DNA of 59,939 nt. It comes from Pseudomonadota bacterium (GTDB lineage: Bacteria; Pseudomonadota; Gammaproteobacteria; Steroidobacterales; Steroidobacteraceae). This document shows, one piece after another, positions 1-59,939 of this stretch. A program made the position numbers and the translations under genes. The notes under the pieces were generated by a model. It made no database searches. It saw only the letters and a program-made list of their open reading frames with translations, and was not told the DNA's origin. Numbering within the stretch: position 1 is the first letter of the stretch; each line of letters begins with the position of its first letter. The stretch covers positions 1 to 59,939 of the forward strand of contig JAKBWB010000048.1 in the NCBI GenBank assembly GCA_021843755.1, read 5' to 3'.

Positions 1-1244
1 GCGCAGCGGACAGCAGCAGACTCATACTGCCGCTTCCTGCCGCGATCGCGACCGCGCTGCGAGTCTCGCCGCAGGTGCGACAGGCGCAGGATCTGCGCAC
101 GGCGGGTCGGTATGGCGCACGCGCCGGCCGTGCATCCCTGTTGCCGCGGCTGTCCGTGGTGGCGGGACGTTACTGGACGCAGACCCGCGCTGGGCAGCCG
201 CTTTACGTCTCGGCCAATGGCCCGCAGGAGACGTTCGGCCTGCTGCAGCTGTCCCTGCCGCTGTATTCCCCGCAACTGCGCGCACTGGCGCGACTGGCCC
301 GCGACAGAGCAGCGCTCGCGCGCAGCGAGCAGGCGCAGGCGCGTCTCGGGGTGGCCGCACAGGTGGCCAACGGGTGGTATCAGCTTGCACTCCTGCGCGC
401 CCGCGTTCGGATCTGGAAGAGTACGCTGCGATCGGTCGACATCCTGTATCGGGGGACGCAACAGAAGTACGCGGTCGGTGCGGCCGCGGTCCTGGATCTC
501 GAGCAGACGAAGCTGTTGCGGCACACCGCTGAGAGCGGCTTGCAGCAGGCGCGCGCGCAGCGGCGCGCGGCGCAGCGTGTCCTCGACGTGCTGCTCGGGC
601 GCATCCCGTCGGCGCCCATCGTGTTGCCGGCGCTTCGGCCGGCAACCCGTCCGCTGCCGGCGGAGCCGCTGTGGATCGAGAAGGCCCGGCGCGCGCAGCC
701 GCTGCTGCGCATCGCGGCGCGGCAGATCGCCGTCGGCAATGCTCAGGCGGGTACGCTGCGGGCCACGCGCTTGCCGACCGTCACCGCAAGCCTCGACTAC
801 GGGGTCGACACGGTGCCGACCCCGCGGGTCGGCGACCTCGGGTGGGAGGTGTTTCTCGGTTTGCGCATGCCTATCTTCAACTTCGGCGCGCAGCGCGACC
901 GCATTGCGGACGCTGATGCGCGCGTTGCGGCATTGCGGGCGGCCCGGCGCTCGGTCCTGTTGCAGATCCGTATGACCATCGCGCACGACTACGGCAGTGC
1001 TCGGGCGGCCGAGCGCGCCTACCGGCAAGCGCTCAAGCAACGCCGCGAGGCGCGGTCCGTGTATGACATGACGCGCGACGGCTACAAGGCCGGTACCCTG
1101 AACGCCCTGGATCTGGCTCAGGCGGAGAACGGCTGGCTGCAGGCTCGACTGCGGGTTGCGACCATGCTGGTGTTGTTGCGCATGGCGCGTACCCAGTTGC
1201 GGCTCGACGCGGGCACCTATCCGGGAGTGCGATCGGCAACATGA
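1..1244 (+). CDS. TolC-family outer membrane efflux protein, 5' partial
   Basis: The reading frame is open to the left window edge, so the true start lies outside; about 413 residues are visible. The opening segment (ALRVSPQVRQAQ) is the usual first helix of an outer membrane efflux protein. Two long alpha-helical, Arg/Ala/Gln-rich repeats follow, separated by a beta-strand region, as in TolC-type channels (known family: trimeric outer membrane duct of tripartite pumps). The signal peptide is not in view. It overlaps the adaptor gene by 4 bp (ATGA at 1241-1244), so it is translated with the adaptor and RND pump and should form their outer membrane exit. Substrate is not evident. Confidence 0.85.
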   Translation, partial: AADSSRLILPLPAAIATALRVSPQVRQAQDLRTAGRYGARAGRASLLPRLSVVAGRYWTQTRAGQPLYVSANGPQETFGLLQLSLPLYSPQLRALARLARDRAALARSEQAQARLGVAAQVANGWYQLALLRARVRIWKSTLRSVDILYRGTQQKYAVGAAAVLDLEQTKLLRHTAESGLQQARAQRRAAQRVLDVLLGRIPSAPIVLPALRPATRPLPAEPLWIEKARRAQPLLRIAARQIAVGNAQAGTLRATRLPTVTASLDYGVDTVPTPRVGDLGWEVFLGLRMPIFNFGAQRDRIADADARVAALRAARRSVLLQIRMTIAHDYGSARAAERAYRQALKQRREARSVYDMTRDGYKAGTLNALDLAQAENGWLQARLRVATMLVLLRMARTQLRLDAGTYPGVRSAT

Positions 1245-2248
1245 AGGCAATGCGCAAGTCTCCGGCCCGATTTGCCGGTACGGTCGGCCTCGTCGCGGCG
1301 GCATTGCTGCTTGCGCTGTCAGCGGCCGCGCACGCGGCGGTGCCGGTGCGGACCGCGCTCGTGGAACGCTCGGCCTGGCGTCCGCGGGTGCACGCCATCG
1401 CCCGGGTACGAAGTGTCAATCATGTCACCCTGAGCGCCCCGCTGAGCGGGCGAGTCTGGGAGCCCGCGCGCTCCGTGGGCGAGGTTCGCGCCGGGACGCT
1501 GCTCGCGCGGATCAGGCCGCCGGGCCTGCAGGCGAGTCTGCAGGCGGCGCGCACGCAGCTGCACCTCGCGCAGCTCAACGTGCAGCGCGATCGTACGCTG
1601 TATCACGACGGCGTGGTGTCGCTGCAGGTCCTGCAGGGCAGCCGCGCGACGGAGAAACAGATGCAGGCACAGGTACAGGCGCTGCAAGGACAACTCGACA
1701 ACCAGGCGATTCTTGCGCCGTTTACGGGCATTCTCGACTATCGGGTGCCCTCCGGGGCGGTGGTCAACGCTGGTACGCCGATCGTGACCCTGGACGGACG
1801 CGGCGCGCCGTGGATCGAAGCGCTGCTGTCGCCGATGAACGCCATGCGCCTGTCTCGAGCCGCACCCGTCGCGATTCGTTTCGCGGGCTGGTCGGGCAGC
1901 GGACGCATCCACAGTATTGGCCACAGCGCGCGCCAGTCGGGTCTGGTCACCGTGTACGTGACGCCGCCGCCGCGCGCGCCGCTGTTGCCCGGAGAGTGGG
2001 TGCACCTGCGCTTCGCGCAACGTTCCACACCGGGCTTCGTCGTGCCCCTGCGTGCGGTGGTCATGCAGGGTGCCGATGCGTTTGTGTTCATCGATCGGGG
2101 CGGCCGCGCGGTACGCGTGCCGGTCACGGTGCTCGGTACACGCGGGGCCCGCGCTTGGGTCACCGGCGGGTTGCGTAGCGGCGAGACCGTGGTCGTGCGC
2201 GGCGCCGGACGACTGGCCAACGGCACGCAGCTGCTCGTCGCGCCATGA
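1241..2248 (+). CDS. RND efflux periplasmic adaptor subunit (HlyD/MFP family)
   Basis: 335 residues. The N-terminus has a hydrophobic Ala/Leu signal segment (about residues 13-32, ending near AHA). Then come the split lipoyl/barrel-sandwich half (GRVWEPARSVGEVRAGTLLARI), a Gln/Leu-rich helical hairpin around residues 85-140 (LQAARTQLHLAQLNVQRDR) and the second lipoyl half (ILAPFTGILDYRVPSGAVV). This is the domain order of membrane fusion proteins that bridge an inner membrane RND pump and a TolC channel. It overlaps the outer membrane gene upstream and the pump gene downstream by 4 bp each, so the three form one translationally coupled unit. The short hairpin fits RND rather than ABC partners. 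Confidence 0.9.
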   Translation: MKAMRKSPARFAGTVGLVAAALLLALSAAAHAAVPVRTALVERSAWRPRVHAIARVRSVNHVTLSAPLSGRVWEPARSVGEVRAGTLLARIRPPGLQASLQAARTQLHLAQLNVQRDRTLYHDGVVSLQVLQGSRATEKQMQAQVQALQGQLDNQAILAPFTGILDYRVPSGAVVNAGTPIVTLDGRGAPWIEALLSPMNAMRLSRAAPVAIRFAGWSGSGRIHSIGHSARQSGLVTVYVTPPPRAPLLPGEWVHLRFAQRSTPGFVVPLRAVVMQGADAFVFIDRGGRAVRVPVTVLGTRGARAWVTGGLRSGETVVVRGAGRLANGTQLLVAP

Positions 2249-5200
2249 TCCGCCACTACCTGCGGTTCCAATGGGAGAATCGCTACACGGTGGCGGTACT
2301 GGCGGTCGTGCTGCTGTTGGCCGGCTGGGTTGCTTTCGAGCGTTTGCCGCAGAGCATATTCCCGCCCGTCGACTTCCCCAAGGTCGCCGTTCTGGTGCAC
2401 ACCAATGACCTGCCGGTGCGATACATGCTGCTGGCGGTGACCGAGCCGATGGAGCAGGCCGCCAAGGGCGAGCCGGGGGTGACGCGGGTGCGTTCCCAGA
2501 CGGGTGTCGGGCTGACCAAGCTGCACGTGTATTTCAGCTCCAGGACCAACCCCGAAACCGCGTATCTGCTGCTGCAGGCGCGGCTCGCGCACATCCCGCT
2601 GCCGCCGGGCGCGAGCGTGAGCGTGCGCCTGATGCGACCCAACATCTATCCGCTGACCGAATACGCGCTGGTCTCGAACACCGTGGACAGTGCGGCGATG
2701 AAGCCGGTGTTCGCCTTCACGCTGCGTCCGGCGATTCTCGGGGTCCGGGGGGTATACCAGGCCAAGGACACCGGCAGGGGCTGGCCGGAAGTGCACCTCA
2801 CGCTCAGCCCGCGGCGTCTTGCCCAATATCATCTGAGCGCGGCCCGGGTGGTCGCGGCACTGCGTGCCTATCAGGGACCGTTCTTCGCCGGGATGCTGCA
2901 CGCGTTCCACCAGCAGTTCATCGCCGCCACGACGCCGCGTCCGCTCGATACGGCCGCGCTGGCCCGACTGCCGCTGCCACTCGGCCCGATGAGCGCGCGC
3001 GGTGCGCGCACCGCATTGCCGCTCGATGCGCTCGGTTCGGTGAGCATCGGTTCGCCGCCGCTGATCCGCGCGGCCGCGGTGCCCGGTTATCGCCATGCTC
3101 TGCTGGTGGATATTTCGGCACAACAGGGGGCGAATCAAGTTGCGGTCGCGGCGCGGGTGCGCGCGCGGCTGCGTGCCGTCGCGGCGCATCTGCCGCCGCA
3201 TGTGCACCTGGTGCGCATCTATGATTTGAGCCGGCTGATCGGCTCCAGCCTGAGCGATGTATGGATCGCGCTCGGACTCGGCAGCCTGATCGCCTTCGGG
3301 GTCGTGTATCTGTTTCTCGGGCGCATCGACGGCGCCATGGCGACCATGGTGGTGGTGCCGCTCGCGGTCGCCGCCACCATGGTGGTGCTTGATGTCCTCG
3401 GCCTGGGGATCAACATCATGACGCTCGGCGGCATCACCGCCGCCATCGGCGCGCTGGTTGATCACGCGATCGTCATTGTCGAGCGCGGGGTGCATGGGCT
3501 CGAGGGTGATCTGGCACAGCGGCGCGAGGCGGCGCTGCGCAAGGTGGCCGACATTCTGCCGTTGATGACCATGGCCACGCTCACCTCCTGTGTCATTTTT
3601 GTTCCGCTCATCTTTCTGTCGGGAACCATCGGGCTGCTGTTCCGCGGCATGGCCGCGGCGGTGGTCATCGCACTGGTCACTTCCCAGCTCATCGCGATCG
3701 TGATCACGCCCGCGTTCGCGATGTGGGTGGCGCAGCGTCCCCGTCCGGTTCACCGGCTGCCCGGGGAGCAGTGGCTGCGCCACAGGTACGGGCGCGCGCT
3801 GCTGCGCGGCATGCGCAAACCCGGCTGGGCCGCGCCCGTCGTGGCAGCGTTGCTGATCGTGGGGACCGTCGGGGTGTTGTGGTTGCCGACGGCCTTCCTG
3901 CCCCATTGGGACGAGGGCATTTTCGTGGTGCCATACCGCACACCGGTCGGCACGGGTGTGCGCGAAACGACCCAGGTGGGGCGGGACATGATGCGTATCG
4001 CTCTGCGCAACCCGGCGGTCGCGCGGGCCTCCTTGGTGGTCGGCCGCGGTCTGGGCAACGCCTACGCCACGCCGAACAAAGGTGGCATTACGATCCTGCT
4101 CAAGCGGCACCGCGGCGCAAGTGTCTGGCAGGTGATGCAACAGCTGCGGCAGCGGTTCCGCGCGGCGTTCCCGGATCTGACTACGCTCGAGACAATGCAG
4201 GTGATGATCAATCGCCTGGGGAATCTGTCCGGATCGCACGCTCCGCTGGTCGTCGAGCTGTTCGGCAAGAGCTCACTCGTGCTGCACCAGGCCGGCGAGC
4301 GGCTGCTGGCGGCATTGCTCGCGAGCCACGACTTTCAGTCCGTGGTGTTCAAGGCCCCCTCGGCCGGACCGGAGGTGCAGGTCACGCCGAACAGCCTGGC
4401 CGCGATCCAGGGGCTCACGCCGGCGAGTCTCGCCGGTCAGCTCGTGACGCGCCACTGGGGCGAGCGGGCGGGATTCCTGTTGCGGGGGGAGCAGATCGTG
4501 CCGATCCGCGTCGAGGAAGCCCATGCCGCCGACCGTACTCCGGTGAACTACGCCGATACGCGCATACGCCTGCCCAATGGCCGCTTCGCGCCGTTGTCGC
4601 AGGTGGCGCACGTGCATCTGCAGGGTGTCGTGCCGTATGTCACCCATCAGAATCTCGTTCCCTACGCCACCATCAAGCTGAGCCCCGTGCCGGGCGAGGG
4701 ACTGTCCGTGGCGGCGCGGCGCGCCGATGGGGTGATCGCGAAAGCCGCTCTGCCGCCGGGGGTCACCAGTCAGATCGGGGGCTACTACCGTGAGCAGCAG
4801 AAGAGCTTCCGGCAGATGCTGATCATCCTGGGCGCGGCGCTGTTGATCCTGCTGGTGCTGCTCGGCTATCAGTTCGGCAGCCAGAAGGCGGCGATCGTCG
4901 CCATCGTTTCCATTGCGCTCACGGCGGCCGGGACCCTGCTGGCGCTGCTGGCGAGCGGCTCCGACCTCGACAGCACGGCGTTTCTCGGTATGTTGCTGGT
5001 GTTCGCCATCGCGGTGAACAACGTGATTCTGATCTTCTCCCGCGCACATCAGCTCGACGGCGGTGTGCCCAGGCCGGCGAGCGTGGCGCTGGCCGCGCAC
5101 CAGCGGCTGCGTCCGATCCTCATGACGATGCTCGCGGACGTGTTGGGATTCCTGCCGATTGCTCTCGGCATCGGACGCGGCACCGACTTGTTGCGGCCTC

Positions 5201-5334
5201 TGGCGATTGCCGTGATGGGGGGGCTCATCATCGGTACAGCGATGACTCTGTGGTTGGCGCCGGTACTGTATGCGGCGTGGTGGCGCCCGCGGGGCGCCGG
5301 CCGGTCCGTCCCGCTGCGCCTCGAGCAGGCTTGA
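2245..5334 (+). CDS. RND efflux pump, inner membrane permease (AcrB/CusA superfamily)
   Basis: 1029 residues, the usual RND pump length. The N-terminal amphipathic stretch is followed by TM1 (VAVLAVVLLLAGWVAF) and ends in PPVDFPKV, typical of the family. Two large periplasmic loops and two sets of TM helices follow. The TM4 proton-relay motif reads GALVDHAIVIVE, where AcrB has GLLVDDAIVVVE; the second Asp is a His here. The second half has the equivalent helix AIAVNNVILIF. The pump should drive proton-coupled export from periplasm or inner membrane to the outside with the two upstream gene products. A drug-type versus metal-type substrate cannot be decided from the sequence. The gene ends head-to-head against a small gene on the other strand. 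Confidence 0.93.
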   Translation: MIRHYLRFQWENRYTVAVLAVVLLLAGWVAFERLPQSIFPPVDFPKVAVLVHTNDLPVRYMLLAVTEPMEQAAKGEPGVTRVRSQTGVGLTKLHVYFSSRTNPETAYLLLQARLAHIPLPPGASVSVRLMRPNIYPLTEYALVSNTVDSAAMKPVFAFTLRPAILGVRGVYQAKDTGRGWPEVHLTLSPRRLAQYHLSAARVVAALRAYQGPFFAGMLHAFHQQFIAATTPRPLDTAALARLPLPLGPMSARGARTALPLDALGSVSIGSPPLIRAAAVPGYRHALLVDISAQQGANQVAVAARVRARLRAVAAHLPPHVHLVRIYDLSRLIGSSLSDVWIALGLGSLIAFGVVYLFLGRIDGAMATMVVVPLAVAATMVVLDVLGLGINIMTLGGITAAIGALVDHAIVIVERGVHGLEGDLAQRREAALRKVADILPLMTMATLTSCVIFVPLIFLSGTIGLLFRGMAAAVVIALVTSQLIAIVITPAFAMWVAQRPRPVHRLPGEQWLRHRYGRALLRGMRKPGWAAPVVAALLIVGTVGVLWLPTAFLPHWDEGIFVVPYRTPVGTGVRETTQVGRDMMRIALRNPAVARASLVVGRGLGNAYATPNKGGITILLKRHRGASVWQVMQQLRQRFRAAFPDLTTLETMQVMINRLGNLSGSHAPLVVELFGKSSLVLHQAGERLLAALLASHDFQSVVFKAPSAGPEVQVTPNSLAAIQGLTPASLAGQLVTRHWGERAGFLLRGEQIVPIRVEEAHAADRTPVNYADTRIRLPNGRFAPLSQVAHVHLQGVVPYVTHQNLVPYATIKLSPVPGEGLSVAARRADGVIAKAALPPGVTSQIGGYYREQQKSFRQMLIILGAALLILLVLLGYQFGSQKAAIVAIVSIALTAAGTLLALLASGSDLDSTAFLGMLLVFAIAVNNVILIFSRAHQLDGGVPRPASVALAAHQRLRPILMTMLADVLGFLPIALGIGRGTDLLRPLAIAVMGGLIIGTAMTLWLAPVLYAAWWRPRGAGRSVPLRLEQA

Positions 5335-5337
5335 GGC

Positions 5338-5619
5338 CTAGCGTTGCGCCGGGGCGGCGTTCCCTTCGAGCTGGATCTGCCCGCCCGTGATCTCGCCGTC
5401 CTCGTCCCGGGAGAGTTCGACGCGTCCCTGATTCTCCCAGTTCTTCAGCAGCGTGGTCAGCGAGCGGGTGTAGCGCTCCGCCGCTTCGCGCTGCCGGCGC
5501 GCTTCGCGCAGCGCTTGGCGCGCATAGACGTGGGTCAGGAGCCAGGCAATCAACGCGCCGAGCAAGGTGCCCGAGAGCGTGCACACGAGATAGGGAAGGG
5601 CCTGATTCATGGAGTGCAT
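5338..5619 (-). CDS. Small membrane-anchored coiled-coil protein, unknown function
   Basis: 93 residues. A single hydrophobic helix spans about residues 8-31 (LPYLVCTLSGTLLGALIAWLL). A charged, heptad-like helix follows (QALREARRQREAAERYTRSL), then an acidic tail with ELSRDEDGEITG. The shape is that of a bitopic inner membrane protein with a cytoplasmic coiled coil. I do not recognise the family. It lies convergent to the RND pump, with 3 bp between the ends. Start ATG at 5619; a second in-frame ATG four codons later (MNQALPYL) is equally possible. Confidence 0.6.
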   Translation of the reverse strand: MHSMNQALPYLVCTLSGTLLGALIAWLLTHVYARQALREARRQREAAERYTRSLTTLLKNWENQGRVELSRDEDGEITGGQIQLEGNAAPAQR

Positions 5620-5703
5620 TCCGCAAGCGAGCCGGAGCCCTTGGAAAACATCATCCGCCGGTTCGGGCGGCTTTGTCCACCGCTCGCGGCGCCCGCCCGC
5701 GCC

Positions 5704-6855
5704 TTAGCGCGGCTTGACCGGGGTGGCGCGGGTGCGTGGATCCTGCAGGGGCTGCAGAAGCTTCGCCACGAGGATCCCGGTGTGCCTCGCCGGCAGCTGG
5801 CTTTCGGGCAGGCAGCTCCGTACGGTGGCCGCATCGATCGTGCCGCTCGCATGCAGCACCGCCAGAGCTCCGGCGAGACGCCCGAAGCGTAACGAGCGGC
5901 CAAGCGGCGTCGATGCCGGGCCGGGTCCGCATTGCTCGCCGAGCGCGCCGCGCACGGTCTCGGACAGCTGCCAATCGGTCGCAATGCGCTGGGCGAGTAC
6001 GCCCGCGTGGGCCTGCAGGAGCGCGCCGATCAGCGCCGCGGCGCCCGGCGCGCCGTGGGTCGCCGCCGTGCACTGGGCGCGCGCGGCACGAAACAGCACG
6101 ATTTCGGCCATGCCGCTGATGAGGCTGAGCAGTTCGCCGGCAAACGGCTCGGTCCGCTCGGCTACCGCGGCGTGAATCAGGGCGGCCTGCGCCGAGCGTA
6201 GCGCATGTTCCCAGACGAGTGGGGCGAAGTGCGGAAAGTCCGCTGCGGCCGCGGCGTCGAAGACCGGCTGCAGCAGCGCAGTGGCGATCACCGAGCGCAG
6301 GCCGTCGCTGCCGAGTATCGCCACGGCCCGCTCAATCGACTCGACCGGATGGGGGCTGATCCGATAGAAGGAGCTGTTCGCCATGCGCAGCAGGTTGTCC
6401 ACCAGCGCCGGATCGCGCGCGATGATGGCCACCAGTTGACGCCGTGCCGTGCTTTCGTCGTTGACCGCGTGCATCAGCTGCGGCAGCAGGTTGGGGCGGC
6501 GGGGGAAGTGGCGCCGTTCACTGGCCGCGTCGCCGATGACGCCAAGAGCTGCCGCCACCTGCTGGTCACGCTCTCGAGCGGGCACTTCAGGCGCGCTCAT
6601 GCCCAACTCCACCTGGCGCAGCATCGCGAAGATCTCGTGAGGCTCGAGCGCGCGGATCGGGGCCGGCGCGGCCTTCGCGTCCGCCTCTTGCGTTAGCGTA
6701 ACCTCAGCAGTTATGGAGGCCGCGGCGGACTCCCCGCCCGCAGCCGGCATGGTCTGCGGCGCTGTGGTGCCCGTGCCGAATGCCCGGCGCAGCACTGGCC
6801 TCATGAGCACGGCAGCCGCGGCAAGCGCCATTGGCAAGAGGAGCCAGATTTCCAT
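5704..6855 (-). CDS. HDOD-domain signalling protein with N-terminal membrane anchor
   Basis: 383 residues from the ATG at 6855; the frame stays open upstream but that part looks non-coding. The N-terminus MEIWLLLPMALAAAAVLM is one TM helix or an uncleaved signal. A linker rich in Ala, Thr and Pro follows, then from about residue 125 an HDOD domain (RRPNLLPQLMHAVND, RDPALVDNLLRMANSSFYR, IESIERAVAILGSDGLRSVI-like helices). HDOD domains are HD-related, usually without metal-binding residues, and act in signalling and growth control. The C-terminal third contains a second helical hydrolase-like part (HALRSAQAALIHAAV). No partner gene is adjacent; the next gene is divergent, 439 bp away. Confidence 0.75.
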   Translation of the reverse strand: MEIWLLLPMALAAAAVLMRPVLRRAFGTGTTAPQTMPAAGGESAAASITAEVTLTQEADAKAAPAPIRALEPHEIFAMLRQVELGMSAPEVPARERDQQVAAALGVIGDAASERRHFPRRPNLLPQLMHAVNDESTARRQLVAIIARDPALVDNLLRMANSSFYRISPHPVESIERAVAILGSDGLRSVIATALLQPVFDAAAAADFPHFAPLVWEHALRSAQAALIHAAVAERTEPFAGELLSLISGMAEIVLFRAARAQCTAATHGAPGAAALIGALLQAHAGVLAQRIATDWQLSETVRGALGEQCGPGPASTPLGRSLRFGRLAGALAVLHASGTIDAATVRSCLPESQLPARHTGILVAKLLQPLQDPRTRATPVKPR

Positions 6856-7294
6856 GGATAGGGTCAACCCGGGCGACGGTATCGTCGCGGCACAGTCGGT
6901 GCAGATGTCGGCCGCCGCGCGAAAAACTCGGAGTCGGAAGTTCAGATCTGTGACCGGCCGCACGTCGCGGCCCTGCCGCACGCCTCCGGCGGTCGCAGGT
7001 GGGTGCGGATAGGCTTCCCGGGTGAGCAGTGCTGCCCGGCACGGCTCGATGTGGCCGCCGCGGTCTGTGCGCTCGCGCGCGCAGCGGCTCACGGGGCGGC
7101 CGAACGCACGCTCCATGGTTTCTACGGCCAACTCGCTCCGCGGCATCGAACGATGATCATCGGCGAGGCCCTGGGCGGCACGCGGTCGGCGTACGGTGCG
7201 CATCGGGGCTGCGGCGCGCTGCCCTGGCGGTACACTGCCCGGGTCAGCCAGAGCGCAACGGCGCGGGCATCTATCACGAGGCGACCGACGAACC
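6856..7294. other. Divergent intergenic region between HDOD gene and epimerase
   Basis: About 440 bp between two divergently read genes. Open frames here are GC-biased read-throughs with no recognisable protein. It must hold both promoters, but I could not pick convincing -35/-10 pairs or an inverted repeat. Confidence 0.4.
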
Positions 7295-8308
7295 ATGAAA
7301 ATCTTATTGACCGGTGCGGCTGGATTCATCGGCTTTCATACGGCGCGCAAATTGCTTGCGGCCGGACACGAGGTGGTCGGGCTCGACAATCTGAACGACT
7401 ATTACGACGTCAGCCTCAAGCAGGCACGGCTCGAGATGCTGGGACGGGATCGCGGCTTTCGCTTCGTGCGGCTGGACCTGGCCGACGAGCCGGCGATCGC
7501 GCGGCTGTTCGCCGAGGAGCGCTTCGCGCGCGTCATCCATCTGGCCGCGCAAGCCGGGGTGCGCCATTCGTTGCGGGATCCGTTCAGCTACGTGCGCAGC
7601 AATGTCACCGGCACGCTCACGGTGCTGGAGGGTTGCCGGCACAACGGCGTCGAGCATCTGGTGTACGCCTCGACCAGTTCCGTCTACGGCGCCAACACCG
7701 ACATGCCGTTTTCCCCGCACCGCGGCGCGTCGCACCCGCTGTCGATCTACGCGGCCACCAAGCGGGCCGACGAGTTGATGGCGCACAGCTATGCGGCGCT
7801 GTTCGGGCTGCCGAGCACGGGGCTGCGTTTCTTCACCGTGTACGGTCCGTGGGGCCGGCCGGACATGGCGCTGTTTCTGTTTGCGCGCAACATCCTCGAA
7901 GGCAAGCCCATCGACGTCTACAACAACGGCAATCACAAGCGCGATTTCACCTACGTCGATGACATTGCCGAGGGAGTGGTGCGGGCGTGCGAGCGCATCG
8001 CGCAACCCGATCCGGCCTGGAGCGGCGCTGCGCCCGATCCGGCCACGAGCCGCGCACCATACCGGCTGTATAACATCGGCAATCGCCAGCCCGTCGAGCT
8101 GCTGCGCTACATCGAAGTGCTCGAGCAGTGTCTGGGGCGCAAGGCTCAGAAGCGCTTTCTGCCGCTGCAGCCGGGGGATGTGCCGGACACCTGTGCCGAC
8201 GTCGAGGACCTGGTGCGCGAGGTGGGATATCGCCCGGCCACGCCGGTCGAGGCGGGCGTACGCCGCTTCGTCGATTGGTTCTGCGAGTACTATGGCTATC
8301 GGCGCTGA
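7295..8308 (+). CDS. NAD-dependent sugar-nucleotide epimerase, UDP-glucuronate 4-epimerase-like
   Basis: 337 residues from the ATG at 7295. Extended short-chain dehydrogenase/reductase fold: N-terminal NAD-binding glycine motif ([15 protein letters not shown]), [13 protein letters not shown], catalytic Ser region (YASTSSVYG) and the YxxxK pair (YAATKRADE). The set [16 protein letters not shown] and [15 protein letters not shown] is characteristic of the UDP-glucuronate 4-epimerase/GAE subgroup, which interconverts UDP-GlcA and UDP-GalA for surface polysaccharide. That specificity is inference from motif similarity; UDP-glucose 4-epimerase is the alternative. It is monocistronic as far as can be seen, since the next gene starts 148 bp later. 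Confidence 0.85.
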
Positions 8309-8362
8309 CCGTCGGCCCGCGGCTTGACGGCCAGCCGACGAATAATCAGACTAATCAGATGT

Positions 8363-8375
8363 ATTTCCGGGAAAT
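8363..8375. promoter_or_regulatory. Palindrome ATTTCC-G-GGAAAT upstream of the lactonase gene
   Basis: A perfect 6-1-6 inverted repeat 82 bp before the lactonase start, inside the 148-bp gap after the epimerase. The same half-sites recur as a wider inverted repeat upstream of the TonB-dependent receptor (13878-13920), so it could be an operator shared by the sugar genes. Regulator unknown. Confidence 0.35.
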
Positions 8376-8456
8376 GCCTCCGAGGGGGACCGCGCGGCTG
8401 AATGCTGGGCCGACCGACCGCCACCTTCGGCCCGTGGCCACCGACCGGGGGCGGAC

Positions 8457-9353
8457 ATGCTCGCCCGGGAGTTGAGCGTGCAGGTGCGGCGCGAGTGCGC
8501 GGTCGGCGCCGAGCTCGGCGAAGGCCCGGTGTGGGTCGCGTACGAATCGGCGCTCTGGTTCGTCGACATCAAAGGGCAGCGGCTGCATCGTCTGCAGCGG
8601 CGCACCGGCGAGCTGCGCAGTTGGCGCGCGCCGGGCCCGCCGGGCTTCCTGCTGCCGCGCGCGGGCGGCGGGTTCGTGGTGGGCTTGAAGGGCGGATTGC
8701 ACCGCTTCGATCCGGCGAGCGGCAGCTTTGCGCCCCTCGCCGAGGTCGAGCCGCATCGGCCGGACAATCGCTTGAACGATGGCTGTGTCAGCCCCGAAGG
8801 CGCACTGTGGTTCGGCTCGATGCACGATCCGGAGGTCCAGCCGAGCGGCGCGCTGTATCGGCTCGATGGCGGCGGCGGGTGCGTGGCGTTGGATGAGGGC
8901 TATGTGGTGACCAACGGTCCGGCCTTCAGTCCCGACGGGCGGATCTTCTATCACACGGACAGCGTCGCGCGGATCGTGTACGCCTTCGACCGTCCGGAGC
9001 CGCACGTGCTGCTCAACAAGCGTGTGCTGCTGCGCATCGAGGCCGATGCGGGCTTTCCGGACGGCACCGCCGTCGACGCCGAAGGCTGCCTGTGGATCGC
9101 GCTTTGGGCGGGCGGGTGCGTGCGGCGGTACTCGCCCGAGGGCCGGCTGCTTGCGAGCGTCTCGATGCCTTGCTCCCGGGTCACCAAGGTTGCTTTCGGA
9201 GGCGAGGATCTGCGCACCGCGTATGTCACGACGGCTCGCCAGGGGCTCTCCGAGGCCGAGCGGGCCGCGCAGCCGCATGCCGGCGACGTGTTCAGTTTCA
9301 CCGCGCCGGTCCCCGGGCTGCCGCAGCGGCCGGTATCGGTGGCGTGCGGTTGA
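8457..9353 (+). CDS. SMP-30/gluconolactonase family sugar lactonase
   Basis: 298 residues, the normal length for the family. A six-bladed propeller with the family's metal-site residues is visible: Glu in ELGEGPVW, Asn in DNRLNDG, Asn in VTNGPAFSPD and Asp in PDGTAVDAEG. These proteins hydrolyse aldono-lactones to aldonic acids using a divalent metal. Start ATG at 8457 is preceded by a strong GGGGGCGG. It is followed immediately by the KDGal kinase and KDPGal aldolase genes, which points to galactono-, fucono- or arabinono-lactone as substrate. No signal peptide, so it acts in the cytoplasm. Confidence 0.88.
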   Translation: MLARELSVQVRRECAVGAELGEGPVWVAYESALWFVDIKGQRLHRLQRRTGELRSWRAPGPPGFLLPRAGGGFVVGLKGGLHRFDPASGSFAPLAEVEPHRPDNRLNDGCVSPEGALWFGSMHDPEVQPSGALYRLDGGGGCVALDEGYVVTNGPAFSPDGRIFYHTDSVARIVYAFDRPEPHVLLNKRVLLRIEADAGFPDGTAVDAEGCLWIALWAGGCVRRYSPEGRLLASVSMPCSRVTKVAFGGEDLRTAYVTTARQGLSEAERAAQPHAGDVFSFTAPVPGLPQRPVSVACG

Positions 9354-9361
9354 CCGACGCG

Positions 9362-10291
9362 ATGCACGGCGCCGGTGATCTTCCGAGCCGCTCGCCGGCA
9401 AGTGTGCTGTGCGATTGGGGCAGCAGTCGGCTGCGCGCCTTTCTCGAGATTGAGGGGCGCGTGGCTGCGCGGGCCGGCGGGCCGGGGATCGGGGTGCTTG
9501 GCGGGGAGGTGCCCGAGGAGGTGCTGCGCCGCACGCTGGCGCCGTGGCGCGCGAGCCATGAGCTCGAGCGGATCGTGCTGTGCGGGATGGTCGGCTCGCG
9601 TGCCGGCCTGGCCGAGGTATCTTACGTGCGCGCCCCGGCGGCGCTGGCGCCGTGGCGGGCCGCGGTGCGGGTGGTGCGTTGGGGCGAGGAGGAGGTCCAT
9701 ATTCTGCCGGGCATTCAGGCGCAGAACTTCCGCGACGTGCCGGACGTGATGCGCGGCGAGGAGACCCAGATCTTTGGTGCGCTGCGGCTGCGGGCCGCGC
9801 TCGGGGAAGGGCGGCGCATGATGGTGCTGCCCGGCACGCACAGCAAATGGGTGGAGGTGCGCGATGGACGCATTGCCCGACTGCAGACCTACTTCACCGG
9901 GGAGCTGTTCGAGCTGCTGTGCACCTGCTCATCGCTCCTGCGGCTCGGCGGGGCCGTCGAGGCGGATGAGGAGGCCTTTGAGATCGGGGTGCGCAACGCC
10001 GCCCGCTACGATCTGGCGGCCAATCTGTTCGAGACGCGCAGCGCGCAGCTGATCGAGGGCCGCTCGGACGGCTGGGCCCGCTCGTTCCTCTCGGGCGTGC
10101 TGATCGGCGCGGAGGTGCACAGCATGCTCGCGATGCCGAGCGCCCCGCGTGGCGAGGTCACCTTGATCGGGGATCCCAGGCTGACGGATAGCTACCAGCG
10201 CACGTTGGCCGCATTCAGTGTCGCAGCACAGTGCCTCGACGGCGATGAGTGTGTGCTCGCCGGATTGCGCGCGGCGACAGAGGATGTGTAA
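9362..10291 (+). CDS. dgoK: 2-dehydro-3-deoxygalactonokinase
   Basis: 309 residues. Phosphorylates 2-keto-3-deoxy-galactonate at C6 with ATP, the third step of the De Ley-Doudoroff route. Visible motifs of the DgoK family (actin-like ATPase fold): CDWGSSRLRAF near the start (phosphate loop 1), GMVGSRAGL around residue 78, VLPGTHSKWVEV around residue 155 (catalytic Asp equivalents and sugar site) and a C-terminal LIGDPRLTDSYQ. ATG at 9362 is 8 bp past the lactonase stop; GTG at 9344 or TTG at 9350 would overlap that stop and are alternatives. It lies between the lactonase and the KDPGal aldolase, so the three are one operon. Confidence 0.88.
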   Translation: MHGAGDLPSRSPASVLCDWGSSRLRAFLEIEGRVAARAGGPGIGVLGGEVPEEVLRRTLAPWRASHELERIVLCGMVGSRAGLAEVSYVRAPAALAPWRAAVRVVRWGEEEVHILPGIQAQNFRDVPDVMRGEETQIFGALRLRAALGEGRRMMVLPGTHSKWVEVRDGRIARLQTYFTGELFELLCTCSSLLRLGGAVEADEEAFEIGVRNAARYDLAANLFETRSAQLIEGRSDGWARSFLSGVLIGAEVHSMLAMPSAPRGEVTLIGDPRLTDSYQRTLAAFSVAAQCLDGDECVLAGLRAATEDV

Positions 10292-10303
10292 CGGGGTGGT
10301 GAG

Positions 10304-10957
10304 ATGACGATCGGGCAATTGATCGAGGCGGGCGCCCCGCCGGTGGTGGCGATCCTGCGCGGCGTGACGCCCGAGCAGGCGCCCGAGATCGGCCGTGCGC
10401 TGCTCGCGGGCGGCATTGGCATGATGGAGGTGCCGCTGAACTCGCCGCGGCCGCTCGAGAGCATCGAGCGGCTGTGCGAGGCGTTTGGCGGGCAGGCGCT
10501 GATCGGCGCCGGCACCGTGCTGTCGGCGGCGCAGGTCGAGGATGCCGCGGCCGCCGGCGCGCGGCTGATCGTCTCGCCGCATACGGATCCTGCGGTCATC
10601 GGCCGGGCTGTCGCGCTCGGTCTGGAGTGCCTGCCGGGGTTCATGAGCCCGAGCGAGGCGTTTGCGGCGCTGGCGGCCGGCGCACGGCAGCTGAAGCTCT
10701 TTCCGGCCGCGAGTCTGGGACCGGGCTATCTGAAAGCGCTGCGCGAGGTGCTGCCCCGGGCGAGCGGTGTCTGGGCGGTCGGGGGGACCGGTGCGCACGA
10801 TCTTGCGGCGTGGCTGCAAGCCGGTGCGAGCGGCATCGGGGTGGGCGGCTCGCTGTACAGGGCGGGCGATGCGGCCGCGGTGGTTGAGGAACGCGCGCGG
10901 GTGCTGCAGGCCGCCTGGCGCGGCTTGCAGTCCTGTGGTGCGCTCGGAGGCGGCTGA
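10304..10957 (+). CDS. dgoA: 2-dehydro-3-deoxy-6-phosphogalactonate aldolase
   Basis: 217 residues. Class I (Schiff base) aldolase that splits KDPGal into pyruvate and glyceraldehyde 3-phosphate. ILRGVTPEQA near residue 18 and MEVPLNSPRPLESI near residue 45 match DgoA more closely than KDPG aldolase (Eda). The catalytic Glu sits in MEVPLNS, the Schiff-base Lys in ARQLKLFPA and the phosphate site in VGGTGAHDL. Starts 12 bp after the kinase stop with a GGGGTGGTGAG leader. Last gene of the lactonase-kinase-aldolase operon. Its dehydratase partner is probably the IlvD/Edd gene at 18618-20429 rather than a classical DgoD. Confidence 0.9.
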   Translation: MTIGQLIEAGAPPVVAILRGVTPEQAPEIGRALLAGGIGMMEVPLNSPRPLESIERLCEAFGGQALIGAGTVLSAAQVEDAAAAGARLIVSPHTDPAVIGRAVALGLECLPGFMSPSEAFAALAAGARQLKLFPAASLGPGYLKALREVLPRASGVWAVGGTGAHDLAAWLQAGASGIGVGGSLYRAGDAAAVVEERARVLQAAWRGLQSCGALGGG

Positions 10958-11013
10958 GGCACGCCGAGGCAGCCGAAAGCGATCAACTGGGTTATCCTGG
11001 GATCGTCGACCGA

Positions 11014-11024
11014 ACCAACTTGGT
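11014..11024. promoter_or_regulatory. Palindrome ACCAA-C-TTGGT upstream of sugar transporter
   Basis: Perfect 5-1-5 inverted repeat in the 307-bp gap (10958-11264) between dgoA and the sugar transporter. The TTGGT/ACCAA half-site resembles operators of GntR/FadR-type regulators, and one such gene is at 20584. Apart from this I see no gene or other clear signal in the gap. Confidence 0.3.
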
Positions 11025-11264
11025 CATCGCTGCAGCGTACATCGGGAGGCTCGGCGTCTCCTGTGCCAATTTGGACGAAAGTGATCATGGGAGGCAGATG
11101 GGGCCGCCTGTGACGTTCCCGGCATTTGATGTGGTCAGCGAACGATGGATGCCACTACAATCGGTTGAGTCGGATTTGGCCATGTGCATCAACAGATCGC
11201 GTGCAAAACGTAGCGGTTATCGACGGCGCGAGCCTGCAGCCGACGAAAAATCAACGGAGACTCC

Positions 11265-12656
11265 ATGAACGGTAAAGTGGAAGCGGTTGCCCTCGAAGCT
11301 CGCCCGAAGGCGGCGGTATTCATCGGCTTGCTGGCAGCCCTGGCGGGCTTGATGTTCGGCCTGGATATCGGCGTGATCTCGGGCGCCGAGCAGTTTATCA
11401 AAGCGGATTTCGGCATCTCCGACGTAGTCCTGGAGCACATCGTCAGCTGGATGATGCTGGGGGCGGCCGTGGGCGCGCTCGCGGGCGGCTGGATGGCCAG
11501 GAGCCTCGGACGCAAGCGATCGCTCTTGGTGGGATCGGCGATATTCGTCGCGGCCTCGATCCTGTGCGGCGTGTCGTGGTCCGTTGAATCGCTCTTGGCC
11601 GGGCGCCTGATTCTCGGCGTATCGATCGGAATGCTCTCCTTCACCTCGCCGATCTATCTGGCTGAGATTGCCCCGGAGACCATACGCGGCTCGATGGTGT
11701 CGTTCTATCAATTGATGATCACCATCGGCATTTTTGTGGCTTATCTTTCGGATCTCGCCTTCAGCTACTCCGGGAACTGGCACTGGATGCTGGGCATCAT
11801 CGCCATTCCGGGGGTGCTGTTCTTCCTGGGTGTCTTTACACTGCCTGACAGTCCGCGCTGGCTGATGATGCGTGGACGTACCGAAGAGGCGACCCAAGTG
11901 CTGACCAGGCTGCGCGGCAACCCGCAAATCGTCGCGCAGGAAGAGCAGGAAATCGCCGCTCAATTACGCATCCCGCAGCATGGCTGGCGCATGTTTCTCC
12001 AGAACTCGAATTTCCGCCGTTCGGTGGGGCTGGGAATTCTGCTGCAGATCGTGCAGCAATTCACCGGCATGAATGTGGTGATGTATTACGCCCCGATCAT
12101 TTTCAAGGACATGGGATATCAGAAGGAAGCGCAGATGGTGTTTACCGCCATCGTCGGGCTGACCAATGTGCTGGCGACGTTCATTGCCATCTGGCTGGTC
12201 GACAAGTTGGGCCGCAAGCCGATCCTGTACATCGGATTTTCGGTGATGGCGGTCGGCATGGCGTTCGTGGGCATCATGATGCATCTGGGCATCGATACCC
12301 GTGTAGAGCAACTGTTCACCGTGGCCATGCTGCTGATCTTCATCATCGGCTTCGCGATGTCGGCGGGCCCGTTGATCTGGATTCTGTGCTCGGAGGTGCA
12401 GCCGATCAATGGCCGCGATTTCGGCATAGCGCTTTCCACGCTGACCAACTGGGTTGCCAATTTCGTGGTGGGCGCGACCTTCCTGACGCTGCTTAACAGC
12501 TTCGGGCATGCGCAGACGTTCTGGCTGTACGCCGGATTCAATGCCGTATTCCTGCTGATTACGGCAATGCTGGTGCCGGAGACCAAGAATGTCACCCTGG
12601 AATTCATCGAGCGCAACCTGATGGCCGGCAAGCCGCTGCGCAAGATTGGGCAATGA
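11265..12656 (+). CDS. MFS sugar:proton symporter (XylE/GalP type)
   Basis: 463 residues with 12 TM helices. Sugar porter signatures: GLMFGLDIGVISGAEQF in TM1, RSLGRKRSLL in the first cytoplasmic loop, PIYLAEIAPETIRGSMV after TM4, PDSPRWLMMRGR before the central loop, QQFTGMNVVMYYAP in TM7, VDKLGRKPIL and a C-terminal VPETKNVTLE. These define the MFS sugar porter family, importing hexoses or pentoses with protons across the inner membrane. ATG at 11265 follows AACGGAGACTCC. Placed 307 bp after the KDPGal aldolase and followed by its own terminator, so a separate transcript of the same functional block; galactose or arabinose is the likely cargo. Confidence 0.92.
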   Translation: MNGKVEAVALEARPKAAVFIGLLAALAGLMFGLDIGVISGAEQFIKADFGISDVVLEHIVSWMMLGAAVGALAGGWMARSLGRKRSLLVGSAIFVAASILCGVSWSVESLLAGRLILGVSIGMLSFTSPIYLAEIAPETIRGSMVSFYQLMITIGIFVAYLSDLAFSYSGNWHWMLGIIAIPGVLFFLGVFTLPDSPRWLMMRGRTEEATQVLTRLRGNPQIVAQEEQEIAAQLRIPQHGWRMFLQNSNFRRSVGLGILLQIVQQFTGMNVVMYYAPIIFKDMGYQKEAQMVFTAIVGLTNVLATFIAIWLVDKLGRKPILYIGFSVMAVGMAFVGIMMHLGIDTRVEQLFTVAMLLIFIIGFAMSAGPLIWILCSEVQPINGRDFGIALSTLTNWVANFVVGATFLTLLNSFGHAQTFWLYAGFNAVFLLITAMLVPETKNVTLEFIERNLMAGKPLRKIGQ

Positions 12657-12676
12657 GCTTTTCACGAGGCGACAAG

Positions 12677-12703
12677 AAAAGCCGCACACCGCGTGCGGCT
12701 TTT
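12677..12703 (+). terminator. Rho-independent terminator after sugar transporter
   Basis: Stem AAAAGCCGCAC / GTGCGGCTTTT with a 5-nt loop, 20 bp after the transporter stop, ending in TTTT. The A-tract makes it functional in both directions. Confidence 0.85.
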
Positions 12704-13232
12704 CCGGAGAAACCGGCCGTGCCGGGACTTGATGCCTCGGGAATCTGTCCACCGTGAATTCGCTTCGATGGGCATTCGAACCTACGGATCACGGCGAGGC
12801 ATTGGGTGGCGCTGCGAGTTTCAGGCAGAGGCACGGTCGAGGCGGCCGAGACCGAGCGGGCCGGGGCCGCATACGGGTTTGATCGGGTAGGGAGCGAGAA
12901 CTGCCTGGATGTTTCCGAAATAGACGTCAGCACGTTGGGACGCCGTTCTTGTAGGGAGCGGCCCGCGTGCGTTGCGGCTGCAGAAGCGCGCCGGCGTCGA
13001 TTCGGGCGAACGCCGACGGACAGCAGCAGGGCATGACGTTGGATGCGGCAGCGCCATCGGCAACGACGTTCCCAGCGTCATCGGCAATCCGGAGAAGGCC
13101 GGGCCGATGCGGCCGTAAAGCTCGCGCGCGATCCGCAATTACAACATGGCGGTCCCGCTGCTGCTGCGGCGCTACAGCACGCATGGGAACCGCGATCGGA
13201 AACCACCTCAAGAATGAGCCTTCAGACCCACA
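12704..13232. other. No recognisable gene
   Basis: Several short overlapping frames exist on both strands, none with a recognisable protein or a good ribosome binding site. The mixture of broken frames suggests decayed coding DNA, but I cannot name the ancestor. Confidence 0.4.
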
Positions 13233-13500
13233 TCAAAAAGCGCGCGCCTGCTCAGCGCATGCCGGAAATCCGCCGCCGGCCGCGACGCCAACCCTCCGGT
13301 CGAGGAGTCCCACGATCCCCGCCCGCCCATGGCGCTGCTGGTGTCGGCCGGCGGTACGCTCGGGCGCGCCGAGCGCCCGCGCCACCTCCGCTTGTTGCGC
13401 GAAACCCGCCTCAACCAACATCACATCGCATACGCCGCGGCTACCGCATCGGCGGCGCGGTAGTGATGCACCCACAAAGCCCTCCGACGGGAATCGCCCG
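13233..13500 (-). pseudogene. Relic of a helix-turn-helix transposase N-terminus
   Basis: On the minus strand one frame reads LVEAGFAQQAEVARALGAPERT followed by RHQQRHGRAGIVGLLDR. This resembles the N-terminal HTH of several transposase families (pattern: QxEVARAFGVxxRTVxRxxxRYxxxGxxGL). The preceding residues of the same motif (HYRAADAVAAAYAM) sit in another frame, so at least one frameshift separates them, and no catalytic domain follows. Family assignment is by pattern only and could be wrong. Confidence 0.4.
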
Positions 13501-13666
13501 CTGATCCTCCTCGGCGCGCAGCGTAGGGCGCGCATTGATCACTCCGGGGTTCGAGGGGGCGATCGCGGCTCCGGGGCCGGCTGCGTATTCATGGGCCGCA
13601 GCTAACAGCGGACAGGCATTGCTCCGCAACCGGCCTTACTGAAACCGCCTCTATTTCAGCCCGCTG

Positions 13667-13693
13667 CGTCCGGTCGAGTCAAAAGACCGGACG
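13667..13693. repeat. Inverted repeat (hairpin), 9-bp arms
   Basis: CGTCCGGTC and GACCGGACG separated by 9 nt. No T-run follows on either side, so it is not a standard terminator. Lies in the non-coding stretch before the TonB-dependent receptor. Confidence 0.5.
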
Positions 13694-13809
13694 GGTATTG
13701 GCGTGCATCCCGGCCACGCAAAAGCCCGAATTTCAGGCGCGAAAGGGGCTATGTCCGCAAGTCTGAACTCGGCGGCGATGGCGCTAAAAGGAACAGGTTT
13801 GCCCGCTGT

Positions 13810-13827
13810 ATTTGACGTCCGTCAAAT
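13810..13827. promoter_or_regulatory. Dyad ATTTGACG-TC-CGTCAAAT upstream of TonB-dependent receptor
   Basis: Perfect 8-2-8 inverted repeat 183 bp before the receptor start. The right size for a dimeric repressor or activator site; each arm also contains a TTGACG that could be a -35 box. A second inverted repeat lies 50 bp downstream. Regulator not known. Confidence 0.45.
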
Positions 13828-13877
13828 CGACAACACTTTGTCGCGAATATACTCGCGCCGTCGTCAGATAGCGGTAC

Positions 13878-13920
13878 CATATTTCCGAGGACAAAAAGCA
13901 ACGGTCGCCTTGGAAATATG
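13878..13920. promoter_or_regulatory. Inverted repeat CATATTTCC ... GGAAATATG in receptor leader
   Basis: Perfect 9-bp arms separated by 25 nt, 90-130 bp before the TonB-dependent receptor start. Could be two operator half-sites or a stem in the 5' leader. The half-site ATTTCC/GGAAAT also forms the compact palindrome before the lactonase gene at 8363-8375. Confidence 0.45.
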
Positions 13921-14009
13921 AGTCTGCCAAAAAAGGCGTCTGCCGTATCGGCGGCGGGGAGTGTTGCGGGTTAACAACATATCGGTTTGGGGCAGAGGGG
14001 GCATCAAAA

Positions 14010-17000
14010 ATGAGCTGGAAGACAGTACGTAACGCATCGAAGTACGCGTTCAAGAAAAACGCCGGGGTCGGTGCGATGGGCCGTGCGGCCTACCTCATGA
14101 TCGGCTTTGCAGGGTTGGCACTGGGCGTGTTCGCGTTAAACGCAGGCGCAGTGCTCTACGCCCGGAACGTCGTTCCGGAGAAAACCTCGGGTCAACAGGT
14201 GCTGCCGGGCAAGGCGGCAAAGATGAAACGGCGGAGGCTCGAAGCGCCGCCGAATGCCTCGCCGAGTGTGATCACGCGCAACGGCGCCGGGCTCTATGCC
14301 CAGAATACGACCGCGCCCCCGACGACCATCGGGACCGCGGGCTCGAACGGGCAATCCTCGGCCACCGCGCTGGCGCCGATCATCGTCACGGGCATCCGCG
14401 GGTCGCTGATGCGATCGCTCGCGATCAAGCGGGAGTCGATCGGCGTCGTCGATGCGATCTCGGCCGAAACGATCGGGCAGTTCCCTGACTCCTCGGTCGG
14501 CGGCGCACTCGCGCACCTGCCCGGCGTCACGGTCAATCGCGGTTCGCTCGCCTACTCGAGCGCGGAGGGATCGCCGGTTGCCGACGGGTTGCCCCAGGGC
14601 GTCAACGTCAACGGCTTCGGCGGGTCGTTCAATACCGTCCTGGAGAATGGCAGGCAGATCGCCTCCGGCAACGGACAGACGTTCAATTTCTCCGGCATCG
14701 GGGCCATGTACGTCGGGCAGATCGACGTATTAAAGACGCCCGATATGGCACTCTCTTCGGGCAATGTGGGCTCGGTGATCAACGTCAAGATGCTGACGCC
14801 CTTCGACAATCCCGGTCTGCACGTCGGGGTGAATGTCGGCGCGTCGGATTACACCATGGATGGCGGCAACCGTCCGGCGGTCGGGGCCCTGTTCAGCGAC
14901 ACCTTCGATCACAACAAGTTCGGCATCCTCGTTGATGGCGATTACACGGACTATCACACACTTGCGCACCAAATGGATGTCGCGGGTTGGAAGGGCATCG
15001 CCGCCGGGGGATTCCCCTGCTCGGATCTGGCGGCCAACTTCACCACGGCGTTCGGTAGCACCGGCTGCGCCAGCGTGGGTGCCGGCGCCACGGGCGACGC
15101 GCAGGTGCCCGTCTGGTATCCGCAGCAGATGTTGATGACCATGGCCAGGGTCGACACCCGGACCAAGGATGGGCGCGCGGTACTGCAGTGGCACCCCATC
15201 CGTTCGGTGATGGTGACTCTCGACGAGAACTACTCCTCATGGGATTATCACAACAAGCAATTCGAGCGCGCCAGCTGGTTTGGAGGCTTTCCTGATTCGA
15301 CGCTGGACCACAATGGCACGATCACCGACTTCAACTACACGGGTCCGATAGACTTCAATTCGGAGGTGGAGGATGAGTACATCGTCACGAACACGTATGG
15401 GCTGAATGTGCTGTGGAACGTCAATTCCGACTGGACCGTGGACGTCGACGCCGATCAGTCGAAATCGCAGTTCAACCCGAACGGCACGTACAGCCATGTC
15501 GACGTCGACACCGGCTTCGGGGATGCGAAAAACAACTACACGGGCGGTCTCGTGCTCAGCCAGAATGGCAATAATCTGCCGTACTGGAGCGCCTATGGAC
15601 CGAATGCCGTTGCCTCGGGCGCCGGCGCGGTCGCCTCGCCGAACTACAACGGCCTCGATCCGTTCATCATCGGCTCCCACGTCGTGCCTCTGCAAACGCA
15701 GCAGAACAGCGATCAGATCAACGAGGCGACCCTGCGGGCCACCTGGAACCCGGGCAACAGCACCAAGGTGACCTTCGGGGCGCAGTTCGTCGATGATGAC
15801 TGGAACACCAAAGAGAGGGACACCTTCACGAACAACTACTGGGAACTATGGGCGGGTTATGGACCGGCTTCGGGCAATGGGCCCGGTGCCGGCGTCGCAT
15901 TGCTGCCGTCGATGTTCTCGCCGGTCAGTGTCGGGACCTTCATGCCGGGTTACGGCAACAACGGCAATCTGCCGGGCACGCTGCTGTTGTACAACCCGTA
16001 CACGGTGCTCAATTACCTGATTCACCAGCCGGTCGATCCGAGCCAGAACGCAGTGGCCGTGGCGGACGGCTATCCGGCCTATACCGGCGGATATCTGCCC
16101 CCGGAGGCGCTGAGCCCGACTTCGGTGCAGCACGTGGCACGAATGAACTATGCGCCGTTCGTACAGGTCAGCCGCAATTTCCGGATCGACGGCATGAAGC
16201 TGATGACGCGCCTGGGAATGCGGTACCAGCGCACGGACGAGACCATCGGTGGTCTGAACTCTCTTGTCACGAACGTGTCATGGCTGGGCGCCAGCGATCC
16301 GACCGCGTACAGCTTTGCCCTGAGCAAGCCAACCTGGGTGCAGACGACGCGCTCCTACGGCTACTTCCTGCCGGCCTTGGACCTGGCGCTGTGGCCCACC
16401 GACGATCTGGAAACGGCCCTCGATTTCTCGCGGACGGAATCCGCACCGCCGAATGGCTCGTTGATCCCGAATACCAGCTATGGCGGCCGGGTGAATGCGC
16501 TGTCGGCGAGCGGCAACAATCCCGGGCTGCTGCCGTACCTGTCCAACAACTATGACCTGCGGGTGACCTGGTTCTACAAGCACGGCGACTACGCGGAGTT
16601 GCACCCGTTCTACAAGCAGGTGTCGAACTTCCCGACCTCAACCGTGACCGACGTCACCCTGCCCATCGACGATCCGGCACCGTGCACCTACACGGCCGGT
16701 GGCGCGGTGGTGTTCACGGATTCGAACTGCGGCAAGCCGATGGTGTTCGCGGAGTCCACCATCTCGAACAAGCTGTCGGCGGACGTGACGGGTGTGTCGG
16801 CGACCTGGCAGCAGATGCTGCCGTACGGGTTCGGTGTGCTGATCAACGGCACATGGATGCACTCCAACGCGAACTTCAATGACTATAGCCTCACCAGCAA
16901 TCAATTCGCGTTGTCCGGAGTGGGGAGCTCGGCGAACGGCACGTTGTTCTATCAGCGCAACAAGTGGCAGGCGCGTCTGACGGTGAACTGGCAGGCGAAA

Positions 17001-17246
17001 CTTCTGCTATTGGTCGGACAGGAGCAGGGCGGAGGCGCGTTCGGTAACGAGCCGGTCTATCAGGCGCCGTTCACGCAGCTCGATTTTGCGACGAACTACC
17101 AGGTCGACAAGTATCTGAACGTGTACTTCGATGCGAACAATCTGCTCAATTCCATCTATCACACGTATGGACGGTTCCCGAATCAGACCTTGGATGTGAT
17201 CGACTACGGCACGTCGCTCGAGTTCGGAGTGCGGGCGAAGTTCTGA
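14010..17246 (+). CDS. TonB-dependent receptor, Xanthomonas/Caulobacter type
   Basis: 1078 residues. A long basic n-region and one hydrophobic segment (AYLMIGFAGLALGVFALN, about residues 28-45) form the signal peptide. The TonB box region reads APIIVTGIRGSLMRSL near residue 125, followed by a plug domain (GQFPDSSVGGALAHLPGVTVNR) and a long 22-strand barrel ending in the typical C-terminal aromatic strand (YGTSLEFGVRAKF). The IVTGIRxSLxxSL box and NVNGF motif match the TonB-Xanth-Caul subfamily, which imports carbohydrates across the outer membrane. ATG at 14010 with GAGGGGG upstream. Between the sugar symporter and the aldonate dehydratase, so its substrate is probably a galactoside or pectin-type oligosaccharide (inference). 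Confidence 0.93.
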   Translation: MSWKTVRNASKYAFKKNAGVGAMGRAAYLMIGFAGLALGVFALNAGAVLYARNVVPEKTSGQQVLPGKAAKMKRRRLEAPPNASPSVITRNGAGLYAQNTTAPPTTIGTAGSNGQSSATALAPIIVTGIRGSLMRSLAIKRESIGVVDAISAETIGQFPDSSVGGALAHLPGVTVNRGSLAYSSAEGSPVADGLPQGVNVNGFGGSFNTVLENGRQIASGNGQTFNFSGIGAMYVGQIDVLKTPDMALSSGNVGSVINVKMLTPFDNPGLHVGVNVGASDYTMDGGNRPAVGALFSDTFDHNKFGILVDGDYTDYHTLAHQMDVAGWKGIAAGGFPCSDLAANFTTAFGSTGCASVGAGATGDAQVPVWYPQQMLMTMARVDTRTKDGRAVLQWHPIRSVMVTLDENYSSWDYHNKQFERASWFGGFPDSTLDHNGTITDFNYTGPIDFNSEVEDEYIVTNTYGLNVLWNVNSDWTVDVDADQSKSQFNPNGTYSHVDVDTGFGDAKNNYTGGLVLSQNGNNLPYWSAYGPNAVASGAGAVASPNYNGLDPFIIGSHVVPLQTQQNSDQINEATLRATWNPGNSTKVTFGAQFVDDDWNTKERDTFTNNYWELWAGYGPASGNGPGAGVALLPSMFSPVSVGTFMPGYGNNGNLPGTLLLYNPYTVLNYLIHQPVDPSQNAVAVADGYPAYTGGYLPPEALSPTSVQHVARMNYAPFVQVSRNFRIDGMKLMTRLGMRYQRTDETIGGLNSLVTNVSWLGASDPTAYSFALSKPTWVQTTRSYGYFLPALDLALWPTDDLETALDFSRTESAPPNGSLIPNTSYGGRVNALSASGNNPGLLPYLSNNYDLRVTWFYKHGDYAELHPFYKQVSNFPTSTVTDVTLPIDDPAPCTYTAGGAVVFTDSNCGKPMVFAESTISNKLSADVTGVSATWQQMLPYGFGVLINGTWMHSNANFNDYSLTSNQFALSGVGSSANGTLFYQRNKWQARLTVNWQAKLLLLVGQEQGGGAFGNEPVYQAPFTQLDFATNYQVDKYLNVYFDANNLLNSIYHTYGRFPNQTLDVIDYGTSLEFGVRAKF

Positions 17247-17884
17247 AATGCATCGCCGCCGAGTCATTGCATGGGCAACTGTCCAAGGAGCGGAGCGTGT
17301 GCACTGGGAAGGCCGGGTCCGGAGCCGCAGATCGTGGGTCACGCCGTGGAGCGGATGCGAGCGTGGTGTGAAGCCAGGTGCGAGCGGGATCCGGCGATGG
17401 GTGCGGGGCCGTGAAGGGTCGACGTGAGCATCGTCCGCCGGGATTGCGCTGCGCGAGCCGCAATATGCCGCGCAACGCTCGAGTCCTGGTGTCACGGGGC
17501 CCGGACCGGTCGCTCTCCAGGAAGGCCGCAGGAGGGAAACAAAGCCCCGGGGATGACCCCCGGGGCTTGATCATCGAGACGCCGGGCAAGACGCGATGTG
17601 CCGAGCGCGCGTGTTCGGATGGGCGCTTGCCTCGAGGTCCACTGGCGCGAGTTCGCTCGAGACCTGTGGGGGGCGCTGAACGCCGAGACGGTCGTTCGCG
17701 GAACGGAGCCTGACCTGCGGCGCGATCCGGTGCGGGCGCGCGCCGATGATCCACCGGCGTTGGAACGAGCACGGAGGCGAGTGACCCCGCCGGTATGAGC
17801 CATGTGCGCAACGTCCGCGCACGCCAGCCACGGCGGCGTTGCGTGCGCAGTCAAGCAGTGCGTCCGGCGGCACATGTGAGAGTC
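17247..17884. other. Intergenic stretch without a convincing gene
   Basis: 640 bp between the receptor stop and the structured element. All frames are GC-biased, with no recognisable protein and no good start site. The only clear signal is the terminator hairpin at 17542-17568. Confidence 0.5.
17542..17568. terminator. Strong GC-rich terminator hairpin
   Basis: Perfect 11-bp stem AAGCCCCGGGG / CCCCGGGGCTT with a 5-nt loop. Read on the minus strand it is followed by TGTTT, making it a plausible terminator for minus-strand transcripts. On the plus strand it could stop the receptor transcript 300 bp after its end. Confidence 0.65.
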
Positions 17885-18226
17885 GTCCTGTCCCTTGCGC
17901 CGGTTCGCGGACCTGGATATAAGATCAGCCGCACGAACGACGTGCCTACCGCCGAGAGGGCGGGAAGTTACGCGCGGGGGTGCGACGCATGCGTCGCACG
18001 GGTGGCCATGGCGGCCACCCTGGGCATTCTGCGAAGCCAGGATGGCGAAGCAGAATGGGCCTGCGCGGCGGAGGCAGCGAACGGGTAACCGTTCACCCGC
18101 CTCAGCGCCGCCCCACGAAGAACCGCGAACCGGCCCAAAGGTCCTTGCAAGCCCCAAGGCTTGCACGGACCGAGATACGGCAAGTGCTGTCTGGAACGGC
18201 ATGAAGACGTGTCGGGGCAGGACTAA
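17885..18226 (+). ncRNA. Candidate structured RNA element inserted in a DUF1348 gene
   Basis: About 342 bp of nested complementary segments. Outer helix: 17885-17894 with 18214-18223 (10 bp, one G-U). Inner closing helix: 17900-17910 with 18123-18133 (11 perfect bp, CCGGTTCGCGG/CCGCGAACCGG). Enclosed hairpins: 17931-17945, 17949-17963, 17980-17999 (20-bp perfect palindrome), 18000-18020, 18025-18057 (8-bp stem, symmetric GAA/GAA internal loop, 3-bp stem) and 18065-18111 (stepped stem capped by a GUAA tetraloop). One further hairpin follows at 18140-18171. GNRA loop and GAA/GAA loop occur only when read as plus-strand RNA. The right end lies 4 bp from where homology of the DUF1348 gene stops. 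No protein is encoded. Identity unknown: a HEARO/omega-RNA-like element, an intron-like ribozyme or a structured MITE are the options. Confidence 0.6.
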
Positions 18227-18559
18227 GAACTCCCAGTTCTCATTGCCGTAGGAGCGGAACCAGGCGCCGCCGGAGTCGTGCCACTCATACGCGAAGCGCA
18301 CGGCGATGCGGTTGCCGGTGTAGGCCCAGACTTCCTTGATCAGCCGGTAATCGAGTTCGCGTGCCCACTTGCGCTCGAGGAACGCGAGGATCTCGGCGCG
18401 GCCGTTGAGGAATTCCGCGCGGTTGCGCCGGCGGCTGTCCTCGGTGTAGGCGAGCGCGACGCGCCCGGGGTCGCGGCTGTTCCAGGCATCTTCGGCCGCG
18501 CGGGCCTTGAGGGCGGCGCTCTCGGCGGTAAAGGGCGGCAGCGGTGGGCGGTTGGACAT
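18227..18559 (-). pseudogene. DUF1348 (SnoaL-like/NTF2 fold) protein, 3' end lost
   Basis: 111 codons remain of a family normally about 150 residues long. The retained part is clear: [62 protein letters not shown] and [20 protein letters not shown] then WEF. The expected continuation (a DENGLMRRR-like stretch and INDLPI) is missing; the frame runs instead into the structured element at 17885-18226. The frame stays open through the element, so a chimeric protein could still be made. Start ATG at 18559 ([10 protein letters not shown]) with GGAGCAGGCC upstream. Family function is not established. Confidence 0.75.
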
Positions 18560-18617
18560 GGCCTGCTCCTCGATCGTAACGATCCGCACCCGCGGTATGG
18601 ATCGCGCCGCGGGCCGA

Positions 18618-20429
18618 TCAGTGATTGTCGCGCGGCACGCCGAAGCGCGCCTCGACCCGCTGATACTTCTCCGCGCCGTTGAGGATCATGCCATCGCCGA
18701 GCTGGCTCACCATGGCGCGCTGGATTTGCTGCCACGGCGTCTGCGAGGGCGGCGAGCGGTAGCCGCCCGCCGCCTCGAGCGCCGCGCGCCGTGCGGCCAG
18801 CTCGCGCTCCTCCAGGAGCACCTCGACCGTGCGCTTGCGCAGATCGACGCGCACCCGGTCGCCGGTCTTGAGCAAGGCGAGGCCGCCGCCGGCGGCCGCC
18901 TCTGGGGAGGCATTGAGGATCGAGGGGGATCCGGAGGTGCCGGACTGGCGGCCGTCGCCGATGCACGGCAGGACCGTGATTCCCTGTTTGATCAGGTAGC
19001 TGGGCGGACGCATGTTGACCACCTCGGCCGAGCCGGGATAGCCGATCGGACCGGTGCCGCGCATCACCAATATCGTGTGCCGGTCGATGCCGAGGGCCGG
19101 ATCGTCGATGCGCGCGTGATAATCCTCGGGCCCGTCGAATACGGCGACCGGTCCCTCGAACGCGTCCGGATCCCGCGGATCGCTCAGATGGCGGGTGCGG
19201 AACTCCGCGGAAATCACGCTGGTTTTCATGATGGCCGAATCGAACAGGTTGCCGCGCATGACCAGAAAGCCCGCATTGGCTTTCAGCGGCCGATCGATCG
19301 GGCGAATGACCTGCTCGTCGGCGATTGGGCGGCCACGGCAGTTCTCGCCGATGGTGTGGCCGTTCGCCGTCAGCGCCTGCTCGCGGATCAAGCCGGCCTG
19401 CATGAGTTGATTGACTACAGCCGGCACGCCGCCGGCGCGGTGAAAGTCCTCCGCCAGGTACTCCCCGGCGGGCTGCAGGTTCACCAGCAGCGGAACCTCG
19501 TAGCCGTGGCGCTGCCAGTCATCGAGCGTGAGCTCGACGCCCATGTGCCGGGCAATCGCCTCGATGTGAATCGGCGCGTTGGTCGAGCCACCGATGGCCG
19601 AGTTCACCACGATGGCGTTGAGGAACGCCTCGCGCGTCATGATCGCGGAGGGCCGCAGGTCCTCGCGCACCATCTCGACGATGCGCACGCCGCTCTCATA
19701 GGCGATCTGCCCGCGCTCCCGGTAGGGGGCCGGAATGTTCCCCGCGCCGGGCAGCTGCATCCCGAGAGCTTCGGCGAGCGAGTTCATGGTGCTGGCGGTG
19801 CCCATGGTGTTGCAATAGCCGGTCGAGGGGGTCGATGCGGCCACGCGCTCCATGAACCCCGCATAGTCGATCTCGCCGGCCGCCAGCAGCTGCCGGGCCT
19901 GCCACACGATGGTGCCGGAGCCGACCCGCTCGCCGTTGAACCAGCCGTTGGTCATCGGCCCGACCGAAAGCGCGATGGCCGGAATGTCCACGGTCGCTGC
20001 GGCCATCAGGCACGCTGGCGTCGTCTTGTCGCAGCCGATGGTGAGCACCACCCCATCGAGCGGATAGCCGTGCAGGATCTCCACCAGGCCGAGATAGGCG
20101 AGATTGCGATCGAGCGCGGCGGTCGGACGGCGGCTGGTTTCCTGAATGGGATGAACCGGAAATTCGATCGGCACGCCCCCGGCGGTGCGGATGCCGGCGG
20201 CCACGCGCTCGGCGAGCACCACGTGATGGCGGTTGCACGGCGAGAGGTCCGAGCCGGTCTGGGCGATGCCGATGATCGGCCGGCCCGACTGCAGCTCCGC
20301 GAGCGTCAGACCGTAGTTCAGATAGCGCTCGAGATGCAGGGCGGTCATGCCCGGATCATGCGGATCATCGAACCACGCGCGCGAGCGCAGCTTCGGTCCG
20401 GTGGCTTGTTTGCGGTCTGTTGCGCTCAT
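18618..20429 (-). CDS. IlvD/Edd-family sugar acid (aldonate) dehydratase
   Basis: 603 residues from ATG 20429. Iron-sulfur dehydratase of the IlvD/Edd family, subgroup of xylonate/arabonate/galactonate dehydratases: [37 protein letters not shown] (first cluster Cys), [15 protein letters not shown] (second Cys), [11 protein letters not shown] (third Cys), [25 protein letters not shown] and [14 protein letters not shown]. It removes water from an aldonic acid to give a 2-keto-3-deoxy acid. With dgoK and dgoA nearby, galactonate (or fuconate) is the likely substrate, but the closest remembered relative is the Caulobacter xylonate dehydratase, so specificity is open. Divergent from the GntR regulator, which probably controls it. 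Confidence 0.88.
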
Positions 20430-20467
20430 GGTGTCCCAATCGGTTCGGATGCTTTGAGAATAATAAT

Positions 20468-20480
20468 CATATAATATATG
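20468..20480. promoter_or_regulatory. Palindrome CATATA-A-TATATG between dehydratase and GntR genes
   Basis: Perfect 6-1-6 palindrome in the 154-bp divergent gap, AT-rich in a GC-rich genome and containing TATAAT. Likely operator for the adjacent GntR regulator and/or a -10 region. Confidence 0.45.
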
Positions 20481-20538
20481 GCTGCACGTGGGAACTCGCC
20501 GTGCGGCGGGGCAGAGCCTGCGACAGCCAAGCTGCAGA

Positions 20539-20544
20539 TATAAT
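20539..20544 (+). promoter_or_regulatory. Putative -10 box (TATAAT) of the gntR gene
   Basis: Exact TATAAT 40 bp before the GTG start of the regulator. The -35 region (around 20516-20522, GCCTGCGA) is poor, so activation or a weak promoter is likely. Confidence 0.35.
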
Positions 20545-20583
20545 CGATGCATACCGGACACCGGCGAGCCGAACGAGGCATTC

Positions 20584-21330
20584 GTGGTTCTCAGCAAGAT
20601 CCCGCGTGATCGCAATCTGACCTATGGCCTGGTCGAATCCCTCGGCCAATTGATCGTGACCGGCGAGTTCGATGCCAAGGCTTTCCCCACCGAGGGGGAG
20701 TTGTCCCGGCAGCACGGCACCAGCCGTTCGGTGACGCGCGAGGCGGTGAAGATGCTCACCGCCAAGGGGTTGCTGCAGGCGAGGCCGCGCCAGGGCACGA
20801 GCGTCACGCCGGAAACGCAGTGGAATCTGCTCGATCCGGACGTCTTGCGCTGGCTGCTCGAGCGCAAGTTCTCGCTGCGCCTGCTGGCCGAGTTCACCGA
20901 GATGCGGCTGGCGATCGAGCCGGCGGCCGCGCGGCTCGCCGCCCGGCGCGCCGATCCCGAAGCCATCGCTCACATCCGCGATGGGCTGCGGCGGATGATT
21001 GCCGCCGGTGCCGGCGATGAGGAGCCGGTGACGGCCGACATCGCGTTTCACACGGCCATCCTGGCGGCGACCGGCAATCGCTTCTATGCGCAGCTCGACC
21101 CGTTGATCAATACCGCGCTGAGAATCTCGATCCGCTTCACCAACCGGATCAAGGGCCGTGCGGCGGGCATTGCCGGCCACGACGAGGTGCTCGATGCGAT
21201 CGCGGCCGGAGATGCCGAGCGTGCCGGCCTCGCCATGCACGCGCTGATTTCCGATGCGTTGCAGCTGATCGAGGCCGCGGCGGAAAATCCGGGCGCCGCC
21301 GGCGCACGCCGGTCCCGCCGCGCCGGCTGA
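20584..21330 (+). CDS. GntR-family (FadR subfamily) transcriptional regulator
   Basis: 248 residues from GTG 20584. N-terminal winged helix ([59 protein letters not shown]) and a C-terminal all-helical FCD ligand-binding domain ([55 protein letters not shown]). The His and Asp residues of the FCD metal/ligand pocket are present. This subfamily typically represses sugar acid genes and is released by the acid or its keto-deoxy derivative (DgoR-like role). Divergent from the aldonate dehydratase. An upstream GTG at 20488 is possible but its extension looks non-coding. Confidence 0.88.
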
Positions 21331-21521
21331 TCGGACCCGCGGTGCGCACGCCGGCGACCCCGTGCATGGGGAGCCTCACGCTTATGGAAAATGCGCTGCC
21401 CAAGCTTTGTCTTGACCTGCACAATGATCCGCAGTCTCCGGTCCGGGCGCGGCGCGTGTGTTGCGGCCGCGGCGCTCGAGCGCTGCGCGGCCGGTCACGG
21501 GCCGGTGGGAGCTGCACTGCC

Positions 21522-22172
21522 GTGACGGTGAAAGGGCCGATCGAACCGCGGATCTTCATCCTGGAGAGTGACCCCTCGAGCGCAGCGCGGCTCGCGGAAC
21601 TGCTGCGCCAGCGTGGCCCCGAGGTGTCGGTCTACCGCAACGCCGCCGATCTGATGGTCGCCGTGGGGCAGAGGGCTCCGCGGCTGGTGATTCTGTGCGT
21701 GGCCGATGGCGGCGATACGGACTGCTCACTCGGCGTGACGCTCGCGACCCTGTTTGCGGTTCCGTTCATCGTGCTGGCGCACAGCTGGGACGAGAGGGGC
21801 GCGCGTGCGGCCGCTGAAAGCGGCGCGCTCGCGTTTCTCGCCGGCGCGCAGACCCGTCTGCAGGAGTGCGCCCCGGCGATCATTACGGCGATGGAGCGTC
21901 ATGCCGAGCTGCGCGAACTGCACGAGCGCGTGCGCAAGATCACGCAGGCATTGCACGATGCCCGGACGATCAGCACCGCCTGCGGTGTATTGATGGAGCG
22001 CTTCCAGGTTGATCGCCGCGAGGCCTTCGAGCGGCTGCGCGCCGCGGCCCGCGCGCGGCGCACGCGCCTGCTCGAGAGCGCCGCCGCGGTGCTCGCGGCG
22101 GTCGAGTCGATCAATGAGTTCGGCGCGCCGGACCGTGACGCGGCGCACAGTCCAAGGTCGAAAACCAGATAA
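21522..22172 (+). CDS. Receiver-like protein with C-terminal ANTAR RNA-binding domain
   Basis: 216 residues from GTG 21522 (GTG 21528 is equally possible; the frame is open further up but looks non-coding). N-terminal receiver-like domain (RIFILESDPSSAARLAELLR, PRLVILCVADGG, FIVLAHSWDERGARAAAESG) lacking the paired acidic residues of a true phosphoacceptor, so probably unphosphorylated. Residues about 140-195 form an ANTAR domain (ALHDARTISTACGVLMERFQ, REAFERLRAAARARRTRLLE). ANTAR proteins bind paired hairpins in leader RNA and prevent termination. A 513-bp leader with a hairpin precedes the downstream EAL gene, which might be its target (inference). Confidence 0.78.
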   Translation: MTVKGPIEPRIFILESDPSSAARLAELLRQRGPEVSVYRNAADLMVAVGQRAPRLVILCVADGGDTDCSLGVTLATLFAVPFIVLAHSWDERGARAAAESGALAFLAGAQTRLQECAPAIITAMERHAELRELHERVRKITQALHDARTISTACGVLMERFQVDRREAFERLRAAARARRTRLLESAAAVLAAVESINEFGAPDRDAAHSPRSKTR

Positions 22173-22685
22173 CATAAGAATCCAGGGTGCACCCGAACCT
22201 CGTGCGCCCGTCACGGGCGCACTCGGCGCCGGGCGCCGCGTTCCCGCGCCACAGCTCCTCCCGGGCCCTGGCTCCGCCCGCAATGGCTTGCTCCGGGCTG
22301 CGTACGGTGCATGCCGCGCCGCAGCAGTAGTGCACGACCCTGCAAATCAAACGGTAGTGGACGATTCAGCATCGGGGGCGAGTGGGCGATGTGCTCGAGC
22401 CGCTCACAGTGTCCCGGCACAGACTCCGCCCGGGCTCGACGCGCATGGCTTTGGCCGGCGTGCGGCCGGGGCCGCCGCGTCGGATCAGCCGGGGCGTCGG
22501 ATAGCGCGATTCGATCCGTCGGGCATGGACCGATGGCGCACGGGCGTGGGGCATCGAGGCGCTGTTCGCGCCGCGCGCTCGGGCGAGCGCGGCAAGCCGT
22601 TCATCGAGCTCAGACAGTACGCTGCGACGGGTGAGATCATGCGCGTTCCGACGTTTGTTTCGATGTCCGCTCAGGGTTGGTTGCA
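22173..22685. other. Long leader between ANTAR and EAL genes
   Basis: 513 bp without a recognisable gene. It starts with a strong hairpin (22202-22222) and otherwise shows GC-biased broken frames on both strands. Confidence 0.45.
22202..22222. terminator. Perfect 10-bp hairpin after the ANTAR gene
   Basis: GTGCGCCCGT and ACGGGCGCAC with a single central C, 30 bp after the ANTAR stop. No T-run follows, so it may be an attenuator or mRNA end-protection stem rather than an intrinsic terminator. Confidence 0.5.
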
Positions 22686-24455
22686 ATGCCGATGAAGGAA
22701 GCGGCCGGCCGGCGGGGCGGTTCGAGAGACCCACGGAGTGCGCCCGCAAGGAATCAGCGTGACGCGCCGCAAGAGGATCTGCAGGGCCGCAAGCCGGCGC
22801 TCCCGGGCGTCTTACGCCGCGATTTGCGCCGGTTGGTCCGCGCCGCGCGGGCTTTGGGCCTCTCGAGCCTGTCGTCCGTGGTCGTGCGCGTTGCCGAGCG
22901 GCTCGAGCCCGGCCTGCGCGCCGGCGAGCTTACCCCTCGGGACATCGAGATGCTGCGGCGCTTTACCGATCGCTGCTGCCGGTATCTCGTCGATCCTGCC
23001 GACGTCAAGGCCGCGGATGCGGTGGTCGAGTTGCTGGCCATCGAACCGTGCTCAGCCGTGGGCTGCTGGGAGCGGATTCACCTGCTGCTGGGACTGGTCG
23101 AGGAGGGAACCGAGATCGCGCGGATGCGCTCGGTCTGCGCAGCCGCGGCCGGTGGCGATGGGCATGATCCCCTGACCGGCCTGTACACGGAGACCGCATT
23201 GCGGGAACTGCTCGCGGACTTGCTGAGTGCGTGCGCCGCGCGCCAAGTCTGCGTCGGAGTCATGTCGATCGGTATTACCGGGGTGGAGGCCATCGCCGAC
23301 TCCTTCGGCAGCAACGTGGGCACGGCGGTGCTGACGCGGATCGCGGCCGATCTGATTCGGTCCGTGTCCGGCGGCGGTCTGGTCGGCCGCCTCGGCGCAG
23401 ATCGTTTCGTCGTCGTCCGCGATGGTTTCACCGCGGCGCAACTCGCCGAGGAGGCGCGGCGGTTGGCCGAATTGATCTGCCGCAGTCATCAGATCGGCGG
23501 GCGCCTGGTCGCAGTGACGGCTCGAATCGGCCTGGCGGTCAGCGGACAGCACGGTGAGGATGCCGCCGAACTGCTCGCCAACGCCGATGTCGCGCTGCAT
23601 CAGGCCCGGGTCCGCAGACTCCCTGCGGCGCAATTCTTCGCACCGCACATGCGCGAGCAGGCGCTGCGGCGGGTGAGTCTGGAGGGAGGGCTGCGCGCGG
23701 CGCTCGAGCGCGGCGAGTTCGAGCTGCATTATCAGCCGAAGCTGGCGCTGTGCACGGGGCGCGTGTGCGGCGTCGAGGCGCTGGTCCGTTGGCGGTGTCC
23801 GACGCGGGGCCTGGTCGCGCCCGGGGAGTTCATCCCCATCGCCGAGGAGAGCGGCCTGATCGTGCGACTCGGGGACTGGGTGATCGACGCGGCGTGCCGG
23901 CAGATCATGCGCTGGCAGCGCGAGCATGTCCCGCCGCTGCCGGTGGCGATCAATCTGTCCGCCGTTCAGCTGTGCGCGCCCCAGACGGGCCAGTGGATCG
24001 TGCAGACCCTGCACCGATACGGTGTGCATCCACGGACGGTGGAGGTGGAGGTCACCGAGTCCGCGGTGATGCACGATGCGGACGCCGCACTCGGTTGTCT
24101 GAGCGAGTTGGGCCGCGCGGGTGTGCGCGTGGTGATCGACGATTTCGGCACGGGGTATTCCAACCTGAGCCAGCTCATGCGGCTGCCGCTCGCGGCGATC
24201 AAGATCGACAAATCCCTCATCGCCCGCATCGCGATGCACGAGCGTGACGCCGCGATCGCGCGGGCGATCATCGACATCGCACGCACGCTCGGTGCGCGTG
24301 TCGTGGCCGAGGGCGTGGAAAGCGCGCAGCAACGGGATCTGCTGGCCGCCGCGGGCTGCGATGAGTATCAGGGCTTTCTGATCGCCAAACCCATGGACGC
24401 GAAGCGCCTGCAGGCGTGGCTCAGCCGCCAGGCGATCGAGCCGTACCGCCTCTGA
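22686..24455 (+). CDS. c-di-GMP phosphodiesterase: degenerate GGDEF plus EAL
   Basis: 589 residues. An N-terminal helical region of unknown type (about 1-150) is followed by a GGDEF-fold domain with the signature changed to LGADRF (residue ~237), so no cyclase activity is expected. The C-terminal EAL domain (about 335-580) keeps the catalytic set: EALVRWR, INLSAVQL, EVEVTES, DDFGTGYSNL, IKIDKS, VAEGVES and EYQGFLIAKP. It should hydrolyse c-di-GMP to pGpG in the cytoplasm. ATG at 22686, with a second ATG two codons on. It follows the ANTAR gene on the same strand and converges on the amidase. Confidence 0.88.
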   Translation: MPMKEAAGRRGGSRDPRSAPARNQRDAPQEDLQGRKPALPGVLRRDLRRLVRAARALGLSSLSSVVVRVAERLEPGLRAGELTPRDIEMLRRFTDRCCRYLVDPADVKAADAVVELLAIEPCSAVGCWERIHLLLGLVEEGTEIARMRSVCAAAAGGDGHDPLTGLYTETALRELLADLLSACAARQVCVGVMSIGITGVEAIADSFGSNVGTAVLTRIAADLIRSVSGGGLVGRLGADRFVVVRDGFTAAQLAEEARRLAELICRSHQIGGRLVAVTARIGLAVSGQHGEDAAELLANADVALHQARVRRLPAAQFFAPHMREQALRRVSLEGGLRAALERGEFELHYQPKLALCTGRVCGVEALVRWRCPTRGLVAPGEFIPIAEESGLIVRLGDWVIDAACRQIMRWQREHVPPLPVAINLSAVQLCAPQTGQWIVQTLHRYGVHPRTVEVEVTESAVMHDADAALGCLSELGRAGVRVVIDDFGTGYSNLSQLMRLPLAAIKIDKSLIARIAMHERDAAIARAIIDIARTLGARVVAEGVESAQQRDLLAAAGCDEYQGFLIAKPMDAKRLQAWLSRQAIEPYRL

Positions 24456-24485
24456 GTCGCTCCTCCGGCAAGGCCGGCGCGGCTC

Positions 24486-26066
24486 TCAGTATCCGCAGCG
24501 CGTGCGGCTCGGATGCCACTGCAGAACGTTGGGCGCGTAGGTCGGGGGTCTGAAAGCGCGCGCGACCCGCTCAAACGCATATGCGAAGCCGAGCAGCCGG
24601 GGTTCGGACCATTTTGGTCCGATGAACGACAGGCCGACCGGCAGTCCATCGACCTGGCCCATCGGCACGGTGATGTAGGGGTAGCCGGCGACCGCCGGCA
24701 GCGTGCTGTCGCCGCCGCCGATACCCACATCGCCGTTCACCAGGTCGATCACCGACGCCGGATTCTGTGTCGGAGAGATCAGTGCCGCGACATGGTGCTC
24801 GGCCAGCAGCCGATCGATGCCGTCCGGTCCGGCCAGGCGCAGATTCGTCGCGCGCGCGCGGATATAGGCCGGGTCGTCCAACCCCTTGGTGCGCTCGGCC
24901 TGCAGGAACAGGCTCTGGCCGAACCAGCGCATCTCGCGCGGGTGACTGTCATCGAAGGCGATCAGCCCGGCGAGCGTGCGGCTCTTGACCGCCGGGGGCG
25001 ATCCGGCCAGGTACTCGTTCATGTCGACTTTCAGCTCGGTGAGCAGCACCAGGTTCTCGTTCTTTTCAAGCGGCGCCACGTGATAGTCGTCGACTTTGAC
25101 CAGTACCGCGCCCTGGGCCTTCAGCAGGGCCAACGCGTGGTGGAATACCGCGAGCGTCTTGGGCGAGAAATTCTTCAGCAGAAACTGCGCGATCCCGAGC
25201 CGCACGCCCGCGAGGGCATGCGGATTGAGCGCCGCGACGTAGTTGGTGCGATGCGCGTCGGCGTGCGCGGTGGCCGGGTCGGCCGGGTCCGAGCCGGCCA
25301 TGGCGGTCAACAACATCGCCGCACCGCGCACGGTGTGGGTGATGGGGCCGGCGGTGTCCTGGGTACGGCTGATCGGGACGATGCCGGCACGCGACACCAA
25401 CCCGACCGTCGGCTTCAGCCCCACCACGCCGTTCATCGACGCGGGGCAGCTGATCGAGCCGTCGGTCTCGGTGCCGATGGCGGCGGGCGCGAGGCCCGCG
25501 GCGACGCCCGCCGCAGGGCCCGAACTGGAGCCGCAGGCGGTGCGATCGAGCATGTAGGGATTGCGGGTCAAGCCGCCGACAGCGCTCCAACCGCTGACCG
25601 AGTGAGCCGAGCGGATATTGGCCCATTCCGAGAGATTTGCCCGGCCGAGAATCACCACGCCGGCGCGGCGCAGGTTGCCGATCACCGTGGCACTGACCGA
25701 GCGAACGTTCTTCGCCAGCGCGAGCGATCCGGCGGTGGTGGGCAGTCCGGCGATGTCGATATTGTCCTTGACGAGCACCGGGATCCCATCGAGCGGTCCG
25801 AGAGAATGCCCGGCGGCGCGGCGCGCGTCCGAGGCGCGCGCTTCGGCCATGGCGCGCGGGTTCAGGGCGATGACGGCATGGATTTTCGGATTGATCCGGG
25901 CAATACGCGCCTCGTAGAGGCGCACCAGCGTCTGCGCGCTCACTCGGTGGGCGGCCAGATCGGCCGAGAGGCGCGGGACCGTGGCACAGGTGAGATTGAC
26001 GGCGCGTGCCGTACCGAACACGAGACAGGACAGCGCGGCGGCGCTGATCGCAACTCTGCTGAGCAT
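24486..26066 (-). CDS. Secreted amidase (amidase signature family)
   Basis: 526 residues. The N-terminus [22 protein letters not shown] is a cleavable signal peptide, so it acts in the periplasm or outside. The amidase signature triad is visible: Lys in [10 protein letters not shown], the cis-Ser in the [16 protein letters not shown] stretch and the nucleophile Ser in [12 protein letters not shown]. The C-terminal [14 protein letters not shown] and PVGLSFIG are family typical. Substrate (amide, peptide or acylated amino acid) cannot be read from the sequence. Start ATG 26066 chosen for the signal peptide and the GGGGGG upstream. Monocistronic; the gap of about 100 bp to the Rieske gene holds nothing obvious. 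Confidence 0.88.
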
Positions 26067-26167
26067 GCATCCCCCCCCTGGGAAAGTGGCCGCTGCCGCA
26101 TTATCGTGCATTGCGGCCGCGGCGCAAACTCGGCCGAGCGCCCCCGGGGCGAGCGCCGGACCTCCGA

Positions 26168-26479
26168 TCAGTCCGGTTGCTCGATCAGGATGCGGCCCGC
26201 CTCGATCCGCACCGCGTAGGTGCGCAGCGGCTCGTAGGCCGGAGGCGTCAGGGCCTCGCCGGTGCGCAGGCAGAAGCGCGCGCCATGGCGGGGGCAGATG
26301 ATCTGGCAGGACTCGACCGCGGCACCCTCCAGGCGCTGCCCGTCGTGGGTGCAGACGTCATCGATCGCATAGACGGCCTCGCCGCAGCGCACAACGAGCA
26401 CGGGCTGGCCGTCGAGATCGGCCCCGAGGGGCACCTGCTCGGCCAGCGTTTCGGCCGACCCGGCGTCGACCCAGCCCAT
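26168..26479 (-). CDS. Rieske [2Fe-2S] ferredoxin-like protein
   Basis: 103 residues. Two cluster-binding motifs are intact: CTHDG (Cys-x-His) and CPRHGARF (Cys-x-x-His), 16 residues apart, in a protein of one small domain without signal or membrane anchor. Electron-transfer ferredoxin of the type often found at the end of suf operons. ATG 26479 shares one base with the sufT stop (TGATG), so it is translationally coupled to sufT. Its redox partner is unknown. Confidence 0.85.
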   Translation of the reverse strand: MGWVDAGSAETLAEQVPLGADLDGQPVLVVRCGEAVYAIDDVCTHDGQRLEGAAVESCQIICPRHGARFCLRTGEALTPPAYEPLRTYAVRIEAGRILIEQPD

Positions 26480-27030
26480 CAGTACATCCCGGTCTGCAGC
26501 CGAGCCGCTTCCGACATCATGCTCTGGTCCCACGGCGGATCGAACGTCAGCTCGACTCTTGCCTCGCGCACCGTGGGAATGCGCTCGATCTTGTCGCGCA
26601 CGTCATCGACCAGGATCTCCCCCATGCCGCAGCCTGGAGCGGTCAGGGTCAGTTTGACATCGACACTGCGTGTGCCGTCCTCGTTCGCCACGACGTCGCA
26701 CCCGTAGACCAGGCCCAGATCGACGATGTTGACGGGAATCTCCGGGTCATAACAGGTGCGCATCTGTTCCCAGGCGAGCTGACGCACGTCCTCCTCGGTG
26801 GCGTTCGGCGGCAGTTCCGGCGGTTTGACCGGCTCGCGTCCGATCGACTCGGCATCTTCGCCGCTGATGCGAAACAGATTGCCTTCGATGTACACCGTGA
26901 GGCTGCCACCGAGCGCCTGAGTGATGTAGCCGGACTGGCCCGGCTGCAGGGTGACTTCCGTGCCCGCCGGCACGATGACCGCGCGCACCTCGCGTTGCAC
27001 GATGAACGGTTCGCTTTCATAGCCGCGCAT
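26479..27030 (-). CDS. sufT: SufT-type Fe-S assembly protein (DUF59)
   Basis: 183 residues from ATG 27030. The N-terminal unique part has GTEVTLQPGQSGYITQALGG and NLFRISGEDAESIGREP, which typifies SufT. The C-terminal MIP18/DUF59 domain has DPEIPVNIVDLGLVYG and LTLTAPGCGMGEILVDD with the conserved Cys. Known family role: maturation of Fe-S proteins under high demand; the mechanism is unresolved. Starts 10 bp after sufU and overlaps the Rieske gene by one base. The frame is open upstream into sufU but that extension is a shadow. Confidence 0.9.
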   Translation of the reverse strand: MRGYESEPFIVQREVRAVIVPAGTEVTLQPGQSGYITQALGGSLTVYIEGNLFRISGEDAESIGREPVKPPELPPNATEEDVRQLAWEQMRTCYDPEIPVNIVDLGLVYGCDVVANEDGTRSVDVKLTLTAPGCGMGEILVDDVRDKIERIPTVREARVELTFDPPWDQSMMSEAARLQTGMY

Positions 27031-27040
27031 GATCGCCCGC

Positions 27041-27487
27041 TCACTCCTCCGTCGAGACCGCGTCCGCGCTGTGCTCGAGCGCCGCGTTGAGTGTATGCCA
27101 GCACAGCGTGGCGCACTTGACACGGGCGGGGAATTCACTGACGCCGCCGAGCGCGGCAAGCTTGCCGAGCGAGGCATCCGCCGCGGCATGCGGCTCGGTC
27201 AGCAGCACATGGATACGATCGTAGAGTTCCTTGATCGCCGCCTTGTCCCTGCCCTTGACCGCCTCGGTCATCAGCGAGGCCGAGGCGGTCGAGATCGCGC
27301 AGCCCTTGCCCTCGAAGCGGATGTCCGCAATGCGATCGCCCTCGAAGCGCAGCCACACGGTGAGGCGGTCGCCGCAGAGCGGATTGTGGCCCTCGGCGTG
27401 CGCATCGGAATGGGCCAGCGCGCCGAAATTGCGCGGCTGGCGGTTGTGATCCAGGATGACGTCGCGGTAGAGATCTTTCAGGTCCAT
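27041..27487 (-). CDS. sufU: Fe-S scaffold / sulfur acceptor SufU (IscU/NifU-like)
   Basis: 148 residues. IscU-like fold with three conserved Cys: NPLCGD, FEGKGCAIST and VKCATLCWHTL. The insertion before the third Cys (ALGGVSEFPARVKC) is typical of SufU rather than IscU. SufU accepts sulfur from SufS (as a Zn-dependent sulfurtransferase in Gram-positives). ATG 27487 overlaps the sufS stop by one base. No sufE is present in the cluster, so SufU is presumably the SufS partner here. Confidence 0.9.
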   Translation of the reverse strand: MDLKDLYRDVILDHNRQPRNFGALAHSDAHAEGHNPLCGDRLTVWLRFEGDRIADIRFEGKGCAISTASASLMTEAVKGRDKAAIKELYDRIHVLLTEPHAAADASLGKLAALGGVSEFPARVKCATLCWHTLNAALEHSADAVSTEE

Positions 27488-28734
27488 CAACCGAATACCT
27501 CGCGGGCTTTCTCGAGCGCGGCCACCAGCGCGGCGACGTCCGCCTCGGTGTTGTAACAGCCGAAGGACGCGCGGGCCGTGGCCGGAATATCGAAGAAGGT
27601 CATCACCGGCATCGCGCAGTGATGGCCGGTGCGGATGGCCACACCCTGGCTGTCGAGAACGGTCCCCAGGTCGTGCGGGTGGCAGCCGCGCATCGTGAAC
27701 GACAGTACCGCCGCCTTGTGCGCCGCGGTGCCGATGATCTCGATGCCGGGCAGCCGCTCGAGTGCGGCGGTGGCCTGTGCGAGCAGGCGCTGCTCGTGCG
27801 CCGCGAGCGCCTCCAGGCCCAGGCTCTCGAGATAGTCCATCGCCGCGGCGAGCCCCACCGCTCCGGAGATGTTCGGGGTGCCGGCCTCGAACTTCCACGG
27901 CAGGTCATTATACGTGGTGCGCTCGAACGAGACGGTGCGGATCATCTCGCCGCCGCCCTGCCAGGGGGGCATCTCCTCGAGCAGCTCCTCCCGGCCGTAC
28001 AGCACGCCGATGCCAGTCGGACCGTAGAGCTTGTGGCCGGAGAAGGCGTAAAAATCACAGCCGAGCGCGCGCACGTCGATCGGCGAGTGGGCGACGGCCT
28101 GGGCGCCATCGAGCAACACGAGCGCGCCGCACGAATGCGCCGCTTGCACGATGCGCTCGACGGGCACGACGGTCCCGAGCGCATTTGACACGTGCGCCAC
28201 CGCTACGAGGCGGGTGCGGGAGTTCAGCAGCTCGAACAATGCCTCGAGCTCGACCTCGCCGCGCCGGTTGATCGGCGCGACCTTGAGTGTGCAGCCGGTC
28301 TGCTCACAGACCATCTGCCAGGGCACTATGTTGGCGTGGTGCTCCAGCGCGCTGATCAGGATCTCATCGCCCCTGCCGAGGCGTGGGCGGCCGAAGGACT
28401 GCGCCACGAGATTGATGCCTTCCGTGGTGCCGCGCACGAACACGATCTCGCGAGTCGAGCGGGCGTTGATGAAGCGCCGCGCCCGCTCGCGCGCGCCCTC
28501 GAACGCGTCGGTCGCGGCCTGACTGAGCGCGTGCACGCCGCGGTGCACGTTGGCGTGAGTGTGAGTCTCGTAGTGCTCCACCGCGCGCAGCACGGCGAGC
28601 GGGCGCTGGCCGGAGGCCGCGTTGTCGAGGTACACCAGCGGCCGCCCGTTGACTTGCTGCTCGAGGATGGGGAAATCACGCCGTACGCGCTCGGCATCGA
28701 AGTTCCCGGGGGGCGCGGCCAGAGAGGTGGCCAT
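27487..28734 (-). CDS. sufS: Cysteine desulfurase SufS
   Basis: 415 residues from ATG 28734; a GTG one codon upstream is possible. Class V aminotransferase fold: VYLDNAASGQRP, EIVFVRGTTEGINLVA, HHANIVPWQ, VLLDGAQAVAH, the PLP Lys in FSGHKLYGPTGIGVLYG and the active-site Cys loop RTGHHCAMP. Group II desulfurase that mobilises sulfur from cysteine to SufU and the SufBCD scaffold. Its start overlaps the sufD stop and its stop overlaps the sufU start. Confidence 0.95.
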   Translation of the reverse strand: MATSLAAPPGNFDAERVRRDFPILEQQVNGRPLVYLDNAASGQRPLAVLRAVEHYETHTHANVHRGVHALSQAATDAFEGARERARRFINARSTREIVFVRGTTEGINLVAQSFGRPRLGRGDEILISALEHHANIVPWQMVCEQTGCTLKVAPINRRGEVELEALFELLNSRTRLVAVAHVSNALGTVVPVERIVQAAHSCGALVLLDGAQAVAHSPIDVRALGCDFYAFSGHKLYGPTGIGVLYGREELLEEMPPWQGGGEMIRTVSFERTTYNDLPWKFEAGTPNISGAVGLAAAMDYLESLGLEALAAHEQRLLAQATAALERLPGIEIIGTAAHKAAVLSFTMRGCHPHDLGTVLDSQGVAIRTGHHCAMPVMTFFDIPATARASFGCYNTEADVAALVAALEKAREVFG

Positions 28735-30022
28735 CACAGCAGCTCCTTCAGGGTGGCCGCGGCGCTCATCTGGCTCGCCAGATCACGCTCGATCTGCCGG
28801 CGCAGCTCGGTGCGCTCGATCCTCGCGACCACGTCCTCCAGGAACGCCCATTTGAGCAAGTGCTGGGCGGTCTGCGGCGCGATGCCGCGGGAGAGCAGGT
28901 AGAACAGCATGTTCTGATCGAGCTTGCCCGCGGTCGCGCCGTGGCTGCATCGGACCTCGTCGGTGTAGATCTCCAGCTGCGGGCGCAGGTCGATTTCCGC
29001 TTGTGGGCCGTCGAGCAACCCGCGCAGCGACTGCCGGGAGTCCGAGCCGCCCGCCCGCTCGCGCACGGCGATCTTGCCGTTGAACGCCACGCGCGCCCGT
29101 CCCGAGGCGATGCCCCGGAACGTCTCGGTCGTGCGCGTGTTCGGCGCCACGTGCTCGCTCAGGGCGTACATGTCATGGCTTTGCTGATGATCCGCGAGCG
29201 CCGCGGCCGACAGCGCCAGCTCCGCGCCCGCGCCGGCGAGGCGCACGTGCACCGTCGAGCGCGCCGTCAGCGCGCCGGTGCCGACGGTGAGCAGGTGATA
29301 GCGGGCCTGTGCGGCGAGCTGCGCCGTGAGCGTGTCGAACCAGGCGGTGCGCGGTGCGCATTGCTGCAGGCGGTAGTGAGTCAGGCGCGCGTTCTCGCCC
29401 ACATCGGCGCGTACGGTGCTGTTGACCAGACTTGCCGCTTCCGGTGCACCCATGTGCCGCTCGAGCACGGTCAGCTCGGCGCCTGCCTCGAGAACCACGC
29501 GCACGCGCGGATACGATGCGCCGGCTTGTGCGCCGGCCGTCGCCGCGAATACCAGCTCGATACCCGCGGGCGCCGCGTTCGCGTGCGCCTCGATCAAGAG
29601 CGCATCGGTCGCAAAGGCCTCGTTGAGCAGTGCCAGGCGTGCCTCGGGAAAATCCGGGCATGGGCACCAGGTGGCGCTGCTCGAGGGCCCGGGTGTGCGC
29701 AGGCTGCGCACGGTGAGGCCCGGGTGCGAGGCCGCAGCGCCCGATCTGAGCAGTCCGTCCACGAATACATAGCGCACGAAGCCCGGCGGTGCCTCCGGCA
29801 GGGGCGGCACCGCCTGGCCCTGTGTCTCGAGCGGCGCGAAGCGGGCATGCTCGAGGACGCGCAGGTTTGTGTAGCGCCAGTTCTCCTCACGCGTGGTCGG
29901 CAGACCCTGCGCACAGAGTCTCTCGATCGCTTCGTCCCGGCGAGCGGGCTCGATGACGCTCGCGGGCAGCGCGGCGTGTACCGCGCCGTATTCCTTGCGG
30001 ATCTGTTCCGTCATCGCCGGAC

Positions 30023-30026
<4 letters not shown>
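28734..30026 (-). CDS. sufD: Fe-S assembly scaffold subunit SufD
   Basis: 430 residues. The N-terminus has the REENWRYTNLRVLE element of SufD, the middle a right-handed beta-helix, and the C-terminus QAEIDLRPQLEIYTDEVRCSHGAT with the conserved His needed for cluster building, then GIAPQTAQHLLKWAF. It pairs with SufB and SufC in the SufBC2D scaffold. ATG 30026 overlaps the sufC stop (ATGA). Weaker conservation than SufB is normal for this subunit. Confidence 0.92.
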
Positions 30027-30772
<746 letters not shown>

Positions 30773-30789
30773 GCTGGTGACCTGCGTTT

Positions 30790-32250
<1,461 letters not shown>

Positions 32251-32257
32251 TGATGGA

Positions 32258-32743
32258 TCAGGCGTTTGGGAGGCGCAGCAGTGCCGGAGAGAGCGCCGTC
32301 TTTACGTCGCGCTCGAGCACCGGCAGGCGGGTCTGGATCGGATCGATGCCCGCGAGCTGCGCCAGGTTGACGTCCCCGAGGGAGCGCCGGATGGCCAGAT
32401 TCAGCCGCTGCCACGTGCGTCCGACGCGGCAGGTCGGCTCGATCTCGCAGTGGCCGTGGGCCACCGCGCAGTCGGTGAGCGCCACGGGACCCTCGAGCGC
32501 ATCGAGAATGGCCGCAGCGCTGATCTGCGCCGCGGGGCGCGCCAATTGATAGCCGCCGTGCAGCCCCCGGGTCGAGACGACCAGTCCCGCCCGTTGCAGC
32601 TGCTTCAGCAGCTTGCTCACGGTCGGCGCCGCAACGTGCGTCTGCTCCGCGAGCGCCGCGGCCGTGTGCAAGCGCTCGGGTTGCGTGGCAAGCACGGCCA
32701 GCAGCACCGTGGCGTAGTCTGTGAGCCGGCTGATACGGACCAT
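32258..32743 (-). CDS. Rrf2-family Fe-S regulator of the suf operon
   Basis: 161 residues. Winged helix of the Rrf2 family ([45 protein letters not shown]) followed by the three cluster-ligand Cys in [15 protein letters not shown]. This is the proteobacterial suf regulator type (related to IscR) that senses Fe-S status through a bound cluster and represses the operon when clusters are plentiful. First gene of the operon, so it is autoregulated. A candidate operator lies 20 bp upstream. Confidence 0.9.
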
Positions 32744-32762
32744 CCGCAGTACCCTCTTTAAC

Positions 32763-32781
32763 TAGGACCATTTTAGTACTA
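32763..32781. promoter_or_regulatory. Candidate Rrf2 operator, TAGGAC-N7-GTACTA
   Basis: Imperfect dyad (one mismatch) in the AT-rich gap between the suf regulator and the aldolase gene. Position just before the operon's first gene and spacing fit a regulator dimer site; the exact motif is not one I can match. Confidence 0.4.
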
Positions 32782-32909
32782 ATTGCACAAGGAACCAAGG
32801 GCATGCAGGGCCGGTCATTTGGTATTCTTGCCGCTCCCGTGGCGCGCGACATAGCTAAGCCAATGCATCGGCGCGCGCGGCTGAATCACTTCTGTCGCGG
32901 AGAATCGTC

Positions 32910-33932
32910 ATGAATCGCAGTGAGCTTGCTCGAATCGCTCAGGCAATGGTGGTCACAGGCAAGGGACTTCTGGCGGCCGATGAGAGTACGGGAACCATCC
33001 GCAAGCGCTTCGAGGCCATCAAGCTCGAATCCACCGAGGAACATCGGCGGGCCTACCGTGAGCTGCTGTTCACCACGCCTGGGGCGGCCGAATGGATCAG
33101 CGGGGTCATTTTCTACGACGAGACGATCCGGCAGAAGACCGCCGACGGCCGGCCGTTTGCGCAGTACCTGACGCAGCAGGGCATCATTCCGGGCATCAAG
33201 GTCGATCTGGGCGCGAAGCCGCTCGCCGGCTTTCCGGGTGAGACCATCACCGAGGGGCTCGACGGTCTGCGGGAGCGGCTGATCGAGTATCACAAGCTCG
33301 GGGCACGCTTCGCCAAATGGCGCGCAGTCATCGATATCGGCGCGGGAATTCCCACGGCATTCGGTATCGAGGCGAATGCCCATGCGCTGGCGCGCTATGC
33401 CGCGCTCTGTCAAGAGAACGAGATCGTGCCGATTGTCGAGCCGGAGGTGCTGATGGATGGCGATCATTCGATCGAGCGCTGCGAGGAAGTGACGGACGCG
33501 ACGTTGAGCTGCGTGTTCAAGCAACTGCAGGATCATCGGGTGGAGCTCGAGGGCATGGTGCTCAAGCCCAACATGGTGATCTCCGGCAAGAAGGCCGCGC
33601 GCCGGGCGTCCCCCGAGGCGGTGGCGCAGGCCACGGTGCGCTGCCTGAAGCGCCACGTGCCCCCGGCCGTGCCGGGAATCGCCTTCCTCTCCGGCGGCCA
33701 GTCGCCGCAGGAGGCCACGCTGCACCTGTCGCTGATCAACCGTCTGGGGCCGCTGCCCTGGTCGTTGACCTTCAGCTACGGGCGCGCGCTGCAGGAGACG
33801 GCGATCGCGGCCTGGGGCGGGCGCAGCGGCGACTTCAAGGCCGGACAGAAGGAGTTCGCGCGCCGGGCCCGCTTGAACGCGCTTGCGGCCACCGGCCGCT
33901 ACACCGCGGACATGGAACAGCAAGCCGCTTGA
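32910..33932 (+). CDS. Class I fructose-bisphosphate aldolase
   Basis: 340 residues. ADESTGTIRKRFEAI near residue 24, WRAVIDIGAGIPTAFGIEAN, IVEPEVLMDGDHSIERCEEV, the Schiff-base Lys in GMVLKPNMVISGK and FLSGGQSPQEATLHL are the eukaryote-like class I aldolase blocks. It cleaves fructose 1,6-bisphosphate to DHAP and glyceraldehyde 3-phosphate without metal. Such class I enzymes occur in Xanthomonas and relatives. Divergent from the suf operon and 29 bp before mlaF; whether it is co-transcribed with mla is unclear. Confidence 0.95.
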   Translation: MNRSELARIAQAMVVTGKGLLAADESTGTIRKRFEAIKLESTEEHRRAYRELLFTTPGAAEWISGVIFYDETIRQKTADGRPFAQYLTQQGIIPGIKVDLGAKPLAGFPGETITEGLDGLRERLIEYHKLGARFAKWRAVIDIGAGIPTAFGIEANAHALARYAALCQENEIVPIVEPEVLMDGDHSIERCEEVTDATLSCVFKQLQDHRVELEGMVLKPNMVISGKKAARRASPEAVAQATVRCLKRHVPPAVPGIAFLSGGQSPQEATLHLSLINRLGPLPWSLTFSYGRALQETAIAAWGGRSGDFKAGQKEFARRARLNALAATGRYTADMEQQAA

Positions 33933-33961
33933 GCCGGCAGGACGAGGACGAAAGATCCCGC

Positions 33962-34798
33962 GTGAGCGATTCGCAAAGCAATCCGAACATGGATGTGACC
34001 GACGCGGTCATCGAGGTCCGCGGCGTGCATTACGCCATCGGCGATCGGCCGATCTTCGATGGACTCGATCTGACCGTGAAACGCGGACTGATCACCGCCG
34101 TGATGGGGCCGAGCGGCACGGGCAAGACGACGCTGCTGCGGCTGATCACCGGGGAGATCTACGCCGGCCGTGGCCGGGTAGCGGTGTTCGGCCGGGATAT
34201 CGGCACCCTCACGACCCGCGAGCTGTACGCGACCCGCCGGCGCATGGGCGTGCTGTTCCAGAACGGCGCGCTCTTGACCGACCTCAATGTGTACGAAAAC
34301 GTGGCCTTCCCGGTTCGCGAGCACACCGACCTGCCCGAGCCGCTGATCCACAAGTTGGTGCTCACCAAGCTCGAGGCGGTGGGGCTGCGTGGGGCAGCGG
34401 AGCTGATGCCGGCGGAACTCTCCGGTGGCATGGCGCGGCGCGTGGCGCTGGCGCGCGCCATCGTCACGGATCCTGAGATACTGATCTACGACGAGCCGTT
34501 TGTCGGGCTCGATCCGATCTCCCTGGGGGTGATCTTGCGCCTGGTGAAGCAGATGAACGATGCGCTGAAGATCACCAGCGTGGTCGTCTCGCACGACGTA
34601 CACGAGATCGCCACCATTGCCGATTACAGCTACCTGCTCTCGGAGGGCAAGGTGGTCGCCTCGGGCACGCCCACGGAGCTGGCGAGCAGTGATTCGGCAA
34701 CCGTGCGTCAGTTCATGACCGGCGGCGCCGAGGGGCCCGTGCGCTTTCATTATCCGGCGCCTGATTACGCCGAGCAGCTCATGGAGGTCTCGCGATGA
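33962..34798 (+). CDS. mlaF: Phospholipid transport ABC ATPase MlaF
   Basis: 278 residues from GTG 33962 (GAGGACG upstream); ATG 33989 is the alternative but lacks a ribosome site. ABC ATPase with Walker A GPSGTGKTTL, Q-loop VLFQNGALLTDLNVYENVAF, signature LSGGMARRVALARA, Walker B LIYDEPFVGLDPIS and switch His VVSHDVHEI. The FQNGALLTDLNVYENVAFP stretch is typical of MlaF. It powers lipid movement through MlaE/MlaD in asymmetry maintenance of the outer membrane. Overlaps mlaE by 4 bp. Confidence 0.94.
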   Translation: MSDSQSNPNMDVTDAVIEVRGVHYAIGDRPIFDGLDLTVKRGLITAVMGPSGTGKTTLLRLITGEIYAGRGRVAVFGRDIGTLTTRELYATRRRMGVLFQNGALLTDLNVYENVAFPVREHTDLPEPLIHKLVLTKLEAVGLRGAAELMPAELSGGMARRVALARAIVTDPEILIYDEPFVGLDPISLGVILRLVKQMNDALKITSVVVSHDVHEIATIADYSYLLSEGKVVASGTPTELASSDSATVRQFMTGGAEGPVRFHYPAPDYAEQLMEVSR

Positions 34799-35556
34799 GC
34801 AACGGCGCCCAGGAGGGCGTGCTCGAGCTCGTGCGCAAGACCGGCGAGACGGGCATATTTTTCGTGCGGCTGCTTGGGGCATGCATCCCGGCCCTAGGCC
34901 GGCCGCGACTGATCATTGCGCAGATCTACAACGCCGGGGCGCGCTCGCTCATCATCATCATGCTCTCGGGCTTGTTCACCGGCATGGTGTTGGGCCTGCA
35001 GTTCTACGATGTTCTCAACCGCTTCGGTGCCACCGAGGCGCTCGGCACGGCCGTGGCGCTTGCGCTGCTGAAGGAGCTCGGGCCGGTGCTGACGGCGCTG
35101 CTGTTCGCCGGCCGCGCCGGCACCGCGCTCACCTCGGAGATCGGCTTGATGCGCGCCACCGACCAGCTCACGGCCATGGACGTGATGGCCGTCGATCCGA
35201 TCCGCCACGTGGCCGCGCCGCGTTTCCTCGGCGGACTGATCGCGGTGCCGCTGCTGACGGCGATATTCACCGTCGTCGGGCTGTTCGGCGCGCAGCTGAT
35301 CGGCGTGCAGTTTCTCGGCGTCGATCACGGCATATTCTGGTCGCAGGCTCAAAGCGCGGTGGCCCTCAAGGATGTGACCGAGGGAGTCGTCAAGAGCATC
35401 GTGTTCGGCGCCGTCGTCAGCCTGATCGCGGTCAACGAGGGGTACCACTCCGAGCCGACCGCCGAGGGTATCGGCAGGGCCACCACGCGCACCGTGGTCG
35501 CCTCGTCGGTGATGATCTTGTTGCTCGATTACGTGCTGACCGCCGTATTTTTGTAA
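34795..35556 (+). CDS. mlaE: Phospholipid transport permease MlaE
   Basis: 253 residues with five to six TM helices. Conserved MlaE features: FTGMVLGLQFYDVLNRFGA, LKELGPVLTALLFAGRAGTALTSE split over TM helices, IGLMRATDQLTAMDVMAVDP and the C-terminal NEGYHSEPTAEGIGRATTRT. Inner membrane permease that binds MlaF inside and the MlaD ring outside. Overlaps mlaF (ATGA) and ends 16 bp before mlaD. Confidence 0.95.
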   Translation: MSNGAQEGVLELVRKTGETGIFFVRLLGACIPALGRPRLIIAQIYNAGARSLIIIMLSGLFTGMVLGLQFYDVLNRFGATEALGTAVALALLKELGPVLTALLFAGRAGTALTSEIGLMRATDQLTAMDVMAVDPIRHVAAPRFLGGLIAVPLLTAIFTVVGLFGAQLIGVQFLGVDHGIFWSQAQSAVALKDVTEGVVKSIVFGAVVSLIAVNEGYHSEPTAEGIGRATTRTVVASSVMILLLDYVLTAVFL

Positions 35557-35572
35557 GAGGATTCAATCCGCC

Positions 35573-36079
35573 ATGCGCGCCAACCGCTCTCTTGAAATCG
35601 GCACGGGCCTGTTCGTGCTGCTCGGATTCGCCGCGCTGCTGTTCCTCAGCATGCAGTTGCCGGCGAACGGTTTGAAGTTCTCCTTCAAAAAGCCGGCCGG
35701 GTACGACGTGACCGCGCAGTTCGACAACATCGGCGATCTGAAGGTCGGGGCTCCCGTGCGCATGGCGGGGGTGCGCATCGGCCAGGTGACCAAGATCGAT
35801 TTCGACACCAATACCGAGCGCGCCAAGGTCTGGCTGCGCATCGATCCGCGCTTCAACCAGATTCCGGCGGACAGCTCGGCCGCGATCGACACCGAGGGGC
35901 TGCTCGGCGGCCAGTACATCGCCATCAGCCCCGGGGCGATGCCGACCTATCTCACCAACGGCAGCCGGATCCTGGAAACTCAATCGGCGCTGGTGCTGGA
36001 GAACCTGATCAACAAGTTCTTCGCCACCGAGGCGAACAAGAGCCACGGCTCGGGTGGGGGCGCAAAGGAGTCCAAATGA
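35573..36079 (+). CDS. mlaD: MCE-domain phospholipid-binding protein MlaD
   Basis: 168 residues. One N-terminal TM anchor (GLFVLLGFAALLFLSMQL) then a single MCE domain (YDVTAQFDNIGDLKVGAPVR, MAGVRIGQVTKIDFD, DTEGLLGGQYIAISPGA). Forms a hexameric ring on the periplasmic face with MlaFEB and passes lipid to or from MlaC. The 4-bp overlap with mlaC keeps the operon coupled. Confidence 0.94.
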   Translation: MRANRSLEIGTGLFVLLGFAALLFLSMQLPANGLKFSFKKPAGYDVTAQFDNIGDLKVGAPVRMAGVRIGQVTKIDFDTNTERAKVWLRIDPRFNQIPADSSAAIDTEGLLGGQYIAISPGAMPTYLTNGSRILETQSALVLENLINKFFATEANKSHGSGGGAKESK

Positions 36080-36744
36080 TGAAATTCTCGACCGTCATCG
36101 CCGCGGCGGCGTGCGCCGCGGCGCTGCTGCTGCAGCCCGGGCTCGCCTCCGCCGCAACGGCCCGGGCCGCGCCGGCGTCCTTCGAGCAGCCCTCGCAGAT
36201 GATCCGCTCGGTTGCCGATGCTCTCTTGAAGGAGATCGACGGACACCGCGCCGAATTGCGCGCCCACCCGCAGCGGATCTCGGCCATCGTCGAGAAGTAC
36301 CTGCTGCCGCACTTCGACGCGGCGCTCGCCGCCGATCTGGTTCTCGGACGCTTCGGACGCCACGTCTCGGCGCAGCAGAAGCAGCGCTTCATCACGGCCA
36401 TGCGCAAGGCGCTGGTCAGGAGCTACGGCACCGCGCTGCTGGACTTCCACTCGCACATGCTGACGGTCTATCCGACCCACCTGCGGCCAGGCACGACTTC
36501 GGCGACGGTGCGCACGGTCCTGACGGAGACGAACGGGACACGCCTGCCGATCGACTTCTACGTCCTCATGACTCCGAACGGCTGGAAGGTGTTTGATCTG
36601 GTGGTAGAGGGCGTCAGTTACGACATGAGCTATCGTGCCGAGCTGGCCCCGCAGCTGCAGCAGGACGGCCTGGATGCCGTGATCGAGCGCCTCGAGGGCG
36701 GCGAGAAGCTGAACGCGCCGAAACCACATCCCAAGCAGCGCTGA
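36076..36744 (+). CDS. mlaC: Periplasmic phospholipid carrier MlaC
   Basis: 222 residues. Signal peptide of about 28 residues (VIAAAACAAALLLQPGLASA). MlaC/Ttg2D family features: YLLPHFDAALAADLVLGRFG, QKQRFITAMRKALVRSYGTA and INFYV-type beta-sheet residues seen here as IDFYVLMTPNGWKVFDLVV and EGVSYDMSYRAEL. It shuttles phospholipid between the MlaA complex at the outer membrane and MlaD at the inner membrane. Confidence 0.93.
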   Translation: MMKFSTVIAAAACAAALLLQPGLASAATARAAPASFEQPSQMIRSVADALLKEIDGHRAELRAHPQRISAIVEKYLLPHFDAALAADLVLGRFGRHVSAQQKQRFITAMRKALVRSYGTALLDFHSHMLTVYPTHLRPGTTSATVRTVLTETNGTRLPIDFYVLMTPNGWKVFDLVVEGVSYDMSYRAELAPQLQQDGLDAVIERLEGGEKLNAPKPHPKQR

Positions 36745-36755
36745 GCGAGGCGAAC

Positions 36756-37088
36756 TTGGGCAATCCAACCGGATCTGCGGGCGGCGAGAGCTTCCAATTC
36801 ACGGTCCGCTCGCCGCAGCGCAGCGAGGCGGGCGGACCGCTCGTGTTCGCCACGGCGCGGCGCGCGCGCGCGGTGGGCCTTGCGGCCCTGCGTGCCGCGC
36901 AGAGCGCGCTGGTGATCGATTGCGCGGCACTCGGCCCGACCGACAGCGCCGGGCTGGCCGTGTTGCTCGACTGGCTCGCCGAGGCGCGTCAGACGGGGCG
37001 CCACCTGCGCTTCGAGAACCTGCCGGAGGACTTGCTGCGCCTGGCGCGCATCAGCGCCGTCGACGGATTGCTCCAGCAGGGCGTCTGA
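36756..37088 (+). CDS. mlaB: STAS-domain protein MlaB
   Basis: 110 residues, TTG start at 36756 preceded by GCGAGGCG. STAS fold: a beta-rich start, VIDCAALGPTDSAGLAVLLD with the conserved Thr-Asp-Ser-Ala-Gly loop, and helices ending LARISAVDGLL. MlaB binds MlaF and is needed for its ATPase assembly. Only 11 bp separate it from mlaC; its start is the weakest in the operon. Confidence 0.87.
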   Translation: MGNPTGSAGGESFQFTVRSPQRSEAGGPLVFATARRARAVGLAALRAAQSALVIDCAALGPTDSAGLAVLLDWLAEARQTGRHLRFENLPEDLLRLARISAVDGLLQQGV

Positions 37089-37105
37089 GCCGCGGCGCGC
37101 GGGCG

Positions 37106-37852
37106 TCACTTGCCCGCGCTTTGCAGTTCTTTCAGCTCTTCGGCGGCCGGGTTGCCGCGACTCGGCCCGTGCACCATGTAGTGCCGCTGCGACAGATAGG
37201 CGTGGCGCATGAACGCATATGGGTTGTACGAGTGCATGATCAGGTGCAGCGTCGGCTGCAGACGCGCATCGTCGTTGAGGGCATCGACGGCATCCGGCGT
37301 GTACCAGATCAAAGTATTCGGCGTGTAGTGCATCGGACTGGCGAAGACATCAATCGCCCGCCCGACGGCATCGCGCACGTCCGAGGGCCCGAGGATGGGC
37401 AGCACGAGATACGGCCCGGGCGGGATGCCCCATTTGCCGAAGGTCTGGCCGAAATCCCGGTTATCCGCCGGCAGGCCGATCTGCGAGGCGGGGTTGAGCA
37501 GGCCGCCGAGGCCGAGCGTCGAGTTCACGACCAGCCGGCAGGTGTCCTTGACAAACCACTTGAATTGCCCCTGCAGCAGATCGTTCACGATGACGGCCGG
37601 GTAGCTCAGGTTGTCGAAGAAGTTCGAGATGCCCAGCCGTACCACATGAGGCACCGTCGCCTGGTAGCCGCTCGCCACCGGAGCGGCGACGTGCTTCTCG
37701 AATCCCATGTCGAACTTGAACGTCGCGCGGTTCATGCGCTGCCAGGGATCGCGCGGATCGCGCTGCGCGCGCGGGACCGCGGCGCAGCCGAACAGCGACA
37801 GCGAGAGAGCCGACAGAGCGAGGAGTCTGAGCGCTTTGTGTCGTGAGTCCAT
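37106..37852 (-). CDS. mlaA: Outer membrane lipoprotein MlaA (VacJ)
   Basis: 248 residues from ATG 37852. Lipoprotein signal ends in LSLFGC. MlaA family blocks: DPWQRMNRATFKFDMGFEK, YPAVIVNDLLQGQFKWFVKD, RLVVNSTLGLGGLLNPAS, FGQTFGKWGIPPGPYLVLPI and GPSDVRDAVG. It removes mislocalised phospholipid from the outer leaflet and hands it to MlaC. Convergent with mlaB, ends 17 bp apart. Having mlaA beside mlaFEDCB but on the opposite strand is a less common layout. Confidence 0.94.
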   Translation of the reverse strand: MDSRHKALRLLALSALSLSLFGCAAVPRAQRDPRDPWQRMNRATFKFDMGFEKHVAAPVASGYQATVPHVVRLGISNFFDNLSYPAVIVNDLLQGQFKWFVKDTCRLVVNSTLGLGGLLNPASQIGLPADNRDFGQTFGKWGIPPGPYLVLPILGPSDVRDAVGRAIDVFASPMHYTPNTLIWYTPDAVDALNDDARLQPTLHLIMHSYNPYAFMRHAYLSQRHYMVHGPSRGNPAAEELKELQSAGK

Positions 37853-37935
37853 GTCATGTCCATGCGCAGTGCAATTGCGCAGTGTATCAGCAGTCGCTTG
37901 CATTGGCGCCCCGGCCCGGCGGGCGCCCCCGATCT

Positions 37936-39537
37936 TCAGCCCTTGCGCGCGCGCAGGATGGCGAGGTAATTCCTGACCTGTTTCAGTTGCGCGCTGATGC
38001 GGGCGCGTTGCACATTGTTCAGGTTCGGCATCGTCAGGGCGATTTCAAACTGCTTCGCGGCGAGGGGCAGATTGCCCACGGCGAGCTGGTATTGGCCCAT
38101 GTCGGAGTAGGCCCCGCCGAGATCGCCGGCGGCGCCGGCGGCCCGCGCCGTAAGCCGGATCTCGCTCAGCGTCGGTTCCACGACATTGAACAGACTGTTC
38201 AGCATCCGATGTGCCTGGGCATATTTCCCGGCGAGCATCAGCGTCTGAGCGTAGCGCACAGTGACCGGCACATTGAGGGGAAACAGCCGCTTGGCTTGTG
38301 CGAACGTCGCCAGCGCTTGCCTCATCTGGCCCGCCTGTGCCTGAGCCTGGCCCAGGGCCGAGTAGAGCAGATGCAGCTCCGGATGCTCGTGGAGCAGGCG
38401 TGTCAAGATCGGCACGGCGCGCTTGGCTTGATCGTTGCGCATCAGCGCCAGGGCATACCCGTACTCGGTGCCGATGCTGTGAATGCCCGCGGCGATGCGC
38501 CGCGCGTAGTAGCGCTCGACGTGCTGGCTGGGCCGGGCGGTGATGACCCGTACGCGGGCCTTGATGATGTAATAATCGGGCGAGCTGGTGTCGGGTACCG
38601 GTGGGTATTGCGCCGCGTGCGCCTGGGAATAGGCAATGCGCTCGGCGGTCATCGGGTGGCCGATGAGTACCGCGGGAACCCAGGCGCCCTGCAGTCCCTG
38701 TAGCCTCATCAGCTTCTCGAACATCTGAGGCATGCCTTCGGGGTCGAAGCCCGCGGCGGCCATCAGCTCCAGACCGACGCGGTCGGCTTCCTCTTCCACG
38801 CTTCGGCTGTAATCGATCTGCTCCTGTTGGGCCAGGCCCTGCGAGGCAACCACGCCGCCTGCGATCGCCTGTCCGCCGCCGCCGCCGGCGACGCCGAGCA
38901 GGATGGCGGCGAACATGCCCGCCAGCGAATCGATATTGGCGTGCTGGGCGTTGAGGATCTTGCGCGCGATGTGGTTCTGCACTTCGTGCGCCGTCTCGTG
39001 GGCCATCACCGCGGCCAGCTGCGACTCGGTGTCGGTGAAGAGAATCAGGCCGGAGTTGATGAAGACGAAGTGGCCCAGAGCGGCCTCGGAGTTGACCACC
39101 GGCGTATTGATGCACAGATAGTGAAAGGTCGCCGCGCCCAGATGACTTTGCGCGGCGAGGCGCCTGCCGATCGAGTTCAGGTACTCTTCGACTTCGGGGT
39201 CCTGCAGGAGACGATGCTGCGCGCGCAGCTGCAGCATCATCTCGTAGCCGATCTGGTACTGCTCGTGGAACGGCAGGGCCGCGGAGGCGGGACTTCCCAG
39301 ACCGGGCAGCTGCGACTCCAGCGCCGAGGGCAGATCGGTGGTGAGCGGGATCGGCGGCAGCGGCGGGGGAGCGGCCGCGGAGGCCGTTGCCCGAGAATCG
39401 GCCGCGCCCGGCGGATGAGCGGCGTGAGAAGGGAGTGCCGCAGCAACGGCAGCGGGCGCGACGGTTGTGTTCAGGAAGGCGGCCAGCACCATCCATACGA
39501 TTGCGCGCATGCAGGTTGGACCTAAGGCGGCCGCCAT
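37936..39537 (-). CDS. bepA: Periplasmic M48 metalloprotease with TPR repeats (BepA-like)
   Basis: 533 residues from ATG 39537 (AGGA six bases upstream). Signal peptide, then a Pro/Ala-rich linker, then an M48 protease domain: zinc motif HETAH in AVMAHETAHEVQNH and the third ligand Glu in SVEEEADRVGLELM. The C-terminal half holds TPR-like helical repeats (YGYALALMRNDQAKRAVPIL, LYSALGQAQAQAGQMRQALA, AGAAGDLGGAYSDMGQYQLA). BepA-type proteins degrade stalled outer membrane proteins such as LptD and assist their folding. The gap to phoH (39538-39760) has no gene I can see. Confidence 0.9.
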   Translation of the reverse strand: MAAALGPTCMRAIVWMVLAAFLNTTVAPAAVAAALPSHAAHPPGAADSRATASAAAPPPLPPIPLTTDLPSALESQLPGLGSPASAALPFHEQYQIGYEMMLQLRAQHRLLQDPEVEEYLNSIGRRLAAQSHLGAATFHYLCINTPVVNSEAALGHFVFINSGLILFTDTESQLAAVMAHETAHEVQNHIARKILNAQHANIDSLAGMFAAILLGVAGGGGGQAIAGGVVASQGLAQQEQIDYSRSVEEEADRVGLELMAAAGFDPEGMPQMFEKLMRLQGLQGAWVPAVLIGHPMTAERIAYSQAHAAQYPPVPDTSSPDYYIIKARVRVITARPSQHVERYYARRIAAGIHSIGTEYGYALALMRNDQAKRAVPILTRLLHEHPELHLLYSALGQAQAQAGQMRQALATFAQAKRLFPLNVPVTVRYAQTLMLAGKYAQAHRMLNSLFNVVEPTLSEIRLTARAAGAAGDLGGAYSDMGQYQLAVGNLPLAAKQFEIALTMPNLNNVQRARISAQLKQVRNYLAILRARKG

Positions 39538-39760
39538 CGGTTTCCTTGTCACAACAGAAACTTGCGCATCGTGTCACGCGCCTGGAAGCGCAGTGTACCC
39601 GATCCCGTTGGCGCGGTAAGCCCGGGCAGTCGGCACCGCAGTCCAATGGCGCCGGGCGGCACTTGCGCCGGCAGAGCGCCACCAGCAGGAGCGGCAGCTG
39701 CGCGATTTGCGGCAGGTGCGGCGCGCGGCCCTGTGCGTATCGGTCAGTTCGAAATGACGA

Positions 39761-41176
39761 TCAGAGCGCGTCCGAGGCGAAATCCGCCAGGCGCGAGCGC
39801 TCGCCGCGGACCAGCGTGATATGGCCCGCGTGCGGCCAGGCGCGAAACCGGTTCACCACGTACGTGAGCCCCGAGGTCGTCTCGGTCAGATACGGGGTGT
39901 CGATCTGCGCGACATTGCCGAGGCAGGCGAGCTTGGTTCCCGGGCCGGCCCGGGTGACGAGCGCCTTCATCTGTTTTGGGGTGAGGTTCTGTGCCTCGTC
40001 CAGGATCAGGAAGCGGTTGAGAAAGGTGCGCCCGCGCATGAAATTGAGCGAGCGGATCTTGATGCGGTTGCGCAGCAGGTCATGAGTGGCGGCCCGGCCC
40101 CAATTGCCGCCTTCCTGCCCGCCGGTGAGCACCTCCAGGTTGTCCATCAACGCCCCCATCCACGGCTCCATTTTCTCTTCCTCGGTGCCGGGCAGGAAGC
40201 CGATATCCTCGCCGATCGGGATGGTGACGCGAGTCATGATGATCTCGGCGAAGCGGTTGCTCTCCAGCGTCTGCATCAATCCGGCCGCAAGCGTCAGTAG
40301 AGTCTTGCCCGTGCCGGCCGGCCCGAGCACCGTGACGAAGTCGATCTGCGGATCCATCAGCAGATTCAGCGCGAAGTTCTGCTCGCGGTTGCGCGCGGTG
40401 ATCCCCCAGATTCCGTGGCGCTCGTTGCGATGATCGCGCAACAGCTCGATCACCGCCCGTTCGTTCTCGATGCGCCGGACGATGCCCTCGATGCCCTGCT
40501 CGGCGGTCTGGTATACGCCCTGGTTGATCTGCCACTGCTCGACTTCGGGGCCGGAAATCTCGTAGAACGTGCGCTCGCCTTCCTTCCACGAGCGCATTCC
40601 CTGGCCATGGCGCTCCCAGAAGTCCGCCGGCAGCTCGGACATGCCGCCGAACAGCACGTCGGAATCCTCCAGAGTCTTGTCGCTGTAATAGTCCTCGACG
40701 TGCACGCCGAGCACGGCGGCCTTGATGCGCAGATTGATGTCCTTGGACACGAGAATCACTCTCGTGTCGGGAAGCTCGCGCTGCAGCGTCAGCGTCTGGG
40801 CCAGGATGGCGTTGTCGTTCCCGCCGGCCGGCAGAACCGGCGCCGCGGCGGGGAATCGTGTCTGGAAGTAGAGTCGTCCGGAACAGGGCGGCTTGCCGTG
40901 ATTGCCGGTGAAGCTCGCGGGCAGCGGCAGGCCCTGATCGATCTGCTCCTTGGTGGCCCCGCGCATCATGTCATCGAGGAACCGGCTCACTTGGCGCACG
41001 TTGCGCGAGGCTTCGGACATGCCTTTCTTGTGCGAGTCGAGTTCCTCGAGCACGACCATGGGCAGATACACATCGTGCTCTTCGAAGCGAAAGATGCAGG
41101 CCGGATCATGCATCAACACGTTGGTGTCGAGCACGAATATGCGCCGCTCGCCGCGCGCCTTGGGTCTCTTTGGCAT
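39761..41176 (-). CDS. phoH: PhoH-family ATPase with N-terminal PIN domain (PhoH2)
   Basis: 471 residues from ATG 41176 (MPKRPKARGE); a TTG at 41248 would overlap the bcp end. N-terminal PIN ribonuclease-like domain (RIFVLDTNVLMHDPACIF, YLPMVVLEELDSHKKGMSEA, VILVSKDINLRIKAAVLG) with acidic catalytic residues. The C-terminal PhoH ATPase domain has Walker A GPAGTGKTLLTLA and Walker B RFLILDEAQNLTPKQ. PIN-PhoH proteins are RNA-unwinding and cleaving enzymes. Neighbours bcp, gcvR and dapA match the order seen in Xanthomonads. Confidence 0.92.
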   Translation of the reverse strand: MPKRPKARGERRIFVLDTNVLMHDPACIFRFEEHDVYLPMVVLEELDSHKKGMSEASRNVRQVSRFLDDMMRGATKEQIDQGLPLPASFTGNHGKPPCSGRLYFQTRFPAAAPVLPAGGNDNAILAQTLTLQRELPDTRVILVSKDINLRIKAAVLGVHVEDYYSDKTLEDSDVLFGGMSELPADFWERHGQGMRSWKEGERTFYEISGPEVEQWQINQGVYQTAEQGIEGIVRRIENERAVIELLRDHRNERHGIWGITARNREQNFALNLLMDPQIDFVTVLGPAGTGKTLLTLAAGLMQTLESNRFAEIIMTRVTIPIGEDIGFLPGTEEEKMEPWMGALMDNLEVLTGGQEGGNWGRAATHDLLRNRIKIRSLNFMRGRTFLNRFLILDEAQNLTPKQMKALVTRAGPGTKLACLGNVAQIDTPYLTETTSGLTYVVNRFRAWPHAGHITLVRGERSRLADFASDAL

Positions 41177-41225
41177 CGGTTGCGTGTTGACCGCGATGTG
41201 AGCGGCCGCGCCCGAGGCGGCCGGT

Positions 41226-41693
41226 TCACAGAGCGCGGGCTGCTTCAAGCACCTGCTCCACGTGTCCGGGAACCTTCACCTTGCGCCATTCGTGGCGCAG
41301 CACGCCGCGCTTGTCGATCAGGAAGGTGCTGCGCTCGATCCCGAAGTACTTGCGCCCGTACAAGCTCTTCTCGCGGATGACGTCGAAGAGCCTGCAGACC
41401 CGCTCGTCGGCATCGCTCAGCAGCTCGAAGGGCAGGCGTTCCTGGCTCTTGAACTTCTCGTGCGAGGCGAGGCTGTCGCGCGAGATGCCGACCACGCGCG
41501 CGCCGGCCTTGAGGAACGCGGCGTGCCGGTCGCGAAAGTCCTGCGCCTCGCGCGTGCAGCCGGAGGTCATGTCCTTGGGATAAAAGTAAATGACGAGCGC
41601 CTTGCCGGCGGCGGCCTTGAGGCTGAACGTCTCGCCGCCGGTCGAGGGGAGGGAGAAATCGGGGACTCTGGTCCCGGGTTCGACTTTGGGCAT
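41226..41693 (-). CDS. bcp: Peroxiredoxin of the BCP/PrxQ group
   Basis: 155 residues. AhpC/TSA fold: VPDFSLPSTGGETFSL, LVIYFYPKDMTSGCTREAQD, VVGISRDSLASHEKF and FGIERSTFLIDKRGV. The peroxidatic Cys is in SGCTREAQ. Many BCPs have a resolving Cys five residues later (CxxxxC); here that position is Gln, so this is a 1-Cys type that must use an external thiol or another Cys. It reduces hydrogen peroxide and organic peroxides in the cytoplasm. It follows gcvR by 1 bp. Confidence 0.92.
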   Translation of the reverse strand: MPKVEPGTRVPDFSLPSTGGETFSLKAAAGKALVIYFYPKDMTSGCTREAQDFRDRHAAFLKAGARVVGISRDSLASHEKFKSQERLPFELLSDADERVCRLFDVIREKSLYGRKYFGIERSTFLIDKRGVLRHEWRKVKVPGHVEQVLEAARAL

Positions 41694-41694
41694 T

Positions 41695-42225
41695 CTAGGA
41701 TTTCACCGGTTCGAGAATGGCGTCAAGATTGAGCGAATCGCAGTAATCCATGAACTCTTCGCGCAGGTGGGCCACCGGGATCCGGCTCGGGACGTTCACG
41801 ATCATCTGGACGGAGAACATCGGCGCGCCGGTGTGGGCTGCCGGATAGCTGCGCGTGGACACCTCCGCGATGTCGATTCCACGGCTGGCGAAGAAGCCGG
41901 ACAAGCCGGAAACGATCCCGCTCTGATCGAGGCTGACCACGTCGATCGAGTACGGCAGCATGTCGGTGCGGGAGGGGCGCAGCTCGGTGCGTTTCAATTG
42001 CACGTTGAACGTGCCATTGCCCGACAAGCGCGCCAACTCGGATTCGAGTTTGGCAAGGGCGTGCCAGTTGCCCGAGACGAGCAGGAGCATCGCGAATTCG
42101 GTCCCCAGGGCCGCCATACGGCTCTCGGTGATGTTGCCCCCGCAGTCACTGATCACCCGGGTCAGCTCGTGGACCATCCCCGTCCTGTCGCTACCGATCG
42201 CCGAAACGGCCAGGTGCTGCTTCAT
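41695..42225 (-). CDS. gcvR: Glycine cleavage system regulator GcvR-like (double ACT)
   Basis: 176 residues built of two ACT domains: LAVSAIGSDRTGMVHELTRV with NITESRMAALGTEFAMLLL, then YSIDVVSLDQSGIVSGLSGF with DIAEVSTRSYPAAHTGAPMF. GcvR binds GcvA and responds to glycine in enterobacteria. Here it sits between bcp and dapA, the common gammaproteobacterial position; the regulatory role is by family only. Divergent from dapA. Confidence 0.88.
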   Translation of the reverse strand: MKQHLAVSAIGSDRTGMVHELTRVISDCGGNITESRMAALGTEFAMLLLVSGNWHALAKLESELARLSGNGTFNVQLKRTELRPSRTDMLPYSIDVVSLDQSGIVSGLSGFFASRGIDIAEVSTRSYPAAHTGAPMFSVQMIVNVPSRIPVAHLREEFMDYCDSLNLDAILEPVKS

Positions 42226-42381
42226 CGTATGTATCGCGCGGGCATTGCTGTGCTCGGGACGAGGAGTGTACCGGGAGAGTACCGTGCTGGCGACCGTCGC
42301 ATCGGGTCGGGCGCCTCGGTGCGCAAGGCGTCCGCGGCGCCTCGCAATCGGCTCGATAGCGGATATACTTCCAGGTGGTTC

Positions 42382-43344
42382 ATGCCTGTTCCCGCAGTCC
42401 TACGGTCGAAGCACCTCTTGAGCCCGCTCATCCCCCCTGCGACAGACAGTCGCGTGATCGCCGCAGTGGCCACCGGAAGCCTGGTCGCCATCGTGACGCC
42501 CATGAGTGCCGATGGAACGGTTGATTTCTCCGCATGGAAGGGGTTGATCGACTGGCACATCGAAAGCGGTACCCGCGCTGTCGTGGTCGGCGGCACGACG
42601 GGCGAATCGCCCACTTTATCGGAATCGGAGCTGCGCGAGCTGACGGAGCGGGCCTGTGAGGCCGCATCCGGCCGAATCGCGATCATCGCCGGGGCGGGCT
42701 CGAGCAGTACCGCTGTCACCGTGGCGCGCGTTCAATGGCTCTCGGGGCTGCCCATCGATGCGCTTCTGGTGGTGACGCCCGCGTACAACCGGCCGACGCA
42801 GGAGGGGCTGTACAGGCACTTCGCCGCCGTCGCCGAGGCGGCGGACAAGCCGCTGATTCTCTACAATGTTCCCGCACGCACCGCCGTGGACATGCTGCCC
42901 GAGACAACCGGGCGGCTCGCGCAACTCCCGGGCGTCGTGGCGATCAAGGAGGCTGTGCCCGGAGCCGAGCGGGTGCGGCGACTCCTGGCCAGCAGCCCCG
43001 CCGGATTTGTCGTTCTGAGCGGGGATGATGCCACCGCGCAGGAAGCCATTCTTGCGGGCGCCCGGGGCGTCGTTTCAGTGACCGCCAATGTCGCCCCCGG
43101 GGCGATGGCGGAGATGGTCGCCGCGGCGCTTGCGGGGGATGGCCCGCGGGCCGCCGAGCTGGATGCCCCGCTGCAGAGATTGCACCGAGCGCTGTTTCTC
43201 GAGGCCAATCCGATCCCCGTCAAATGGGCGCTGGCCGAACTCGGCCGCATCGGGCGCGGGATCCGGCTGCCGCTGACTGAGTTGTCCGAAGTCTATCGGC
43301 CGCAAGTGCGAGCGGCGCTGCAGGAGGCGGGGCTGATGGCCTGA
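42382..43344 (+). CDS. dapA: 4-hydroxy-tetrahydrodipicolinate synthase
   Basis: 320 residues from ATG 42382, supported by AGGTGG five bases upstream; GTG 42454 would give the more usual 296 residues. Class I aldolase fold: GSLVAIVTPMSADGTVDFSA, VVGGTTGESPTLSESE, TPAYNRPTQEGLYRHF, the Tyr in PLILYNVPARTAVDML, the Schiff-base Lys in GVVAIKEAV and LSGDDATAQEAILAG. Condenses pyruvate with aspartate semialdehyde for lysine and peptidoglycan synthesis. If translated from 42382 it carries a basic 25-residue N-terminal extension of unknown use. Confidence 0.93.
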   Translation: MPVPAVLRSKHLLSPLIPPATDSRVIAAVATGSLVAIVTPMSADGTVDFSAWKGLIDWHIESGTRAVVVGGTTGESPTLSESELRELTERACEAASGRIAIIAGAGSSSTAVTVARVQWLSGLPIDALLVVTPAYNRPTQEGLYRHFAAVAEAADKPLILYNVPARTAVDMLPETTGRLAQLPGVVAIKEAVPGAERVRRLLASSPAGFVVLSGDDATAQEAILAGARGVVSVTANVAPGAMAEMVAAALAGDGPRAAELDAPLQRLHRALFLEANPIPVKWALAELGRIGRGIRLPLTELSEVYRPQVRAALQEAGLMA

Positions 43345-43752
43345 GCCGCGGCGGGTCGGGCGACGGCCAGGGCCAGGATCTGTTGCATGATCCATGGAAT
43401 CTTGTGTATGTTTACGGGCTCGTATCGGCGAGACGGCTCGTTGAGCGCTCGGTCGTGCGGGGGAGTCGATCCCGCAGCACCAGACGAGCGCGGCGCTTGT
43501 GCGGAATCCATAAGGAACCTGCGGCGCAGGCAGGGGTCCGTGATAAGGCGCGAGACGATGTGTTCAAACCGCGCATGCCTGGTCCGGTTTTGCGGTTCCC
43601 CTTCCGAGGGCTGTGCTTGCAGCGTGAGGACTGCTGGGCTTGCAGGCTGCGGAACCCTCCCGCGGATCGCCATCACTACTGTTCGGGTGGCGTCGTAGAG
43701 ATGCATTCCGATTCCGCCGGAATGGGTTTTTATGGATTGAGGAACGGCATTG
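43345..43752. other. Intergenic region after dapA, no gene recognised
   Basis: About 400 bp. Frames on both strands are open by composition, without recognisable domains. No terminator with a T-run was found after dapA. Confidence 0.4.
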
Positions 43753-44070
43753 ATGCGATCGTCAGCGAGGAATTCGTTCGTGAAGTTCAGGGCTGCGTGG
43801 GTTCTAGCCGCCGTTGTGCCGGTGCTGTCGGGCTGTCAGGCCTGGCATGCCATCACCGCAAGGTCATGCACCAAGCCGCGGCATTACACGTTAGCCCGCA
43901 CTATTCCGCCGCTGAAGATCCCGATCGGCCTCGATGCGCCGGATACCCGTGACTCGCTGGTGGTGCCGTCGCTGAAAGGGCCGACGCCGCCGCCGCCAGC
44001 GGGACGGCCCTGCCTGGATGCGCCGCCCTCGTATTTCGTGGCGCACGCTCAGCCCAGCCCGCGGGACTGA
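43753..44070 (+). CDS. Small lipoprotein, unknown function
   Basis: 105 residues from ATG 43753; GTG 43780 (VKFRAAW) is an alternative start with its own GAGG. The lipoprotein signal ends in VPVLSGC. The mature part is short, with HYTLARTIPPLKIPIGLDAP and a Pro-rich tail (SLKGPTPPPPAGRPC). It occupies the place where bamC follows dapA in many gammaproteobacteria, and the DAPDTR segment resembles BamC's N-terminal region, but it is far too short for BamC. It could be a BamC-like N-terminal remnant or a separate lipoprotein. Confidence 0.6.
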   Translation: MRSSARNSFVKFRAAWVLAAVVPVLSGCQAWHAITARSCTKPRHYTLARTIPPLKIPIGLDAPDTRDSLVVPSLKGPTPPPPAGRPCLDAPPSYFVAHAQPSPRD

Positions 44071-44275
44071 GAGGCGCGCGAATCGGGCGGCCCACCTGCG
44101 GGTGCCGGCCCCATCGCGTATCATTCGTGCCCGATCCGGTACGGGTAGCTTGCGATGCATCAAGCAGAAGGCATGCTCGAGCGCCCGTAAGGTGTGCACG
44201 TTCCGTACGCGAACGATCCCGCAGGAAGGTGGGAGCTGGGTGCACGTCCAGGGACGGATACGAGGTTGGGTACGC

Positions 44276-44369
<94 letters not shown>

Positions 44370-44393
44370 ATCGAAGATCCCCTGTGAATCAAT

Positions 44394-44417
44394 AGGGTGG
44401 GTTCGAACCCACGAACA
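44394..44417. repeat. Inverted copy of the tRNA-Ser T arm
   Basis: The reverse complement of this 24-bp stretch equals tRNA positions 44335-44359 except for one missing T. It lies 27 bp past the tRNA end, so the two could form a long hairpin in precursor RNA or DNA. Confidence 0.75.
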
Positions 44418-44444
44418 TGGACAAGCGGGTTCGACAAACGCGCA

Positions 44445-44523
44445 GGAGCGCGTTTGGCCGGCGTCAGCCGGCCCGAAGGGCGCCGGCCAGGGAGGGCGCA
44501 GGCGCAATCCCACCCTCTCCGCC
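44445..44523. repeat. 79-bp direct repeat, left copy
   Basis: Matches 47274-47352 at 75 of 79 positions. Contains the palindrome GGCCGGC-GTCA-GCCGGCC, a further GGCGCCGGCC and, at its end, the tRNA 3' att core. Likely an attachment or recombinase-binding region. Confidence 0.85.
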
Positions 44524-44654
44524 AGCTCTGTCCGGTCCTGTCACGCACGACTGACAGACCCTGACAAATCAAAGGCTTGAGCGGTTGCCTGTCCCGCTCT
44601 GTCCATGCAAAATGCCACTCTCGGCCAAAAAGTACGCACGGTCTACGCACGGCA

Positions 44655-45701
44655 ATGGCATCGATTACGCACTACGGCGAGGGGTGGCGTGCCCACCTCT
44701 ACGCGGATGGGAAACGCGAATCGCGGTTCTTTCGCCTTCGCCGGGAGGCGGAGCGGTGGGCAGCGAAGCGCGAGGCCGAACTGCGCGGCGGGGGCACCGC
44801 GATCACCTTCGGCGAGGCCGCCGAGCGATGGTTGGCGCAGCACCTACCGGAGCTGAGCAACGCGAACAGCCAGCGTACGGTGGAGCAGTCGGTCCGGGAT
44901 TACGTCCTGCCGGTGATCGGCAAGCGGCGGCTCGACGAGCTTCGCCGGGGGGATCTGGTCGATCTGGTGCGCCGAGTGGCGGCGGCCGGGAAGGTGGAGA
45001 CCGCACACCGCCTCGGCCAGCGCATCCGCGCGATTCTCGATCATGCCGTGGACCACGGGGACATCGAATCGCATCCCGGCGCGGGACTCTCCCGGGTCCT
45101 GCCGGGGGTGGAGAAGACGCCGATGGCGGCGGTGACGCCGGCGGAATGACCGGCGCTGATGAAGGCCATCGACCGCTATCCGGAACCGGTCACCCGGCTG
45201 GGACTGCTGCTGCTGGCGCACACCTTCCTGCGTACGTCAGAGCTGCTCGGGGCGCAATGGGCGGAGATCCGCGACCCCGAGACCTGGGTGATTCCGGAGG
45301 AGCGCATGAAGCGGCGCATTCCGCACGTGGTGCCGTTATCTCGGCAGGTGAGAGCGATTCTCGAGGAGCTGCGCGCGATGACGGAAGAGGAGTCGCCCTA
45401 CATCCTGGCCTCGAACCAGAATCCGCGTTGCTCGATCTCGAACAACACCCTGCTGTTTGCGCTCTACCGGCTCGGCTACAAAGGCAAGATGACCGGTCAC
45501 GGGTTTCGTGCCGTCGCGAGTACCGTGCTCAATGAGAGCAGGCTGTGGGGGCGGGATGCGATCGAGCGTCAGCTCGCGCACAAGGAAACCGACGAGGTAC
45601 GCGAGGCGTACCACCGTGCGCAGTACCTGGATGAGCGGCGCAAGATGATGGCGTGGTGGAGCGATTATCTGGACGATAGCCGTTCCAGGACCCAGGAGTA
45701 G
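44655..45701 (+). pseudogene. Tyrosine-recombinase integrase (P4 type) with in-frame stop
   Basis: A single frame from ATG 44655 to 45701 is broken only by TGA at 45147-45149, between TPAE and PALMKAIDRY. The N-terminal part has the arm/core-binding region (TFGEAAERWLAQHLPELSNA). The C-terminal part keeps the catalytic residues: Arg in FLRTSELLGAQW, HGFR in MTGHGFRAVAST, His in QLAHKETDEV and Tyr in AYHRAQYLDERRK. Length without the stop (348 codons) is close to normal. It faces away from the tRNA and would have integrated the island at the tRNA 3' end. TGG to TGA is the simplest mutation. The part after the stop could be re-initiated at ATG 45159. Confidence 0.85.
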
Positions 45702-45889
45702 GGGATGCGGCCCGCCGCGACGAATGGCGGCTGCATCCGGCGCACCGTGCGCGAGGAGACGCCGAGGATCTCGCCGGCCTGCTCCAGAGTCAGCGTGCTT
45801 GCCACGGGTCGCTGGGCCAGTGCGCGCGCCACGGCATGCTCGATGAGCGCGGCCAGCTCGGACTCTGAAAGCATCACTGATCGGTCCAT
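45665..45889 (-). CDS. Excisionase/AlpA-like helix-turn-helix protein
   Basis: 74 residues from ATG 45889 (MDRSVMLSE). An N-terminal helix is followed by a short HTH: LTLEQAGEILGVSSRTVRRM, then GRIPYSWVLERL, which fits the MerR-like winged helix of excisionases. It overlaps the integrase 3' end tail-to-tail by 37 bp, the usual int/xis proximity. It may control excision or island genes. Confidence 0.65.
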   Translation of the reverse strand: MDRSVMLSESELAALIEHAVARALAQRPVASTLTLEQAGEILGVSSRTVRRMQPPFVAAGRIPYSWVLERLSSR

Positions 45890-45988
45890 GTTCCATTCCC
45901 CCCGGGCGGGGGATGCGACTTGGGCGGGCGCGTCGGCGGCGCGGGGATGTATTGGACGCGCGGAAAGCTCCGGCAATCAGGCCGGAGG

Positions 45989-46252
45989 TCAGTTTCCTCG
46001 GGTCGGTAGCACCCACCGGCTTGGCGGTTGACCTCGAGGCACGCGAATGCGGCGCCAGCCGGGCGCATTGCACCGGATGAAAATGTCGAGTCCGCCCAGT
46101 GGGGCATTGGCGGCATCCAGCGCATGCGTCTCGCGTCCCTGCCGACTCTCCGCCCATCCGAGGGTGCCGTGATGTCCGTCCAGCGCGTAGAGGTAGGCAC
46201 GGGCGGCACCGAGCAGGGCGAGCGCCACGGAACCGATCGCGGTGAGCCACAT
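45989..46252 (-). CDS. Hypothetical small membrane protein in the island
   Basis: 87 residues from ATG 46252. The N-terminal hydrophobic segment MWLTAIGSVALALLGAARAY could be a TM helix or signal; the rest (ALDAANAPLGGLDIFIRCNA) is globular-looking. No family recognised and no clear ribosome site, so the call is tentative. Confidence 0.35.
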   Translation of the reverse strand: MWLTAIGSVALALLGAARAYLYALDGHHGTLGWAESRQGRETHALDAANAPLGGLDIFIRCNAPGWRRIRVPRGQPPSRWVLPTRGN

Positions 46253-46266
46253 GGCGCGCAGCGCAG

Positions 46267-46338
46267 CGGGTCTGCTGCCCGCGGCGTGGAGCTGGCGGCT
46301 TCTCGCCGCTTGGCAGGAGCCCCCGCGCAGCAGACCCG
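46267..46338. repeat. 12-bp inverted repeat pair in the island
   Basis: CGGGTCTGCTGC (46267-46278) and its exact reverse complement at 46327-46338, 48 bp apart. Lies in the otherwise gene-poor stretch 46253-46502. Could be a recombinase arm site or a stem; no T-run. Confidence 0.6.
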
Positions 46339-46502
46339 AGGCCGGAAAGCTCGTGCCGCGTCGTCTATTGGAAGGGCCAGAAACTCGCGACTACCGCGAA
46401 GCGGTTCGACCTTCACGCCATGCCGAGAACCACTGCTCCGCATAGTTGAGCGCTACGCATCGTGGCCGGTCAGCGACTCTCGCATTCCGCAGCCGCAGCG
46501 GC

Positions 46503-46907
46503 TCATGCCGGCTTGCGCATTGCGTCCACGGCTGCGCGGGCGATAAACCCGGATCGGGTCTCACCTTGCTTTCTGGCGTAGGCATCGATTGCCCGTAGGA
46601 TACGCCGCGGTAACGTGATGTTGATCCGCGCGGCTTTGTCTCCGAGCTCGCTGACGTCGACATCGACCACGGCCCAAGTCCAACCGTGATAGCTGCGCTT
46701 CTTCTGAAGCTGCTGAATCGGTGTCGGTGCGGGGAATGCCCTGCCATCATCCAGCAGCCCTTCCAGGTGGAGCAGGATAGCCTCACGCGCATTGGTAAGC
46801 GCGTCATCCAGCGTATCGCCAGCAGAAAAGCAGCCGGGCAGATCCGGGACGACGGCACCGAACGCATGCTTGGCGTCACCAGTTTCAATGGCAATGGGAT
46901 AGCGCAT
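46503..46907 (-). CDS. hicB: HicB antitoxin
   Basis: 134 residues. The N-terminal HicB RNase H-like fold has the AFGAVVPDLPGCFSAGDTLD and DALTNAREAILLHLEGLLDD blocks. The C-terminal ribbon-helix-helix (KAARINITLPRRILRAIDAY) binds DNA. It neutralises HicA and represses the pair. Starts 12 bp after the hicA stop. Toxin-first order is normal for hicAB. Confidence 0.92.
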   Translation of the reverse strand: MRYPIAIETGDAKHAFGAVVPDLPGCFSAGDTLDDALTNAREAILLHLEGLLDDGRAFPAPTPIQQLQKKRSYHGWTWAVVDVDVSELGDKAARINITLPRRILRAIDAYARKQGETRSGFIARAAVDAMRKPA

Positions 46908-46919
46908 ATATTCAGTTCC

Positions 46920-47120
46920 TCACTTCAAACCAGCCTGTTTGCGAATCGCCTGCACCAGGCCTTTTCCCAGGTCCTTCTTCGGATGCGGCACCGTGATCGT
47001 GCCCGGCTTGGTCGGGTGCACCAACTGATGGTGGCTGCCGCGGGTGCGTTGCAGATGCCAGCCATCGGTTTGGAGCAGCTTGATCAGATCACGACTCTGC
47101 AGCGTGTGTATTATACACAC
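46920..47120 (-). CDS. hicA: HicA mRNA interferase toxin
   Basis: 66 residues if read from GTG 47120, but the family usually begins at the SRDLIKLLQTDGW motif, which here would need CTG at 47102. Double-stranded RNA-binding fold with the catalytic His in RGSHHQLVHP, then GTITVPHPKKDLGKGLVQAI and RKQAGL. It cleaves mRNA when free of HicB. The GTG start lies inside the operator and -10 box, so it is suspect; the CTG start would give a nearly leaderless message. Confidence 0.88.
   Translation of the reverse strand: MCIIHTLQSRDLIKLLQTDGWHLQRTRGSHHQLVHPTKPGTITVPHPKKDLGKGLVQAIRKQAGLK
47104..47120 (-). promoter_or_regulatory. hicAB operator/promoter palindrome
   Basis: Perfect 8-1-8 palindrome (GTGTGTAT, one base, ATACACAC). 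Read on the minus strand it contains TATAAT at the centre, so a -10 box lies within the operator, just before hicA. HicB's RHH domain is the likely ligand. Confidence 0.7.
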
Positions 47121-47273
47121 TAACAGGAATCTGAGCCAATGACGGCTTTGCGACGATCAGGTCAGGGGACTGAATGGCGGGTCCTCTGGCCGGGTCCTGC
47201 CGGTCAACAGCCGCGTTCCGCGGGTGCGCCGCCGTTCAGCGGCGCCCAGAGCGGCAGGGACGATCCCCCGCCC

Positions 47274-47352
47274 GGAGCGCGTTTGGCCGGCGTTAGCCGG
47301 CCCGCAGGGCGCCGGCCAGGGAGGGCGCAGACGCAATCCCGCCCTCTCCGCC
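47274..47352. repeat. 79-bp direct repeat, right copy
   Basis: Right-hand copy of 44445-44523 (75 of 79 identical), ending in a variant of the tRNA-Ser 3' end. Marks the distal end of the island. Confidence 0.85.
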
Positions 47353-47354
47353 GG

Positions 47355-48028
47355 GCCACGAGCGGCTGGGACTACGCGATGAGCTGCAGCGGGTGATATC
47401 GGTGGCCACGACGCACCCGGTACGTCCGGAAGTCATGGCGAGCAGTGGTATTGACAGGCCTTGCTCAGGAGTTCAGGGTCCCACTGCCCCTCAAACGGAG
47501 GGCAGTGAATCCCAAAAATGTGGACGCAGTACCTTCCCGGACGAACAAAACAGACGTATCTGGAAGCCCGTGTGGGCACGAAGACTGGAACCGGTGACTG
47601 CAGGAAGCGACAAGCTGGAGCCGCTGTTCAGGCAATCCGCGGGCCAAGGGCAGGGAATATCGGCCTAGACCTGCGGCACAGTCTGCGGGCATGATTCACA
47701 CCTTTATATTTCGATGCATCCCAGAGGGTTGCACGTTCGAGGACCCGGAGCTGCACGAGATGACGAGACGATTCTCGCGGGCCGAAGCGCTGGCGCAAGC
47801 CGGTTGCTGCCGGGGTGCGGTCTTGGGGGCTTCCCACGCAGGACTCTCGATCTGAGCGCGGATGGATGGTCTTGCGGGAATCAAGTAGTCATCGACCTTG
47901 CCGTATCGCGAGTGTCGATGACGTGGAAATCTTCAGGGAACATAGCCTCGTTCATCGAGCTGGTCGTGCCCGGCCGGGTGCGCGCGCGGTGACCCCCGGG
48001 GTCGGCGTCTGTCCCGGGGAAACTCGTC
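47355..48028. other. Intergenic region beyond the island
   Basis: About 670 bp with no recognisable gene on either strand and no strong inverted repeat. It should contain the promoter of the large signalling gene that follows. Confidence 0.4.
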
Positions 48029-51000
48029 ATGTTTGATCCTGCGCGACCGCTGCAGTGGACCGACGCCATGGCGACGAGCATCGCCACGGTCGATGCGCAG
48101 CATCAACATCTGCTGGAGATTTTCAATCGGATCGCCCTCGCGCAGGCAGAGGATGCCTCGCACGAGACCGTGCTCGCGTGCCTCGATGAGCTGGTGGACT
48201 ATACCCGCTATCACTTCCGAGAGGAGGAGCAGCTGATCCGACGCTGGCGGGTCGATTCCAGGCACCGCACGATGCATCTGCAGGCCCATGAGACCTTCCG
48301 CGGGTTCCTGCAAGAGGCGCGGGTGTTTGCCGGTGAGCACGCGCCGGAGGTGACCGTCGAGCTGCTGGCTTTTCTGACCCAATGGCTGCTGCACCACATC
48401 ATGGGAATGGACAGACGGATGGCGCGCGAAATACATCGTCTGCAGGCGAGCGACGGTTCGGATCATGTCGCGCGCGATCCGCCCCAGGACGATACGCACG
48501 ATGTTGCGGAGGCCGTCAGCCAGTTTACGGAGCAGTTGGGGAAGCGGACGTTCGCCTTGTTCGGGCAACGGCAACAGATGCTGAATCTGCAGTCGCTGTA
48601 TCGGATGTTGCTCCATTGCGGCGAGGTGCTGAGTCGGGGCCGCCAGGAGCACGAGATGCTCGAGAGCTTGTGCGCCAGAGTGGTGCAGGACACCATGTTC
48701 CATACGGCATGGATCGGCACGCTCGGGCAATCGAATGTATTCGAGGTGCTGGCGGCGGCCGGGGAGGGCGCCGAGCAGATTCGAGCGGCACCGCCGCAAG
48801 GGACCGATCAGGAGAGCGCATCCGTCGCGGTCAAGGCCTGGAACACACGCCAGCTCGTGGTCTGCAACGACACCCTGGCCGATCCGACATTGCAGCCGTG
48901 GCAGGCGCAATTCGCCGAACATCGCTGGTTCAGTGTGTGCGCAGTGCCTATCAGGCGCGCGGGCCACATGTGGGCAATACTGGCGCTGGCCTCGCCCCGG
49001 TGCGGCGGGTTCGATGCGCCCGTGATCGAGGTGTGCTCGCGGATCGCGGTCTTGCTGGGTCATGGTCTCGATGAACTGGATGCCGAGAGCCGCTCCCGGG
49101 GCCAGCAAGAGCAGGATGCGGATCCGGCGCGCAGCGACACGCTCAGCGGATTGCCGAACGGCATGGCCATCGAGGAGTACCTGCCCGAGGCCATCATTCG
49201 TGCGCGGCGCAGCGGCTCGCTGCTCGCGGTCGGGGTGATCGATCTCGACGATTTCAAGGCCGTCAACGATCAGCGGGGACACGAAGCGGGAGACCAGTTG
49301 CTGCGGTGCGTCTCGCACGGCCTGCGCGCGCACCTGGCGGACTCTGATTTCATTGCCCGCCTGGGCGGCGATGAGTTCGTGGTGGTGCTGGAACAGCTCG
49401 AGGCGACGCAGGCGATGTCCCAGCTCGAGGTTGCCCTGAAGCGCTTGCATCGGGCGGTCGAGGCACCCTTCAAGCTGACCGCAGGCGCGGTCGTTTCGAT
49501 CGACATGACCATGGGCGTGGCCTTGTATCCCAGGGATGGCAATGAACCGACGGCGCTGCTGCGCCAGGCCGATGCGGTGATGTATCAGGCCAAGCGGATC
49601 AAGAGACAACGGGCACAGTGGTGGCGGGTCGGCGGCGAGGCCGCGCTGGAGCAGATCACCGAGACCCCGTTCGATGCGTTCGGTGCCGAGGCGCGGGAGC
49701 TGATGCGGGGCCTGGTGCCGCATCTGCAGGCCGTGGCGGAGAAGTTCTCGGCGTCATTCTACCGCGAGTTGCAGGCACGCCCGGAAAGCGCCGCGATCCT
49801 GGCATACCTGTCGGGCACGGAGTATCGGGATCTTGGGTGCAAACAGGCCGCCCACCTGCGTTTTCTGCTCGATGCGCACACCACGGACGAGTCGGTGACA
49901 CGGACCGCGCACCGACTCGGCGTTGTCCACGCGCTCATTGGCGTCTCGGGCGCGTGGTTTACGCGCACGATGGGCCTGTATCGCGACTTGTTGCGTACCC
50001 ATCTGGATGCATCGCTGCTCACCGCACGCACGCGCTACCGTACGTTGCGAGCTGCCGATGTCCGGCTGCAATTGGACATGGAAAACCAGCTGCACGCCAT
50101 GCAATCCGTTCTCGACCAGTACCAGATGCTGCTTGCGCGGCCGATGGTCGGCCGGGGTCTGGCAGCCGACTGGGCACAGGCGGAACTCAACGTTCTGGCA
50201 GCACTGCCGGGCATCCGTGCGGCGGTGGTATGGCGTCCGGACGTTCGGAATCGGTTGGACATCGAGCGGGCAGCCGGTGAGGACGTGGACAACCTCATCG
50301 AGGCGCACCGCGTGCGTGACGTACACCCCTCGCTCGATCCACGGGATGTGCGTGGCCAGGGGCTGGTTGCGGCGACCTGGATGACCGAGTGCCAGCAGGA
50401 AACCTCAGCGTTTGCGCGTGAGAGTCGTCTGCAACCCTGGCAGGCGCTGATGCAGGAATTCGGTATCCGTAGCGCGGTGACGCTTCCCGTGCATCGAAAT
50501 GGGGCGATTCATGCGGTATTGATGCTGTTCGGCGCGTACCCGAACCAGTTCTCCTCCAGTTGGATGCACACGTGGCGACTGTCGCTGCAGAATCGTTGGG
50601 ATTTGATGACCGCGCTGTCGCACACCCGCCGGCATGCGGTCGATGCGCGCGAGGCCGCGCAGATCCGCGCGCTCCTCTATGGCGGGGGCCTGGAGATGTT
50701 CGTGCAGCCCATCGTCAGTCTCGCCGACGGTGCGCTCGTGAAGGTCGAGGCGCTGGCCCGGCTGCGCTCGCCCGATGGCACGATTCTAGTGCCTGGACAG
50801 TTCCTGCCGGCACTGGGGGAAACGGATCTGGATGCGCTTTTCCGGCAGGGCCTGGCGCAGGGGCTGGGTCATTTGCGCCGCTGGCATGCCGAGAAGCTCG
50901 ATATCAAGCTGGCGATCAATCTCGCGCCGAGTTCTCTGCGTCACCCCGACTGCGCGCGCTGGATCGAGGAGGCGCTGCGCGAGGCGCAGGTGGCGCCGCA

Positions 51001-51667
51001 GTACCTGACCCTGGAACTGCTGGAGAGCCAGGCATTGGAGGCCAGTACGGTGGATGAGGCCATTGGCCGTCTGGCTTCGACGGGCGTGACGATTGCGCTC
51101 GATGACCTGGGAGCGGGCTTCAGCAACTTGAGGCGCCTGGCGGAACTGCCGTTCGATGTGATCAAGATTGACCAGAACATCATCAAGGATCTCGCCTGCG
51201 ATCCGATCAAGGCCCTGAGTCTGATCCGCACGGTCGTGCAGATCGGCCATGATCTGGGTCGTGATGTGGTGGCGGAGGGGCTGGAGGACGAGGGGATCGT
51301 CGAGGCAGCATGTCAGCTCGGTTGTAGTCTCGGTCAAGGATATGGCCTGGCGCGGCCGATGCCGGCAGCGGCGCTGGCCGAGTGGGTCAAGACCCGGCCA
51401 TTTCACGGCCGCACGGGACGGGCATTGCAGAGCTGGGTCGGCGCCTTGGCGTACAAGTGGATGATGATGCACGACGCACTGTGCGTGCGCCTTCCGGGTG
51501 AGCTCGCATCCTGTCCGATCACCGAGTTCCTGGAAGTGCAGGAAATTCACGATGGGCAGGTCTTGCACTGGCACTGGCAGGTTCATGAAGATTCGGTCGA
51601 ATCGGTCCGTGTGCAGGCCATGCGGCAAATGCTGCAATGGATGGCCGACAGGGTCCGGGCCATGTGA
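48029..51667 (+). CDS. Hemerythrin-GAF-GGDEF-globin-GAF-EAL c-di-GMP signalling protein
   Basis: 1212 residues, soluble. Order: bacteriohemerythrin (about 1-140) with diiron ligands in TVDAQHQHLLE, YTRYHFREEEQ, RTMHLQAHETF and WLLHHIMGMDRRM; GAF (about 195-350); GGDEF (about 375-540) with intact RLGGDEFVVV at residue ~446 but no RxxD inhibitory site; globin-coupled-sensor domain (about 555-700) with proximal His in LGVVHALIGVSGAWF at ~634; a second GAF (about 730-885); EAL (about 890-1110) with VEALARLR, INLAPSSL, ELLES, DDLGAGFSNL, IKIDQN, AEGLED and GQGYGLARPM; and a C-terminal domain with CPITEFLE and HWHWQVHE that resembles CZB zinc-binding domains. Both cyclase and phosphodiesterase may be active, under control of an oxygen/NO-sensing diiron site and a heme. 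Monocistronic. Confidence 0.92.
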   Translation: MFDPARPLQWTDAMATSIATVDAQHQHLLEIFNRIALAQAEDASHETVLACLDELVDYTRYHFREEEQLIRRWRVDSRHRTMHLQAHETFRGFLQEARVFAGEHAPEVTVELLAFLTQWLLHHIMGMDRRMAREIHRLQASDGSDHVARDPPQDDTHDVAEAVSQFTEQLGKRTFALFGQRQQMLNLQSLYRMLLHCGEVLSRGRQEHEMLESLCARVVQDTMFHTAWIGTLGQSNVFEVLAAAGEGAEQIRAAPPQGTDQESASVAVKAWNTRQLVVCNDTLADPTLQPWQAQFAEHRWFSVCAVPIRRAGHMWAILALASPRCGGFDAPVIEVCSRIAVLLGHGLDELDAESRSRGQQEQDADPARSDTLSGLPNGMAIEEYLPEAIIRARRSGSLLAVGVIDLDDFKAVNDQRGHEAGDQLLRCVSHGLRAHLADSDFIARLGGDEFVVVLEQLEATQAMSQLEVALKRLHRAVEAPFKLTAGAVVSIDMTMGVALYPRDGNEPTALLRQADAVMYQAKRIKRQRAQWWRVGGEAALEQITETPFDAFGAEARELMRGLVPHLQAVAEKFSASFYRELQARPESAAILAYLSGTEYRDLGCKQAAHLRFLLDAHTTDESVTRTAHRLGVVHALIGVSGAWFTRTMGLYRDLLRTHLDASLLTARTRYRTLRAADVRLQLDMENQLHAMQSVLDQYQMLLARPMVGRGLAADWAQAELNVLAALPGIRAAVVWRPDVRNRLDIERAAGEDVDNLIEAHRVRDVHPSLDPRDVRGQGLVAATWMTECQQETSAFARESRLQPWQALMQEFGIRSAVTLPVHRNGAIHAVLMLFGAYPNQFSSSWMHTWRLSLQNRWDLMTALSHTRRHAVDAREAAQIRALLYGGGLEMFVQPIVSLADGALVKVEALARLRSPDGTILVPGQFLPALGETDLDALFRQGLAQGLGHLRRWHAEKLDIKLAINLAPSSLRHPDCARWIEEALREAQVAPQYLTLELLESQALEASTVDEAIGRLASTGVTIALDDLGAGFSNLRRLAELPFDVIKIDQNIIKDLACDPIKALSLIRTVVQIGHDLGRDVVAEGLEDEGIVEAACQLGCSLGQGYGLARPMPAAALAEWVKTRPFHGRTGRALQSWVGALAYKWMMMHDALCVRLPGELASCPITEFLEVQEIHDGQVLHWHWQVHEDSVESVRVQAMRQMLQWMADRVRAM

Positions 51668-52412
51668 CTCATCGACGCCGCTCCGAGAGCGCCCTGCCTC
51701 ACCGGGCGATCTACGGAAACCGCCGCATGGGCGTCGTGCTTTGCGCCGGGCGGGCAGACTCCTGGAACGTGCGGTGTCCGTGCGACGCCGACGCAGCCTG
51801 GCGCGTGGCCGAGCGGAGCAGCCCGGACGGGACCGATGAGGTCGAGGTCGCGGACCGAAGAGATCTCGCGCGCGCTGATCGCGACCATACGATAGAACAC
51901 GCGTTGACGTGAGCCGCCCGGCTGTCGCTCCCGAGACCGGATGACCGGGTGCGCTCGGGCCGGATCGACACCGGTTCGTTTCGGGTGCCGCACTGCCGGG
52001 TTCACGCGATGCCGGAAACCGGCCTCGTGCCCGAGCCATACGGGCTCGAGGCAGGCAGACGCTCTCTCGCATGCGGTCTGTGCCGGCCATCCTGCCTCGG
52101 AGCACGCTGCAGCTCGGCTTTCCGGACAGGCCGCGATCGAGCTGAAGTTGCCAACACCGTAAACAGTTGATCGGCGCCGTCTCACCCAAATGGTCAGAAT
52201 CACCAATGAGTGTATTGAATATTCTGGTATTTCACGCGGCGGTCCGCGAATTCGCGCGGGGCAGCTCTGACTTGAGCGAAACGAGATCAAACATCAGACG
52301 CGTGACGGATCGTGTCGGTCGTCGAGTCGATATCACCAACCAGTTTAATTGCGGCAACGGTCGCGGATGTGATAAAAGTCAAATTACGGCGATCGCTTTC
52401 GGGGGAAGTCCC
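51668..52412. other. Intergenic region, no gene recognised
   Basis: 745 bp. Long minus-strand frames here are GC shadows. The 150 bp before the next gene are more AT-rich and probably contain its promoter. Confidence 0.45.
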
Positions 52413-53663
52413 ATGCCATCCAAGCATGTCTCGCGTCACTGGCGTTTCCTGGGTGTTCTGCGCTTCGCTGCCGTGCTTCTTCCCGCGCTTTGCGTTCTGA
52501 GCGCATGTGGCGGGGGCTCGAGCGGGGCCACCATGAGCAGTACTCCGCCGCCGAGCAGTACTCCGCCGCCGAGCAGCACCTCCCCGACAGACTACGAGTT
52601 GACCTATCTGGTCTCAAACAGCAGCACGATCCCCGCGCAACACGTCGACTCGAGACTGATCAATGCGTGGGGGCTGGCCTTTGCGCCAACCGCTTACGCG
52701 TGGGTCTCCGACGCCGGCAGCAACTATTCGAGTTTGTATGACGGCAACGGCAATCCACCGGCCTCCACCAGCGGCGTGCCGGCCTACGTCACGATACCGT
52801 CGGGCACCTCCGGCATCGCGGGTCCGACCGGGATCGTGTACAACTCGTCATCTTCCGGATTTGACATCAGCTCGGGCGGCGTCTCTGCGCCGGCAACCTT
52901 CCTGTTCGCCACGCTGGGCGGGGCGATCGAGGGGTGGAACGAGACTGTCAATGCGAACAGCGCCGTGGTGGCCTATAACAGCACGAATGGTGCGAGTTTC
53001 ACCGGGCTGACGATGGCGACGGTCAGCGGTACGAGCTATTTGTATGCCGCGGACTTCAAGAATGACGCGATCGACGTCTTCAACAGCAGCTTCGCGCCCA
53101 TCACGGTCGGTGGGGACTTCTTTGATTCGGCGATTCCCTCCGGCTATGCCCCGTACAACATTCAAAATATTCCGAACTCGAGCGGTACTCCACAGCTTTA
53201 TGTGACCTATGCGCAGCCGAGTTCGACGTCGCCGCAGCACGTGACGTTCGGCACGGGTCTCGGGTATGTCGCGGTGTTCCAGTGGGATGGCACGTTGATC
53301 TCTACATTGGTCTCCCAGGGCGCTCTGGATGCGCCCTGGGGACTGGCCATCGCGCCGTCCAACTTCGGCTCGTTGAGCGGCGCGCTTCTGGTCGGAAACC
53401 TCGGTAACGGCGCGATCAACGCCTATAATCCCACTACGGGCGCAAGCATGGGCGCGATGATGGGCTCGAATGGCCAACAGCTGTTCGTGCCCGGGCTCTG
53501 GGGGCTCGCGTTTGGTAACGGGCACGACAGCCAGCCGACCAACACGCTGTTCTTCACGGGAGGACCGGACACGCAGACGGCAGGGGTATTCGGTCGCATA
53601 GATCTTCCGGGCAGCTACACCGCGCCGAGCGGCAGCAGCGGATCCGGAGGCGGGTACGGTTGA
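52413..53663 (+). CDS. Lipoprotein beta-propeller, TIGR03118-like
   Basis: 416 residues from ATG 52413 (GGGGGAAG upstream). Lipoprotein signal ending in CVLSACGGGSS, then a low-complexity Ser/Thr/Pro spacer containing the repeated STPPPSS unit. The large domain has repeats such as INAWGLAFAPTAYAWVSDAG, GPTGIVYN, APWGLAIAPSNFGSLSGALL and VPGLWGLAFGNG. That is the TIGR03118 family, an extracytoplasmic propeller of unknown function. C-terminus Gly/Ser-rich (SGSSGSGGGYG). It lies 99 bp before the thioredoxin-like gene and may or may not share its transcript. Confidence 0.8.
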   Translation: MPSKHVSRHWRFLGVLRFAAVLLPALCVLSACGGGSSGATMSSTPPPSSTPPPSSTSPTDYELTYLVSNSSTIPAQHVDSRLINAWGLAFAPTAYAWVSDAGSNYSSLYDGNGNPPASTSGVPAYVTIPSGTSGIAGPTGIVYNSSSSGFDISSGGVSAPATFLFATLGGAIEGWNETVNANSAVVAYNSTNGASFTGLTMATVSGTSYLYAADFKNDAIDVFNSSFAPITVGGDFFDSAIPSGYAPYNIQNIPNSSGTPQLYVTYAQPSSTSPQHVTFGTGLGYVAVFQWDGTLISTLVSQGALDAPWGLAIAPSNFGSLSGALLVGNLGNGAINAYNPTTGASMGAMMGSNGQQLFVPGLWGLAFGNGHDSQPTNTLFFTGGPDTQTAGVFGRIDLPGSYTAPSGSSGSGGGYG

Positions 53664-53669
53664 GCATCG

Positions 53670-53690
53670 GCCGCCGCATCGAGCGGCGGC
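53670..53690. terminator. Hairpin between propeller and thioredoxin-like genes
   Basis: Perfect 8-bp stem GCCGCCGC / GCGGCGGC with a 5-nt loop, 6 bp after the propeller stop. It lacks a T-run, so termination would be partial or it is an mRNA stabiliser. Confidence 0.45.
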
Positions 53691-53762
53691 GCAAACATCC
53701 GAGTGCGGCCCGGGGCGCCGGTCGTCAGGGGCGTGACGAGTGCCGGGTCTGTGGAGTGAACC

Positions 53763-54230
53763 ATGCGTGGAAATCGCCGAAGGACCGCTCTGATGGCGAC
53801 GGCCCTCGGGTGCGCGGTGGCGCTGTGGGCGGGTGGCGCGCATGCGGGTATGCGGGCGATCCTGCACGACTTGCGCGGACGCGTGGTTTACGTGGATTTC
53901 TGGGCATCGTGGTGCGTGCCGTGCCGGGAGTCTTTTCCCTGGATGAAGGCGTTGGAGCGGAGGTACGGGAACCAGGGACTCAGCATCGTTGCGGTCAATC
54001 TCAATCATGACAGCAAGAATGCCCGGCGATTCCTCCGCGTGTTTCGGCCGAACTTCACGGTGATCTTCGACCCGAGCGGGAGACTTGCGCAGCGGTATCA
54101 CATCATCGGCATGCCGACCAGCGTACTGATCGACCGGCGCGGGGTGATTCGCTTCATACACGTCGGGTTCTTTCTCCGTCGGCGTGGCGAATACGAGCAG
54201 CAGGTGCGCGAGTTGCTCGCGCAGAAGTGA
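53763..54230 (+). CDS. TlpA-like periplasmic thioredoxin
   Basis: 155 residues. Signal peptide MRGNRRRTALMATALGCAVA ending near AHA, then a thioredoxin fold with active site WASWCVPCRESFPWMK and cis-Pro region GMPTSVLIDRRG. TlpA/ResA-type proteins reduce disulfides in exported proteins. Its stop shares one base with the next start (TGATG). First gene of a conserved four-gene set with DUF4266, DUF3570 and ApbE. Confidence 0.9.
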   Translation: MRGNRRRTALMATALGCAVALWAGGAHAGMRAILHDLRGRVVYVDFWASWCVPCRESFPWMKALERRYGNQGLSIVAVNLNHDSKNARRFLRVFRPNFTVIFDPSGRLAQRYHIIGMPTSVLIDRRGVIRFIHVGFFLRRRGEYEQQVRELLAQK

Positions 54231-54487
54231 TGATCCGGCGCGCAAACTGGCGGGCCTCGATCGTGCGCTGCCTGTGTGTGCTCCTCGCCCTCGGGTGTGC
54301 CGCTGCGGCATCGGGCTGCAGCACCCTCGGGGTCAAGCCGTGGCAGCGGGGCATTCTGGCCCGGGCGGACATGCGGCCCGGGGGCAGCGCGATGGATGAC
54401 TTCATTGACGATCACATGTACTTCGCAAAGGAAGCGTCGTCGGGCGGTCGCTCGTTTGCAGGGGGGGGCTGTGGGTGCAACGACTGA
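54230..54487 (+). CDS. DUF4266 small lipoprotein
   Basis: 85 residues. Lipoprotein signal ending in AAAASGCSTLG. The mature part has VKPWQRGILARADMRPGG, then DDFIDDHMYFAKEASSGG and a Cys-containing end GGGCGCND, which are the hallmarks of DUF4266. ATG 54230 overlaps the thioredoxin stop. In related clusters DUF4266 always accompanies DUF3570 and ApbE; the C-terminal Gly-Cys motif might be the site of modification (inference). Confidence 0.88.
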   Translation: MIRRANWRASIVRCLCVLLALGCAAAASGCSTLGVKPWQRGILARADMRPGGSAMDDFIDDHMYFAKEASSGGRSFAGGGCGCND

Positions 54488-55785
54488 AGAATCCGCCGCG
54501 CGCGATTCGCCGGGGACTGATCGCCGCTAGTTGCGCGTTGCTGGGGGTCGCCCGTGGCAAAAGCCAGGAGTTGCCCGACGCCGCCGGGTATGTGGATCAC
54601 GGTTCGGGGTCGAACCACTGGGTGATCGATTCGGCGCTCTCCTATTATCAGGAGAAAGGGCGCATCCGGGTCATCGAGCCGATCGTCAGTGCCGTGAAGG
54701 ACTTTCAGAATGGGCAGGTGCTCAATCTGCAGTTCGTGGTCGACAGCCTGACGGGCGCCACGCCCACGGGCGCGGTGACGAGCTTCCTGCCGCAGGTATG
54801 GACCAACGCATCGAAAGCCGCGCATAGCTACACGACTGCCCCGGGAACATTGCCCGTCGATCCCTTTTATCACGACGTGCGGGTCGCCGCGTCGGGTTCC
54901 TGGCGGTTGCCGCTGTCGCGTGTCATGAGCTGGACTGTCGGGGCCAAGGCTTCCTACGAGAGTGACTTTCTGTCATTGACGGGCAGTGCGTCGATTGCGC
55001 GCGATTTCAACCAGGACAATACCACGCTGTCTTTTGGTGTGTACGACGAAAACGACACGATACGACCGATCGGAGGTGTGCCGTTGCCGGGCAGCGATAC
55101 GAGCTTCGCTCTGCGGGAGAGGGTCGGTCATCAGAGCCGCAACGACGTCGGTGCGCTGCTCGGTCTGACCCAAATCATGAACCGGCACTGGCTCGTGCAG
55201 ATGAATCTGTCGTTGGACCGCGCGGCGGGGTATCTGAACGATCCCTATAAGATCCTCTCGGTGGTCGATCCGGCCGGCGTCACCACTGGGTATCTCAACG
55301 AGCGGCGACCGAGCCAACGGACCCGCGCAAGCGTGTATGTGGACAATCGCGTGGGCTGGCAGCGCCAGTCGGTGAATCTCGCGCTGCGGTATTTCGGCGA
55401 TGATTGGGGCATTCGCTCGTATACGGCGCGCATCCGCTACCGCTGGTACAATTCCACTCAGACGGCCTATTGGCAGCCGAGCGTGCGGTGGTATCGGCAA
55501 ACGGCGGCGAATTTCTACCGCCCCTGGGTTGCGCTGAGCGCGGTCGGGCAGTTCACCTATCAGTCGGCTGATAGCAGGCTGGGCGCCTTCCATGCGCTGA
55601 CGTATGGCCTGGAGTACGGCATCGATATCGGCACACCCTACGTGCACCCAAAGTGGCTCACGGTGCGAATCCAGTACTATCGGCAGGTCGTCGATGACAG
55701 AACCCCGGGGCCGGGACAACTCGCGACCCTCGATCTGTATCCGGGCCTGAGTGCGATTCAGGCACAGGTGTCGTACAAGTTCTGA
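54475..55785 (+). CDS. DUF3570 outer membrane beta-barrel protein
   Basis: 436 residues from GTG 54475, overlapping DUF4266 by 13 bp. Signal-like start (GLIAASCALLGVARGKS), then many amphipathic strands with aromatic ends (SYYQEKGRIRVIEPIVSAVK, FYHDVRVAASGSWRLPLSRV, NLALRYFGDDWGIRSYTARI) and a C-terminal QAQVSYKF, as in outer membrane proteins. DUF3570 family. The role, possibly anchoring a flavinylated or electron-transfer partner at the surface, is inferred from the conserved gene set. Confidence 0.88.
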   Translation: MQRLKNPPRAIRRGLIAASCALLGVARGKSQELPDAAGYVDHGSGSNHWVIDSALSYYQEKGRIRVIEPIVSAVKDFQNGQVLNLQFVVDSLTGATPTGAVTSFLPQVWTNASKAAHSYTTAPGTLPVDPFYHDVRVAASGSWRLPLSRVMSWTVGAKASYESDFLSLTGSASIARDFNQDNTTLSFGVYDENDTIRPIGGVPLPGSDTSFALRERVGHQSRNDVGALLGLTQIMNRHWLVQMNLSLDRAAGYLNDPYKILSVVDPAGVTTGYLNERRPSQRTRASVYVDNRVGWQRQSVNLALRYFGDDWGIRSYTARIRYRWYNSTQTAYWQPSVRWYRQTAANFYRPWVALSAVGQFTYQSADSRLGAFHALTYGLEYGIDIGTPYVHPKWLTVRIQYYRQVVDDRTPGPGQLATLDLYPGLSAIQAQVSYKF

Positions 55786-55834
55786 TCGCGCGCCACGAGC
55801 AACTGTGCATTCGGTTCGCACCTCCCGTCTGTGC

Positions 55835-56707
55835 ATGGTGGACCTTCCGGGCGAGATGCTCGCCGTCCGGTTCGAGGCGATGGCCAGTCCATGCGAGCTC
55901 GTGCTGCCTCAAGCGGATCGACCTCGGGCACTGGAGCTCGGGGAGCGGGTGGCCGAGGAAGCCTGGCGAGTGGAGCGCAAGTTCAGTCGCTACCGCGACG
56001 ACAGCGTCATCGGCTGGATCCATCGAAACCGCGGCACCGTGCTCTCGGTCGATTCAGAGACCGCTTCCCTGCTCGACTTCGCGGCACACTGCTACGCGTT
56101 GACCGACGGGCTATTCGACGTGACTTCGGGCGTATTGCGCCGGGTCTGGAAGTTCGACGGGTCGGACCGGGTGCCGACGGAGGCGGAAGTTGCACAACTG
56201 CTGCCGCTGGTCGGCTTTTCCAAAGTCAAATGGGAACGGCCGGTTCTGACGCTGCCCGAGGGGATGGAGCTCGACTTCGGGGGTTTCGGCAAGGAATATG
56301 CGGTGGATCGGGCCTTTGAGATTCTCGTGCAGGAGCGCGCTGCGCCGTTTCTGATCAACTTCGGCGGGGATTTGCGCGCTGACGGCCCGCCGCCGCGGGG
56401 CAAGTGGTATGTCGGAATCGAGCGGCCGGATACCGAAAAACAGGCCGCGGCGCTGCTGGAGCTCGAGCGGGGTGCGCTGGCCACCAGCGGGGACTCGTAT
56501 CGGTTTGTTCTGAAGAATGGCGTGCGCTATGGGCACGTGCTCAACCCGCTTACCGGCTGGCCGGTCGTTGGTGCGCCGCGCTCCGTGACGGTTGCCGGGA
56601 GCAGCTGCACGGAAGCCGGGTTGCTCGCCACGGCTGCCTTGCTTCAGGGTGTGAACGCGGAGCGATTTCTGCAGATGCAGGAGGTGCGTCATTGGGTTCT
56701 GCGCTAG
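55835..56707 (+). CDS. apbE: FAD:protein FMN transferase (ApbE)
   Basis: 290 residues from ATG 55835; ATG 55856 is an alternative. ApbE fold: RFEAMASPCELVL at the start, EEAWRVERKFSRYRDDSVIG, YALTDGLFDVTSGVL, ELDFGGFGKEYAVDRAFEIL, FLINFGGDLRADGPP, LATSGDSYRFV, YGHVLNPLTGWPV and the Mg-site region GSSCTEAGLLATAALL. It attaches FMN covalently to Ser/Thr of target proteins in the periplasm. No signal peptide is evident, so it may act in the cytoplasm or be retained there. Last of the four-gene set. Confidence 0.9.
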   Translation: MVDLPGEMLAVRFEAMASPCELVLPQADRPRALELGERVAEEAWRVERKFSRYRDDSVIGWIHRNRGTVLSVDSETASLLDFAAHCYALTDGLFDVTSGVLRRVWKFDGSDRVPTEAEVAQLLPLVGFSKVKWERPVLTLPEGMELDFGGFGKEYAVDRAFEILVQERAAPFLINFGGDLRADGPPPRGKWYVGIERPDTEKQAAALLELERGALATSGDSYRFVLKNGVRYGHVLNPLTGWPVVGAPRSVTVAGSSCTEAGLLATAALLQGVNAERFLQMQEVRHWVLR

Positions 56708-57088
56708 TCTCGAGTCCCGGCGCACGGATCGACTCATGGCTCCCCGAGGCGGGGCGGTCGTAACCGCGGTCGGGATTTCGCGGCTGGCTGATGTTCCGCC
56801 CGAACGCCCGCAGTTCGCGTAACCGGCATCGCGGGAGTGCACCCACCGTACTCGACGTGTGCCGGTTCGCCGTGTTTCCGCCATGCCGCGGGTCATCCGG
56901 GCACTGGCAAGCCGGGAAAATCGATTGCGAGTTGAGCGACCGATAGATCGACCTAACGTCAATACAACTGTCCATCGTTCGCTTCATACGAGGCGAGGGT
57001 ATTCCCGTGCGCTGCGGCGTATGCCTGTAGGTAGCGTTGAAACGCGTCATAACTGGCCGTTCCTTTGCTAGCAATCCACTCCTCGAAC
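56708..57088. other. Intergenic region between apbE and the IS21 element
   Basis: 380 bp with short GC-biased frames only. I see no terminator with a T-run after apbE. Confidence 0.4.
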
Positions 57089-57437
57089 AGCGTCAATCAA
57101 ATTTCGACAGTGACGTCAAACAAACTTGTACACCAAGAGTGTTAGGTGCGAGCGACCGTAGCGGCAGTTCCATGGCCATGGCCGCACGTCCTTCGCGTTT
57201 GGGAGAGATGATGGGCGGGGTGGTCTGACGGGGTGCAGGGGCGGTGGTGAGCCGGCCGGAACGCGACGGCGCCCACTACGGACATGGCGCGCTCTGGAGA
57301 GATTGGGAGGGTATGGTGGGGTGATTCCGGATGTAAGAGGCGGCCGGTGGCGGGGGTCAGCCGAGGTGGCGACGGCAGGGAGGCGGCAGGCGCCGAGCCT
57401 TTGGCTGCTGCTGGGGGCAGCAGGCGAGTGTGATTTC

Positions 57438-57459
57438 CTCGGCAGGGATCGCTGCCGAG
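57438..57459. repeat. 8-bp inverted repeat inside the IS
   Basis: CTCGGCAG and CTGCCGAG separated by 6 nt, 28 bp beyond the end of the small accessory gene. Terminator-like position but no T-run. The rest of 57126-57486 shows no gene. Confidence 0.5.
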
Positions 57460-57486
57460 ACATCCCTGTGTTGGCGGTATGGGGCT

Positions 57487-57744
57487 CTACGAGGTCGGGT
57501 CCTCCTCCCAGCCCTGGCGCTGAACGCGCAGGGCGGCTTCGGTCCACAGCGGCCCGAGACGATGGACCGACTCGAGCATGCGCCCCCAGGCGCGTTGCAG
57601 CAGATCGTAGCGTTCCAGAACCAGGGCGACGGCGATACGCTCGCCGGTGCTCAAGGTCCCGAATCGAGTCTCGTCGGCCACGACCATTATGACTTTCTGG
57701 CGAATCTGTCTTTCGGCGTCACACATATCGGCGGCGTGGATCAT
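57487..57744 (-). CDS. Small IS21-associated protein, unknown function
   Basis: 85 residues. Reads as a coherent protein: QIRQKVIMVVADETRFGTLS, TGERIAVALVLERYDLLQRA, WGRMLESVHRLGPLWTEAAL. Two or three predicted helices, no membrane segment. Same strand as istB, 63 bp beyond its stop, inside the IS ends, so it is probably a passenger or accessory gene of this IS type. I do not recognise a characterised family. Confidence 0.6.
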   Translation of the reverse strand: MIHAADMCDAERQIRQKVIMVVADETRFGTLSTGERIAVALVLERYDLLQRAWGRMLESVHRLGPLWTEAALRVQRQGWEEDPTS

Positions 57745-57807
57745 GGGGGTTGCTCCAGGCAGGCGTGGAGATTTCTTCCGAGAGCCGCGGGGTAGAGCTC
57801 GAGTCCG

Positions 57808-58584
57808 TCAGGGCTGTAGGCGCTGCTCGGCCTCTTCTTCGCGGTGGCTCTTCTTGCGTTCAAACTCGAGGATGATCGAGCGGTGGACCAGGCGGTCGAC
57901 CGCGGCCATGGCGGTCATCGGGTTCTTGAAGATCTGGTCCCATTGGGAAAACACCAAGTTCGAAGTCAACGCGGTGCTCCTCTGCTGCTGATGTCGCTCG
58001 GCGAGGAACGTGAAGAGCACCTCCATTTCCTCGGCGGTATGCTGAACGTACCCGATATCATCAAGGCAGATCAGGTCAATCTTTCCGAGCCGCTCCAAGG
58101 TCTGTGGCAGTTGATGCTCGCTCTTGGCCAGGAGCAATTGCGAGACGAGTTTGTAGGCCGGCACGAACCAGACTTTCATCCGGTGCTGCTGGATCAGCTC
58201 CCGGCAGATGGTGCCGCAGTAGAAGCTTTTGCCGCGCCCCGGGAGCCCAAAGCACAAGAGATTGTCGCCGCGGCGCACGAAGTCCCCGGTGAGCAGCGTC
58301 GGCAGCATCCGGCGCGGTTTCTCCGGGACCCTCGTCTGATCCATCCGGGCCAGGGTGAACTCCCGCGGGATCTCGGCGCGCTTGGTCAGCACTGCGATCC
58401 TGCGGCTCAGGCGCTCGGCGAGTTCCAGGTCGGCCAGGTGTTGCAGGAAGCGCCGATACCCCCAGTTCTCCTGCTCCGCCTGGCTGATCACCGCGGCGAG
58501 CTCGCGCTGCATCATGTGCAGCCCCAGGGCACCCAGGGCGTGCTCCAGGCTGTCCGCGGGACTCTCTTGGGTCATGTCGCTCAT
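57808..58584 (-). CDS. istB: IS21 helper ATPase IstB
   Basis: 258 residues. DnaA/DnaC-like AAA+ ATPase: Walker A variant CFGLPGRGKSFY, Walker B LGKIDLICLDDIGYVQ, sensor region TALTSNLVFSQWDQIF and the C-terminal DRLVHRSIILEFERKKSH (IstB signature). It loads onto target DNA and directs the IstA transposase. ATG 58584 overlaps the istA stop by 4 bp, the usual coupling in IS21. Confidence 0.93.
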   Translation of the reverse strand: MSDMTQESPADSLEHALGALGLHMMQRELAAVISQAEQENWGYRRFLQHLADLELAERLSRRIAVLTKRAEIPREFTLARMDQTRVPEKPRRMLPTLLTGDFVRRGDNLLCFGLPGRGKSFYCGTICRELIQQHRMKVWFVPAYKLVSQLLLAKSEHQLPQTLERLGKIDLICLDDIGYVQHTAEEMEVLFTFLAERHQQQRSTALTSNLVFSQWDQIFKNPMTAMAAVDRLVHRSIILEFERKKSHREEEAEQRLQP

Positions 58585-59609
58585 GGTTGCTCGCGGCCCA
58601 GGAGGTCGTTATAGGTGGCCACCGACGGGGCGAAAGGCTCGAGCGCGTGCACCGCCTCGGAGGGCTCGGCGAGCGCTTGCAGCGCTTGCTCGATGCGCTC
58701 GGGCAGGGGCACCTCGGCGGCGCGCAGCACCGCGATGATCGCCTCGGCGACGGCCGTCTCGCTGCCCTTGGCCGCCAGATGCAGCACCTGCAGATACCGC
58801 TTGTCGGCCCGGGACTCATCGTGGCGCTTGAACGCCTCGTAGGCTTGGCGGAAGGCGACGCTGGGGAAGAGGCTCTCCCGGTACACGTAGTTCGCGAAGG
58901 CTCCCGGCTTGCGCACCAGCCAGTCGATCACATGCCGGTAATCGATCCGCTGCTGGGAAGCGGCGGCGCGCGCGACGGTGCGCACGAGCCTGCCGTGGTG
59001 ATAGATCGCGAGTTCGTTCTCACTCAGCTGCACGCTGAGTGTCGCGCCGATGAGGCGCGAGGGCCCCGAGTACGGGAGCTTCTTTACCTGAACCACGCTC
59101 GCCGAGGACACGCGTGCGGTCAGCTCCTGCGTCTGGGGGTGGCGCTCTCGCGGGAGCGGGCTCAGGCGCGGCAGCTCCTCGGCGAGCCTCTGAACGCGCA
59201 GGGCGTTCGCGCCGCGACAGACCTTGGCGACAAAGTGCGCGTACTCGGTCTCGCTGCGAAAGTCGCTCGAGCCGCGCAGGATCAGGTGGTTGCGGAGCCT
59301 GCGCTTGAGGTGCCTGTTTGCGGCCTCGACGTCGCCTTGCTCATCCGGGGAGTTCACGTGGATCGTGCGGGGCTCGACCTTCAGATACCGGCAAAATGCC
59401 CGGTAATCCTCATTGAAGGTGCGCTCTTTGCCCTCCTGGCTGATCTGGTGCGTGGCGGCCGAGTTCTGATCGGTCTGCAGCACTTCGGGTACCCCGCCGA
59501 GCTCCCACACCGCATCCTGCACCCCGCGCTCGAGCGACAGCAGCGACTCGGAGTAGCATGGCAGGCGGCCGGAAAGTCCGCGAAATGGGTCGAAGATGTT
59601 CGGCTGCAC
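58581..59609 (-). pseudogene. istA: IS21 transposase IstA, N-terminus missing
   Basis: 342 codons of a protein normally about 500 long. Homology begins near RLPCYSESLLSLERGVQDAV (about 59562) and includes the second catalytic region GVPEVLQTDQNSAATHQ and the Glu-containing PDEQGDVEAANRHLKRRLRN, then the C-terminal beta-barrel. The N-terminal HTH and the first catalytic Asp are absent, and the sequence 59610-59772 does not encode them in any frame. An internal deletion inside the IS is the likely cause. Confidence 0.85.
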
Positions 59610-59747
59610 GCATGAGGATGCTTAGGTTCCGGAGGCCTTTGGGGGCTGAAGAGAGAGGGGCGAGCGGGTGCGGGAAGAGCGGCTGGTTGTCCGCGTGGAC
59701 GGTCGGCCGCATGGCCGACGATCACCGGCTTGAGCCGTATCCCGGAA

Positions 59748-59769
59748 ACCCTCGCCTTCAGGCGAGGGT
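59748..59769 (+). terminator. 10-bp hairpin at the IS end, terminator-like on plus strand
   Basis: ACCCTCGCCT and AGGCGAGGGT with a 2-nt loop, followed on the plus strand by ATGTTCATTTTG. It sits just inside the right terminal repeat and could block transcription entering or leaving the element. The rest of 59610-59772 has no recognisable gene. Confidence 0.55.
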
Positions 59770-59809
59770 ATGTTCATTTTGTCGTCACTGTCGAGAATAG
59801 TTTGTCGCC

Positions 59810-59939
59810 AAACGCCCACACGCGGTCCGTCCTGGTCGCGAGGTCGGCGTCTTCCGATCCGGCCGGGGTGGCAGGCGATGGCTCGTTCAATGGGGTCGAT
59901 TCCTCGGGAAATGCACGGCGATGGGCTTGGCCGCGCTCA
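59810..59939. other. Right flank of the IS, nothing recognised
   Basis: 130 bp outside the terminal repeat, cut by the window edge; no gene or signal identified. Confidence 0.35.

Follow-up and report, generated by a model that had tools for sequence, protein, structure and literature searches.

A probable tnpB-deleted mobile element with a predicted guide-RNA scaffold in a genus of Steroidobacteraceae

What is the strongly folded stretch of about 340 nt that stands where a DUF1348 gene breaks off in a Steroidobacteraceae genome? The DNA analysed here (the window) is 59,939 nucleotides long and belongs to genome G000 (3.3 Mb, 72 contigs). The original prediction described positions 17885-18226 as one closed, multi-hairpin RNA that had inserted into DUF1348, could not be assigned to a family and might be new. 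The stems are where they were said to be: the outer helix (17885-17894 with 18214-18223) forms 10 pairs including one G-U, the palindrome at 17980-17999 is perfect, and the 11-bp inner helix (17900-17910 with 18123-18133) is present as part of a 19-nt inverted repeat (89%). The pairing also exceeds chance, the 342 nt folding as RNA with a z of -8.6 and the reverse strand with -8.1, values equalled by none of 100 shuffles of each strand.

The limits of the element are different. Near-full copies lie on contigs C69, C35 and C48 of the same genome, and the stretch that they have in common with the window (17762-18224, 97.9-98.3% identity) opens at 17762, which places the start of the element 123 bases upstream of 17885. 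Alignment with wide flanks, with the last bases set by empty sites and DUF1348 orthologues, delimits a 465-bp mobile element at 17762-18226 (+) that covers most of the folded stretch and that the predicted coordinates had cut. Nor is the stretch a single closed RNA, since 17885-17923 consists of DNA of the left end and the promoter, while approximately 17978-18057 is a separate repeat unit. We put at about 95% the probability that 17762-18226 is a non-autonomous, tnpB-deleted element of TnpB type (IS200/IS605-like) with its guide-RNA scaffold retained. Its features are collected in Table 1.

Table 1. Features of the element and of its immediate surroundings in the window.
Feature	Position	Strand	Remarks
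Left flank 5-mer GCGTT	17757..17761	+	fits target motif RCNWY; stays outside LE
Left end (LE)	17762..17922	+	starts GGAACGAGCACGG; same LE upstream of tnpB in the parent
LE motif, left arm of outer helix	17885..17894	+	GTCCTGTCCC; complementary to RE tail
Residual tnpB promoter (predicted)	17895..17923	+	TTGCGC 17895-17900, 17-bp spacer, TATAAG 17918-17923
Deletion junction joining the start region of tnpB to its 3' end	17924..17951	+	common CTACCG 17946-17951; read by eye against L051 and L145
Right end (RE), 3' end of the tnpB frame and predicted omegaRNA/reRNA scaffold	17946..18226	+	interrupted by the 80-bp unit
Three-hairpin repeat unit, ~80 bp	17978..18057	+	20-bp palindrome 17980-17999; GAA/GAA stem 18025-18057
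RE tail	18214..18226	+	GGGGCAGGACTAA; most siblings finish GGACTCTAA or GGACTCTGA; tnpB stop codon inside in L051
Predicted guide, DUF1348 sequence next to RE	18227..18246	+	TCGTC directly before the same sequence in the closest intact orthologue
Truncated DUF1348 gene, breaking off at the element	18227..18559	-	PF07080 positions 1-104 of 130, E 2.8e-51; full-length in G007

Comparison of 29 orthologous DUF1348 loci fixed the right junction at 18226/18227. All 28 that are readable across this point are free of the element, match the window from 18227 onwards and carry DUF1348 sequence upstream in its place. In the closest orthologue, from genome G007, GCTCGTC precedes GAACTCCCAG, where the window has GGACTAA before GAACTCCCAG. 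Insertion into DUF1348 is thus borne out on the right side, where homology stops exactly at the end of the element, and fails on the left, where the flank does not continue DUF1348; the window copy therefore sits at a rearranged site. The window is without the last part of the gene, and the G007 sequence beyond DUF1348 matches window positions 11515-12721. In place of the DUF1348 end seen in G007, the window has about 5 kb (12722-17761) with a TonB-dependent receptor gene (14010-17246). Between that gene and the element lies a GC-rich, terminator-like 11-bp stem, AAGCCCCGGGG / CCCCGGGGCTT (17542-17568), with sub-threshold Rfam matches only.

The tnpB-bearing parent

The assignment comes from a relative, L051 (contig C41 of genome G023), which matches window positions 17760-17921 and then, about 1.24 kb further on, 17946-18224. 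Between its equivalents of the two ends L051 has an open TnpB frame (1943-3373), which spans the entire RE and finishes with its stop codon inside the element-terminal CTAA. Because tnpB is located between the same two ends in this relative, the window element is read as a tnpB-deleted, non-autonomous derivative. Sharing its ends with TnpB-encoding elements places it among TnpB-type IS200/IS605-like elements, in the class of PATEs and MITEs.

The nuclease encoded by tnpB is an RNA-guided relative of CRISPR Cas12. The L051 protein matches NCBIfam NF040570 (guided_TnpB, 4.9e-76) and the Pfam families OrfB_IS605, Cas12f1-like_TNB and HTH_OrfB, as well as the structure of ISDra2 TnpB (8h1j, 1.8e-55). 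Residues D195, E303 and D387, which we take to be catalytic, are invariant in 5/5 aligned TnpBs. End-to-end tnpB copies without stops occur only at L051 and G056:C84; those in G024, G013, G020 and G049 carry 1-3 stops. N-terminal TnpB pieces stand at the ends of contigs C10 and C19 of G000, and both break off at the identical tnpB base, so that this genome has at least two unassembled tnpB copies. At its right side L051 agrees with the end of G000:C31 without a single difference over 274 bases, flank included; the L051 contig may hence derive from a near relative of G000 and not from the species of G023, and is possibly misbinned.

By eye, the hexamer CTACCG occurs both in the start region of tnpB and at its 3' end, and the two are joined there in tnpB-less copies. 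An internal deletion at this 6-bp repeat would have removed nearly all of tnpB and joined its promoter to the omegaRNA-encoding 3' part. Deletion at CTACCG leaves the tnpB promoter directly upstream of the RNA scaffold, in a weakened form in the window copy. The tnpB-bearing sibling L145 (G007:C38) has TTGAGC-17-TATAAT directly upstream of tnpB, with 10/12 consensus matches (0.0 expected in shuffles). The consensus scan rejects the window version and finds no promoter on the element strand of sibling L059, where the -10 box is kept and the -35 box lost. The predicted promoter of the window copy is therefore weakened relative to that of L145.

Scaffold, helices and inserted repeat

Fifteen RE sequences from ten genomes, taken from tnpB-bearing and tnpB-less copies alike, gave an RNA consensus of 56 pairs, 19 of which show compensatory changes on both sides (row G037C45 was left out as degenerate between A2 and A3). 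Of its cells 96.6% are paired, versus 86.7% when shuffled. Covariation scores 0.311, where shuffled alignments give 0.149 (0/500 as high) and slid structures reach at most 0.098; these shuffles ignore relatedness, and the structure was derived from the very alignment on which it was tested. In the number of further pair types the alignment does not exceed chance (216/500 shuffles). A conserved secondary structure of this kind marks a TnpB omegaRNA/reRNA, and so does the layout seen at the DNA level in L051, where the RNA-encoding DNA takes in the 3' end of tnpB and terminates with RE. The 3' part of the element is thus a predicted TnpB guide RNA (omegaRNA/reRNA), and the deleted form retains the entire scaffold of about 170-200 nt. 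Covariation, proposed as a check on the helices, proved strong in this scaffold and absent for the 11-bp inner helix, which is missing in some divergent lineages (L150, L153).

The outer helix follows a different pattern. Within the five tnpB-bearing elements tested, LE GTCCYGCCC and RE GGGCRGGAC pair at 9/9 positions, with Y and R changing together; the window's own pair reaches 6/9 owing to one G-U, and the LE-only copy L053 is an exception, with GTCATGCCC at the LE motif. When partners were permuted among 17 elements, 0/5000 permutations were as good as the true pairs, relatedness being uncorrected here and in the subsets: 24/5000 in family A (7 elements) and 640/5000 in family B (10 elements), the latter not better than permuted. 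In the second family described below the 10-bp complement is weak. For the first family, alignment points to the 10-bp LE/RE complement as a conserved, covarying feature. The left arm of the 11-bp helix lies in the promoter spacer. Since the left arms of both helices are upstream of the -10 box, neither would be part of a transcript from the predicted promoter, and with the 11-bp helix absent in L150 and L153 both were dropped as functional parts of the RNA.

Three of the stems ascribed to the multi-stem RNA, among them the palindrome and the GAA/GAA stem, do exist and belong to an 80-bp repeat; sibling elements read AGT where it stands in the window. This unit is REP-like and occurs alone at many loci of the genus (among L032-L049) and also in a single genome from a different genus of the family. 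Its copies differ with the stems kept, as judged by eye, and the window copy has no Rfam match. Inside the element it is whole in four G000 copies, cut by contig ends in two more, and also found in G007 C31. The insert may disable the omegaRNA of the window copy.

Copies, insertion sites and movement

Second genomic copies with common ends, sought as a check on the original prediction, turned up in number within the genome and its relatives. Partial copies in G000 lie at or near the ends of contigs C27, C46, C44, C31, C19 and C30, as expected for a repeat that breaks assemblies. DNA matches were obtained in 35/119 related genomes, 34 of them in the same genus, some matching the internal repeat unit only; plasmid and phage records searched with the element gave no match. 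The RNA model R1, with at most 44 candidates scored per genome, finds the RNA in 25/58 genomes of the genus. Among scored candidates there are 26 matches in G000 (one on C31 is split in two, giving 25 places), 14 in G007 and 40 in G043. With stricter filters, 13 of 296 genomes drawn from the order were positive, all from this one genus of 68. G000 and G043 each have 3 places with TnpB residues outside the RE-coded tail, and G007 has 1; the counts for G007 and G043 are at E <1e-20, where weak fragments may be missed. All three G000 places are fragments, two of them at contig ends, against 25 omegaRNA places. A broader search of genome contigs kept 80 loci, 79 at 28-38% identity and one at 92%, the latter in a Gammaproteobacteria MAG record (isolate clean1778).

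Among weaker R1 matches we found a second tnpB-less family, with a distinct left region and the same CTACCG scaffold start. The copies read are seven in G000 (L325, L326, L328-L332) and three in G043 (L340, L342, L343). Their RNA is 73-90% identical with a similar fold, and a promoter-like box is visible by eye in 8/10. No TnpB match lies beside them on the same contig, in TnpB searches that may miss weak fragments with E above 1e-20.

One possible explanation for the retained scaffold is use in trans. The RNA would be transcribed through RE into the flank, and a TnpB from another locus would bind it, with the flank (DUF1348 in the window) as guide. TnpB would then cut empty alleles next to RCNWY and so favour retention of the element. 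We give this guide role an even chance. Somewhat below it we place the reading of the element as a passive MITE in which the two ends alone count and the omegaRNA part is a decaying remnant, devoid of guide function and kept since RE needs some of it for transposition. The weakened window promoter fits such a remnant, the 80-bp insert did not prevent spread (four whole and two contig-end-cut G000 copies), and end function alone could preserve some of the omegaRNA because it overlaps RE. Decay is harder to reconcile with retention of the whole scaffold, with RE copies of the deleted form in G000, G004 and G007 that are 91-99% identical to the window RE, or with the similar fold and promoter-like boxes held by the second, older tnpB-less family.

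The 31 distinct left flanks point to a degenerate motif, RCNWY, ahead of the LE insertion point, with a purine at -5 (28 flanks), C at -4 (30), A or T at -2 (28) and a pyrimidine at -1 (all 31). Of 34 right ends, 22 close with CTAA or CTGA and 8 with AA, after GGACT (or GGATT). The extreme ends are not inverted repeats; the 9-10 bp LE/RE complement has its arms 123 bp inside LE and 3-5 nt short of the RE terminus. A hairpin at LE is usual for the IS200/IS605-like family; here RE is strongly structured, and an LE hairpin is clearly above chance in 1/5 lineages folded.

Empty sites were queried for 12 elements, with two exact sites, three clean left deletions, one probable deletion, two uncertain cases (G000:C35 and G000:C69) and four without a clear site. 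For G007:C131 the exact site stands in G000:C35 (98%) and in G038, with near-exact versions in G043, G011 and G006; for G007:C191 it is G004:C136 that has the exact site. Both exact sites read motif then target, with no target-site duplication. Set against these, four other sites, one of them only probable, lack DNA directly left of LE and keep an intact right junction, a milder form of what the window copy shows. The missing segment is 106-107 bp at G000:C48 (C48:85057) relative to three relatives, 109 bp at G049:C63 relative to one and about 47 bp at G004:C99 relative to one. At G004:C141 it is probably 23-26 bp relative to two G007 loci, with larger gaps relative to G038 and G043. Three of these sites have a new left junction that fits the motif; that of G000:C48 misses one position. 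On one reading of the three clean sites, the probable one and the window, LE could be rejoined to another nearby motif.

Movement in trans by a single-strand (Y1-type) transposase is the probable route, and the same good odds hold for the joint claim of tnpB-deleted identity and movement in trans. Y1 (PF01797) was found in 6/16 genomes searched and not in G000 or G007, an absence that is not decisive, as assemblies break at these repeats. A simple pattern search did not see the element's ends at the six best Y1 loci. At G056:C96 a Y1 gene neighbours a distant TnpB that is 31% identical and has one stop; the element's ends are absent there. The missing Y1 gene in G000 and G007, together with a TnpB that stays under the curated cut-offs for the IS200 as well as the IS607 subfamily model, could instead point to another recombinase, e.g. 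a serine recombinase as in IS607. We consider this unlikely, since the IS200 model outscores the IS607 model (270.5 versus 206.3 bits) and duplication-free insertion immediately 3' of a short motif is how IS200/IS605 elements insert (PMC7290912).

The original prediction was right in seeing a structured, mobile, MITE-like element that ends sharply at DUF1348, and in looking towards omega RNAs. No Rfam family matched at the element, either with the gathering score applied across the window or with E up to 5 admitted in 17500-18700, and the latter scan returned neither HEARO nor a group I or II intron. The sole gathering-level match in the window is a tRNA at 44276-44364. Two other readings have negligible probability. 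A new RNA class or ribozyme with no relation to TnpB, inserted in DUF1348, would fit the lack of a match and the strong fold; against it stand the continuous homology to the tnpB 3' end and to both ends of tnpB elements and the absence of the inner helix in some divergent lineages, and in our view the tnpB-bearing parent refutes it. A HEARO/IscB-type omega RNA or a group I/II intron fragment would fit the size and many stems (gene-less HEARO having been named); against it stand the Rfam result at E up to 5 and the associated protein, which is TnpB. The parent supplies the assignment that Rfam does not.

Known systems and a possible guide repertoire

Elements of the PATE/MITE kind without tnpB are already known, and the structured stretch is not a new RNA class. 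The closest precedent in the literature consulted is a PATE-like IS605 element of Halanaerobium hydrogeniformans (PMC7290912), likewise an ends-only derivative, with 28 nt of LE, no tnpA, the last 58 nt of tnpB and the whole 160-nt RE. Whereas that element is described there in one copy, the present one has several copies, a 161-bp LE with the tnpB promoter region, covariation and a second family. In ISDra2 (PMC8612924) the reRNA comes from the tnpB 3' end and RE, the flank is the guide and the motif 5' of LE is the TAM. The layout of ISDra2 TnpB and its reRNA (PDB 8h1j, 8bf8) recurs here as predicted from the DNA; the motif is the degenerate RCNWY in place of TTGAT, and tnpB is missing from the window copy. 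It is established (PMC8612924, PMC10278001) that RE marks where the TnpB omegaRNA scaffold ends on its 3' side and that the guide lies outside the transposon, as it would here. The omegaRNA of PMC10278001 derives from tnpB mRNA, whereas the present RNA would arise from its own short unit. IS607 TnpB with a RAGATH-18-derived reRNA (PMC11061315) likewise combines TnpB with a conserved 3' RNA; here no Rfam family matched. Among the best literature matches listed, no title is on tnpB-less elements as guide donors.

The many predicted guide RNAs contrast with the few tnpB genes. We tentatively suggest, at clearly less than even odds, that the tnpB-less elements act in this genus as stand-alone guide-RNA genes, made up of promoter and scaffold with landing-site DNA as guide, and that one or a few tnpB genes would serve a guide set spread over the whole genome. 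A structured element that was formerly unassigned now has an assignment, and its family offers a degenerate motif, RCNWY, together with a possible pattern of LE-side deletion at insertions. The family is a natural test case for TnpB acting in trans with guide RNAs of tnpB-less elements. If the suggestion is true, the genus would hold a dispersed, self-programming set of guides spread by transposition, and a shared nuclease would protect many non-autonomous copies from loss.
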